This document shows positions 1 to 64,000 of a DNA stretch of 64,000 nt, piece after piece. The stretch covers positions 19,620,501-19,684,500 of the forward strand of contig CP142456.1 of the NCBI GenBank assembly GCA_038049695.1, read 5' to 3'. Each line of letters opens with the position of its first letter. Position 1 is the first letter of the stretch. The stretch comes from Cinnamomum chago (taxonomy: Eukaryota; Streptophyta; Magnoliopsida; Laurales; Lauraceae). Both the position numbers and the translations under genes were made by a program. Below the pieces are notes generated by a model. That model was not told where the DNA came from, made no database searches, and saw only the letters and a list, made by a program, of their open reading frames with translations.

Positions 1-144
1 CCATGTGTGTATTTGGACCTGAATGGTCTAATTTGGGACTCTCCAATGCATCTTTACTTTATCTATATGGTTATTAATCTGTATGCACATTACGTAAACA
101 TTAAAATTGTACTGCCATCCCTCTAAACTGTCTCTTTATCATAG

Positions 145-360
145 AAACTGTCTGCTAAAGGGAGTTCATTACTTTTTTCATTAAAAAATGGTCAAGGCAA
201 GATCATAACCGGCACATCCCTTTTTAAGTTGATCCCTGCTGTTCTGCTAGGTGACCATTCAGATCATATGGAGGATTGTTCTAGTGTGAAAGCTTTGCAA
301 GGTGCTAAGGCCTCGTCAGTGAAGATTGACAGCATTTACCGTACAAGGGTTTGTGGATAG
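145..360 (+). CDS. Unassigned exon-like open frame, possibly a gene's last exon
   Basis: An open frame of about 71 codons follows an intron-like stretch ending in a good acceptor (tttatcatag). It reads KLSAKGSSLLFSLKNGQGKI at its start, passes through LLGDHSDHMEDCSSVK, and ends IDSIYRTRVCG with a TAG at 358-360. Its composition is protein-like (mixed charges, few low-complexity runs), unlike the AT-rich noise around it. I do not recognise the family. It lies about 2 kb upstream of the GAUT exon on the same strand. Because it ends in a stop, it is more likely the 3' end of another gene or a pseudogene than a GAUT exon, unless a weak donor near 299 is used. Confidence 0.3.
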   Translation, partial: KLSAKGSSLLFSLKNGQGKIITGTSLFKLIPAVLLGDHSDHMEDCSSVKALQGAKASSVKIDSIYRTRVCG

Positions 361-2399
361 AAAGGGTCTAAGATGCCTAAGCCCACCTCCATCACTTCAT
401 TCAGATGATCCAAACTGTCTTAGACATGTGAAAGGACAGTTGCCTCTTTGGACTGTTTTTACCTGTAGGTGTTTGAATCAATTTTGTTAGAACCATAGAT
501 TTTCTTATCTCTCGATGGACATTTAGGAACAGCCGGCCAAAGTGAAAGAGGGAAACCTAGTGGTAATTAGTGGGCCTCTTCTATTAAATGGTCTATCCAA
601 TTCGTGAATTGGCTCAGTTCATTCTGAAGGCCTTCTTTACCATATTATGAAAATATAGGAGTGTGTTTAGGCGTTTTTATTTTTTGCCCTTTTGCCCCTC
701 CTTAACTTTCTATGCTCTTTGAGAATTTTAGAGAGCAACAAGGGTATTCTTGTCTTAATAAGGGTATTATTGACCTTTCCTTTTTCTAAAAGATAGGATC
801 TTATGGTTATCTCTCTCTGCAATGTCGTCATCCTCATCTCATCCATTGCCAATGTCCCATCCCACATCCAACCATGTTTAGAGAGTATTTAATGAAGCTT
901 TTGAGTGGAGCCCACTTAAAAAAATTAAACAGGCTCGGTATGTGGGTCCTTTTGGGTCGATGCTCTTGAGTGGGGCATATTTTGGAAAAACATAAACCCC
1001 ATAAAATAAATGCTCTAATTCTCTATGAAAAATATAACTCAATATGATCTCTGCCCAAGTCAAATTGATCTATATGAAAAAATTGAACTTGTTTATTAGA
1101 ATTTTATTGGATATATATTTTTTTAATTTAACAATCTTAAGTCGGGTTATTTGAGGAAATCTGATAATCTCTATATACTATATGAGGAGATTGTTTTTAA
1201 CAATTTAGATGTTTTATAAGTGGGCCCATTGTTGTGGAACTCATCTATCATGGTTTTTTTTTCTTCTCTTTTTACCATCTCTACTATGTAGATGGCATCC
1301 AAGGACATTGAAATCATCCTAGCTCTTGATTTAACAACTTTAAAGTCTAATACTATTTTAATAATAATTTATTTTTTTATTATGAGATCCAATCCATTAG
1401 TGGGTAAAGGATCGTTGAGCATCAGAACTTGGCACGGTGCCAAATCAAGGTGGGGATATAAGTATAAAAGGAGCTAAATTGATCAAAGGTTGGTTCAAGT
1501 AGGCCCCATAGAGTTGGACTTTACATGCGATCAACCTGTAACAGAAATTTTTTCTTTAAGAGAATTTTATGTAGATAATAAGGGAAGGGGTCATTTCTTG
1601 ACCGGTTTAGATTTTTCATAAGTGGGCCTGCTAATATTATTGATCAATCAACTTTGCCCCCACTAGAAGAAAATCCTAGCTCCGTTCCTGATATTACAAA
1701 TCTTGTGTTGAATTTTGAGCTTCTGGTTCATTGAATCTTTAAAATATGTGTTTTGGTGTTTCACAAGGCAGGAAAGTCACAGCGGTCGAATGAAATTGGT
1801 TTTAGAGATTGATCACATTTCTTTCGGCACCAAATTTTTGGTGTTGGTCCTACTTTTGCATTTTGTTTCAAAATATGCACTTGCTTTCAGTTCCTTTTTT
1901 TTTTTTGCTTTACACTTGTTTACACCAATAATCTTTTGATTGGCCATGCTTTTTTGTCGGAATACCTCAACTTTGAAAAGAAGGTTATTCTATTTTATTT
2001 TAAATGAAAGTCCACTCGTCATAGACCATAACTAAATTAGTCATCATTAGTTCATTACCACTAAAGCCTTATCCTATCTACCTTAAGGAAATTAATATTA
2101 TATCTAATTTGACTAATGATGAGCACATTGGCTATCTCTTTAAAATGTCATATCTAACTTTATTCTAAGAACATCTTTTGAGACATAAGTATATTCTTTT
2201 CATATATGGACTGAATATGTAAATATATCTGTCTATTTATATATTTATGTATTATTCATGCATGTGCATAGCCTTATATGGGCGGGCAGGCTGGAGAGGA
2301 GCCATATGTGAAAAAGATCTTTACAGTGAATTCATGCGTGCACTGCATTTTCCATTGTTTTTTGTATGCATGAACTAATAACAAGAAACATTGCTACAG
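361..2399. other. AT-rich stretch, no gene seen
   Basis: Only short chance frames are visible in this stretch. It may be intergenic DNA or an intron of the GAUT gene whose last exon follows. The conserved GT8 region that normally sits just upstream of the last exon (the catalytic DDD region and the GMNxFDL segment) was not found here, so earlier GAUT exons must lie outside the window or be lost. Confidence 0.4.
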
Positions 2400-2675
2400 G
2401 GGAAGAGGAGGCAATTATGGAAGGCAGGGAGTTTTCCATTGGGTCTGATCACATTTTATAACCTTACTGTGGGTATTGATAAGCGATGGCATGTAGTTGG
2501 CCTAGGTCATAACCCAGATGTGAGCCGGGGAGAGATTGAGAGGGCAGCAGTCATCCATTATGATGGAAGCATGAAGCCATGGATGGAAACTGGGATTGCG
2601 AAGTACAGGGGATACTGGAGCAAGTTTGTTAAGTATGATCATCCTTACTTGCAACAGTGCAACGTCCATCCATAG
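2400..2675 (+). CDS. C-terminal exon of a GAUT-type galacturonosyltransferase (GT8)
   Basis: The frame encodes the conserved C-terminus of plant GAUT proteins. These are Golgi type II membrane glycosyltransferases of family GT8 that add galacturonic acid during pectin synthesis. Visible conserved blocks are QLWKAGSFPLGLITFYNLT, WHVVGLGHNP, IERAAVIHYDGSMKPWM and YRGYWSKFVKYDHPYLQQCN, followed by TAG at 2673-2675. HYDGSMKPW corresponds to the usual HYNGNxKPW motif near the active site. The exon starts after an acceptor (ttgctacag) at 2399 and holds 91 codons plus the stop. The IERAAVIHY and KYRGYWSK wording looks closest to the GAUT5-7 group, but the subclade is a judgement from memory. The usual LWKLGTLPPG is LWKAGSFPLG here, a small divergence. 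The rest of the gene is not in view, so an isolated pseudo-exon cannot be excluded. Confidence 0.82.
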   Translation, partial: GKRRQLWKAGSFPLGLITFYNLTVGIDKRWHVVGLGHNPDVSRGEIERAAVIHYDGSMKPWMETGIAKYRGYWSKFVKYDHPYLQQCNVHP

Positions 2676-3118
2676 TAACAATCAGGGTAATTGCCCCCTT
2701 GCTGTAGCTATTCTTTCACTTAGAGTTGCGGATGTTCACATCTATTGAACCTCTTCAATATTCTTCCATTCTATTTCTTTTGTAATTTCTTCTTTTCTGT
2801 TCAATTTTTCCCTCTTACCGGCCATAATCTTTTTGAGATGAATTACTGATAAAAAGAAATCTCGTAGAGATGAGCAATTTTTATTAGTAGATGTAGAGGA
2901 ATAAGTCACTGGGGGGTATTATTTGTAATGCCGGCAAGTGAGCTATCTGTAAAAAGATCTTCTTCTTCACATGCATCTTATAGTTTCTAACATGAAACAC
3001 GTGATCAAGTTGCTGATTCACTTATACTAGCTTTAGCTTTAGCCTATGATTTTATTGGTTTCTATTTTTTATATTTTGTTATTGAAAGGTTAGTTCTCAC
3101 ACACTCACCAAAGTCTTT
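2676..3118. other. Probable 3' UTR and flank of the GAUT gene
   Basis: This T-rich stretch follows the GAUT stop. No other frame or RNA gene is visible. A polyadenylation region is expected here but no single site is decisive. Confidence 0.35.
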
Positions 3119-3727
3119 AGGCATGTTTGGATGTATAGTGAATTGAAATATGGTGAGGTGAAGCATCAAATCAAGTGAGAATAAAATATAAGGTGTTATG
3201 ATATTGTTTTGTTTTTAATTGTTTGGTATGAAGTCTTTTTTAACTTTTTGTATAAAAAAGTGGAGTTTTTTTGTCTTTTAGTGGAGAAAGGAGGTTGTTT
3301 TTTTTACTTTTTTTGAAAAATTTGGAGGGAATTTTGAAATTGTGTACTTTTGATATAACCACTTATCATTTCTTGTCTGGATTCACTTTACTTTACTTTA
3401 ACTAGTTACTTGCCAAACACTCCCAGGCTAGTTTGGCACTTTACTAATATAGTAAAAGTAAAGTAAAGCCTCAATTTTTCATACAAGATGTCACAGCAAA
3501 AACACTTTAATTTAAAACTCCCTCCATCTTTTTCAAAAAAAGTAAAAAAAGCAACTACTTTATCCACTAAAAAAAAACCACCACTTTTCCGTACAAAAAG
3601 TAAAAAAGATTCCATAACAAACAACTAAAAATAAAATACCATGATAATCCACTTATATTTTATTCTTTCTTTAACACCAACTTTACTTCACTTGACTCTA
3701 TTAGTATAGTTGCCAAACTGGCTCACC
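3119..3727. repeat. Fold-back repeat: two inverted MITE-like halves of about 300 bp
   Basis: The left half (about 3119-3420) and right half (about 3425-3727) are reverse complements over nearly their whole length, with small differences. Shared landmarks on opposite strands include ataaaatataag, actttttgta, tttagtgga, ttttactttttttgaaaaa and gccaaac. The two halves meet at ttgccaaacactcccaggct. This is either one fold-back element with very long arms or two copies of one MITE inserted head to head. A transcript through it would fold into a long duplex. Confidence 0.7.
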
Positions 3728-6165
3728 ATTAGTGCTACAGCTAAGGATTGATCCATAGTTGTTTCTGTAGAAGGGAGGTACCTCACCAAGCTACCAGTGG
3801 ATTGGCTAGAGAAGCCTATGATGATAGTTTTATACCTGCAGCAGAGTAATAATATAATGCACATGTACACCACCACATCACTTGACATGCACCTAAATCC
3901 AACCTCTGGCTCTACTATCTATGGGCGTTGCCCAAAAATCCAAGTGAACTGCTTTCGAAAACTGAGACTCAAGAGTCCGGTCCAAAAACTGAAACAGCAA
4001 AAAACTGGTATGAACTGGTGATCTGACTGGTTTGACCAATGAGTATTGAATGTTGAAAAAGCTTCTTGAAACTTGAAAGTAATCTTTCATCCCGTTTGCA
4101 TCGTTTTGAGATCAATGAAAACAGGTCAGACAACCCATGCCCTTCTGCAGTTGGCCTTTGTTTCACTTTAGAAAAACATGCACATGACTGATAATCCTAG
4201 CCTTCCTATGGGTGGGTTGTCAAATGGATAGTTGAAAGTGTAGAACATTCTAACAGGAAAATTTTATCTAAGAAATGCCCAATTGATTCAATTTTATGGT
4301 TATCTAAAATATGATTTTGAGGAGATGCCTTGACCATTTGGACACACTGCATTGAAGTGATTGGTTTGCATTCATATGGATTGTCATGTTCCTGATCATG
4401 GATGTTATTTCTCATATAATGCTTCTTGTAACCAGAGTTTTAAATGCAGACCCTGTAATGGTTGGCCTTGCCTGGATCAATTTTGTGATGACAAAAAAAA
4501 AGGTACCATGGTCACTGTTCTGTCTTCTTATTCATTCACATTATGCGTTGGTTAAATAGAGTTGGCAATGAATCAGGTCGGGTTGGCTTGAATGCCCAAC
4601 CCCAATCAAACTGATTGATTGATCAGGTTGGAAATGCCAAGCTGAACCCAACCCAAAAGTAATGGGTCTACCTGAACTATGAATTACCTGGTTGGGTCGC
4701 CGGATTGGACTTGTATGGACCAAATCTGAACCAATTCATTCATACATCTGGTTAGAAAGTGACAATCCAAACACTAAAAATTAGTGTCTGTCGTTGGGAT
4801 GGTACGCTGGTCAGAAATCTCACCACTATTTTTTTTTCTTTTCTGTACCAAGTATTATCATAATATCCAGAATAATGTTCTAAACAGTACGGGCTGTTAT
4901 TTTGCAAGTAGGGGCCAGGCTTATATGACCCATTGACACAAAGTAGGGGCCATTTTATGACTTTCTACAAAAAAGAAACATTTGATTTTATGACCTCAAA
5001 GTTAAAACAATTTTGACTGTTACCATCCAAAAAAAAAAAGCTAGAGACAATAACCCAATGGCCAAGAGCCTCTTTAATTTTTGTATTCCCCAATGATCAA
5101 TGCCTGACTGGTATGGTTGTGAAAGGGCAAGAGATTAACTATCTAATTGTATACAAGATTATTTCCATTTTTCTTTTTTCCCCTGTTTTGGATTGGTAAC
5201 ATAACTTGAACTCGCAGTCTCAAGGTTTCAATAGTTAGCCCCTTCTAATATGATACCTGCAATGAGGGTTTCAAAGCTAGAAAGTCTGATTTAGTTTGCA
5301 AGGCTACTAACCTGAGCTTAAATCAGGTCAAAAGGGGAAAAAAAATCAATATGAATATGTAAATATGGATGATAGAAATATATTTTAACAAATTTTCTTG
5401 AATTCTAAATGAGTCTCGACTTGTCTTGTTGAATCAACCGAGTCTTGACCAAACCAATTGAACCTTGACAAGGGTGCTATAGGAAACTCATTTTTACCAA
5501 GGTTGGAAAACTCTCCAAGTTGATTCTTGACTCTCTCAAGCCATCTCATTGTGATGAAATACCGAGTCAAATACATGAGAGACTCAGTTGAGTCGCCACA
5601 TTCTAATAAGTTGTTTGCATTTTGAGTCATTTTATAGGTATACCTAGTTTTAAACTATTAATGTTTGTTTTTAAGTAATTATACACAAGTTTTGGGTGTT
5701 AGCAATTTAAGATTTTTTAAGTAATTATGCACTAGGTATGGGAGTTGGCAATTTAAAAATAATGTGTGGAATGTACTAGGAAATGTATGTTTGATCTTTT
5801 CCATTCAATATTTGGACTAACAAGCTATGGGATATACAATATTTTTTCTTTTTTTCCTTATTATAGTATTTTATTGCGTATAGAAATTTATTAATTTGAG
5901 TTTATTATTATGAATGTATGTAAATAAATGTATATTTACATTTTTTATAAGTATATTTACTCTCTTGAGTCTTTGTGTTGACTCTATTTGAATGTATTTT
6001 TTCACATTGGACAAGTTGAGTCCGAGCCACAAGTTTTCCCACTTTGATCTCCCCCACATTGGAAAAAAAGAGAAATTAAAGAAAAAGAAGCTACATTCCA
6101 TGAAAAATAAGCTATTTCGCACTTTCACATAAAAGATATACAAACAAGTCCAGATTTATTGAGGT
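3728..6165. other. Intergenic DNA with degraded dispersed repeats
   Basis: No convincing gene is seen. The part at 4556-4740 (gttggcaatgaatcaggtcg and several aacccaac-type motifs) looks like a plant dispersed repeat. The part at about 5385-6030, rich in gagtc/gactc words, looks like another. Neither shows clear ends or target-site duplications. Confidence 0.35.
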
Positions 6166-6167
6166 CA

Positions 6168-6297
6168 AACCCCACGGCGACTGTGAGTGGCCCATTTACG
6201 ATGCTCCACATCAACACAGGCAGCCTGCCATGCATCTGGGCAGAGGCTGCCTGTGGTGACGTGGCGGACTCTGAGTGATCCACTCACGGTCACCGTG
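6168..6297. repeat. Short MITE-like palindrome
   Basis: The arms cacggcgactgtgagtgg and ccactcacggtcaccgtg form an imperfect inverted repeat. An inner pair cacaggcagcc/ggctgcctgtg is perfect. The whole unit of about 130 bp folds almost end to end, typical of a small non-autonomous DNA element. No TSD was identified. Confidence 0.55.
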
Positions 6298-6726
6298 TGT
6301 ATACCCACTCAGAGGATCCCAATTCGAAACAAAGATGTTTAAAAATAAAGTACATTTATTTTATCCATTCCATTTCAGTGACTGTGGTCTTCACCGAGTC
6401 AACCTGGGTTTGCCCAAAGCTTGTTAAGAACTGCACTTGATCGTAAGGCCAAGTCTAGCTTACTACCATCAACTTGGCTCACATGGTGGATCATAAGGGT
6501 TAGACAAGGCATAATCTGATTCTGGCCCAATCATGGTCAGCCCAAAGCTTGGTCCTAGCTCGGCTTGTTGGACCTATCAAACAGCAGTCCAAATCAATGC
6601 TATAGAAGGACCGACCAGGACCCCACATCCAATGGCAGCTCTACTTGGTTGGTTCACATGCTTCTAGAAGTAAGGCTCTCTGTGGAGAATGTGATATCTA
6701 GAAAGGGAAACTGATCGATATTCAGC

Positions 6727-6791
6727 TACGTGGAGGAAGCTGGTTGGGCATGTGAGGATGAGGTTTTGAAGGCCTGCTATCCCTTTATCCA
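6727..6791 (+). promoter_or_regulatory. Possible light-responsive promoter motifs upstream of psbW
   Basis: A G-box-like core (tacgtgga) lies at 6727-6734, and GATA/I-box-like words lie on the minus strand at about 6777-6791. Both are 140-210 bp upstream of the psbW start codon. A pyrimidine-rich stretch (about 6890-6920), common in leaders of photosynthesis genes, follows. No unambiguous TATA box was seen. This is motif evidence only. Confidence 0.35.
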
Positions 6792-6934
6792 TGTTTGTGT
6801 GGTGCATGACTATAGCCTTTGTAATAATCTGTTTTTAGTCCATGAAATAAGCTACAACTGGTCCTTGCAACAACACCACACCAGTTATTCTCCCCCCTCC
6901 TTTCTATCTCCTCTTCTCTGCATATTGAAGAAAA

Positions 6935-7821
6935 ATGGCCACCATCACTGCAAGTGCACCCACTTCATCCATAGCAGGTTCAACCCTTGTGCTTAAGAAG
7001 GTAGTGGGGGTCTCCTCAGCACCTGCTCTAGGTAATTTACTCATCATATCTCAACCGTTTAGATTGATTTTGATGGTACAGATTATCTAAAGTGATATGC
7101 TGACATATAACATGATACACAGATCACCACCCTAACATATGATACATACACCACCCAAGTCCTAATATGTATATTATTTGTGACTAAGGGGATTGAGAAT
7201 GCAATTCTAAATCACCTTGTAATAGTAGAACTTGCTGTTATATCCATCTTGCCTAATCATAATTAAACTAGGATTAGAGTGTGGAAGGCTTGACAGTGGA
7301 TTCAATTTTAAGGGGAGATGTTTGGGAGTCTGTGTATCTGGTATCCAGAGAATTAAGCTGATTCTATCAGTTCTTAGTGTGAATTCTAAGAATTTGATGT
7401 TCCCTTATAGATGTCCTCATTTGAAAGTAAAAGAAATTCTAGAAATTCAATAGAACTTTGTCAAAAGTGGCCCAAATGTATTTACTAAAATTTATTTACA
7501 ATGGATTTAGGCTTGCCTGCAATTGCAAGGAAGGGAAGAGTCAGTTGTTCTTCAGATGAGAAGCCTTCAGCATGCAACACAAGCAAGAATGTGGGCATGG
7601 GAGCATCACTCACGGCGGCCATGTGTGCGGTGACCGCATCGAGCCCTGCGTTGGCCTTAGTGGATGAGAGGATGACCACAGAAGGAACAGGGCTGAGTTT
7701 GGGCGTGAGCAACAACGTTCTTGGGTGGATCCTTCTGGGTGTGTTTGGTCTCATCTGGGCTCTCTTCTTTGTTTACACTTCCACCCTAGAAGAGGATGAG
7801 GAGTCAGGGTTGTCCCTTTAA
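6935..7821 (+). CDS. psbW: Photosystem II reaction centre W protein precursor (nuclear gene)
   Basis: Two exons, 6935-7031 and 7511-7821, join across a phase-1 intron (donor ctctag|gtaatt, acceptor ggatttag|gc) to give 135 residues plus TAA. PsbW is a small one-span thylakoid membrane protein that stabilises PSII supercomplexes. The start [12 protein letters not shown] is a typical Ser/Thr-rich chloroplast transit peptide. A hydrophobic thylakoid-targeting stretch ([19 protein letters not shown]) ends at the processing site ALA|LVDERM. The mature protein of about 54 residues reads [20 protein letters not shown], then the membrane span [20 protein letters not shown] and the acidic tail [11 protein letters not shown]. 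All regions match the family and length, and no defect is seen. The 479-bp intron holds no other gene. Confidence 0.96.
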
Positions 7822-8095
7822 ATGGCAAGATCCTCACCCCACTTGTGTAAAATGCATTGGTAGAAAGGGGAAAAAGAGTTGGCCTTGGCCCCTTTGTATG
7901 TCTTCTTGAGAACCTTCAAAGCTGTGGTTGTTATTAAGTATCCTTTTCTTTTTGCTTCCCCTTGAGGTTGATTTTTTTTTTTTTTTTCATGAATATTTGG
8001 GCTCTAGTAGAAATCACAAACATGACATCTAATATCAGTAAGCTCTAATTGAAGATTGTAGTTTGGAAAGTTGCAATGACTTTTATCCACAACAA
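7822..8095. other. psbW 3' UTR and flank
   Basis: This stretch follows the psbW stop and contains no further frame of note. A long T run at about 7973-7988 marks its end. Confidence 0.4.
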
Positions 8096-8368
8096 GGGGG
8101 TGCTTTTGTTTGCAAGAAGTTCTGATGCAAATTCTATATGCTGGGAGATTTTGACAGCAATGTCCGTCTCTATCTATTCAGTTTTTGGTTTGACAAATGG
8201 AATTTAAAAAATCCAGCCTTTTGAAATATTTAATTATCCAAATTTCAGCATCCTGTATGCTGGGTATTGAGGAGGATTTTAGAAACTTGCTGAACTACAC
8301 ACAACATATTGAGAATTTATTTTTCTTTCCAATAAGAATTCTCTGAATTCCAGCAAACAAACACCCCC
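8096..8368. mobile_element. MITE with PIF/Tourist-like ends
   Basis: The left end gggggtgcttttgtttgc is mirrored by gcaaacaaacaccccc at the right end, enclosing about 270 bp of AT-rich, non-coding DNA. Gaattc words recur inside both ends. A trace of a related unit lies around 10203-10478 (tttgtttgcaagatttctga and aaacaaacgcccc). A TSD was not clear. Confidence 0.55.
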
Positions 8369-9063
8369 TAGAAGAGGAAGAGTGGTCAATGGATCACACA
8401 CACTTTCTGAGGGTCCAGCCAAATGAAGGGTGCGCATGGGCTAGATTTGAGCAGTGGTTTTAGGCAACAAGATGGATCCAGACCTAATTTTCTGTCCCAA
8501 TAGTTAAAGAGGGCCAGACCTGTGCATTTTAGGGTCATACATATTTTGCAATAAGCTGGGCTAGGGCCTGGATTTCCTGCCCATGGGCTGGATCCAGGCA
8601 TGGATATTAGACCAAATAAAATTAAATGGGCCAGACTTTGACTCATTTAGCCCATTGAGCTCTCTGACAGTCTTGACCGACCTGGTGCTATTAGGGCATG
8701 TTTGTACATTTTCCAACCTGGTTTGGTGGGAATGCAGGGGAGGGTGGAATGTATATGACAAGTAAAAACAGTGCTCGTCGTACAAAAAAAAAAAAAAGAG
8801 TAAAACAGTGCTATAGCAGTTGTTAAATCATGAATGAAGTGGGTAGTCAATTTTGATCATATCATGCATAGATCTCCATCTTGCTTCCTTGTGATAATTA
8901 AAAGAAGACCACCTACATATCTCCACCATTTGACCCCACCCCTCTTCCACTTTATCAAAGCATTAGAACCAGGTCAAAAACACTAATGTCATACCCAAAA
9001 TGTGTATAATGTGGTAAGTGGATCATTTCTCACCCAAATCTTTTGGATGCTCATTTCAGTTCT
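8369..9063. other. Intergenic DNA, no gene seen
   Basis: Short frames on both strands overlap each other without protein-like features. Gggctgg/gggcca words at 8430-8650 suggest an old dispersed repeat. Confidence 0.3.
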
Positions 9064-9064
9064 A

Positions 9065-9240
9065 GACAGTTGGCCAGGACCATGACTCAAGAAGCAGAGG
9101 TCCTGAGTCCGAAACGCTCCCTTTGAGGCCACCCTAGGGATTTATTCTTGCATTTAACCAGCACGGGTGGGATGGGGGAATGCAAATGCCCGGGGATTAG
9201 TCGGGTGCTCTAAGAGGCCCGGACACCTCCTCAGACAAAA
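9065..9240 (+). mobile_element. tRNA-derived SINE (Au-like)
   Basis: A Pol III A-box-like segment (cagttggccaggaccatga, near 9067) is followed about 35 bp later by a B-box-like segment (ggtcctgagtccgaaac, near 9099). The remainder (gggattagtcgggtgctc ... ggcccggacacc) resembles the 3' body of plant Au-type SINEs. It has no coding content. Confidence 0.6.
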
Positions 9241-9580
9241 AAATTATTCTAGATAGAAATGCATGCGTAATAAACCGCTAATAGAAGTTCTCTTTTTGCA
9301 CTGCACCAAAACTCCCCTGAAATTAGCTAAGATCAACAAGCCTTCAGTTCATCCAAGTCAGATCCATGCTTCATTCATCTGGCCTGTTGGATCTGATGAG
9401 ACACCACACCCAGAGTTGTTAAATATGCTCCATAAATTACCCCTTTAGGAGGTCCTAGCTCTTGCTTGCGGGAGATAAAAGGGTTGTTGCTGCAATACAG
9501 ATTGCCGCCGCGTTACATGTGTTCTAGATATGACGATATAACACGCAGCTAAGTCCAATCTGCGTGGTTGTTGTGTGCAG

Positions 9581-9690
9581 TCCATCCTATTTCCTGAGCC
9601 ACCCTGGCCCATCTATGTAAAGTACGTGCACCTCCTCCATCCTATTTCCTATTGCCGCCCTGGCCCATTATGTAACGTACGTGCACCTCA
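9581..9690. repeat. Two-copy tandem repeat, 55-bp period
   Basis: The blocks at 9581-9635 and 9636-9690 both start tccatcctatttcct, contain ccctggccca and end acgtgcacctc. A few substitutions separate them. Confidence 0.8.
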
Positions 9691-10260
9691 TCTAATTGTT
9701 ACTCACCGTTTGGAATTCAGTAGTTCGAAAAATAATGCCTCATAAAACTATGAAACTTGAAGGTGAAAGGGTTAGGATGATCTAATGCAGTTGATATTTT
9801 GCATCTTGCGCCCTCTTTAAGGATGGAATGGCCCCAGGTCATAGATTGAGTTCACATGGTTACTATGTTGATGGTTCTCACCAGAATGGAGCTCGGACAT
9901 GAGGTGACACATGATTTAGCAATCCATGCCGATGATCCCATGGCCAACCCCCCTGGATGACAAGTCCATGAAATCCTCCAGATTTGAATATCCGACTCTC
10001 CAAGCACTGGCTGGAAATATACAGAATTTGTATGGAGAATTTAAGGGGCATTATCTATGAACAGTGGCCTATAATACGGTCAACTGCCGAGCCATGGGCT
10101 AGAAGTGTGGATCAATAGGTATATAAAACAGAAAGAACAAACATATAACATCAATAAGTCTAAACTGGAGCAACTGAGAGTGGGTTCTAGTGTGGATCTG
10201 TATGGTTCTATTTGTTTGCAAGATTTCTGAGAATTCCTGCCGGTGGGATATCTGAATTCG
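9691..10260. other. Intergenic DNA, no gene seen
   Basis: The part near 9770-9930 (gttaggatgatct, tgatattttgca) resembles 52836-52900, so a dispersed repeat is likely. No coding signal is evident. Confidence 0.3.
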
Positions 10261-10280
10261 CCCCCCCCCCCCCCCCCCCC
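10261..10280. repeat. Poly-C tract, 20 C
   Basis: An uninterrupted run of 20 C follows gaattcg. It is one of three long C runs in the window. Confidence 0.9.
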
Positions 10281-11195
10281 AATACTGTCCCTGAACTGTA
10301 TTCACAAAGCATTTTCGAAGTTGGTATTTGGAAAACTCTCTAAGCCAAAAGTGCCAATTCACAGAACTGAATATTTGTGCACTTACAAATTAAACAAGGA
10401 ATTACAAATGCTGGGAGACAAATTTCTAATGGCTAGAATAATAGCCTGAACAAATTCCTACAAAACAAACGCCCCATATGCCACAAAATTTCAACTTATG
10501 GAAGTGGATGCTTTAAACCAGATGCATCTATACAGCGGTTCCATATGAGACTTCAAGGTCCCATGCTGTGAAATCTTTGCTGATCTGACAAATTAAGGAT
10601 AAACCATATCTGCTTTTGACTATTGATATACTGATTCATTATCGGAAGAAATATGTCTGACTAGGTTCCTGAGCCTGCATGAAGCTCTAAATTATTCCCA
10701 CCAAGACACAGGACCCAATCCATCTTCAAAAATACTTGCCTGCCAATAGCAATGCACACAATGTTAACTTAAAGTATATGAACAGAATTGGAAAAAAAAA
10801 ATCATTTCCTTTCATATCTAATCTACAAAATAAAATAAAAAATACAAAATCCTGCAAACTTTTGTTGCTTGACTAAATTAGAATGATGAATCATATATAT
10901 TCAGGAAGCAAATCCCTGGTTGAAATGGGTTGAAACAATGAGAATAATCCCTCATCTCAGTGGCGAAAATTTTCACCAAACCCACATGATTAGAGAGAAC
11001 TATAAGAATTTTCTGGGAAACCTTAGAAGCCAAGGTAGCAACTCGCATGACAAATTATAACCGACTCCCTGGATTTTTTTTCTTGATAAAGCATATATTG
11101 CTTCTGTTTTTATTACTGAAATCAAGGAAAAGCAAATTTCACAAAATGGGCAAAGCATACATGATATCTATGGTCATACTTGATGATCCTTCATT
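10281..11195. other. Intergenic DNA, no convincing gene
   Basis: Short exon-like frames on the minus strand around 10540-10600 and 10910-11050 were considered but match nothing I know. The T-rich block at 11070-11130 may be an old retroposon tail. Confidence 0.3.
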
Positions 11196-11203
11196 AACAA
11201 GAG

Positions 11204-11717
11204 CAAGGATGAAAATAGCGGTAGCGGCGGGCGTAGCAGCCCTCCGCCAAAACGCTAGCGTAGCGGGGCTACGTAGCAGCGCGATTTGAAAAAATCGTCA
11301 AAAAAATCTGAAAATTTTTGTAGAAAATCTAGAATATTAGAAAATGTTCTTTTTTTGCAAAAGTAACTGAGGTAAGGGGGCATAGCGGTCCCCTCATTGT
11401 ATGAGGTCTTGTATATCTGTGAAACCTTGAGAAGAACTCTCCATATCCACTATAATTCGGCGAGATCGTGTGCTTTTTGGTGTTCTTTTAAATATAAAAG
11501 GGTAGAAGAGTTGCATAAAAATGTTATTTGGAGAGAAAAAGAAAAGAAATAAGCATCATTATACATTTTGAAATTTTTTGAAAAGTAGAAAAATTTCACA
11601 CCCCGTAGCAGCCCCGTAGCGGGCGTAGCGGCTTTGTAGTGGCCACTACGGATGTGAACGGCGCTAAATGCCATTTAGACCGCTATGCCCGATATAGTGG
11701 TCGCTACTTGATCCATG
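11204..11717. mobile_element. Non-autonomous Ac-like hAT element (copy A)
   Basis: The 514-bp unit begins caaggatgaaaatagcg and ends cgctacttgatccatg, an imperfect TIR similar to the Ac-type start CAGGGATGAAA. It is bracketed by a perfect 8-bp TSD, aacaagag (11196-11203 and 11718-11725), which fixes both ends and the hAT assignment. Subterminal DNA is full of gtagcgg/ccgctac words. It encodes nothing. Confidence 0.9.
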
Positions 11718-11879
11718 AACAAGAGTCATCCTCTCTCACAAGTCTGTCATTCATATGAAAAGCCAATTTCCATTGACCTAGAGTTTGCACTGCCGCCTTC
11801 AGTGACGGCAATGAACAGGAGATCTCCCTTCTGTGGCATCAAATCTCCACATTGAAAAGATAGATCTCTGACACTATAT

Positions 11880-13330
11880 GGCAACCATAGATGGGCATTA
11901 TCATTGATCTTTTTCAAGATCCGACATGGCCCAATCTTTCAATGATTTAGCCCATCATCATCATCAAAGCCTTGTCCCAACTATCTTTGAGTTGGCTACA
12001 TGAATTTTGTTTCTCTATTCCAATCAATCCTGAGCCAAATCTTTTCTTCTTTATAAATGCCCATATAAGGTCACCTCTCTCGAAGATCAAGGGCCGCATA
12101 CTCTTTTTTGTTGATCCTTCATACTTGGAATTGCTTTCGACAATCTTCTTCATGAGTTGTTTTCATCTCCTTGGCCAACTCATCTGTATCATCATATTGA
12201 CTGGTCCTGACTTCTTGATCGACACAATTTTCCATGACATTGTTTGTGCCACATCTGTACACTCTTAGATTGTGCTCTGCTTCATAGATTGACTCTGTGA
12301 GCTGTTGCATGCAATCTCAATATTGGGTAGCAAGAGGTCACATTGCCAAGGTTTTGTTCCCACCAAGCTCTGCAATGGGTTATGTAGCATCCCTTATCAA
12401 TCCCTTATCAAAGTGGTTTATATGGCTATCTTTTCTCTCCAAGGACCTCATAGCACCTTGGCATTATCTTTTAAAAGGTGAATGCGTTCTTCTGAACATG
12501 GTGCATGACACTGGTGATATTGCCCGGGTCTCCCCAGTAGTGCCAAATACGTCCATAGTGACTACATCGTACCACATTATTTTTACACTTGGTCTCAAAT
12601 GGGGGAAAAGAAGAAGACATCATTTTGAAACCATTACCTCATGCCCTCTTCTGAAGTCTGAACCGTGATAACCTCCTATGACTGGAATGTGACCTTTTTC
12701 AACTAGAAGTTGAAGCTTGTAGATGACCCTCTGTGAGACCACATTCTCACAGCTCCTGTCGTCTACAATAATTCGACAAAACCTGCCTTTAACCGCATGT
12801 CATGTGGGAAATGGCAGTTTCACAGTCAATCTTCTTCTTCCATAGTCTTTGGTGCCAATAAGCTCCGGCAAATCACAAGAGAACTAGCTGAATCACTATA
12901 GGGAACATCATTACCTATCACATGTTCAGAAATGTCATCATACACCACATCAACATTTTCCTCACTATTTGCCACCTGTTCAATCTTGTCTTCAAGCTGC
13001 AACCTTCCACAAATATGACTTGTTCCATTGTATTTGAAGCATCGCAACACAACCTTTCCTTGTCTTAGTCGTGTTTCAATCACTCCTTGGTGACTCAATG
13101 TGGATCTAACCATTGTTGATCGAGTCTAGTCATCTCAGTTAACTTGTCTGGCACATTGGGAGCTTGTTTCCTCATAGAGCAGCAACATATTTTGATTACA
13201 CTCAGCCCTATTTGTTGATGTCCACCTTGATTATAGTTCAATCACCACAATATGCTGAGATGAAAGGACCATGAGTCTTTAGATTGGAAGCCACAGGCTG
13301 TTAATTTGGCAAGCCACTAGCTGCTCCTTG
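11880..13330 (-). mobile_element. Ty3/gypsy retrotransposon fossil
   Basis: Reading right to left, the minus strand shows a gag zinc-knuckle-like stretch and the gag-protease linker (about 12790-13110), then sequence downstream of the integrase core (about 11900-12300). The latter includes the FERGDLIWAFIKKKRF wording typical of plant Ty3 elements. The order fits a Ty3 polyprotein, but most of the reverse transcriptase and integrase is absent. The copy is old and heavily broken, and no LTR pair was seen. Confidence 0.65.
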
Positions 13331-13449
13331 CTGTCCATCACATTGTTCCATGTCATCAAATAATGAAATTCTTTAGTATTTAATCAACATTCTTATCTTC
13401 TTGCAATATAGATGGGAGGTGCCAAAATAAGGATTGTATATAATTTGAA

Positions 13450-13860
13450 GGAAATATGTTAGTAACCAGAAACACCAAAAGATCGAGCTGCTAGTGAATG
13501 ACAAGTGTGGGGCTTTGCATGTAGAGAGAAACAAGCTAGAAGACAATACATGAACATAAAATTGTCCCCAAAGATTTGAACACACGACGCCCAGCTTTGA
13601 TACCATACCATGTTAATAACCAGAAACACCCAAAGCTCGAGCCATTAGTGAATGGCATAACAATTTATATCACATCCAGCCCCCTAAATGAGAAGTCGTT
13701 CAAATTCGAACCCCAACAGGCAGGCGAAACAAACAGATGGAGGTAACATGCCTCCCAGGGGAGGGAACTCGAACTAGTGACCTCTGGCTCTGATACCATG
13801 TTAGTAACCAGAAACACCAAAAGCTCGAGCTATTAGTGAACACCAGAACGATGCATATCA
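13450..13860 (-). mobile_element. Cluster of Ty1/copia-type LTR ends with primer-binding site
   Basis: Three related blocks start near 13452, 13612 and 13800 with gttagtaaccagaaacacc or a near variant. The last is preceded by ggctctgataccatgttag. Reverse-complemented, this is an LTR end (..taaca) followed by tggtatcagagcc, the initiator tRNA-Met primer site used by plant copia elements. The unit is a broken fossil without visible coding regions. Confidence 0.55.
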
Positions 13861-13984
13861 CAGGGTCCTAACAAAATAAGAGTTCATTTATTTTTTTCAT
13901 CATTTTCTAAGAAGTGATGCATCTCTGCATCTTCTTTTTTATTAACCCAAGGTATCTCCCGCCTAGCCTAACCCAGGAACCTTT

Positions 13985-14175
13985 GGCCCTGAGCCCAAGG
14001 GACACTCAATTCTGGAGAGCCGAGAACTAATCCCTAGGGGCACATGCAAACCCACCTATCCATATACACCAGGTAAAACTATGGAAGGCAGCCAATGAAG
14101 GTAGGCGTCGAGCACAAGACTTCTCCGCTTCCTGAGGCGCAATGTCCTTGGCCAACTGAGCTATCACTCGTTGGT
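13985..14175 (-). mobile_element. tRNA-derived SINE fragment
   Basis: On the minus strand, gtgatagctcagttggccaa (14148-14167) is a clear tRNA A-box context. A weak B-box-like segment lies near 14105-14115. The rest is non-coding. The assignment rests mainly on the A box. Confidence 0.45.
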
Positions 14176-14403
14176 TCCACCATGCTAGAGTAAGCCCCCA
14201 TTTGTTGACTCCTAGTTTCACCCTGTTCTCACCAAACGACTCCTATTAAAAGACTTGCTCAACAACACTCCATCAGCCCAAGAATTAGCTTGGTTTCATG
14301 ACACAGTGGTATTCAGGGGATCTTTAGTTTGATCTCTTATTCCTTATTTCAATCATCAAGATTGCACCAATGATCTCTTCCATGATAACCCCTCACCGGA
14401 GAT

Positions 14404-15833
14404 CATGGATGAAAATATCGGCCGCTACGCTAATATATCAGCTGTGGCGGCAGTGGCCGCCACGCTACAATGAAAATATCGGGTATCGCACCCGTAGCAG
14501 TCCGTAGCGGCCGCTATGACCAATACATTGCCGTAGCGGCCGCTACATTGCGGTCTGGGTTAAAACCCCCCTTCCCTCCCCCCTCTCTTCTTGTTTGCTC
14601 CACTTAATCACAGTTTGAAAAAACAACAGAAAAAGAAGAAAAAAAAAGGGGAGACAGAGGAAGAAAGGACAAAAGAAAAAAAAAAAAGGATGAGTTGCAG
14701 AAGACATACCTGATGCGTGGCGGCACCAGCAGCATCGCGGCGTCGCAGCAGCAGCAGTGCAGCGGCAGTGGTGTCGCGGCAGCAGCAGCATCGCGGCGTC
14801 GCAGAAGGGCAGCAGCTCCTTCTTCCTCCTTCCTCCTTCTTCTTCTTCCTCCTTTTCTTCTCCCCTCTCCCGCTTTTCTTGATTTTCATCGACTTCGTTT
14901 TGGGAAATGAAATAGGGCATGAAACCCCTGCCCTTTATTTATTTCATTTAAGTGGGAACTTAATGGGCCCTTAAGCACTTAATGGGCCCTTATGAAAGTT
15001 AAAAACATAATTTAAATGTACCCCCTCTTTTAGAAGGCACTCATGGCACCAAAACCAATTTCATTTTGAGCTTTGTATTATTTCATTAGGGAACACTTAT
15101 GGACCTTTGAAAGTTGTAAATAAAAATTAAATGTGCCCCCTCTTTTAAGAGGAAACTTATGGGCCCTGTGAAAGTTATAGAAAAAAAATAAATGTATCCC
15201 TCTTTTAGAGGGCACTTATGGGCCCTATGAAAGTTATGAATAAAAATTAAATGGACCCCACTTTTATTTCATTAAAGGGCACTTATGGGTCCTTTAAAAG
15301 GCATAAATAAAAATTAAATGGACCCATCTTTTATTTCAATAGGGCACTTATGGACCCTTTGAAAGGTATCAATAAAAATTAAATGACCCTTTAAGAACAA
15401 ATAAAAACTAAAGCACTTGATTCCTTTAATCATTGGTGGGCTCCACAGTGAGGCCAAATATAAAAATAAAAAAGTCATGTCTTAGCCAAATTTCATTCTA
15501 CCTGAAAATAGAGCTCAATCAAATTTCACTCTAAAGCTAGAAATAAGTTGACATGACTAAGAAACATGAATACAAGTGAAAAAACTAATCATTAGTATTA
15601 TTTTCTATTTATATAGCAATACAGGACCTCATATATTGAGGGCACCGCTACGCCCCATTTTCTTACTTACTTTTGCAAAAGAACCACATTCTCTTTCATT
15701 TTACAATTTTCTAGACTTTCTGGAATTTTTTCAGATTTTTTTGGCGATTTTTTCAAATCGCACCGCTACGCCGCTACGTATCGCCCGCTTCGTAGCGGTT
15801 TGGCGGCGGGCGTAGCCGCTATTTTCATCCTTG
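14404..15833. mobile_element. Non-autonomous Ac-like hAT element (copy B, 1.43 kb)
   Basis: The element begins catggatgaaaatatcgg and ends gccgctattttcatccttg, with TSDs ccggagat (14396-14403) and ccgaagat (15834-15841), 7 of 8 identical. It is the longest member of the family seen at 11204, 35486, 39738 and 45094. Between the gtagcgg-rich ends lie a GCA/CAG-rich stretch (14695-14810), purine/pyrimidine runs, and repeated gggcacttatggg-type units at 15040-15370. The frames over the GCA repeats are low-complexity and I do not call them genes. Confidence 0.88.
14939..15390. repeat. Degenerate tandem repeats inside hAT copy B
   Basis: The words aagggcacttatgggcccttt, gaaagttat and aaataaaaattaaatg recur five to six times with a spacing of about 60-75 bp. 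They form an imperfect minisatellite in the interior of the element. Confidence 0.6.
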
Positions 15834-15937
15834 CCGAAGATCAATAAAAAACTTATTATAAAATTCTCCCTTGGAGTCGTCACCAACAATAACAATCCTG
15901 CGGTTCAAGCCTCACAAAGTGTTGGGGCATTCCTTCC

Positions 15938-16059
15938 CGCTTCCTAGACATGTTAGAGCTAAAATGTTCATGGATATTTTGTCTGTAGATTTCAGGCATC
16001 AGGTTGTGGATCATCGTCATCCACACGTCTGCCGCTAGCTCTAACATGTCTAGGAAGCG
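15938..16059. repeat. Hairpin with perfect 24-bp stem
   Basis: The 24 bases at 15938-15961 (cgcttcctagac...) are the exact reverse complement of 16036-16059 (...gtctaggaagcg), separated by 74 bases. The loop folds further: ggcatcaggttgtggat near 15994 can pair with atccacacgtctgcc near 16018. Total length, 122 bases, is in the range of a plant microRNA precursor, but no known microRNA is recognised. Confidence 0.75.
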
Positions 16060-16129
16060 TTGTCAGATAAGTGACTGTTTTGTCTTTAACAGGAAGATAT
16101 AGAGGCTTTGAACCAGTTGACACAATCTA

Positions 16130-16615
16130 AGACTGCCAGAGTCAACAAGATAGGGCATTTTAACAACCCAAAATTTTCCAACCATTAAAGACACAAAAAA
16201 TGAGAATGTTGAGTTGGATGGGTGTGGCAGAGGAGAATGTTGATGTGGATGTATGGTAAAACTAGGAACGAGAGAATTTGAAATGAGCACTTTCAGAAGC
16301 ATTTAGGGGCAACATCAATAGGTGATAAAATAAGAAAAACTCATTTGAAATGGTTTGGACACGTCCATTGTAGGCCAGCAACGGTGCTGGTGAGAAGTTT
16401 TTCTATGCAAATTGATGGCCCACGAAGGAGAAGGGGGAGGCTGAAGAGGATGTGGATGGAAATAGTAACAATAGATCTGAAGTACAACCTACCCAAGGAT
16501 TTGGCTCAAGAATAAGAATAGATCGAAATGGAGAAGTAGAATTCATGAAGCCCAACCCAAACATAGTTGGGACAAGACTTTGACAATGACAACGATGATG
16601 ACAACACAGAAAACC
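16130..16615 (+). mobile_element. LINE 3' end (RTE-like), truncated
   Basis: The plus strand encodes, in interrupted frames, the C-terminal segment typical of plant RTE-type LINE reverse transcriptases. HLKWFGHVHCRPATVLVRS (near 16340) is the clearest block, followed by a GRPK-like basic stretch and the closing words around NPNIVGTRL. The tail gacaatgacaacgatgatgacaac is the simple-repeat 3' end common in this clade. The 5' part is missing, as is usual for dead copies. Confidence 0.7.
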
Positions 16616-16766
16616 AAGCGATACTCAACAGTAAATAGCCATAAAAGTCTTGATTTTCTAGGCCCAAACTCAACTAAGAGGTTTTCCAATGGAGGAAACC
16701 CTGAGTTGGGAGAATAAATAAAGCAAATTTGCACAAAACATCCAATATTGTTCTGGTCATCCAACC

Positions 16767-18148
16767 ATAGTTGTCAAGTTCATTTCAGTTCGGATGAAAT
16801 GTCTGATTTATCTTGTTTCAAAGCCAAAACCGAACCGAACATCTCGCCTGAAGATGTTCGGTTCAGATTTCGTTATATTTTGCACAAACAATAGGGTTTT
16901 AGTCCAAAACCCCTAATTTCGGGCGAACAATAACTGAATTGATAGATTCGGATGAATCCAAGAGTCGATCGTGGAAAGAAGAAAAATTGAAGAAACGTAT
17001 TTGGGATTTGGATGAATCTGAAAAGAAATAAATGAAATTGTTCTACATGCCTTTTCTCATCAAGGAGAGCTTCGAGCCTTCGACAGAGCCAACGACCGCT
17101 CGTTCCATCTTCTTAGACAGAATGCGGCCTTCAAAACTTCAATCCATCCATAAAATGGACTCCAAACTGCAAATATCAACCCCAAGATCTTCTCTTGCCC
17201 CCATTTCCCTTCCATTATTTTGAGATTGTTCCTCTACTGATGGCTTTGGGTGCATTTCCTCCCTCGCCGCAATTGTTGGGAGCATTTCGTCCCTCGCTAG
17301 AGATTGTCGCTGCTGCCGACGACCTTGGAAAACATCTTGCTGGAGCACCAAGTATGCCCGATCTCTCCTCCTTTTTCCATTTCTTCTTCGTTTTGAGAAA
17401 AGGGTTTGAGAAGAGGGTTCGAGACAAAGTCTTTTTCAGTTTTTTTATGATGACAACTCCTTTTATAAAGGTTCTGAGAATCATGATGAGTAATTGAAAG
17501 TAAGGCCCACCTATTTCTAATCGCTGAAATTGATCGGAGGGCCACTTAATTGTAATCATTGTTGAAGACGAATCTTCAATTGAAAGTTATTATTCGAAAT
17601 ACCGAGGCCCATCACAAGTTCCGTACATATAGCTAGGGGCTTCAGATATACGACTTGAGCCAAGTTGTGCGTTACTTATATTGTAATATTTGAACTTATT
17701 AATTATTTTTATGAAACCATTTTAAAAAATATCAATCTAAAGTAGGCCATAAAATTTGAGTAGATTACTAAAGTTTAATTGGTACGGTTTAACTAGAATT
17801 AAATGGTTTTAATTTTTTCTAAGTGTCCCACTGGGAAATTTGATTAGCAAATCGAGTAGTGCTAATTAAAAAGTAGTAATTAAACTTTTAGTGGCCTCCA
17901 TAAACAGTACTAAACAGTATTAATTAAACTTCCAATGGTCCCAGTGCTCATCATCTTTTGGAAATTATATTTGTAATGCTTAGTAGAATGAAATTTTCTA
18001 TATCTTTTAATACATATATACTTTTTTAATTTTTTTTGTCTATTCCGAAATGAATTTCCGAATTGGAAAGAGAAATTCCTCAATCAGCCGAGATGTTTCA
18101 CTTTGGAGTCAAACCGAAATGGGTCCGAAACAAACTTGACAACTACGC
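16767..18148. mobile_element. TIR element with 8-9 bp TSD (family TAGTTGTCAA)
   Basis: The left end atagttgtcaagttcatttc is mirrored by aaacttgacaactacgc at the right. The flanks carry atccaacc on both sides (16759-16766 and 18149-18156), extending to nine bases if the preceding c is counted. This fits hAT (8 bp) or possibly Mutator (9 bp). The interior of 1.38 kb has no transposase domain. A related, diverged element lies at 57109-57875. Confidence 0.8.
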
Positions 18149-18156
18149 ATCCAACC

Positions 18157-19480
18157 CTAGTTATGTTTCTATTTGTTCAAATTAGAAGTCTTGAAACAAT
18201 TTGTTGCCACTGGATCTATCAATGGATGCTCTAATCTTGTTCATTATAACTTAAAAGGCAAATATACCATTAACTGAGTTCGCGTTAAGTCGCCGAAGGC
18301 ATGGAACAACTCCATGTCCTGCACATGAAACTAGCACCCAAGTTGGGTCCCATGAGGGCCGCTTCCACCACTTGCACCCATGGTCAACAGTTGATCGTGC
18401 TCCTCGCATTCTTTAAATCAATCAAGCTGATTTAGAAAGTCTTCAGCCAAGGGAACCAAACAAACAAGGCTCAATATCGTCTAGATATTCATCACACTGT
18501 CCTACCAAACCAAGCCACCTTGCTTCAATGACTCTCATGCTGCTCCCCTCATTTTCCTATCATTCTAGCCTCAGCCTAGCTTGTCTTTTGCTGACCAAAA
18601 ATCTCCCCTTGACAACTAGAGGTTTCCTTCCTCCTTATGTCGGTTTCTTTATTTTTCCCCGTCTTACCCCTAGTCAATTTATCTTCTTATTTCTGCTAAT
18701 TCTTTATATAAAATATAAGGCCCATAGGGTCTGCCTGTGATTAAACCATAGAACAAAATGATAGTTCTCTTGGATTTGTGTAGATTGGCTGATGGTGACT
18801 TTGCCTCTAAATGGGTTACTACCAGAAACAAAAATTCAAGAGGAATTAATTTTGATGATTATAGACCATTCGGTAAAAAAAAATCCTTAATGATCATAGA
18901 TATGCCAACAGTAGATGTAAATGAAATTTTATTGGAGCCTTGAGTCGTCAAGCAATTGTATGAACATGTCTGCATCTACAACTATAAAGACCATGCTTCT
19001 ATTTTTCCAGTCCATTTTTAGACGATTCCAAATATTTTTGTCCATGAAATTCTCTCTCATTTAGACTAAAATGTGTGACATGGTATTTAGTCTTTTTTAA
19101 AGATTTTGAGATGATTTGCTTGTGCATGCTCTTTTTCACCATAGACCCAACTAGTCTAAGATTACGCATGCACTTTTTCTTCTTAAACCCATCTTGTCTA
19201 AGACTCTATAGTCCAAACTATTCAACTCCCCACTAAATATTTATATTAAAAAGTATTACATATCTAATGTATTGGTCCTACTTGGCTAGGCTCTACTAAT
19301 AAAGTGGTCTTGTTGTTTGAGTAAGGCCCAGATCCAACTTTTTGTTAGCTGCATGGATCCACAATGCAACTCCCATCTACAAGGCACCTGTAGTTGTCAC
19401 AAGAACCTTTTGACCTGCTAAAGAGGGTCTTCTCCAGTCCAAGTCTAGGGTTGCAGGCAGGTATCCAATTGTCTAAGTGT
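18157..19480. other. Intergenic DNA, no gene seen
   Basis: Only short unconvincing frames are present. A T-rich, leader-like stretch at 18530-18740 has no protein-like content. Confidence 0.3.
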
Positions 19481-19485
19481 CCCAA

Positions 19486-19590
19486 AGGCATAGCTCAGCT
19501 GGTAAGGCCCGTAAGGGACATGGGTTTGTGAGTGCATAAGTTCAAAGTCCCCATTGTAGCAAAAAACATAATAATAATCAATAAATAAAA
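19486..19590 (+). mobile_element. tRNA-derived SINE or tRNA relic
   Basis: An A-box context (ggcatagctcagctggtaagg, split here as ggcatagctcag and ctggtaagg) is followed by a B-box-like agttcaaagtcccc about 50 bp downstream, then an A-rich tail (caaaaaacataataataat). The spacing fits a short SINE. A functional tRNA cloverleaf does not form convincingly. Confidence 0.5.
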
Positions 19591-22097
19591 ATCTAAGTAT
19601 CTGAAGTCTGTAAGGAACCTATTTTTGGATCTGGGAGAAATTAGGATACAAATCCAGATCCATGCATTTAGAATCTGGAATCAGATCTCCGTAAGTTCTG
19701 ACCCAGCAATCCAGATCCAGGGCGATTAAATACACATTAAAAATATAAACAGGTTTTAAGAACCTACATAGCTTGAGTTATATTTATATTTGAGAGTTTC
19801 TTAGCTTTAATCATATACAATTTAATAGCCATGGATGTATATTTAAAATTTTGTTTTGAAGATCATTGGAAATGTAGTTCATTAACCATACTTTTTTATG
19901 ATTGCTAATTTGCTATGATCACCCAAACGGGATAATAACATAAACTAAATAGTTATGAAATAAATAGTTAAACGATGATGCATAGAAAAATGTACTTCAT
20001 TAGCTGGCGGGGTCCACCTACAGCTGTGAACGTCTTGGGTTACTTAGGGGTCGTTTGTTTACACCAATTTACATATGTAAATGGAGAACATGCGTAATAT
20101 TTACGCATCAGTCATGTTTGTCTACAATTACTTACGCATCTTGTGTGTAAATCAGATGTGTACCTAGTGTGAAAATAGGCTCATTTTCGCACCAGAATTT
20201 GACCACCTGTTGAGGTGGGAAAATAAAGAATACCACAATGCATGGGATTTCAAAGAATACCCGTTGGAAGCGGACAGTATCGTATTGGGCATTTCCGTCA
20301 AACAAGTCTTGGGTTCGAAACCCTCCAAACGCATGAAAAGAAAACGGAAGTTCAAAAGACCTCGTAAAACTAATAAAACCCAACAACGAGAACCCCTACT
20401 TCTCTTCTCCCCGCCTTGCGTCTCTCTCCCTGTGTTGCTACATATCTCTCTCTCTCCCTGCGTGGCTGCCCGGCATCTTGTCTCTTGCGTGTGAAGGTAA
20501 TAATATCTCTCTCTATGCTATTGAACAGACCTAGGGCATCTTGTCACTTGTGTTCTTGCATTTGGTTCATACAGAATGATTCAGATTTGATTCCTTCTCA
20601 ACAGAAAAAGGTCTATAAATATATTTCTTGCATCTCTCTCTGCTATTTACTTGTTATTTTCTTTCATTGTGAGATGATTGTTTCTCCAAAAACAATATAA
20701 AAAGGAGCAGTGATGGCAAGATTAGAAGAGGGTAGTATCGAAAGGCTTGGGTGTGGCCATGACCCTTGTGCCTTCTTCTCTAACTATAAAGTTCAATCTA
20801 AATGGGGTCATTTTGACCCGGCTGAAAAAACAGTCAATGGAAAATGGAAGGAGACCCTAGGGCGTCTCAGTTATGCCTCCCAAAATAATTTTGTAGTTGT
20901 TATGGGTGACTGATGATGAAGACTACAGTGATTCAAACTTCATGCCTTAATTGGAACAGGGGTGAATCTGGTGCCAAAATAATCCACTTCATGCCTCAAT
21001 CAATCCCCCAATACCTCTTTTTCATATGGTACCTGCAAAGAACCGGGGTGAAGGCTATTCTAGTATTTGATTATTTAGATTGGTACGAGTATCACAATGC
21101 AATTATGTCATAAGAAGAAAATATAGCAGAAGACCTAGTTCTCATTGGAAAGTTCTCCATGAGTTCTGACAAAGAAGCCAGAATTGTATAACAAAAGATT
21201 TTTGAGAAAGGATCTGCACTCTGAGTTGAGCAGAAGCTGGCCCCATAATCCAAAGGCCAAAACCGCCATGCTGATGGCCTAAACAATGATAGGCCCCACT
21301 CAAAGGTGAAAAGGATCACTGTAGATATACATACCCCATGATCCTGAAAATCCAATTATGACTGCTTCCAATTATTTGTGGCTGCATCAGCAACTTAGTA
21401 TTATGTGACATTCTGGCACTATGGATACTACCCTCCAAAATTCTTCCTAGTTCTTAACGGCTTTAACTTCCATGCCATCTGATTATACAAGAAAGGGGCC
21501 TCAAGGGAAGAATAAAAGAGGCCTTCATTTATCATTCAAGAGGATGAACACACTGGTCAGGCAGAGATCCAGTTGCCTGAAGAAAGACCATACAAGATGA
21601 ACACACTGGGTAGTTCTAGTTTGATTTGGAATGAGGGTCACTTCTTCAAATAATTCTTGGCCACAAAAATATACATTCCAAACATACAAGCATACAGGAA
21701 CCCAACACTATGTACACTAAAAATTTAATTACAACGTTCAACAACACATCCCCGTATTCCATGCCCACAACATCATTTCCCTGAATATTCACAACAAACT
21801 GAATTGGAAGATGGTTCCAGTATCACAACAAATTGATTAACACTCCAAAATTCAAATAGAATTTTTTTTAATAGCAAGGAGGGCATCATTGTCTACTTTT
21901 ATTTCCTTCAAATTGTTTCTTTATAAGTTAAGAATGATGGTTTTAGTGTGTACTTATTTTGATATGTTAATCTAGTGTAATATTTTGTTCATATGATGAT
22001 GAGTGGGAAAGAGTAACTAAATGGCGATTACAAATTCATGAATGTCAATCTATATAAAGTTATATCTTTTTCTTAACAATTTTGTTACTTTTTAGAA

Positions 22098-23045
22098 ATG
22101 GATAATGAAATAATTGAAGACCATGTTCAATCCATCCAAGTTGGGGCACCAACCGGAACCAAGTGTGGTAGAAAAGAAAAGACGAATATTTCATGGACAG
22201 ACTACTCTAATGATTACTTGATGGACTTATTTATAGAACAAGTAAAGCTTGGGAGAAAAGATGAAGGTGGGTATACCACTGAAGGGTGGAAAGAGATAGA
22301 ACGAAAAATGATGGAAAAGTTTGGAGATGACTATGATAAAGGTAAAATTTGAAATCGCCTTAGAACATTAAAAACCCATTACAAACAGATCAAGACTTTG
22401 ATTGAACTAAGTGGGTTTGGATGGGATGACAAGGAGAAAAAGGTTACTGCAGAAGACCAAGTCTGGGATGACTATGTCAAGGTGAGTGGATCGTTAATTT
22501 TCAGTTAAAATAATATTTCATCAATTGTTTAAGTTATGAACTATTTACTTTGTTTTGTCCAATTTGTATACTTCAAGTACACCCTGATTACGCAAAGTAT
22601 CGAGGAAAAAGTTGTGCCGACTATGAAAAGTTGGTCATTATATATGGAGATACAATCGCAGATGGAAGAGATGTGGTACTGACAAACCAACGCCCACCAC
22701 ATCCCATCTCAAGCCTCGAAGTACCAATTGATGAAGTCGCAGTACATTCATCTAGTTCAGATGAGATGGCTGAATGTTCCAAAGCTCCACGTACTAGAAA
22801 AGACAAAAATGCAAGTTCTCGATGCAATGTACGAAGTGAAGCTAAACCTGATAGTGAAATTGTGCATGCAGTGAAGGAGACAACTACCACACTTGTCTAT
22901 GTTGTAGAAAAGTTGAATCAATTAGGACCGAGTCAAGCAGATGTTGTCGCTAGAATTAGAAAAATCTATACGTGGAAAGGCACTTAGGATGCTAAGGGAT
23001 CGACGTGATTGGATTTTGGAGGAACTAAGTGATTCAATCAAATAG
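22098..23045 (+). pseudogene. PIF/Harbinger ORF1, Myb/SANT-like DNA-binding protein
   Basis: The frame opens MDNEIIEDHVQSIQVG and enters a Myb/SANT-like domain (ISWTDYSNDYLMDLFIEQVK, GWKEIERKM, then NRLRTLKTHYKQIKTLIEL and GFGWDDKEKKV). Its product is thought to bind the TIR subterminal repeats with the transposase. A TGA at about 22349 interrupts the domain and is readily explained by CGA to TGA. After a short AT-rich intron (about 22482-22577) comes the second part, HPDYAKYRGKSCADYEKL onward. A one-base shift near 22965 makes that frame stop at 22987. The neighbouring frame continues ALRMLRDRRDWILEELSD to TAG at 23043-23045, the likely original end. Confidence 0.8.
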
Positions 23046-23050
23046 TGTTA

Positions 23051-23215
23051 CATTGGACCAAGTGTGACTGTTTTGGACTATAGTAGTTTTATTAGACTAC
23101 AAACGGTATTTAATATTGTAGTGTCATGTTGGACCAAGTGGGACTTTTTTTGGACTATAATATTTTTATTGCATTTTGGACAGTATTTAATATTGTAGTG
23201 TTAATATTGGACCAA
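23051..23215. repeat. Imperfect tandem repeat between the two PIF genes
   Basis: The words attggaccaagtgtgact, ttttggactata and gtatttaatattgtagtgt recur with a period of 76-78 bp. There are two full units and the start of a third (ggacca at 23055, 23131 and 23209). Confidence 0.75.
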
Positions 23216-23329
23216 AGTGTGACTTAATTTTGTTAAATTTTGGCACTCATTTTTTATTTTATTGTTATGTTAGTATTGTTTGACTTTTCTTATTCAATTG
23301 TTGTGTGTGCTATTCTTTTAGATGGACAA

Positions 23330-25859
23330 TTCTAATTTATCATGTGACAATAACATTTCTATGAATGAGCTAAATTAGTTACTCACATTTTTATGTGTGA
23401 ATTGATTATGAACCAGTACAAAGTAATGGGCATAAAGAAGATCATCTTTTGGTGGTTGGTAGCACTATCAACGACTGTCCTTATGCTTTTAGACCATCAT
23501 TGTAAACAGAAGAGGGTCAAAATGAGGAGAGTTCGTAATTCATCTTTAACCGGCCATGACTTCACACGGTACCTCATTCATGGTCATGAGCGTTTAACAT
23601 ATGATTTACTTCGTATGAGGACTGGTGTTCTTGGAGTTATGTGATTTACTAAAAAGAGAAGGGTTACTACGTGCAACTAAAAATGTCACCGCAGAAGAAC
23701 CAAGCTGCAATCTTCCTAAATATGGTAGGCCATAATGAGCGTAATCGGGTCGTGCAAATTCGGTTTCAACATTCAGGCCAAACAATCAGCAAGTACTTTA
23801 ATGCTGTTTTGGAAGCACTTTTATATATATGTCCCTATTATGTTAAAGTTCCTGAACCTGAAACACCAACACCACCACATATTGCTTCAAATTGAACATT
23901 CTACCCATCAACTTTTCTCTTAATTCTTTATGACAAACTATTTAAATTGTTAGCGATGGCGCAGGATTGTATTGGCGTTATTGACGGCACCTATGTTCCA
24001 GCATGGGTTCCAGTTAAAGATCATCAACGTTATCGTCGTAGAAAGGGATTCATTGCCCAAAATGTGATGGCGGCTGTAGGTTTTGACATGCTCTTTCAGT
24101 TTGTATGTGCCGGCTTTGAAGGCTCAACCAATGATCAAAAAGTCTTGTTTGATGTTCTACAAAACAGAGGAATATATAATCTGCAAGTTCCAGAAGGTAA
24201 ATTGCACATCTAATGGGGACATCATGCCTAATTCCGCCAATTCCTTCAAGGTCTACCAAAGGAGGAAGCATAGGGTGGCGGATCAAGCTATGATGTGGAT
24301 GGATGATGTTTATCATGACTTTGCTCGCCAAGATGTCATAAATCCACTGTTGGATTACCATTACGATGATATTCGACAGTTGGATTTTGGCGAATCTACC
24401 ATTTGAAGGAGAGAAGGCCCCATGTGTGCAATCACATAGAAGGCCCCACTTTGGAAAGTGCCGCATGGGTTGAAATAAAAAAGGCTTTTAAAGTTGAGAG
24501 GGGCCCAAGTTATTTAATGAAGAATAGAGTCATAAAAAGGGGCCCATGTTCATTAAAGAAGATAATAAAGAATAAGGGGGGCCACCACTTAACAGAAAAT
24601 GGTCTCGGGATTCGTGCGCACAAGTCCTCCCTCTTTTCCGTTTCTTATTCTGTCCTTTTCTCTTTTTGTTTTATTATGTGATGATGTCATCACTTAGGGT
24701 TAATATTAATAAACTGTCTTGGTTTCTTTCTTCCTTATGCTATGCTATCTTGTAATGAAACTTTGAGATTAATGAAAGGAATGGATTTTCCCTCTTCTTC
24801 TCTGTGAGGCTCTTGGGTTCCCTTTGCTCAAAGGACGTAACGACTCCGGATCGAAGTTTGGTGAGAGCCCAATCAAAGGTATCCTCTTCACTTTCTCTAT
24901 TTCTTTTCCTACGAGCAATCTTCCTGCACTAACCATAAATCTTCATTTAAGATCCTAATCATCAGATCTACAACCCTTGTCGCTGGATCTCAACCCCAAG
25001 TTTTTTCCCATTAGTCCATCTCACCCAACCCCTACCCACGTAATCACAAGAAATACGAGTTTTACACAATTGGGCCTTCCCTAAGCATTTTGGGAGTTCT
25101 ATCTTCCATTGAGATCCTACCCATTCATATGAGAGGGACTTTTACTGTAGGACCGCAAGCCTGTTTTGGATCAATTGCTGATTTTCCCATTAGATTGCAC
25201 TATTTACCAATATGAATGGTGTTTCAAGTTCATATTAATTTTAATTCTAAATCTGATCTCATCATACCATATTAGGTTAGATTTCATTTTGTCCTGCATC
25301 AACATCTATTTTCATTATATATATTAAAATATTAAAATAATATATATATACTAAACTTGTTATTTTAATTCTTAATAGGAAAGTACTTTCTCGTTGATGC
25401 TGGTTATGCTCATAGGCGAGGTTTTATTGGACCCTATCGTGGAACCCGATATCACTTGAAGGAATATGGACCGTAGGACGTCTACTGAGCTTTTTAACCT
25501 TCGTCATTCAAAATTTCGAAATGTTGTGGAAAGAACATTCGGCCTGTGGAAGGAACGATTTCCTATTTTGACGCATATACCACGGAATTATCCTGTAAAA
25601 ACACAAGCAAAAATTGTAAATGCTTGTGCGGTAATACACAATTTCATCATGATGCGAAATCCCAACAATGATGAATTGTGCCAATGTCATTGTCATGAAG
25701 TGATAAACACTGGTCAAGAGGACAATGAAGATCGAGGCCGTTGATGACGAGTCTAACAGCCAATATGCTTATCGCCTTAGAGATACAATAGCGTCGGATA
25801 TGTGGAATGCATCAGCAAATAGAAGAGCTAGAGAAGCGCAAATAATGCAGTGAATTCGG
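23330..25859 (+). pseudogene. PIF/Harbinger DDE transposase
   Basis: The N-terminal part (RNSSLTGHDFTRYLIHGHER, 23540-23600) is followed by the helix-turn-helix region (VGHNERNRVVQIRFQHSGQT, 23720-23780) and the nuclease core. The core keeps all three acidic landmarks: IGVIDGTYVPAWVP (first Asp, about 23974), GSTNDQKVLFDVL (second Asp, about 24131) and VERTFGLWKERFPIL (Glu, about 25530). Between VPEG and KYFLVDAGYAHRRGFIGPYRG sits an intron of about 1.2 kb (24197-25378; donor gaag|gtaaat, acceptor taatag|ga). Family homologues have a much shorter gap there. Several frame changes before and after the core make the copy a pseudogene. Confidence 0.85.
24212..25296 (+). mobile_element. Possible LTR-like insertion in the transposase intron
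   Basis: The block starts tggggacatcatgcc and runs to about tcctgcatca. The word acatct lies next to both proposed ends. Its layout (an open 5' part, then a GC-poor leader, then gggttccctttgctc and aaaggtatcctcttcac) resembles that of 34537-35040. This could be a solo LTR fossil of a Ty3-type element, but the ends are not certain. Confidence 0.35.
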
Positions 25860-26327
25860 TTAAATGAGTACTAGATGCAATGAATCTTCTTTTTCGCGGG
25901 TGAATATATACTATCATTTTTTGAAATGAAATCCGGACTATATATTTTGTGAAGGTGATCATTGATAGAAATGTATGCCTTTGAAAAGTGTATTTCAAAT
26001 TGAAAGGCATGTTCCTTTTGAAGGATCAGATGAAAACTTTGATATAAAAAGGGCATTTTTTATCTTTTGCTCATATTATTATAGTAGAATCTAATTCAAT
26101 GATTAATAATTATCATTTTCAAGATCATCTAATACATTTACACGTCATTGAAACAAACATGGTAAAATGAATCACATGTGTAAATGATGTGAAAATGGTG
26201 TTAGTAGACAAACGTTGTAAAAATAAACGCATGTGTAAACCTTACCTACTTAAAATTTGAATATTCATCATTTACATGTGTAAATTATATTTACATATCC
26301 CACGTGTAAAAGACAAACGACCCCTTA

Positions 26328-27091
26328 GGGGTTGGTCATGTTGGACCAAAAGCTCATAATATTCAGATTTGTTAAAGTCCAGATTCATGGTTGAAAGCCA
26401 AAAAAAATTATAAATCATAAAATACTATTATTGTTAATATTAAAAAGAACTTGTCATGCTTTCATTATGTGAAAAGTAGAACTCACACAGCTAAACACCA
26501 AATAGATAATGGAACGAGGCCTTGATGATAATAATGATGATTCCCCTTAATCTTATCCATCAATTCGGGGTATATTAAGATCATGATTGAATCTAACCAA
26601 CAAATTTGTGGCAGCAACAATGAGAAGCATGCAACTAGACTCACCATCATCATTATTATATTTGGAATCAGTTTGGTACATTGCATCTTCAGGTTTAGAC
26701 TTTGACCCTAGTCCTACTCATCAGATCTAAAAGGGGCCTCATACCCAGTATCCTTTCTGAGTTGGGTTGAGTCAAGTCTCTGGCCCAACTTAATCCATTA
26801 AATATGGTTGAACACTAAAAAAAATTAAAAAAATAAAAAGAAAAAAAATAAAGAAAAAAGCTCTAGATCAATCAGCAAGTATATATCTTGTTAATATGCT
26901 CCAAACCAATCAATAAAGAATGGCATGTGAAAGGGATAAAAGCCCATTTACTTGGAATACTATAGGATTAGCATTAAACACATTCGATTCAATATTGACT
27001 AAACCTTGACAACAGGGATCACGTTGATCGCTGCTGAGAAGGGAACAAGAATCCATTGTGTTCATAAATGTCAAAGTATTGCAAAACTTAC
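26328..27091. other. Downstream side of the Pol III subunit gene; last exon not found
   Basis: The minus-strand gene ending at 27092 still needs about 20-25 codons. No matching exon (DGLGxxSWW-like) is seen in this stretch, which is AT-rich with A-runs at 26815-26860. Confidence 0.35.
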
Positions 27092-27181
27092 AGTGATCTC
27101 CATAGGTGAAAATGGCTCCGCATCTTTTTTTGGCTCATTTGGGATGGGGGGATATTTAATACTCAGTACACGGAAACGAAT
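27092..27181 (-). CDS. RPC25: RPC25 exon 6
   Basis: Thirty codons, IRFRVLSIKYPPIPNEPKKD and AEPFSPMEIT. Acceptor cttgcag, donor cact|gtaagt. The strong donor shows that at least one more coding exon follows. Confidence 0.9.
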
Positions 27182-30100
27182 CTGCAAGTAGAATGGATGC
27201 AAATTAGGATCAACACCTCTCATATCAACATCATTTCCTCGCTGATTCTTGACAATACAGGGTAGGTAGTGTATTACTTTATAATGTAGACCTAGTTAGT
27301 TTTACAGATTTTATTGTGGATTACCTGCTTGAAGTCAACCCTCTACCTATCAATTCAAAAGCGAGAAAATCAAATGGAACAACAGAAGGCAAACAAGCCA
27401 TTGACATAATTCTCATATAGTGTTTGCTTTGGAGAATGGGCCAACTAAATAAATGGCCATCAAAGACAGGGTATCTCTAAGATAGTCAAATGAATGGATC
27501 GAAGCTGCCCAAGGGTCAACTAAGGGACCATCACACAATGGAAACCAAATTAAGGCACATCGTTAATCCATCCATACATGTTCCCAAATCAAGGACTAGC
27601 AAATCTGATCATATATTCATATCCAATCAGTGGTAATAAATGAATGAATAACACGCCACCAATACCTAATATGCAAAGTGCAGACTGATTGGCTTGAATT
27701 TCTAGCTAGTATACAAGCATAACAAACAAACCTGCTGATTTAGATCCAAAAACATTTCATTTACACCTTCTTCTGAGGATCCGTAAAGCCAAACCCAAAT
27801 GCCATTTTCACTGTGCCCTCAGAACAATATTCAAGAATGACATTAGAGTGTAAAAAATATGAATGGAAGTAATACACTTGGAAAGTTGAGGACCTTCAAC
27901 AGATCTGATTGGTGGTGGCGGAAAAGAAAAATAACAAATGCAGTGATTCTTACATCCTGTTTGGAGATGGTATAAGATGGACAGGTACATGAATGTCACT
28001 GAAAAAGCCAAGAGTCACTGCAGTGAAGGGTTAAACAACAGTGTGGGTTAATGTAATGATCAGTTAATAAGTACAGTACTGAATGTTTGAAATCAGTATG
28101 CATATCAGAACCACCCCACTACATTAATATTAATAAAGAAAATTTAGTCGAAGATAATGAAACAAATCAAGTCTGATAATCTATTTCTTTGAGTAAGATA
28201 AATTGATGCAGCCTGGACCTCATGATCAGTTAATAAGTACAGTACCGAATGTTTGAAATCAGTATGCATATCAGAACAACCCCACTTCATTAATATTAAT
28301 AAAGAAAATTTAGTCGAAGATAACGAAACAAATCAAGTCTGATAATCTATTTCTTTGAGTAAGAAAAATTGATGCAGCCTGGACCTCAACTCAAGACCTA
28401 CAAAAGGAGGCCTAAAAATAGTCCCACAGCCATCCCATCGGGCTCAATCCATAATGGGCCAGACCATCAGGCTAAACATATTGGGTCAGCCCATAGATGA
28501 CTGATCCGTTGGGTCTGACCCATGGACGGGCAGCCCACCAGCCTTACTATATCTACTTTCTAAAGTATGTAACCTTATAATAAAGTTTCCTAGATCACGA
28601 TATCTTAAATTTAAGATGATAACTGAATGAAATGTAATCGATAAAAGAGGAAAGAAAATCCCATCAAGAATAAAGAGATTGGCATGTGATCAATTTCATG
28701 AAAGGGAAAGAAAATCCTATCTGGATACCTAATTCGCAAGATTTTCATGCCCTCTTCTATAAATACCTTATAATCTCTCACTTCCAACTCACTGAAAGTC
28801 TCTCTTCTCCTCTTACTATTGTGAATGCAAAGTGTTTCCCCTTGAGGGAAGACTCCTTTAGGTTGCCAACAGTGATGACTCTAAAGGCCAGGTATCCATG
28901 AAGAATGAGTGAAGACTCCATCCATCAGTGGGTCCTATCATAAATACATAAAGTATATTCACATATGAATGGCAGCGAAAGGATTGATTGTGACTTCTAA
29001 TGTGGTGACACCAACATAAAGTTAAAGAGCATCTAGGGGCCACGAGGTTTCAGTGAAGCATGACGACAATCTTGATGTATTTGCAGGGCTGATATTACTC
29101 AAAGAATGTGCTTAAGGTGCAGTCTACCAGAAGGTAAGGGTTGCACGCCATCAAAATCATGTGTATTAACGAGCTTTAAGCTATTGTTGAAATTAGATAA
29201 GCCTACCAAGATTCAAACTATAAACCTCGAACATACAAATAAAGTCACATATCAATGAGCTACAGTTATATGTATTTTTCTTGTATCAAGTGCCTTTGTA
29301 TAAGGCCTTGGGTAGGTTCGACTAAGAAAGGTATGGGCGCCTTGGGAATTTTGCCATGGTGATTTGATGGGGACATCAGATCCAAGCCCATCAAGACATC
29401 CGAGGCGTAGGAAGAAAACAGCACATATAACTCCAATGTGGATGGATCAGCCTTTTATAGGCTTAATCCATCAAATCCATAGAGATCCACCTTTGGATCT
29501 GCCTCCAGAGGAAAATCAACCGCTAGATCTGGTGTTGGGGTTACTAAACTGTCCTCTTTGATGTGAGAAAGAGGGGACTTAATTGTAATTAGATGAATCT
29601 CAGGGGTGTCTTTTTTAGAGGAATTTTTTGTAATATTGAAAAATATAGCGAATATATATCTTAGCATGGTCGCCCAAGGAGGAGTAGCCAAGCCATATTC
29701 TTATTTCCCCTAAATATGCTTCTATTTCTTCCTTCTAAGTTTCTTCATATTTTAGGTTTTTCGGGTCTCTAGGGAGAAAACCCTAGATTACATTCAAGTT
29801 GGTATAAGAGCTGAGAATCTGGCAGGAGACTATCATATGAAAAGATCTGGTAAAGCAGATGTAGCAGTTTGCAACTGTTTGAGAAGATTTAACCCTAGAC
29901 GAACCGGTGCTTAGTCTCGTCTGGGTTATGAACACGACCAGCAGTCCCTAGCAGAACCTTTTCTCTCTTTGTTGCAGTCGGCAGTCTATATTGCAGTCGT
30001 CAGTCTTTGTTGCTGCTTTAGCAGAACCTTTTCTCTCTTTGTTGCAGTCGTCAGTCTATATTGCAGTCATCAGTCTTTGCTGCTGCTTCTTGGAGTGACT

Positions 30101-33100
30101 AAAGTGCCTGAAAACGTCTCTCATTAATTAAATCTGAATACCTGCACCAGTTTATAGCATTAAAACATAGCAACTATTTGGCTAGGACATTGGAGAGTAG
30201 TCCTAACAGAACCTAGGGGGCACTCAGTTTCATTGCTCTGACGAAGATTTAATGGAGATTACTACAAGGATTGGGCCTATTCTGCCAAAATGGCAATTGG
30301 AAGGGCCAAGAGGTTAGACAACATTACTGGAAGTATTAAGGAGCCTTCAAAAACAGATCCAAAATACTCAGATTGGGAGTCTGAGAACATGTTAGTCATT
30401 AATTGGATTCTTAATCCAATGACGAAGGATATAGCTGCAAGTTTCAAGTACTGTGACACAGCAAAGGAAGTGTGGCAATCCATCAAGGCTTCCTATGCTC
30501 AGAAAAAGAAGAGTGCTAGAATACTAGAATTAACAAAAGGAAATTGCAGCTTTTAAACAGGGAGACCTCTCTATTGGAAACTACTATTCCAAATTTAGAG
30601 CTCTGTGGCATGAATTAGAGGTGTATCGGCCACTTGAACCATGTTGTGCGAAAAAACAAGCAAATCAGTTAGAAGAGCAACACATATTTGAACTCTTGAG
30701 TGGGGTAAATCCAGAATATGAAACTCCGCGCACAGGTGACCAGTCAAGATCCATTACCACCAATTGGGACAGTATTTTCTCTCCTTCAAGGAGAGGAGAA
30801 TAGACGAAGAGTAATGTCAGTAAAAATTCCTTCAAATACATCTCTTGATCAGTTTGCCCTAGTTGGAAATGCTTCGATTGGTGGTGGTATAGTTTGCGGC
30901 CGACGTGCAGATGGGGGGTGCCCATATAGGAGGTCGTGGTAGACAATCCAATGTTGACCGGGATAAGCTCTATTGTACACACTGGGGGGAAAACTAGACA
31001 CTCGTGAAACATGCTGGGAACTTGTGGGTAAGCCTCGAGATTTTTGCAATGCTACTGCGACTGCATCTCCTGCAGAATCAACCAAATGGAATGCCGATAT
31101 TAATGATAAAGAAAGAGTAGTGGGCAAAGATGAGTCACAAAACCTGAAAGATGAATTGATGAGTCTACGCCAAAGGCTCCGAATATTAGGAGGGAATACA
31201 TCATCCTCAGCTGGTAGGGTCACTACTGATTTCCATAATTCTACTGCCTTGGCTTCTTCCTCATCTACTCCTACTTGGGTAATTGATTCAGGTGCAACAG
31301 ACCATGTGACAGGTATGTGGTCTATTTTTCACTCATATGTTCAGTCCTCTAATGGGAGAATTAGAATTGCTAATAGGACCTTTACATGAGTAGCTGGGGA
31401 AGGATCCATTAATGTTTTGCCTAACTTATCATTGGCATCTGTCCTCCATGTTCCACAATTTTCATTTAATCTTGTTTCCGTCAATTCTCTGACAAAAGCT
31501 CATAATTGTTCTGTTACCTTTTTCCCATCTCACTGTGTGTTTCAGGACCTGAGGACAGGTCAAAAGAATGGTGGTGGCCATAAGAGCAATGGTCTGTATA
31601 TCTTAGAGCCTATTCAAAGGGAGTCAAGAGTATTCCAGCCAACAATAGAATGGGAAAAGGCTATATTGTGGCATCGACGTCTTGGGCATGCACCTCCTCA
31701 AAGTCTTCGGAGTCTTTCTATTTTTTATATTGGAAACAGTGTTAGAGAATTAAATTGTGAGACTTGTCAATTTGCAAAGAAAATGTATAAACACTTATTC
31801 TGTCAGTACTCATAAGAAAAGTAGCATTTGTATTGACTTAATGCATTCTGATGTGTGGTGTGCTCCTCTTACATCTATGTATGGACATAAATATTTTGTG
31901 ACATTTATTGATGACGCTACCAGATGCATATGGGCATACCTCATGACGTCAAAAGATGAAGTATTACCCACTTTACAGATTTTTGTAAAATGGTTGAGAA
32001 CAAATTTGGCAGGAAAACAAAAGTACTAAGGTCCGACAATGGTGAAGAATATATGTCAAAGGAATTTAGGTCCTTTATGTCAGAAAGAGGAGTTGAATCT
32101 CAGATGTCTTGTGCATATACACCTGAGAAAAATGGTACAGCTGAACGTAAGAATAGACATCTCTTGGAAGTAGCGAGGTCCCTTATGATAGAGATTAATG
32201 TGCCTAAAGCCTGTTGGTCAGATGGTGTGTTGACTGCAGCATTTCTGATAAATAGGATGCCATCAAAAGTTTTGGGAGGAAAGAGTCCATTGCAAACTCT
32301 ACTCCCAGAAGTGCAACTGTTTCCGATTCTTCCAAAAGTATTTGAGCATACATATTTTGTTCACATCCCTAAGCAGCAATGTGATAAGTTGGATCCCATG
32401 AAAAATCCATAAGTGTATTTTTGTTACGTATCCAAGTACACAAAAAGGGTACAAGTGCTATTCTCCGGAAAAGAGGAAACTATTTGTTACCATGGATGTG
32501 TCATTTCAAGAAAGTATATCGTATTATCCTCCCAAGAATAAAGTGATCAGACAAGAAGCCATGAGGAAATTTCATATGAGGAGATTTCACCCCTTGCACA
32601 ATCATTATCTCCACCATCTTATCACACTACTAATGCCAAAGAAGAATTTGTTAGTTAAAAAGGTGGCCACGAAGTTCAAGACCCACCAAATGAAATTGAT
32701 GAAGAATAAAAGAATCAAACTCTAAGAAAAAATAATTCGACATAAGCTCCAGAAAAACCAATGCAGGTTTACTCTAGAAAAAAGAAGAAAACTAGACCAT
32801 TGCTTTCATCTGGCACATCACAGGCAAATGCCCTAGATCCAGGTACCGATCAAAACTCTCTATCAGGTGATCCAATGTCTGACCTTGATGTTGCTATTGC
32901 ATTACGTAAAGGCACTCGTTCATGTGTCACTACTCACTAGGCATCCCATTCAAAATTTTGTATCATATTATTATCTGTAACCTGATTTTCATGCTTTCAT
33001 TAGTAAGTTATCATCAGAACGCTTAGCCACACATGTCTGGAGCATTATCTCACTCTCGGTGGAAAGATGCCATGATTGATGAAATGCAGGCACTAGAAAA

Positions 33101-36100
33101 GAACGGTACATGGGAGTTACCAAAAGGAAAGCAAACAGTAGGCTGCAAATGGGAATTCACACTAAAACATAATCCAGATGGCTCAATTCAGAGATATAAG
33201 GCAAGACTTGTTGCAAAAGGATTTACTCAAGCATATGGGATTGACTACTTTGAGACTTTTTCTCCAGTGGCTAAGCTAAATTCTATCAGAGTAATACTGA
33301 CACTTGCAACAAACTTTGATTGGCCATTGTATCAGATGGATGTAAAGAAGGCGTTTCTTCATGGAGACTTAAAAGAAGTGTATAGGGATCCACCACCGAG
33401 TTTCATAGCAAAGGGACAGGAAGGCAAAGTATGTCGACTCAAGAAATCTCTATATGGGCTAAAGCAATCACCTCAGGCATGGTTTGATAGGTTCGGCAAG
33501 GCAGTCACCAGGTTTGGGTGCAAAAGATGTCATGCTGATCACACTATATTTGTAAAAAGTAAAAATTTGTCAGTGGTCATACTAGTTGTGTATGTCGATG
33601 ACATTGTAGTCACAGGAAATGATGGTGACGAGATTAACAGTTTGAAAGCCTACTTGCGAACCGAGTTTGAAATTGAGGATCTTGGGACTCCTAGATACTT
33701 TCTTGGAATTGAAGTTGCATGATGTAAAAATGGCATTGTCATTTCACAACGCAAGTATACCTTGGATCTTCTTGAAGAAACAGGAAAGTTAGGACCTAAG
33801 CCAGCTGATACTCCGATTTAACAGAATCATGGGCTTCATTCTCACAGTGGAGAACCACTTCATGACAAAAAGTCATATCAACGGATAGCGGGAAGGTTGA
33901 TTTATCTATCACCGGGCTAGATATTTCTTATGTTGTCAATTTAGTTAGTCAATTTAATAATTTATGCATGCTCCTAGGACAGGTCATTTGAATGCAGTCC
34001 ACAAAATTCTAAAATACCTAAAAGGATCACCCGGACAATGTATTTTATACAGATCACATGGGCACCTTAGAGCAGAAACATATACTGATGTTGATTGGGC
34101 TGGATCCAAGACAGACAAGAAATCAACTACAGGATATTGTACTGACTGGTGGGAATCCTGTTTCTTGGAAAAGTAAGCAGCAAGCAGTTAATGCAAAATC
34201 GAGTGCAGAAGCGGAGTATCAGGCTGTGGCTCATGGATGCTGTAAGCTGCTATTGCTGACGATTTTGTTAAGAGAAATGAGTTTCAAGCAAGGTGGGCCA
34301 AGGGTGGGGACTTGATTGTAATTAGATGAATCTCAAGGGTGGGTCTTTATAATTTAGAAATACTTATAGGAGTTTCTTGTTGTACTCCAAAGGAGGAGTA
34401 GCCAAGCCGTATTCTTATTTTCCCCTAAATATGTTTTATTTCTTCCTTTTAAGTTTCTTCGTATTTTAGGTTTTTCGGGTGTCTAGGGAGAAAATCCAAG
34501 ATTACATCCAAGTTTAACATTTTAAGTCTCTTGTGGGTTGTTGACGGCAGACCATTCTACAGGATGGTCCATAGGAGAAGTAATAATGATATTCTTAAAT
34601 AGCAAAGCTGGGGCGCAAAAAATATTAAAAGAAGACTCAAGTTATGAACAGGGGCCCGAGAAACATTTAAGGAATATTACAAACTTAAACCAAACATGGG
34701 AATACGTGAAAAGCCTTGCGCAAGGCTTGCGTACGACCCTTTTGGGGTTTTCTTTGTTTATTTTAGTTATTTTCTTTCCTTCTTTATTGTTGGATATTTT
34801 TAAGATGGGTTGATCTTAGTTGTTGGATGTTAGGGTTCATGTTTGCTCTTCTTTTAATGTTTCTCTCTGAGAGGTTCTTCTAGAGATCCTCTCTCTTATA
34901 AGTTTGTCTTCATCCTCACCCACAATGGGGAGTTTGGCATGAGGCCAAAGTTCTACACCATCATCTAAAGGTACTCCATCACTTGATCTCTCTCTCTCTT
35001 TTTGTTAAATCACAAATCAAATTAACCTTCAACTTCAGAAATCAGCTATCAAAGAGTAAAACCCAGCCATGGATTCATGCGCATGCATCCCAAGACATGT
35101 GCACGCATCCCAAGGCCTAAATCGCATCTTCCCATCACTTTTTCCCCTTTCCCTTGCTGGTCAATCCACTTCCCCATATTTCCACCACCTTTAGTAACCA
35201 TTATCCAATAGATCTAGGTACCCATTAGCCTCTCCACAATAGATCTAGCCCAAACCTCAAATCCAAACCTTAGATCAACCACAAATCCTTGCCAAATACC
35301 AGAATCAGATCTACATCAGCCACAAAACCCAACCTGAAAACACTTCAGATCTGGCTGACAACCACTATGGACCAACCTACATAGGTCGACCCCCATTGGA
35401 GCTCCAATTTTCCCGATTTTATGTCTGTATGCAATGTGGAAGCTCCCAATTTAATAAGTTTTGAGACTATAACAGTTGTGGAAATCAAGGATCAAAATAG
35501 CAGTTGCAAAGGGCGTAGTAGCCAGTGGCTAAAGCGCTACGGTGGGCGATAGGTAGCGGTTGTAGCGATATGTCGAGGTGTAGCAGTGTGAATTTTTTAA
35601 GTGGCCTAAAATTTTTGAATCTTGTGTTTTTTTTTTTTAATGATTTGGAATCATTCAAGGGAGAGACAACTGTAGGAAACGGCTATTGAGGAGAAATGGA
35701 AAAAAACAATGTTTTAAATTAAAATTGTTTGGCTCTACTAGTTTTTAGACCATAGCGCCACTATTTTCAAAATAGCGTAGTGGCCTCAACTACTAAGACC
35801 AATAATGCGGCCGCAATATACTATTTTGAACCATGGTGGGAATTCGTTTTCTGAATCTGAAATTAAATTTTCCCCACTCACATTCCGATTATATCAATTG
35901 CTAACCCTTTGAACCAAGGCCTTCGTGAAATCCTGAAAGGGCACTGCAAATCTACTTATGTCGGTGACTCCCTAGACAAGTTGGAAGTCCTAGCTTTCCA
36001 TCTGTCCTTTCCTCACTTCTTTGAGGTTCCGATTGCAGGACTATAACACGACCTTGGATCAACTAGTGGTTGCTTTAATTCAATTTACATATGATGGTGT

Positions 36101-38471
36101 GGTTGGCCTTAATTTTGTAGATTCATGGTCATTGTTAATTACTCCTTTTGATCACAGATTTGCATCATATGGGCTAGATCCCTTAGTCCCACATCATGGT
36201 TGGTCAACAGGAAAGGTTAGGAATAGTTGAGGCTGCAAGGACCAAACTGGTTGAACGACAAGAAGCAAGAAAAGATTTCTCGCTTCAAATTGTTGATTCA
36301 CAATTTAAACAAATTTGACTTGACTCCCTGAGTTGCCAAGCTGCTCCAATCTTTGCCCACCAGTTGAGTTCGAGGAAAGTTGTCAAGCTGTCTTTGATAG
36401 ATCATGCTTAGAGTATGTCTGATGCAGCAAGGAGAATTTTTCCATGGCAACTTGTAAATAGGTAGAGATGTAAAATAATTATAGCAATGGTCTACAATTT
36501 AATAGATCAAGTCCATTCATTGAATGGCTAAGACATTTGTCACTGACATGGTCTATACATCATCACCATCAAAGCCATATCCCACCCAAGCTCTATCCAC
36601 AATAGGGCCTATCCAAACAATTGTCAGGAAAAAAAAGACTCCCTTTTTACAAGTTTTAGGTCCAAGAATACCATGCATATCCACGATATAAGGATCATAT
36701 AATTCTTTTAAATCAAAGTAAACTCCAACCATTCTGCTATTTACCAAAACTTATATACTGTAGAACACAAAGTATAAAGTCATTTGTATTACATACAACG
36801 TAAGCCATCTGGCCCAGATTTTTCAATTTTCCCATCGAGAATCTCTCCCACAAATGGCCGAAACATAACTAATCTAAATATTACCTGCAACAAGACCATT
36901 ATACATAATGAGTTAAATAGATAGAAATGGAAAAAACTAATGATTGTAAAAAAAATTCCAAATTTGTTTTGTTTGAGAATATATTAAAGTCTGAAAGAAC
37001 TTCCAAATATAAAGATGGAAATAAATAAGCTCTCTAAATATAACTGTGTGAAGGGTACAATATGGAGTAGTTGGCTAGATAGTTAAACACTGCAAACTCC
37101 AGGACTTTTCTTTTGATAGGGAGACATATTGGGGAATGTTGCAGTCCTTGATAGCCTGGGTATCAGAGCTTATATTATCCAAAGGCTGGCCCCTTTTAAC
37201 TATAGTTGGGTTCTAGACTTGCAATCAAGCCTACCACAGATTTTAGCATCCAAAATTCATAATGAAATAGTGAGAATAGATTAAATCCCGAATGGCATGC
37301 AATTAAATTTAAATTTTCTGGATCTATCCGATACTGAACAAACAAACCTGACTGCAGTCACACAACTGAAAACCCAAGAAAATTTCCTTGAAACCTTGGA
37401 AATGCAACAAGTTCTTCAGGCAGAATTGAGGGAAGTGCAATGATCACCAAACAGTTTAGAATTATTTATCTATTAAGAGAGAGAGCTATTGACTATGGAA
37501 TGGTGCACAGCCTCGATATATTGGGCATGTTGCCCTCCAATGGCATGTTGCACTCTTTTTGGCTATCATTAGGTTGAGAGAGTAGGGGAAAAAAAAGGAA
37601 CATTTTTTTTTTTTTTGGCAATCAAGCATCAAATAGTGAACATAGATTAGGATAAACCTTAGAATACGAGTAAATTCTTGTTCAATGTGATTGTGAGGTT
37701 CACTATAAATAATAGTCTCTACAACCACATCCTGTCCAAAAATCCCTTCAAGTTTCACCTTCTTGTTTAATCCCTAATTACAAGAACCAATTTGTGGTCC
37801 TCACCACCATGGCTACACTCTATTGACATTCAACTTTGATGGAAAACAAATTACAATAAGCAGCCACCCCCTCAAACCTCCATATTGCCATCCTGGAATT
37901 GATTGAAAACTTAAACAACTAGAGAGAGAGAGAGAGAGAGAGTTGATCCAGCCTGATAGAATCTATTGCACACTAAATTATTTAGTGTGCAATAGATTCT
38001 AGGGGTGCACAAAAAATCCGTCGATCCGTAAATTCGATCCACGGATTTTTAACCGAACTAAAGGTAAACGGATTGGTGACGGATTGAAAATCCTGTAATC
38101 CGTTGGCAACGAATCGGTGGCGGATTTAATCCTCAATCCATGGATACAATATGATCTGATCCGTTGACATTAAATATAAATAAAAAAAAATTTAAGGGGT
38201 CTAGATATAAATTAAGATGTCTAAATATAAAAGAAGAGAAAAATTTAAGGGGTCCAAATGTAATTATTCCCTACAAATCTTTGTCCCCAAAACCCTACCC
38301 CCATCGTTCATTCATCTCCCAAATGGCCAGCAGCGGAGAAAACCCTTCCCTCTCCCATCTCTTCAATCTCTCTCTCTATCTCTCGTATTTTCTTCATCTC
38401 CCAAGAAGAACCCTAGCCGCAGAGAAAACCCTTCCCTCAAAGAGGCGACAACAAGAAGAAGAGAAGGGGAA

Positions 38472-38529
<58 letters not shown>

Positions 38530-41500
38530 TCTTCTTTTGAGGTAAGACTGTTATCGCTTGAATCCATTGCAGCTCATCCTCAACGAAGCTTTGCTTGCAG
38601 GAAATGGTAGATTTCCTTGTCGATTTGGGTTTTGGGGGTTTGTGTTTTCATTACTTGAAAACAGGACACATTACTTGAGATTCAGGGATTCATTTCATTT
38701 TTTTGGAGGTGTTGATTCTTTAATGAAGGTTTTCTTCTCCTCATGATGGATATGTGCTCTTAGTTTCAGTTCATTCGTGGAGTGTAAAAATTGCAAATGG
38801 TACCTTAACACAAGTACTTGGGGAAGGATCCATCTATGTCCTACTAAAAGACCGATTGTTGTCATGCTACATGTTCCCCCTTCTCACTATGTTGTCATGA
38901 TTGGTGGTCGTTAGTGTGTGTTTAGTGTGAAGGCTTTACTTATTGTTCCTGAGGGAAATGATTTTCACTAACAGAATTTGATGTGCCCACAGGCATTTTT
39001 CCAACTGGAGCTAAATGACTGATTTATCTTTGAGTTGGCAATTGCTCATGCATGTAAATTGTTTGATATATTTCTTTTCACATTAAATTGAATGGATTGA
39101 ACGGATTAATCCGATCCGATCCGGTCCTCCACGAATTGGATCGGATCGGTTTTTAACAGCCATGGATTGGTGACGGATTTGGCCCAATCCGCACCAATCC
39201 GATCCGTGTACACCCCTAGCACAGTTCATGAACTCAAGCCCGACCTGACCTGCTTGAAGAGCCCAAGCCCAGATTTAAATTAGGGTAAGTCTAGAGTGCA
39301 CTGTCAAAAGTAGATTTGACCAATCCAACATCCAGAAGTATTTATACAAAAGCTTCAAAGCCATCCGATCTGGACACTAATTGACGGTCTATTTCGCTTA
39401 CAAGTCAGCCATTCCTGTGAAAGCATTATATTTTGTTCCTCTTGCTTGAAAATCAATATGAAGAATTTGGAAACTCGAATGAAATTCAAAGAATCTTGTA
39501 TGAGCACAAATATGGAGATTGGTATTTTGAGAATGAGTTATACTTTGAATAATTTCTTAATTTAAAGCAAAAGGACATGACAGTGTATGAATATACCTAC
39601 CAATTTCAAGAGTTGCAGGACATGTGAAATAGAGGAGGACGAGATATATGATTTGGTTCATTATATCAGAGGATTGTAGCCGGACATATTGGAGTATATG
39701 AATCACTATCATACTAGTCAAGAGGCATACATAGAAACAAGGATAAAAATAGCGGGAGCGGCGAGCGTAGCGGTGGGATTTGAAAAAATCTGAAAAAAAT
39801 CTAGAAAATCCATAATATTGGAAGATAAAATGTGTTTTTCATGCAAAAATAACTAAGATAAGGGGGTGCAGCGATCCCCTCATTGTGTGAGGTCCTATAT
39901 CGCTGTATGAATAAAAAATAATAGTAATGATCATTTTTTCACATGTATTCATGTCATTTAGTTATGCTAACTTAGAAACTAATGAAGAAAACTATGCAAT
40001 GAAGAAATACCATCAAAATAAACAATGAACTGAACTTGAAGTCAAGACTCAAGACTCAAGACTTAAGAGTTAGTACTTAGAAGTTCAATAGCTTCAATTC
40101 AGCGAGATCCTATGTGTTTTGGTGTTCTTTTAACCATAGAAGGTTAGAAGAGTCGTGTAAAAATGTTGTTTGGAGAGAAAAAGGAAAGAAATAAGGCTTA
40201 CAAAGTATTTCAAAAAATCTTGAAAAGTAGCTATCAATCACACTCCATAGCAGCCCTGTAGCGGCCGCTATGGAAGAGAGCGGCGCTAATTTCAATTTAG
40301 TATAGTGGTCTTGGCCGCTACACCCGATATAGCGGCGTAGCAGCCGCTATGTTGATCCATGCTTAGTAGCATTCTATGTTGAGTATATGCTTAGACGGTC
40401 TCACATGGGACAATCTCAGTTCCAAATACATATGGAACCTATTCTCCAAAGTGAATCTTCTGGTGAACTGCCTATAATTGACACTTACCCAGAAATAGAA
40501 CTATGAGATATAGACCCTATGTTATTTATGGATTATCACCAAGGAGAGTCAAAGAAAGAACAAAAGGGAAAAGAACCTAAGGAAGTTATGCATGCACTGC
40601 AGAATTGAAATTCATTGCATAGGAAATCAAAGATAGCACTCCTATGAAAAATCAAAGCAACAACGATGTCACGAATAATTCAGAAGATGTATCATGCACT
40701 CCTATGAAAAATCAAAGCAACAACGATGTCACGAATAATTCCGAAGATGTATCATGCATAAAAAAGATCATCTTTTGGAAGGAGTAGAAGATAAAGGTAC
40801 TGAATTGATCTCTGCAGATGATATTGATAAAGGCAGTGTTAATCACAAGTTACAAAATATTGAGGAAGAACATGGACAAACAGACATTGAAGACTGTGAT
40901 TTGGTTAGCAAGGAGACTAATCATCTGATGGATCTAATCATAATCTTAGTTTCAGAAAAGTTAACTAGATCATCATAAAACAATTACATTATTCAGAAGG
41001 CATCAAAAGAAGAACCAATCATTGAAGTTCCCACATTGACTTCATCTTTGGGGAATCAACGATGGATATTCAATAGAACATGATCTGTTGGTACAAAGAG
41101 AGCAAGTGAAGTATCTAATCGTCAGATACCAAATTCAAGCTAATTGTAGACATCAGCAGAAGCGACACCTCCAATTTACTTCTACATGGCGAAAAAGATT
41201 GATTCAAGCTTCCATAACATGTCAAGAGAATAAAGAGAAAAACAAAAATCAGAAGTTTGTGTGATTAATTTTCAATCCAGGTGGACATTTACCAAACTTG
41301 GATGTCAAGTTCTCTCCAAGACTGGGAGAACTGCTGCAAGCCAGACCATATGTCAGCTTTGATGAAAGAACCATACGCTCTCTGATGCTACATGGATTAC
41401 CGCATCCAACTTCCATCACTTGACTCCAGAACTCTATGAGCACTACCAAACTATTAACTTGCCGAAGTCAAGTTTTTCAAAGCCAGGGAGAGTTGATGCA

Positions 41501-43362
41501 GTACAGACCGGGCCCAAGCCAACTAGGCCAGCCCACTGACCCATTGGTCAACCCGGTCCATTGGGTTCAGCCCACAAGCCCAATTTGACCAAGATTTATT
41601 GTATACTTCTATTCCTATTCCTGTTTCTATTTTCTGTTGTTATTGAGTAGGATTGCTAATTTCTAAGTTCTCTTTTAATTAGGTTTACTTAATTAGGAAA
41701 GTCTCAGTTGCTAAGAAAGAGAATCAATCCTATATATAGAGGATACCTCATTTGTAATATCATGCTTATTATAAATCAATTTATGTCTTTGTTTTATCTT
41801 CAGCCATGGTGTTTATCATTATCATGATAGTGCCCTAATGGCTGAATCTATCTCTAGATTTGATCAATCTCCAGGGAGATTGATCTTTTCCAATCGAGGA
41901 TCTGAGGCTTCTCCACCAATTCCCTCCATTTCCTTTTATTAGATCCCGCTCATGGTTAAAGAAACTCGCTTTTATGATCAACCTCTTACTACAAGTTCCT
42001 TGAAATATTGCATTGGGCTCTTCTTCCTAGGATTTCTTTCATAAACATTTGTACCTTTGATTCCTCATATTTCCTATTTATCTTTTTTCGATTCTTTCTA
42101 CGACCCTTCATCTCATTCAATCCTTTTTTTTTAACTTCACAAAAGAAAAACCATAATTTTGACTAGTAATTCAATCCAAAGGAATGAAAACATCAACAAC
42201 TAGCCCAGTGTCATTCAAAGCTGCCCAAGAATCCTTAAGAAGAGATCATTTCTAGAATACTTGCAACAAATAAAGTCCAAGACCAGAACAGTTGTCCAAG
42301 AGAATCTCCCATGATTGAGAAGGAAAATAGATACCTATGAACTTGATCATCTCCTCACAAGTTGAGAAGGCAAGCCTTCATCCTAGGATGATCCATAGAG
42401 TTCCAAAGATAAACACCAACTACATCTTCAACCTCCTTGGCGCGATAGAGGCAGGTGGCCCTTCCCAAGTCAAACCCCACGAAACACCAAGAAACTCTTA
42501 AGTGATATTTTAAAGGCCTTTTAGGCAAAAATCAAAAGGTCAAAGCAAAACCAACATCCCTCAATTGGTTTCTAAAAGAATTTCACCAGAAAAAAAAAAA
42601 AAAAAAAAAGAACAAAAAAAAAAAGATAAAAACCACCAAGGAGAAGGAAGCTTATTTCGGGGACAGGTGAAAAAGTTATTCCTTGGTTCCTCGTGTAAAT
42701 CTCCTAATTGACAGCATTGATCTCTTTGAGAAACAAATGGATCCATTGGTATCTTTGCGAGAATTAGGGATAAATTGGGAAACATTAGTGGGGAAATTTG
42801 TACAGGATTTCTGACTTGGTGGCTTCTTGTTTAATTAATAAAAAAATTGCTATCCACACCCCCAAAAATTTACAATCACCATTAACCACGAAAGCCATTT
42901 TGCTACTAACGATCACCCTTACAAGATTACTATAAGCAACAACCTATATTTATTGGCTATTGCTAATAAACCAATTGTGCTAAAATGGTTCAAAGTATAG
43001 ACTACAAAGAAGGGAAAAAAAGTTCATGCATAGAAGCTAACACAATACGGATACGAAAATGCAGACATACTTCATAGGTAGGAGCACCTTCTCCAGGAAC
43101 AATGAAGCCATCTTCCACCTTTAGGATATCATATACTGAGATGCAAAGCCCTAAATTGGGAATAACCTAGAACCCATGAAAACACTTGCTTAGTCATGTC
43201 GCAGCATAAAATTGTGAAACTAAAACAATCAAAATTTTAAGAGGGAAAAACCTTGTCCAAGAAGAGCCTCTCAAGCTCTCCTTTGAGTGCCTCGACCAGG
43301 GGAAGACTTAGGAGATGAGGTGGCAAAATCATTTTATGCTCGATTTTGCTAAGAGAAAACAT
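27092..43362 (-). CDS. RPC25: RNA polymerase III subunit RPC8 (RPC25/RPB7-like), six exons, terminal exon missing
   Basis: Six minus-strand exons join in frame into 175 codons: 43252-43362, 43071-43166, 36800-36884, 27954-28017, 27732-27810 and 27092-27181. The protein matches the plant Pol III stalk subunit RPC8 (yeast Rpc25), which with RPC9 forms the stalk used in initiation. The N-terminal RPB7-like domain reads MFSLSKIEHKMILPPHLLSL, VIPNLGLCISVYDI, GFIVPGEGAPTYE and RLVMFRPFVGEILDGKI. The OB-fold (S1-like) part reads LTLGFFSDIHVPVHLIPSPN, GIWVWLYGSSEEG, IRFRVLSIKYPPIPNEP and AEPFSPMEIT. All splice phases agree, and every junction uses GT and AG. No stop or shift is seen. The C-terminal 20-25 residues (usually a DGLGxxSWW-like end) were not located. 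Introns 2 and 3 are 6.2 and 8.8 kb and full of transposons. Confidence 0.9.
27732..27810 (-). CDS. RPC25: RPC25 exon 5
   Basis: 79 bp encoding ENGIWVWLYGSSEEGVNEMF and LDLNQQ. The first base completes an Ile codon with exon 4. Acceptor gggcacag, donor cagcag|gtttgt. Confidence 0.9.
27954..28017 (-). CDS. RPC25: RPC25 exon 4
   Basis: 64 bp encoding LTLGFFSDIHVPVHLIPSPN and R, entered in phase 1 and left in phase 2. Acceptor cactgcag, donor ggat|gtaaga. Intron 3 before it is 8.8 kb. Confidence 0.9.
28058..28389. repeat. Tandem duplication, two copies of 166 bp, in RPC25 intron 3
   Basis: The blocks at 28058-28223 and 28224-28389 both start gatcagttaataagtacagt and end cagcctggacctca, with only a handful of substitutions. 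The duplication starts 40 bp upstream (in gene sense) of the exon 4 acceptor and is recent on sequence grounds. Confidence 0.92.
28390..29561. other. RPC25 intron 3, repeat-like, no gene
   Basis: GGGCC/GGCCC-rich and aatccataatgggcc-type words at 28430-28540 resemble the start of the LTR-like block at 41494 (tgatgcag.. with cagcccac). A degraded LTR is possible. No coding exon is seen. Confidence 0.35.
29562..29796 (+). repeat. 5' LTR of the copia fossil
   Basis: The block starts tgtgagaaagagggg and ends gattacattca, just before the primer site. It shares gtaattagatgaatctca, aaggaggagtagccaagcc and ggtttttcggg with the 3' copy. Confidence 0.8.
29950..30089. repeat. 70-bp tandem duplication in the copia leader
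   Basis: Two copies start agcagaaccttttctctc at 29950 and 30020, differing by a few bases. Inner words gcagtc.tcagtct recur as well. Confidence 0.85.
34294..34510 (+). repeat. 3' LTR of the copia fossil
   Basis: It runs from tgggccaagggtggggac to gattacatcca and is similar in order and content to the 5' copy, with clear divergence. Confidence 0.8.
34537..35040 (+). mobile_element. Possible LTR-like fragment next to the copia 3' LTR
   Basis: The order of features (aggggcccgag-type words, a T-rich leader, gggtt..gtttctctctgagagg, then a short GC-rich end near ctaaaggtactcca) parallels 24212-25296. It may be a Ty3-type LTR fossil, but the ends were not resolved. Confidence 0.3.
35041..35477. 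other. RPC25 intron 3, no feature seen
   Basis: C-rich, low-information sequence without exon, TIR or RNA-gene signal. Confidence 0.3.
35486..35835. mobile_element. Non-autonomous Ac-like hAT element (copy C)
   Basis: The 350-bp unit begins caaggatcaaaatagcag and ends actattttgaaccatg. TSDs are gtggaaat (35478-35485) and gtgggaat (35836-35843), 7 of 8 identical. It has the same gtagcgg-rich subterminal sequence as copy A and no coding capacity. Confidence 0.87.
35844..36799. other. RPC25 intron 3, no other gene seen
   Basis: The plus-strand frame near 36021-36230 and the minus-strand frame near 36553-36747 have no recognisable domain. This is intron sequence upstream of the exon 4 branch. 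Confidence 0.35.
36800..36884 (-). CDS. RPC25: RPC25 exon 3
   Basis: Encodes VIFRLVMFRPFVGEILDGKI and EKSGPDGL, ending in phase 1. Acceptor gttgcag, donor ttac|gttgta. It lies 6.2 kb from exon 2. Confidence 0.92.
36885..37920. other. RPC25 intron 2, left part
   Basis: AT-rich intron with no exon of the host gene and no clear element. A T run lies at 37603-37616. Confidence 0.35.
37921..37942. repeat. (AG)11 microsatellite
   Basis: Eleven uninterrupted AG units, 15 bp from the palindrome at 37957. Confidence 0.95.
37957..38001. repeat. Perfect 45-bp palindrome, 22-bp arms
   Basis: The left arm tagaatctattgcacactaa+at and its exact complement on the right are separated by a single T. The right arm ends with the first two bases (ta) of the TIR element that starts at 38000. 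It can form a cruciform or hairpin. Confidence 0.9.
38000..39218. mobile_element. hAT-like TIR element in RPC25 intron 2
   Basis: The terminal sequences taggggtgcac (left) and gtacacccctag (right) are inverted, and gatccg/cggatc words crowd both ends (38015-38165 and 39090-39200). The element carries a leader-like CT microsatellite and, at 38775-38900, a small stretch resembling the post-protease part of copia elements, probably captured or inserted. No transposase is visible and no 8-bp TSD could be confirmed. Confidence 0.7.
38474..38526. repeat. (CT)26 microsatellite
   Basis: About 26 uninterrupted CT units inside the TIR element. Frames read through it are artefacts of the repeat. Confidence 0.95.
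39738..40361. mobile_element. Non-autonomous Ac-like hAT element (copy D), nested in the Ty3 fossil
   Basis: The 624-bp unit begins caaggataaaaatagcggg and ends cgctatgttgatccatg. Flanks catagaaa and cttagtag agree at 5 of 8 bases, so the TSD has decayed. It interrupts the gag-like region. Confidence 0.8.
40636..40755. repeat. 60-bp tandem duplication
   Basis: Two copies starting gcactcctatgaaaaatc (40636 and 40696) differ at about one base inside, with a period of 60, so the duplication keeps the reading phase of the gag-like sequence. Confidence 0.9.
42001..43070. other. RPC25 intron 2, right part
   Basis: No exon of the host gene is seen. The minus strand at 42400-42520 has a short protein-like stretch (LGRATCLYRAKEVEDVVGVY) of unknown origin. 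A long A run lies at 42590-42608. Confidence 0.3.
43071..43166 (-). CDS. RPC25: RPC25 exon 2
   Basis: Thirty-two codons, VIPNLGLCISVYDI through GEGAPTYE. Acceptor ttctag, donor gaa|gtatgt, phase 0. Intron 1 is only 85 bp. Confidence 0.93.
43252..43362 (-). CDS. RPC25: RPC25 exon 1
   Basis: Thirty-seven codons from ATG (43360-43362): MFSLSKIEHKMILPPHLLSL and on to ERLFLDK. Donor gacaag|gttttt, phase 0. Confidence 0.92.
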
Positions 43363-45093
43363 GGGCCTACATCAAAAGTCAAACCGAGAATCAACCAAAG
43401 ATAAGTTGCTACAGTAAATTATGCCATTTACAGAATAGTTAAGGTATTACAAGAAGCTTGAGGGCATTCTTTTAGGCTAATTAACCTGAAAGATTTTCTT
43501 TTATGATTTCCGCTTTCGAGATAAATTTCGCAGTCATTTTCCCTCAGTTCTCATTTTTTTTCACATGAGTACAATTATGTGTTTCCCTCAACAAAAAGCA
43601 TTTTTCTTAGTTCAATGCAGAACCTAGCAAAAAGCTAAAAATTAAAAATCATGTTTTTTTTCTCATTCATTGGATTTGAAAGAGTTTTCTATATTATGAA
43701 TCGTCTTATTCAAATGATGTTATTTCCTGAACATAGACCATCCACAACACAGGTAATGTCCGTGAGGGATCAGTATGAAGTTTGCACATGTAAATTAGGG
43801 TAGTGGATGAAAAAATCACCATCTGACAGGGCAAACAAGATCTATGAATACATATCACTCCTGCACTTCTCTTTTCCATTTTAGCAAATACATATCATAA
43901 CATGGTTGAAGCCTCCAACTATGGAGTTTTGTTCCAAAATGGCCTGGAGCAGATCTATGCTAGTCAAGTGGGGCCCGCCTGAGTTTATAATATTAGTTGT
44001 TAGATGAAGTGCCCCATTTAGCATTTTCTGCATGATCAATCAAAGGGAGAACAGAACTCAGATGAGTGCTAAACTTGATTGGCCAATACAGAGGAGAAGG
44101 TGGGCCTATAAATTATGTTATTCTGGATGATATCAACTAGACAGGCAGAGAGGGTATCAAATTGTCCAAAAAATAGGAATCATGATACAAATTTAGGGAA
44201 AATCATGTAGGATGTTCCAAATTCCATTTTTTTTATTGGTAACAGTAAATTTTATTTCAAAAAGGAAGTACAACTCAGCATATAAAGGCAAAAACGCAAT
44301 CCATAGTGGAACTGGTACATGTTCCAGATTCCATTCCAATCCAGTTATACCACATTGCAGGTTATCAAGAGTTCAGCCAAATAGATTCATGCAATCTATC
44401 ATAAACAACTCAAAACTGCAAAGATCTCACTTGGATCCTTCAACTAAATTCCCTGTGCTCAGATTGCATGTACCTCTAATTGGATAAAACTCTGATTACT
44501 TGTAATTGGTTATGGTAACGAACATACTGTGACTTATCGGTAAGTCAGATTATCCAAATGCATGTACTTCCATCATGTAAACTGAGTTACCAGCTCTAAT
44601 GCCCAGATACGGATATGCATTCCGACACAGATGCTGGGATCGGGATATGACTCCTCGCTTTTGAAAATATAGGACACTGATACGGATACGGATACGGGTT
44701 TCTTAATTTTTTTCTTTAGAACATTTTTGAATCAATGAAATTATCATTGTTTTCATCCCTTTGAAGTATTTTTTATGGTGAGAAGTAAAAATATTAAAAG
44801 AACTATATAAAATAAAGGACTTTATAACTAGGATATGTTAAACTTGTTCTCTAAAAGTATTGGTGCAGTATAAGGTACCAATACAAGTGTCGTATCGGTC
44901 TGATACAGATACGTTGGGCTTGTACAAGTCCCTAGATTACCAGCACAAAGATCCAAACATGCCCAGGACACGCGCGCGCACAAAAAAAATAAATAAAAAA
45001 ATAAAAAAACGACAAAAAGAATGCATTACTTCCATTCTCTGATGTGCATAGATTCAATGTGGTGGTAATGCACAGTATACAAAAAGAAGCACG
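43363..45093. other. RPC25 5' flank and repeats
   Basis: The promoter and leader of RPC25 should lie just right of 43362. No motif is decisive. A block at about 44600-44905 with repeated gatacggatacg and its inverted form looks like a dispersed TIR repeat. A T-rich block at 44218-44265 may be a retroposon tail on the minus strand. Confidence 0.35.
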
Positions 45094-45307
45094 CATGACT
45101 TAAATAGTGATTGCGGTGGGCGTAACGGCCAGTGGCCAAAATGCTACGTAGCAGGCGATGCGTAGCAGTATGCAGGGTTGTCAAAGGCGTGCCTAGGCGC
45201 AAGGTGCAGCGAAGCCCCACCAATGCGCCTCTAATACCTAGAAGCGAGGCGCATTTATTGAGGCGCAGTCTAGGTGTGCGCCTGGCGAAAGGTTCACGAA
45301 GCGTGAG

Positions 45308-48300
45308 CTTCTTCACAGTCAAGTGGTTGAATTAAAATTAGAAAAAAGAAAAACTTCTAAGGGGTTAAATGTAATCTGTCTTAAAATTTGAAAAAAAAAA
45401 TTGTTAAGGGGGCTAAATGTAATTTCTTTTTACTTTTTTTTAAAGGGCATCGAAAGCCCTAATCTTTGTTTCCATTGAAACAGAAAAAAAAAATGCTGCA
45501 GCAGGCATCAAACGAAGAAGAAGAGGAGAAGGAGGAGGAGAAGGAGAAGAGGAGGAGTGAAGGCAGTGGGGCCCTAATCTTTATTTCCAACAAAACCAAA
45601 AAAAAAAAAAGGCTGCAGCAGCATCAAACGAAGAAAATTTAGAAGAAGAAGAGTGAAGGCAGTGGGGCGAAGCATACCTGGTCTCCTCCAGTCATCTCCA
45701 CCGAAGCATACTCCCGAGCCCCAAGACCCATTCAAACAAACAGGAAAAAAAAATAGAGAAGAAGAGTGAAGGCAGTGGGGCGAAGCATACCTGGTCTTCA
45801 TTGACAAGAGAAGCAGCAGAAAATAGCAGCAACGCCTCCTTCTCAGGCCAGAAAATAGCAACAACACTGCAGATTGATCAAGATTGAGGGCCCATCTATT
45901 TTTTTCTACACATCAGGTACTTTTTTTTTCTCAGATGGTGCTTCTTCACAGTCAAGTGGTTGAATTAAAATTAGAAAAAAGAAAAACTTCTAAGGGGTTA
46001 AATGTAATCTGTCTTAAAATTTGAAAAAAAAAATTGTTAAGGGGGCTAAATGTAATTTCTTTTTACTTTTTTTTAAAGGGCATCGAAAGCCCTAATCTTT
46101 GTTTCCATTGAAACAGAAAAAAAAAATGCTGCAGCAGGCATCAAACGAAGAAGAAGAGGAGAAGGAGGAGGAGAAGGAGAAGAGGAGGAGTGAAGGCAGT
46201 GGGGCCCTAATCTTTATTTCCAACAAAACCAAAAAAAAAAAAAGGCTGCAGCAGCATCAAACGAAGAAAATTTAGAAGAAGAAGAGTGAAGGCAGTGGGG
46301 CGAAGCATACCTGGTCTCCTCCAGTCATCTCCACCGAAGCATACTCCCGAGCCCCAAGACCCATTCAAACAAACAGGAAAAAAAAAGAGAGAAGAAGAGT
46401 GAAGGCAGTGGGGCGAAGCATACCTGGTCTTCATTGACAAGAGAAGCAGCAGAAAATAGCAGCAACGCCTCCTTCTCAGGCCAGAAAATAGCAACAACAC
46501 TGCAGATTGATCAAGATTGAGGGCCCATCTATTTTTTTCTACACATCAGGTACTTTTTTTTTCTCAGATGGTGCTTCTTCACAGTCAAGTGGTTGAATTA
46601 AAATTAGAAAAAAGAAAAACTTCTAAGGGGTTAAATGTAATCTGTCTTAAAATTTGAAAAAAAAAATTGTTAAGGGGGCTAAATGTAATTTCTTTTTACT
46701 TTTTTTTAAAGGGCATCGAAAGCCCTAATCTTTGTTTCCATTGAAACAGAAAAAAAAAATGCTGCAGCAGGCATCAAACGAAGAAGAAGAGGAGAAGGAG
46801 GAGGAGAAGGAGAAGAGGAGGAGTGAAGGCAGTGGGGCCCTAATCTTTATTTCCAACAAAACCAAAAAAAAAAAAAGGCTGCAGCAGCATCAAACGAAGA
46901 AAATTTAGAAGAAGAAGAGTGAAGGCAGTGGGGCGAAGCATACCTGGTCTCCTCCAGTCATCTCCACCGAAGCATACTCCCGAGCCCCAAGACCCATTCA
47001 AACAAACAGGAAAAAAAAAGGGAGAAGAAGAGTGAAGGCAGTGGGGCGAAGCATACCTGGTCTTCATTGACAAGAGAAGCAGCAGAAAATAGCAGCAACG
47101 CCTCCTTCTCAGGCCAGAAAATAGCAACAGCACTGCAGATTGATCAAGATTGAGGGCCCATCTATTTTTTTCTACACATCAGGTACTTTTTTTTTCTCAG
47201 ATGGTGCTTCTTCACAGTCAAGTGGTTGAATTAAAATTAGAAAAAAGAAAAACTTCTAAGGGGTTAAATGTAATCTGTCTTAAAATTTGAAAAAAAAATT
47301 TGTTAAGGGGGCTAAATGTAATTTCTTTTTACTTTTTTTTAAAGGGCATCGAAAGCCCTAATCTTTGTTTCCATTGAAACAGGAAAAAAAAATGCTGCAG
47401 CAAGCATCAAACGAAGAAGAAGAGGAGAAGGAGAAGAGGAGGAGTGAAGGCAGTGGGGCCCTAATCTTTATTTCCAACAAAACCAAAAAAAAAAAAAGGC
47501 TGCAGCAGCATCAAACGAAGAAAATTTAGAAGAAGAAGAGTGAAGGCAGTGGGGCGAAGCATACCTGGTCTCCTCCAGTCATCTCCACCGAAGCATACTC
47601 CCGAGCCCCAAGACCCATTCAAACAAACAGGAAAAAAAAAGGGAGAAGAAGAGTGAAGGCAGTGGGGCGAAGCATACCTGGTCTTCATTGACAAGAGAAG
47701 CAGCAGAAAATAGCAGCAACGCCTCCTTCTCAAGCCAGAAAATAGCAACAGCACTGCAGATTGATCAAGATTGAGGGCCCATCTATTTTTTTCTACACAT
47801 CAGGTACTTTTTTTTTCTCAGATGGTGCTTCTTCACAGTCAAGTGGTTGAATTAAAATTAGAAAAAAGAAAAACTTCTAAGGGGTTAAATGTAATCTGTC
47901 TTAAAATTTGAAAAAAAAATTTGTTAAGGGGGCTAAATGTAATTTCTTTTTACTTTTTTTTAAAGGGCATCGAAAGCCCTAATCTTTGTTTCCATTGAAA
48001 CAGAAAAAAAAAATGTTGCAGCAGGCATCAAACGAAGAAGAAGAGGAGAAGGAGGAGGAGAAGGAGAAGAGGAGTGAAGGCAGTGGGGCCCTAATCTTTA
48101 TTTCCAACAAAACCAAAAAAAAAAAAAGGCTGCAGCAGAATCAAACGAAGAAAATTTAGAAGAAGAAGAGTGAAGGCAGTGGGGCGAAGCATACCTGGTC
48201 TCCTCCAGTCATCTCCACCGAAGCATACTCCCGAGCCCCAAGACCCATTCAAACAAACAGGAAAAAAAAAGGGAGAAGAAGAGTGAAGGCAGTGGGGCGA

Positions 48301-48457
48301 AGCATACCTGGTCTTCATTGACAAGAGAAGCAGCAGAAAATAGCAGCAACGCCTCCTTCTCAGGCCAGAAAATAGCAACAGCACTGCAGATTGATCAAGA
48401 TTGAGGGCCCATCTATTTTTTTCTACACATCAGGTACTTTTTTTTTCTCAGATGGTG
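45308..48457. repeat. Five-copy tandem array, 621-633 bp unit
   Basis: Units start at 45308, 45941, 46574, 47207 and 47828, each with cttcttcacagtcaagtgg (the last ends at gatggtgct, 48457). Copies differ by only a few substitutions, A-run length changes and small indels. Unit 4 lacks 12 bp of a gaggag-type stretch. Within each unit gagtgaaggcagtgggg occurs three times, and gccctaatcttt followed by a ctgcagcag block occurs twice. The unit also looks like a leader region (aaggggttaaatgtaat, ggctaaatgtaat). The 97-codon minus-strand frame in every unit is low-complexity and copied with the array. Confidence 0.95.
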
Positions 48458-48460
48458 CTG

Positions 48461-48484
48461 CCCCCCCCCCCCGCCCCCCCCCCC
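48461..48484. repeat. Poly-C tract with one G
   Basis: Twelve C, one G and eleven C follow directly after the last tandem unit, where the regular sequence breaks off. Confidence 0.9.
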
Positions 48485-48894
48485 ACCACACTTTTTTCTT
48501 TTTTTTTTTTACTGCTGCAGGACATCTTTTTGTTGTTTTTAACCATTTGTGGCATTCAAGGTTTGAGGAGAAACCTTTGAATTGAATTGGGTTTTAATGC
48601 TTCTTTGGCCAACTTCCATTTGATGCGAGAAAAATTGCATCTTTTCCCTTTTTTAGTCACTATCGTATAACCATATGGCTTCTTTCTTGTGAGGGCACTT
48701 TTGTGAATGGAATTTGCAATGAAGGTGCTTTTTTTGTTGTTGTATGCATACACAACAAAATTGAATGCTGTTGTCATATTTTTTTTGTTCCTTTTTTTAA
48801 TCAAATGATGTCTGTTGGGCTGGAATTTTATTACACATTGCTCATTGTTGTTTTTAATTTTAATTTAATTGCTTTGAAATTGCAGTAATAAAAA

Positions 48895-51545
48895 AGACAC
48901 AGCATGGCGGTATGCACACTTGGAAAACCCCCAGAATATAAATAGGTTCAAAGCAACAACAACTGAAAAAACTAAATTAAAAACAACAATGGCAAAAATT
49001 CAAATGGAGGTGTCTATCGGGTGAAGCAATATCTTACTGCATGCTTGTCCAAAATGTCCACCTGAAGTTAGAGAAGAGATTAAAGAATACGTGGCAAAAA
49101 AAGAGAGAGAAAAAGAACAAATGAATATGTTGCCTCATTTTGATGAATTGGCTAATGCGTTTGAAGAGGATGAAGATGATGATGATGTAGAGATCAATGA
49201 ACGGGGTAAAAGACCCTTGGCTCATCATAGTCAAGTTTCTAGTGCTCACGGAAGTATTACTATTTCCACTGCGTCCAAACCTAAAAGGCCAAAGAAAAAG
49301 GTCCTATTGATGTATTCTTCAATCCCAATCCGGACGTTGTTGTGCAAAATCGAAAAGCCTAGGGCAAACAAACAAGAATTGATGATAATGACCAATATAG
49401 AAAAGAATTAAGAGAGCGGGCATGTTTAAGATTTGCAAGGTGGATGTATGATGCTGGGATTCCTTTTAATGCAGTTAATTACTATAGTTTTGGACCAATG
49501 ATTGAAGCTACTGGACAATATGGTTCTGGTATGAAACCACCAACTTGCCATGAGGTGCGAGTTCCTCTTCTCAAAAAAGAGATAGAGCATACTAATAATT
49601 TGATGAAGGGTCACCGGGAGGATTCGGTAAAGTATGAATGTTCTATAACAGTTGATGGGTGGACCAACAAGAAAGGGAGGACATTGCTTAATTTTTTAGT
49701 AAATTGTCCCAAAGGAACCATGTATGTGGAGTCAATTGACGCTTCTAGCTACTCAAAGGATGCAGAAAAAAATGTTTCAATTAATTGACAAGTTTGTGGA
49801 GCATATTGCAGAAGCTAATGCAGTCCAGGTTGTCACAGACAATGCTGCAACTAATGTGTTGGCGGGTAAGAATTAGTGGTTATTGGAAAAAAAAGTTCTT
49901 TATTTAGGAGTATTAAAAGAATTAGTTATCTAAAACTCTCATTTTTCTCTTTCTTTGTTTTGGTTCTAACAGGAAAGTTTTTGGAGGCAAAGTATGCACA
50001 CTTGTATTGGTCACCATGTGCTGCCCACTGTTTGGACTTGATGTTGGAAGACATTTTTAAGATACCAAGCCTCAAGAGAACATTTGAAAGGGGTAGTGCA
50101 GTACATGGGTTCATTAATAACCGCCCAACTTTGCTAAATATGATGAGGCGGTTAAGGTTTACACAAATGAAAGATTTGATCAAGCCTGCAAAAACCCAAT
50201 TTGCAACTGCCTTTCTCACTTTAGCAAGGATTCATCAACAAAAAAACAATTTGAGGAAGATGTTCACTTCAGAGGAATGGACAACAAGCAAATGGGCAAA
50301 GGAGCAACTGGGTAAAAGGGCTGCACAAATTATGTTAATGCCTACATTTTGGAACAGTGTTGTCTATGTCCTTAAGGTCTCCGGTCCTCGTCTCGTGTAC
50401 TTAGATTGGTTGATGGTGAGAAAAAGCATCCCATGGGATACATTTATGAAGCCATGGATCAGGCTAAAGAAATCATTTCAAATGCTTTTGGGGGAAAAGA
50501 AGAAAGATATAATAATATCTTTGAAATCATTGACAGAAAGTGGGATGTTCAATTGCATCGTCCTTTGCATGCAGCTGGATATTTTTTGAACCCAGGGTTC
50601 TTTTATTTGAATCCCAATGTTGAGCAAGATAATAAAGTTATGACATGGTTGTATAATTGCATATCAAAGCTGGTCCCAATTATTGATGTACAAGATAAGA
50701 TCGGTAAAGAGTTGTTTGTTTATACGAAAGCTGATAATTTATTAGGGTTGCCTATGGCGATCAGGCAAACGGCGACAAGGGCACCGGGTAAACTATTTTA
50801 TCCCATAAGTATATTCCATTATATTACACAATTAATTTTTTTAATTTATCCCATAAATTTAAGCTAATTACCTATAATTAATAGCTGATTGGAGGGCGGC
50901 ATATGGTTCCAAAACCCTAGATTTGCAAAAATTTGCGATAAAAGTTCTTAGCCGAACGTGTAGTTCATCTAGTTATGAGCAGAATTGGAGTGTATTTGAG
51001 CATGTGAGTAATTATCTCAAGTCTAGTGAATTTAAAATATTTTTATTCCATAGATATAAATTTTAATATCTTTTTAATTGTTGTGGATTCATAGCAAAAA
51101 AAGAAATAAGTTGGATAAAAAACGTCTCAATGATTTGGTCTTTTTTAAGTACGACATAGCATTGAAACGTCGATATGATATGCATAACATACTTGATCTC
51201 ATTTCTTCGAAGAATATTGATGAAAGCAATGAGTGGTTGCTTGGGAGGATGGATAGAGAATTGGATAAAGATGATGAGCTAGTGTTTGATGATGGTATTT
51301 TGACATGGGGTGATATTGCTACAGCTTCTGGAGTTGGAGAAAGTAGTCAAAGAACTAGAGCAACATCAACTTCAAGGGAAAAAGCAACACCAAGAGATTC
51401 TAAATCATCAAATGCTCTTCAATTCGTAGATGAGGAAGAGGCAGGTTCAGAGGAGCCAGACGAGGAAGACGTGGATGGATATAAATCCAATGATGAAGAA
51501 GAGGATTATGACTTACTTGGTGTAGATGTTAAGGATGATTGTTAG
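48895..51545 (+). pseudogene. hAT transposase (BED finger, DUF659, dimerisation domain), decayed
   Basis: Exon-like blocks are 48895-49865, 49973-50787, 50885-51003 and 51087-51545 (TAG). The first has a BED-like start (DTAWRYAHLENPQNINRF) in which the CxxC pair is no longer visible, then CPPEVREEIKEYVAKK and an acidic stretch. DUF659 and the RNase H-like core follow: ECSITVDGWTNKKG (first Asp), VVTDNAATNV (second Asp), and WSPCAAHCLDLMLEDIFKIP. The C-terminal part has DWRAAYGSKTLDLQ and YEQNWSVFEH, the hAT dimerisation signature, then an acidic tail ending LGVDVKDDC. Frame changes lie near 49300 and 49770 (an A run), and a TAG near 49360. The last intron has GG instead of AG at 51085-51086. 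Confidence 0.85.
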
Positions 51546-52631
51546 GTCCTCCTTAGGACCATTTGTGTTGTTGCTTTCACTATGAAGTTGTATTGGTGTT
51601 CGATGGTTTTTGGTACTTTCGTTGAATGTTTAGCATTTAGAGTGATGGATGCTTTTATGACTTTTAGAATTCTTCTAATATTCCTTGCCCTTTTTGTTAT
51701 AATTCGTGAATTATTTTCACTTTGCCCATGTTGAATTTTGAATTATCTGTCTATACCAAAATATCTATTTTTTATCTACAATGTGCGCCCTGCTTCAATG
51801 AAGCCCGCACCTCGCCTCACGCCTAGGCCCTAGGAGACCTTAGCGCCTTGATGCGCCTTTGGCTTCTAAAAACACTGCAATGTGAATAAAAAAAGTTTTT
51901 AAAATTTTTTGAAAAAATATTCAAAAAGTCCAAAATATTGGAAAATATTAGAATTCGATGCTTTTTTCCCATAATAACAAAGATAGGGGGTGTAGTGGTC
52001 CCTTCTGTGCATGGAAGTTCTGTATCGCTAAATGATTATAAAAAAAAAATAGTGTTTACCTAATTTTTCCCTTGTTTTCATGTTGGTTTTCTTTACTAAG
52101 TTAGAAACTATTATGAATTTCTAAATTCATAATTCAAATAAGCAATTTAGTACAACTGTACATAACAAAGGGTATATAAATTATAAATAATGCTTAAATA
52201 AAGTTTAAAATTCAAACCAAATAACAAATTAACTTTCATCAAAATAAATAATGTATTTTTTTATTTTTTCTTGCGAGTAGAGAAAAGAATACCTCTACCA
52301 AACGGGGTCTCTACCAGGTAATACCTAGAGAAGAGCCCTTGAGAGGAACTCTTTGTATCAACTTCAGTTCGGCAAGATCTTGTGCTTTTTTGTGTTCTTT
52401 AAAGCATAGGAGGGTAGAAGAGATGCATAGAAATGTTGTTTGGAGAGAGGACGAAAAGAAATAAGTCTTATTATGCATTTTAAAAAAATTTAAATGTAGC
52501 AGTTAGTCTCACACCGTAGCGGACTGTAGCGGGTGTAGCAACCGCTATGGTTGAGAGTGGAGCAAAATACAATTTAGCGAAGCGATATTGGCCGCCACGC
52601 CCAATATACCAGCCACCTATTTTGATCCATG

Positions 52632-53646
52632 GATATGATGCAGTGGAAATGTGCAATGCACACAAACATGTTCCACCGAGAACTGTCCAGATGTAAGAAC
52701 AGTGCACTCTCACTTAGTTTTGGATCACTCGGCCTACATATGATAAAGATACCCTCCTCACACACTCTATCTCAACCCCCCCTCCTTTTCTCCTTGAATT
52801 GCCACAAAGCTCAAATTTGAGGGCTATAAATAAGGAGTTAGGATGATCTGATGGCACTGATATTTTGCACACTCCTAGGTCTCATTGGGATCTTCCCCTT
52901 CCCTTCACCATGATTGGCATGGCCCTAGGTGAGCCCACGGGCCTGACTGCACCATCCTTATGTGCTAACGGTTCTTGTATGTGTGTGTATATCAGATGAA
53001 ATCATCAAGAGCACAGATCAACAAAACCAAATGCCAAAGACAGTCAACTTATCGAAAACAACCTTGACCATTCGATTTGGATAGTGTGTGTGGGAATGTG
53101 AGTACGTACCAGAGGAGAAGAAAGAAAGAAAAAGTAAAAAACGGCAACCAACCTTAACCCTTCAATTTAAGGGCCTTTACCATATTTGTAAATGTTGTTC
53201 CCTTCAACTGTTCAATCACTTTCCTTGTGATTGTTTATTACTTTATTTATTTATTTTTATGCATATGATGGGTTCTGCCTCTTGGAGAGCTCTGATCGCC
53301 AGTAGAGATACTCAAAGAGGGTAGCCCCGTTGTGTTCAACAGTACCGTCAGCTCCCAAACATGGGATGATAGGAGCCAGTTACAGCATAGAATTGAGTTA
53401 GCAACTCATTCAAAGGGTTAGCACACACATTATTCAATCCAACATTGGGATAAAAGGAATTTAAAGTATAGAAAATTTGGTTTCTAGGACTTCCCCTGTG
53501 ACAATGCCTTTTCTAGTCCCACATTGGTGAGGCTCAATGGAGTTTAACTCCGTGTATTAATAAGTTTATGTGTCGATGTTTGTCAGCAAATCTAAGGATT
53601 CAAATATGGTGGGAATTACGAAAAATTCTTTCACATACATGTGCAC
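52632..53646. other. Intergenic DNA, no gene seen
   Basis: 52836-52900 resembles 9770-9830. A gtcccacattgg word with an AT-rich box about 34 bp downstream (53516 and 53555) mimics a plant snRNA promoter, but no snRNA follows. Confidence 0.3.
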
Positions 53647-53834
53647 CAAGCCAAAACGGGCCAATCAAGTTGAGTAGAGCCAAGTTGAGTCAGGCGAGCG
53701 TGGACTGTGCATTTGCAACTCACATATGTGGCACTTCCAAATAAAAGCCAAAAATGGCCAGTCAAGTAGGGTCAAGTCTTGTGGAGCCAACTTGAGTCAC
53801 ACAAACATGGAGTGTGCATCTGCAAGCCACTCAT
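53647..53834. repeat. Imperfect tandem duplication, about 100 bp period
   Basis: Both copies share aagccaaaa.ggcca.tcaagt, gagccaa.ttgagtca and gtgcat.tgcaa.cca.tca in the same order. Confidence 0.65.
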
Positions 53835-54711
53835 AGTTCTTGGCTCTTGTCACCTCCAAAGCCTAAATTAAATTCAAGTTTTCCTCATTTTTCAATAATC
53901 CGTAATACGTGGAGTCTAACTATATCACACTTGTGAGTCACATCATTGCTTCTTGTTGTAAGTAGCGAACAAGAGGTTGCCACATAACTGTAGCCATCCA
54001 GTGTCTTCAGGATGCTTTTTTGCTCTCTTTAAAAGAATTTCCCTCATTTTTTCTAGCATTCTCCCTTCCAAAACATCATTTCTCTTTCTCCATCTTTACT
54101 TCTACAATTATCGGCAGACCAGAGAGCTGCTCATTGCACCAATGGGGTTTGCATTGCATGTGCACTAGATCCAAACATTTATTATGAAAAGGAGAACTAT
54201 TAGATCCTGAAGACTGAGGAGTTGCATCCTAGTGCTCCAGAAGATCATCCATGTGGGGGCAAATCTATCTTTTTAAGACAACGCTATCTATTCTTAATGT
54301 GACTCGGCTCTCTATCTATCTATTCTTGTCCTTATTTTCGAATTTTGTGTTTAGAATTTTAGAATTCTCGCCAACAATTTAAAGACAGATTTAAAAACCT
54401 TGATTTATATATAATGGCCACCTCCAGTAATAAACCAATAACCTAGATTTTTGTAGGAAAGATTCTCAAGATGTAGTAAATAGAAAATGCCATAGCCCTT
54501 AATGTTGAGTTGCAGCTCCATTCAATTAAGCAATGCTGTATAGAGTTTTGCATAGCTCATTTCCTAGTGTTTATGCCTAATCTTCACATAAAGGTGGAAG
54601 TTTCTCCATGTTAATGACCCATGTAAATGACCTATCTGTAAAATATAAAGGCCCAACCCAATGGTCTACTAAAGACTGAGTCAAAGGTTAAAACCATGTA
54701 CAGCAAGTAGT
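53835..54711. other. Intergenic DNA, no gene seen
   Basis: AT-rich, with no convincing frame, TIR or RNA signal. Confidence 0.3.
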
Positions 54712-54874
54712 TGTTATATTAGAATATTCTTTCATTGTAAATTCTCTTGATTGTAGCCCAAAATTGGGCACTCATGGATCTATTTAAACTATGGTCGATC
54801 CTCAAAGAGGACCACCAATTCTAAGCATTCCGTTCTCATATCCTATGATTTACTATTGTCATAAGAGACTAACA
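54712..54874 (+). repeat. Short 5' LTR of the second copia fossil
   Basis: It begins tgtta and ends taaca, an inverted pair of terminal bases. The primer site touches its last base. Confidence 0.8.
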
Positions 54875-56424
54875 TGGTATCAGAGCCCACAGTTTTTTTT
54901 TTTTTTCATGTAACATTCATATCGAAGGTCTCTCACCATCAATCTAGTTAAAATTCCTCTCCCATCATCGACATCTGGCTCTCTGCGTATTGTTGTACAA
55001 GAAGAACAGCAGATTCCAAAGTCAGATCGTGAAGAACAACTCTATAACTAGTCGAGATCTACTGTGCCCCACTTGCAATCATCACAGCAACGTCAGGAGT
55101 CACAAGCAAAAAGGGTTGACTGATTATGCTGGTTTTTAAGAACAACTTTTCAGAATTTTTGGCTCATCAGAGGTAGGTCATCCGATCAATTTTGTTGTTT
55201 CTCAGTTTTGAGCACTAGTTTTCTTTGCGTGAACACAGTGTTACAGATTTGCAACCAAATTGGATCGAACTTGCACGTTCTGAAAGGGAAATTGGAATTC
55301 TTGATTGCTAGCTGATCAGATCAACATTTGGGCCCCAGTTGCACAGTCGACTGTCCACCTGACCTGTTTTTTTTTAAACTGTGATTCAATCACAGTTTTG
55401 ACAAATATGCAATTCAAATCTGACTCTTTCAGATTTGTTTTATGTTTTCTGCAGTGTGAAGAGCAAAATCCCGTTTTGCTATCCTACTTGAGTACTGATT
55501 GGAATTTATACTACACGTTGCTGTTTTGAGTGGTATTTTATGATAACTCAAGAATTTTTTGGGAATCTGCTGTCATGGATAAAACTGAAATTAAACTGGT
55601 TCGTTTTACTGAGATAAATTACCTGTCATGGGATTTTCAATTCCAACTATATCTTGAAGGGAAAGAATGTGGGGACATATCACTGGATCTGATCAAAAAC
55701 CAAAAGAGGATGAGAAACAAATTTTAGCTTCGAATACAAACGATGCCAAAATCAAAACTTGGATCCTTGGAGCAGTGGAACCTCATTTTATCTTTATAGT
55801 TAAAACCACACAAAACAGCAAAGGATTTGTGAGACCATTTGAAGGTCTATCACAAAAGCAATTCTGCACGTCAATATCAATTAGAGTTTGAGATTGCAAA
55901 CTACACACAAGAAGCCTCTTCTATCCAAGATTACTACTCTGGATTTCAAATTTTATGGGCTGAATATCATGAGATTAAGTATGCTACTGTTTCTGGTGCA
56001 CTTCTCTCTGAAATACACACACTTCAGGAAACTAGTCATCGAGACCAGTTTCTGATGAAATTATGACCAGAGTATGAAACAGTCAGATCCGGTCTCATAG
56101 GTAGGGTTCCTTCATCCTCTTTAGATGAATGTCTAAATGAACTATTGCATGAAGAACAAAGACAACTAACTCAAGGACACAACAAGCCGCTGCTCCTCTT
56201 GAAGTTGCTTATGCAACAAGTGGTTACCCTCAGCCACCTGATAGATCTGTGGAGGTTGCCTACGTTGCAAAAGGTAAACCTTCAGGAAGGGATATGAGCA
56301 CGATGCAGTGCTACAGTTGCAAGAGCTTTGGACACACTGCCTCTCAACGTAAGATAAAACCCTGCAATTACCGCAACGCGATGGTCACATTATCAGCAAA
56401 TGCAGAAAGAGGCCTGAAAGCCAA

Positions 56425-56445
56425 CCCCCCCCCCCCCCCCCCCCC
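56425..56445. repeat. Poly-C tract, 21 C
   Basis: An uninterrupted C run lies in the gag-protease linker of the copia fossil, giving a proline run in one frame. Confidence 0.92.
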
Positions 56446-57108
56446 TACCATGCCGTGGCTGATGCCGCTTCCTCAGCTGCAACCTCTGTTGTCGCTTCCT
56501 CATCAACACCCTCATAGCCAACTGCTCCAAGTGCTAGCCCTTCAATCACCCCTAATCTAATCCAACAGACAATTCTAAATGCTTTTTCTGCACTGGGTAT
56601 TTCAGGTACACATCGACATTTGTCTTCCATTTCGTATATTGATTCCGGTGCGTTTCATCATAAGACTTTTTCATCTGCTCAGTTTTCTAAAATTCGCCCA
56701 TATACCCGTAACATGCAAGGTCATACCAATGGTGGTGAAAAGCTTCCCATTACCATTGTTGGTGATGTTTCCCACCCATTACCTCTGAAAAATGTGTTTC
56801 TTTATCAGCCAATCTTTTATCTAAAAAGGTCACATTGTTGATGATGACTGTAATGTCTCATTCTCTTAATCAGGTTGTGTTGTACAGGATTAGCTATCAG
56901 ATATCCTAGCCAGCAAGTAATTACAACCCAATATGAATTGTACTACTTGAGAAAGAAGGCCCCTGATTTGGCACATTCTTATTTTGATATCTCACTTTGC
57001 TTTTAAGAAAAGGACAAATATACCTCAACTACTCTCACCATTTCATACTTTCACAGTATTCTAATGAAAACAGTGATGCAATTCTAGCATTACATAACAA
57101 CTAAATCC

Positions 57109-57875
57109 TAGTTGTCAATTTCAGTTTGTTTCGGCTGAACTCGCCGAAATATTTGTTACAATAAATAGGCTAAAATAAACACCCTCCTAAAAATTTTCAG
57201 TTTTGACTGAAGCCTCATCCAGCAAAATCCTCAACCCAGTTCCAAATTCAGAGATTTTGGCCAAACAATCCAAAATTTCATATTTTGGCTGAAATTTGAC
57301 ACAGGCAAGACTTTTCCTCTTAAATTTGACAAAGGTGAGATTTTCCTTGTTCTTTCTTTCTTTTTCTTCTTTCGCCATAATAGTGATCAGGATTCATTTA
57401 TATGCCATGTAGATGTATAGCGTTATTTTTTTTTTTTTTTTTTCTGTTTGAAACATAGGAGTTTATATTACTAAGAAAATGGGAGGAAAGCCCTAAAATA
57501 CCACAAGAAAGCTCTGCCAAAACACCCTTGATCCCCATGCTGGTAAGGATACCAGCTATACAAAAGTATGTGGCCTCCTGCAGCGCACAAAGGACAAAGA
57601 GAGCTGGCACACCTTGACAATCCAAAGCCGACAACAGCACACACCAAGCCCACATCCCGGGCATAAAAGTATATTTTTTATTTTTAAATATAACATAGTT
57701 TATATGCTATTTTCATTTTTTTTAATATTTTTATAATTTTCTAAATTTATGCATAGATTTTCATTTTTCATTTTTTTAAAAGTAATCCAGGATGAAATAC
57801 CAACACACCAAAAGAGTCAACGCATTTCAGTTTGGAGCCAAACAAAAAACAAGGTCCAAATGAAATTGACAACTA
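57109..57875. mobile_element. TIR element of the TAGTTGTCAA family, with retroposon insert
   Basis: The left end tagttgtcaatttcagtttg is mirrored by aaatgaaattgacaacta at the right. The ends and the cggctgaactcgccgaaat-type interior match the element at 16767-18148. No TSD is evident. A minus-strand retroposon-like block (57427-57665) sits inside. Confidence 0.65.
57427..57665 (-). mobile_element. Possible LINE 3' end with poly-A tail
   Basis: A 17-base T run at the left is a poly-A tail on the minus strand. The upstream minus-strand sequence has an open frame of about 80 codons, starting MPGMWAWCVLLSALDCQG, reminiscent of plant L1 3' regions. It is truncated. Confidence 0.4.
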
Positions 57876-59113
57876 TGGGTTGAGTACTAGACATGTAGCA
57901 CCTAAGTGGAGAGCACTAGTCCCAACATGCAAAAGATGAATTGGTGGATTACCTTTCTACAAAAGATAATTCTCATTGAACGTTGCTAGTCATCCCATAA
58001 AAATAAAATAAAATAAAACATTGGTTTCAAAAAAACTTTTATGCCTTCACTATTCAATTTCAATTTTTATACTCGGGTGACAAGCAATGCCCAATGAGGC
58101 TACTTTTGCAGATAGCTAATCCTTCTCTTCTTTTTTTTCCTTTTTTTTTTTTTTTTTTTTTGAGAAGCAAATAGCTAATCTTATAAACCTATTTTTATCA
58201 TGAGCCGATATAGGCTACAACTCCATGCCACACAAGCTATAATCACTTTATCATGATGGTGATGGAAGCCTTCCGTTGTGCTAATGGAACTCTTCACTTA
58301 AACCATCCTTTTTAATATGAGTTCTTCTTTTAGAAGAGGCATGTTAGTCTAATATGAGGCCCACTTAACCCAAGAATTACAAGAGGAGGTTGTGGATTAG
58401 CCATCTACCAAAAAAAAGGCATCATCACACATTTTTAACCATCATATACAAGACTTTGAAACCAATATTAAAATAAAAATCAATTAACAACTACCAATTA
58501 CAACCTTAGAGTGAATGACTATAGACACCAGATGCAATTGGCTTATGATAGATGGCTAATCCACAATCACCCCTTGTATTTTATGGGGGCATTGGGTCCC
58601 ACCTTCCATTTATTTACTAACATGGAAAGCTGCATAACTTGCCAAGTTACACAAAGGTTTCCCTTTCGGAAGAGGCACGGTAGCATTAGCAAGTTATAAC
58701 ACAAAACCTAACTTCTCACACAAGGACATATATTGTAATTAGTGGAGCCCATAGGAATGAATGTACCAGGAGTGTGTGGACAAGGTGTCTACAAAACAGG
58801 GGAATAATAAGACATTAAATGAAAAGGCTCAATAACTGATAGTTCATTAACAGCTATAAATCATTGTTTTAGATCGCATAACTAAAAATTGCATGAGATT
58901 CGTTTGTATTTTTAGTGGTTTGATCTATAATGATGATTAATAGTTGTTAACTTTTTTTTTTCACTTAATTCCAAAGAAATGGATTTGATGGTTTAGAATG
59001 TGTGTTGATGCCCCTTTTTCTTTGTAGAAGACTAGTCCACGATCATCTTGCATTTCCTAGGTCAAGTAGGCCCCATAGATTACGATAGTGTGCATTTTGT
59101 GGAAAAAGAACAT
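57876..59113. other. Intergenic DNA, no gene seen
   Basis: A T run of 21 lies at about 58141-58161. Inverted words near 58385 and 58555 (gattagccatcta, gatggctaatcc) hint at a decayed TIR element. There is no coding signal. Confidence 0.3.
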
Positions 59114-59116
59114 TTA

Positions 59117-61005
59117 GGGGTCATTTAGCAATTTCACATGTGATAAGAAAATGGTCCACATGTGCAAATGATTCACATATCAATCATTTGCATATGCAAA
59201 TGAGTCATATGTGAAACACATTCCATTGTTTGCCACGTACATACCTCTTCACATGTGAATCTCAATGCATCCAACAATTCACCATTTTTCACAAATTTCT
59301 TAAAATACAAGATGAATGAAGACGAGATTTGACCCTCTAGACCTTTTAGGCATTATAAAGAGGATCGATGGTTCGAATAGTGAAAATGGGCCCACAGAAG
59401 TCAAAATCACGGATTTTAGCTTTTAGACCTTTTTGCAAATACCTAAGAATCCATGATGGATTTAGACCTAAAATTTAACCCCATGGCCGTTATGGGCATT
59501 TTAATGACGATCAACAATACAGATAATGATTTTGAGCCCACATGAATAGAAAAGTTGAAAAACAAAAAACCCAATGGGTTCAAGAGATGTGAAAACCATG
59601 TGTAAAATCAATAGGTACACCAAAGATCCATGGTTTTTCACAAATTTCTCGATATCCATTAAGAATCAAGGCACCAAATTTGGTCCCGCAACCATTTTGG
59701 ACCTTATGAAGAGGATGAACGGTTTAGATGTGAAAATGGGTCCCACAAAAGTCCAAAACGATACATCCAACGGTCTGGACTTTTTTGCAGATATCTCAAA
59801 ATCCATGATGAATCCACAGCTAAATTTGGTTAAGCCGTTGTAGGCCTTTTAAAGACATCCAACGGTTTGGGTCTTGATTTAGGACATTGTTGTGAAAATC
59901 ATAATCGTATCACAAATCCTTCATACCATGAATCGAATCGTGAATCATATAGTGAATCGTACGATTTTCTTTAAAAAAAAAAAAAACTTTTTATAAAATG
60001 AAAAATAATTAAAAGAAAAAAATAGTTATTCATAATCCATTTTTTTTCCATTCACAGCAGTATAAATACAATGACAAATAAGTCTATCATACAATAATAT
60101 CAAGAACATCATGGCATATGTTAATATATAGTAAATGAAATGTGCGACTAGTTAAATAAGTTTAAGGTATCAATATTCTATTTATTTTTTATTATCATTC
60201 AATCAAAATATAAAAGTACAAATAAATCCAAGCCATCAATCTTACACCATAGGATATCTCTTTAAGTTAAGAAAGTGTTCGTGAGGGGAAAAAACCAAAA
60301 AAGATATTTAAAAAAAAAATGATGTAGAGAAGCCTTATTCGTACAGTCGAATGCTTTAATCAAATGCATGTTCTTTATTCATCTCTAAAACCTCCACAGA
60401 GCAGTAAAAATTCTTAAGATGTTTCATTAACTACTAAATAACCTTCTAAAAAAAAACTAAAAGAAAGAAAGAAAAGAATAAAGGAATAGAATAAAGGAAT
60501 AAAATGAAAGATTATTAATATTAACTTATTGGTTGTGGCTATTCTCGTTCAGCCAAATCGCTTGAATCGTAAGAATCAATGAAATGAGTATCAAATAGTA
60601 AGATTCATACCTGAATCCTAAGACTCTTCATTAAATGGGATTCGTTGCATAGATACGAATCATTTTCCTTAGGATTTGGGATATCAATGGGATTCAATTT
60701 ATGAATCGTAGGATTCTAAGAACAATGATTAGGGGCCCAACAAATTCAAAAAAATGAAAAAGGCAAACTGCCAAAAATTCCCGCTCGGGTTATTGTAGCA
60801 ACGCACGATAGCAATAACTAGTGGTTCTGCTTCACAAGGTACGAGGTGTGAAAATTTCAAGCGCAAAATGGACACATTTTCACATCATTTTCACACTACC
60901 ATGTACGCATGTGATTCGTAAATTGGTGCAACCAAGCATGTGATGCGTAACGGTTACACATCAACCACCATTTACATATGTAAATGGATGCAAACAAACA
61001 ACCCC
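59117..61005. mobile_element. Non-autonomous PIF/Harbinger element X
   Basis: The element begins ggggtcatttagcaattt and ends gcaaacaaacaacccc, with TTA on both sides (59114-59116 and 61006-61008). The right end, read inward, matches the coding element at 20047 (acatatgtaaatgg subterminal word). The left third holds four degenerate units of about 150-200 bp (cacaaatttct, aaatccatgatgaat, gaggatcaacggttt-like words). A block at about 59890-60728, with gaatcgta words at both ends, looks like a further nested repeat. No coding region is present. Confidence 0.82.
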
Positions 61006-61008
61006 TTA

Positions 61009-61793
61009 AAGTGCATAATCAACTAGCAAAACAATCAAATCTCATTTTTATAGTGACAACAAGTTGTTCATAAGACAAATGGAATGAAGGTCTGATCTAG
61101 TGGCCCACCATAAAAAAGAAGGTTTGTTAGATTAGTTATCTATAAAAAAATCAGCCTTACCAAGTATTACTAGCCACTAAATAAACGAAATGAGAAAGGA
61201 TGGTGAAAATGGAAGAAGTAAATGATTGAAATCAATACTTCTGATTAATAATGGCTAGCATTGCTCAATGAGACCAATCTTTTATAAGAAGCTAATCCAA
61301 CAAACCCTCTTTTGTACGGTCAGACCAGTGGGTCCCACCTAGATGCCACGTCTTATATGCAGCCACTCTTATGTATGATGAAGATTGTAGATCCTCTAAT
61401 TTTTAGGAATTGCACGAAACATGAAAAAGCATGAGTAAGGCCCACTTATTCAAAACTAAACTACTCAAAATAAATGTCCCCATCTTGTATTGGCTCTAGC
61501 CTAATTTCATTCCAATAAAAATGGGCCCACCATTAAATTGATCATTTGTCAAGCACATGAGTTTTAATAAAATTTAATTCATATGTTTTATACATGATAA
61601 ATCTGACAACAGATGAATCCTACTAAAGTGAAATTTGGAGAGAGCCAATGCAAAAGGGTGACTTTTATTTTTTGTGGTTCAGATTTTAATAAGTGGACCC
61701 CATTATTAGATGATGTGAACTGATTGAAAAAATACATCAAAATGTATTTTCATTACAATCACAAAAAAGGCATAAACAATTTATGTGTGCAAG

Positions 61794-61824
<31 letters not shown>

Positions 61825-62016
61825 TGGAATGAGAGCGGAAAGAGGGTATATTGTCTTTCTTTGAAAATGATGATAAAAGGGTTTGGGTAAATCTCTATGG
61901 GGCAATGCATTTCTATCAAAGGTGCTAAACCTGAATTATTAAAGGTTAAGATCTTTGAGGGGCCATCAAGTAATCTCCTCTTTGGTAGGCAATGATTACC
62001 CATGTAATTCTAATCC
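61009..62016. other. Spacer between PIF elements X and Y
   Basis: No gene. A (TA)(GA) microsatellite lies at 61797-61824. The aggcccactt/gtgggtcc words are common plant repeat vocabulary and are not diagnostic. Confidence 0.35.
61797..61824. repeat. Compound (TA)n(GA)n microsatellite
   Basis: About seven TA units run directly into seven GA units. Confidence 0.9.
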
Positions 62017-62019
62017 TAA

Positions 62020-63060
62020 GGGGTCGTTTGTTTCCACCATTTTACATACGTAAATGGCCCTCATAGGAAACTGTTTCACGTGCATCGTGTTTGTGTGAAA
62101 ACACATCAAGTGTGAAAATAATATGTGAAAAGGATGTGAAAGTAGTGCACAAAAAGTGGCTGGAATTTTCACACCTGTTGAGGTGTGAAACCGAATCACA
62201 CCACACAAAAAAAAGGAGATGCTACAGTACTCAGCATGAGGTTTTTTTTTTATTTTCAGGTTTATAGTGGTACCTACATCATGATCTAAACCGATACTAA
62301 TGTTTTTAAGGTCAAAAACAGCTATGGTGCAAAGTTTCAGTCGTTGGATCATCTTGGATTATGTGATATTTACGAAAAACTCAGAACCATTGGATCTCCA
62401 TTTCTACACTTTTGTGGGTCCCATTTTCATGATCCAAACCGCCAATTCCCTTCAGAAGGCCCAAAACGGTTATGGGACCAAATTTCATGAAAAAATTCAT
62501 AATGGATCTCAAGAAAATGGTGAAAAATGCTGAACCATTGGATCCATTATCCTGATTTTGCACTTTGTTGAAGTGTGATTGAACTCGGTCCTTTCTTTCA
62601 ATTTTTTTATTCATGTGGGCCTCAAATTCATGATCTAAACCGTTGACCCTCTTTAAAATGACCACAACAGCCATGGAACAAAATTTCAAGTTTCATCACG
62701 AATTTTTAGATATTTGCAAAAAGGTCTAAAAAAATTCTTTATTCTCAATTCTGTGAGGCCCATTTTCACGATCTGAACCATCCAAACTCTTTAGAACAAC
62801 ATTTCTTCCTTGATGATCAAGTCTCATGCCTTTATTCATCATATATTTTAAGATATTTGTAAAAATAAAAAAACAAGAAAAAATGGTGAAATTTTTGTGA
62901 AAAATGGTGAACTGTTGGATCCACTCAGATTCACATGTAGAAAAGTGTGAAAATGACAAACAATGGATTGTGTTTCACACGTGACTCATTTGCATTTGCA
63001 TATGAAAATGATTCACATGTGGACCATTTTAATATCCCATGTGAAAATGACAAACGACGG
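62020..63060. mobile_element. Non-autonomous PIF/Harbinger element Y, inverted relative to X
   Basis: The element begins ggggtcgtttgtttccacc (TAA before it at 62017-62019). Its right end, cacatgtggaccatttt...gtgaaaatgacaaacgac, is the reverse complement of the left end of X. The interior repeats of X (for example gacctttttgcaaata) appear on the opposite strand (tatttgcaaaaaggtc, about 62711). Y is therefore the same family as X in the other orientation and about half as long. The last bases of its right end are altered and the right TSD is not clear. Confidence 0.8.
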
Positions 63061-64000
63061 GAAAGTGATGGTTCCATCTATATCTTCACCTGAAAGGCTG
63101 AAACCCTTCACTCATACCTCTTTAACACTCATTTGGGGGAAAAAAACCATTTTACTATGAATTCCTATGAATTTCAAATGGAGTAGGCAAAAGTAACTGG
63201 AAAAGACCAAAATCTCCTCGATAATAGATCATGATGATCACCGATTAAAGATGACAACTCAAATCCTTACTACAAGGATATCCAGCAAACAATCTGTCTC
63301 AAATTTCCAATCATCCTTGACATTTTGTCATCAAAGAATCTAGTCAGCAAGCCCATGGGAAGGCATATAGAAAGCCTCAAATCATAACATGTGAGGAAGA
63401 AGTCGCCTCAAGCCCGGAGGAAAAATATTCCTCGAACAATTTGCAGTGCATATCTGTGCACTACAGCTTCTGCAGCACTTAAAATTCAAGAGCTTAATTT
63501 TCTATGGTTTTCAGTTTCGATAGTCCAGTGCAGCAAAACATTTTCCGCAATGGAATGTGTTTCTCCCTTAATGTAAAGGGGAAATTGGTTTTCTACCTCT
63601 TGGGTCCGAATCTTTTTTGGGCACAAATCTTCTTTCCACAAAAACTGCTGAAAATGCTTTCGCCTTAGAAGAATGAATACTGTGGAAAATGTTAACACCA
63701 AACTGCATAAAATGATTCTCTGTTGCAAAATATTTTCAAATTTCCATAGAAAACACTCCGCACAGATTTACCCCAATAGAAACCCAGAATCAGATGTCGG
63801 AGAAAACAGAATTAAAAACAAATAAATTAAGAGCTACTACTGAACGGAAATTGGACCGTTTGTGGGGTTTTCTTGTTCAAGCAATGAGCAAGAGATGATC
63901 ATTGCCCCCACTGAAATGGAGGGTTTGGATTCAAGTAACCCCATCAAAACCCTTGGCTCGAGAAATAAATTAATACATGTTAACTTTGCATGGTGCGTGA
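63061..64000. other. Right edge, no gene seen
   Basis: Frames at 63391-63576 and on the minus strand at 63486-63728 overlap and have no recognisable domain. Confidence 0.3.

Follow-up and report, generated by a model that had tools for sequence, protein, structure and literature searches.

The window, the 64,000-nucleotide stretch of Cinnamomum chago DNA analyzed here, contains an old, broken hAT transposon (element 45173-51876) whose 5' leader holds an array of five nearly identical head-to-tail units. The explanation that best accounts for the evidence as a whole, and one considered highly probable, is that the transposon decayed long ago, that its leader was duplicated late through a join at a microhomology, and that the duplication then grew to five units. 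The array is a clear and well-dated case of a known route of repeat birth, and not a new type of element. Coordinates of the element, its array and its target-site duplication are collected in Table 1.

Table 1. Features of the hAT element and its leader array (positions in the window).
Feature	Position	Strand	Remarks
Left copy of the target-site duplication, GCAGTATG	45165..45172	.	One transition from GCAGTGTG
5' terminal repeat and G+C-rich subterminal block	45173..45305	+	Outside the array; start CAGGGTTGTCAAAGGCG like the 5' ends of 8 relatives
Unit U1	45309..45941	+	633 bp, unit alignment
Unit U2	45942..46574	+	633 bp; 1 substitution relative to U1
Unit U3	46575..47207	+	633 bp, unit alignment
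Unit U4	47208..47828	+	621 bp; 12-bp deletion
Unit U5	47829..48458	+	630 bp; 3-bp deletion
Single-copy remainder of the leader	48459..48883	+	Begins with a poly-C tract; ends at an acceptor-like TGCAG
Transposase exon A, broken	48884..49865 (end approximate)	+	L025 frame by alignment; part of DUF659
Transposase exon B, broken	49973..50787 (ends approximate)	+	Domain search and L025 frame
Transposase exon C	50890..51003	+	Part of the hAT dimerisation region; PF05699, 38 aa
Transposase exon D, including the stop codon	51096..51545	+	L025 frame by alignment
3' untranslated region and 3' terminal block	51546..51876	+	Ends CACT(G); 3' ends of 14 relatives used for comparison
Right copy of the target-site duplication, GCAATGTG	51877..51884	.	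One transition from GCAGTGTG; first G common to the CACTG end

Alignment of the units placed the array at 45309-48458, or at about 45306-48461 once the microhomology is counted, and confirmed the original prediction of five near-identical tandem units of 621-633 bp, whose coordinates were correct or off by a few bases at most. The ten pairs of units differ by 1-7 substitutions, with identities of 98.87-99.84% (gap columns excluded), as expected from the claim that the units differ by only a few bases. In a self-comparison of the window, the array was the longest and most similar of all repeats of at least 150 bp. It was absent from the listing of a tandem-repeat program, because the longest period accepted by that program is 500 bp. 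The nested internal repeats that had been described in each unit were also found by alignment, as two pairs: unit positions 148-211 and 263-327, with 86% identity, and positions 336-376 and 449-489, identical at 41 of 41 bases.

The host element was assigned to the hAT superfamily by its 8-bp target duplication, the presence of DUF659 and of a C-terminal dimerisation region, and its short terminal inverted repeats. DUF659 (PF04937), which we take to be a mark of hAT transposases, was detected in two of the five open fragments (E values of 3.1e-21 and 1.1e-11), and the dimerisation domain PF05699 gave a weak match (E value of 0.0026) to a 38-aa piece, under the curated cut-off. The terminal repeats are imperfect, reading CAGGGTTGTCAAAGGCG on the left and, in reverse, CAGTGTTTTTAGAAGCCAAAGGCG on the right in a comparison made by eye. 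Alignment with the L025 frame revealed one stop in the transposase together with five length differences that shift the frame, and exon A has lost its start-codon region, a stretch present in the relative L017. The element is thus dead, as had been proposed from the interrupted transposase, and nearly all copies compared in this alignment are likewise broken. Just after the last unit, at 48460-48486, there is a poly-C tract (some 25 C with one G) that does not occur at that place in L017, L018, and L021.

The two copies of the target duplication, GCAGTATG and GCAATGTG, are alike at six of eight positions. When the joined flanks were aligned with eight paralogous copies of the host repeat at the insertion point, the empty site read GCAGTGTG in two of them (L037 and L044), and each of the remaining six departed from this form at one base or a few; the length of the stretch immediately to the left of the target site is also variable among host-repeat copies. 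With such variation in both the site and this length across the eight empty sites, the target duplication may have been read wrongly. An 8-bp duplication bounding the element at 45173-51876, in which the last G of CACTG is assigned to the right copy, is therefore probable but less firm than the other features. The right flank, from 51881 onward, is a dispersed repeat with at least 39 other matches among the best 40 of 842 candidates, and these matches stop by about 52640. The relative L018 carries AGTGAAAG on both sides, a perfect 8-bp target duplication.

A search with the transposase part of the element (48884-51877) returned many long relatives with about 83-88% identity among the best 40 of 141 candidates. 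No closer sister appeared when the transposase part of L017 was used as the query, as no long piece exceeded 89% among the best 40 of 1214 candidates. Leaders resembling the unit were found at nine fetched loci (L017-L024 and L036), and a second tandem unit was present in none of the nine. None of the 11 fetched copies of the transposase group (L025-L035) has a leader matching the unit; ten of these were compared with each other in their leaders. Among the nine unit-like loci, both ends of the unit are present only in L017, L018, and L021, about the first 360-390 bases in L019 and L020, and only some 120-250 bases in L022, L023, L024, and L036. Three of these loci (L018, L022, and L024) are deletion derivatives, with a leader and a 3' end and little or no transposase, and L021 has a fold-back-like arrangement (L021:3473-5708), which combines a leader in one direction with a transposase piece and another 5' end that are both inverted.

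The right breakpoint, GATGGTGCTGCTCCTGCCC, is intact in all three relatives that reach it (L017, L018, and L021), and the left motif, GAGCTTCTT, is intact in six of eight aligned relatives (L017-L020, L023, and L024), with a gap in L021 and a different sequence in L022; the three relatives holding both unit ends thus have the right breakpoint intact in three cases and the left in two. In the array, the junction GATGGTGCTTCTTCACAG corresponds to these breakpoints fused at the 3-bp microhomology GCT, shared by GAGCTTCT on the left and GTGCTGCT on the right. Because the leaders of the relatives match the unit at the same place and the breakpoints can be located, the unit is identified, by sequence comparison, as the leader of the element, from the inner edge of the G+C-rich terminal block to just past CTACACATCAGGTA. 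The idea that DNA lying upstream of the transposase had been multiplied was thus upheld. Its description as regulatory or first-exon DNA stands as regards leader origin and is weak as regards the first exon, for which the one indication is the splice-donor-like motif CTACACATCAGGTA, present in the units and conserved in L017, L018, and L021; the end of the unit at this motif might be a putative first-exon end. Capture of the first exon of a host gene may be another source of the unit but was not favored, as four loci (L045-L048) that have some 60-100 bp in common with the unit look, by eye, like members of one other repeated family.

The present units are much younger than the decay of their host. 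The deepest split among them, {U1,U2,U3} versus {U4,U5}, amounts to 3-7 substitutions in six comparisons (mean 5.2 over about 620 bp), that is, about 0.4% per lineage. Substitutions private to the window copy, counted where all other copies agree and with the partial copy L033 excluded, reach at least 3.4-5.0% in the transposase; they are distributed 22:31:25 over the three codon positions (about 773 sites each), with a further 30 in 596 sites outside the mapped exons. This even spread (chi-square P = 0.45) gives no sign of purifying selection and fits neutral decay of the window copy. The distant copy L032, with a longer branch, has a distribution of 36:28:60 (P = 0.001). The other copies likewise have no third-position excess, with small counts, as expected if each copy decays after its insertion. 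In a tree of 13 copies the terminal branch of the window copy is 0.047. If the deepest unit split were as old as the neutral private branch itself, 42-62 substitutions would be expected, and the Poisson probability of seven or fewer is about 4e-11 or less. The units therefore coalesce at about 8-12% of the private branch, in about the last tenth of the neutral decay of the element. The original prediction, which contrasted nearly uniform units with an interrupted transposase, is supported by these values, and divergence among the units is far below that of the transposase. As the private counts are lower bounds, the age contrast is conservative. Some private substitutions may be older than the insertion, which would weaken the contrast, but few such changes are suspected because of the even codon spread. 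The coalescence gives the age of the present units; the very first duplication may be older, with the array refreshed by unequal exchange.

All nine substitution columns among the units fit one tree, ((U1,U2),U3),(U4,U5), without conflict, and each clade consists of neighboring units, in spatial order. Such a tree is what stepwise duplication leaves behind, the units at the 5' end being the newest; unequal crossing-over and replication slippage would both produce it. According to the preferred explanation, the hAT element would have inserted long ago into a dispersed repeat, producing an 8-bp target duplication, and its subsequent decay would have been free of selection. Long after the insertion, within roughly the final tenth of the decay time, 633 bp of leader would have been duplicated in tandem by a microhomology-mediated event, with the initial join at the two GCT-sharing points. 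A small number of further rounds, by unequal crossing-over or replication slippage, could then have taken the dimer to five units, with the youngest copies at the 5' end.

The choice offered earlier, between an array expanded after the death of the element and one kept uniform by unequal exchange, can be partly settled with this tree: recent expansion fits unaided, and turnover by unequal exchange is not needed. An older array homogenized by repeated unequal exchange or gene conversion might also have produced units with 98.9-99.8% identity inside an old element, but no shared variants scattered over non-adjacent units were seen and a diverged edge unit is absent at both ends, so this origin is judged unlikely.

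A different beginning is conceivable for the first duplication only, and it is compatible with later growth by exchange. Transposase supplied in trans might have excised the copy, with template switching during abortive repair of the gap duplicating the subterminal leader. The transposase was probably around when the array formed, because the terminal branches of two relatives, 0.0018 for L025 and 0.0047 for L027, indicate a family mobile in the right period. Excision in trans with faulty repair of the resulting gap is therefore a real rival for this step. The start of the array about 133 bp from the 5' end of the element and the existence of the deletion derivatives L018, L022, and L024 agree with it. 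Excerpts of a study of Medicago PIF/Harbinger elements report abortive gap repair as a model that fits them, with tandem repeats adding rearrangements (PMC2213677). However, the nested order of U1, U2, and U3 takes several steps, and a sequence trace specific to this route is absent; abortive gap repair is thus considered improbable as the source of the duplication.

Smaller or older leader duplications recur across the family. A segment of about 110 bp within the unit is doubled in the window copy and in L018-L021, and not in L017. Among leaders of the other type, that of L029 contains a tandem duplication of its own (offset of 387 bp, 84% identity), the leader of L049 has a 387-bp dimer, and L050 has tandem leader units of about 169-181 bp with 86% identity (L050:333-1070); in L030 and L033, two of the 11 fetched copies of this type, no self-repeat of 60 bp or more was found in the leader. 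When half of the duplicated pair was used as the query, the best 40 of 125 candidates gave 40 loci, of which 22 matched at least 100 query bases twice and 3 had two near-full copies; both counts lean high, because A/T tracts abound in the query and part of these repeats may go back to one old shared duplication and not to separate events. The 5' UTR monomers of mouse L1 are tandem units ahead of the coding region and serve as active promoters of a living retrotransposon; the array resembles them in its tandem units before a coding region and differs in that the window element is broken. That the leader is inherently prone to duplication, with copies independently and repeatedly multiplying their promoter and first-exon region as a counterpart of the L1 monomers, is very doubtful. 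If true, the five-unit array would be the youngest and largest case here, and the splice donor of every unit could join transcripts to the coding part.

Assemblies can mis-size arrays, and five is the copy number in the assembly, but private and shared variants in spatial order are not expected of one falsely repeated unit, so an assembly artefact is most improbable. Selection for more transposase, through a promoter array in which each unit provides a start and a splice donor, might be suspected from the conserved CTACACATCAGGTA in the units and from the recurrence of leader duplication in the other leader type, but is hardly credible because the transposase was already in neutral decay when the present units arose, and other copies with this array were not found (28 of 28 candidates for the unit, best 40 of 93 for the L017 leader); a function of the array is unlikely.

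The proposal that the array is a nascent satellite fared poorly. The genome searched comprises 1.06 Gb in 14 contigs, with the window on contig C6. A 693-bp query (U1 and the start of U2), for which all 28 candidates were scored, identified no second array of the unit, and none was found with the L017 leader among the best 40 of 93 candidates, where further loci match the start of the leader only. Off-locus matches to the 693-bp query that cover at least 200 bases have 72-81% identity, and shorter ones reach 93% over about 40-60 bases, together with one of 86% over 121 bases; as the search scores the best candidates only and skips simple repeats, fragments of the unit may be missed. The array has the head-to-tail, near-identical organization of a satellite, in five units; as to high copy number or several loci free of the parent element, it occupies one locus, inside the element. 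As no second array of the unit emerged from the genome searches, it is a private array, not yet a satellite.

The array shows an early step in the birth of a tandem repeat, and the states preceding and following this step can be compared within one genome. What makes it valuable is how complete the record is: relatives with a single copy, the two breakpoints and their microhomology, the order in which the units arose, and the relative dates of decay and growth. Models of satellite origin can be tested with the help of such complete cases; the process itself is already well described. The hobo element of Drosophila is also a hAT element. Excerpts of two reviews state that tandem repeats arise from almost any part of an element and expand by unequal exchange (PMC12628747, PMC9659126). 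According to one of these excerpts, hobo has been expanded in tandem (McGurk and Barbash, as told in PMC12628747), which makes it another DNA transposon with this fate, but it occurs in 16 tandem copies discussed together with dimers from repeated insertion, whereas here an internal segment is present five times. For miDNA4 of Xenopus, the same excerpt describes a DNA transposon containing an array whose copy number varies, and microhomologies are invoked, as here; that element is a Tc1/mariner MITE, thought to have captured a pre-existing repeat (PMC12628747). PisTR-A, from the Ogre element of pea, resembles the array in being a tandem multiplication of untranslated element sequence, but derives from the 3' UTR of an LTR retrotransposon and has grown into a satellite (PMC9659126, excerpt). 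A near parallel in plants is VaccSat7 of Vaccinium, with 3-5 tandem units for which an origin in the terminal part of Harbinger-type elements, which are DNA transposons, has been proposed, and with relatives that have no tandem arrangement (PMC7290377). That system differs in belonging to non-autonomous Harbinger elements with 3-bp target duplications, in having its similarity near the 3' end, and in occurring in whole families of two species, whereas the array is in one copy (PMC7290377). The titles and opening abstract lines returned by the literature searches mentioned no hAT leader array of such kind, a result valid for those searches alone.

Elsewhere, a scan of the whole window with Rfam at the gathering score gave no match. 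Fragments of a retrotransposon polyprotein, with GAG pre-integrase, integrase (below cut-off), and reverse transcriptase domains, occur at 30973-33719 and are presumably of the Copia type. A 166-bp unit is present twice in tandem at 28056-28388, with 97% identity.
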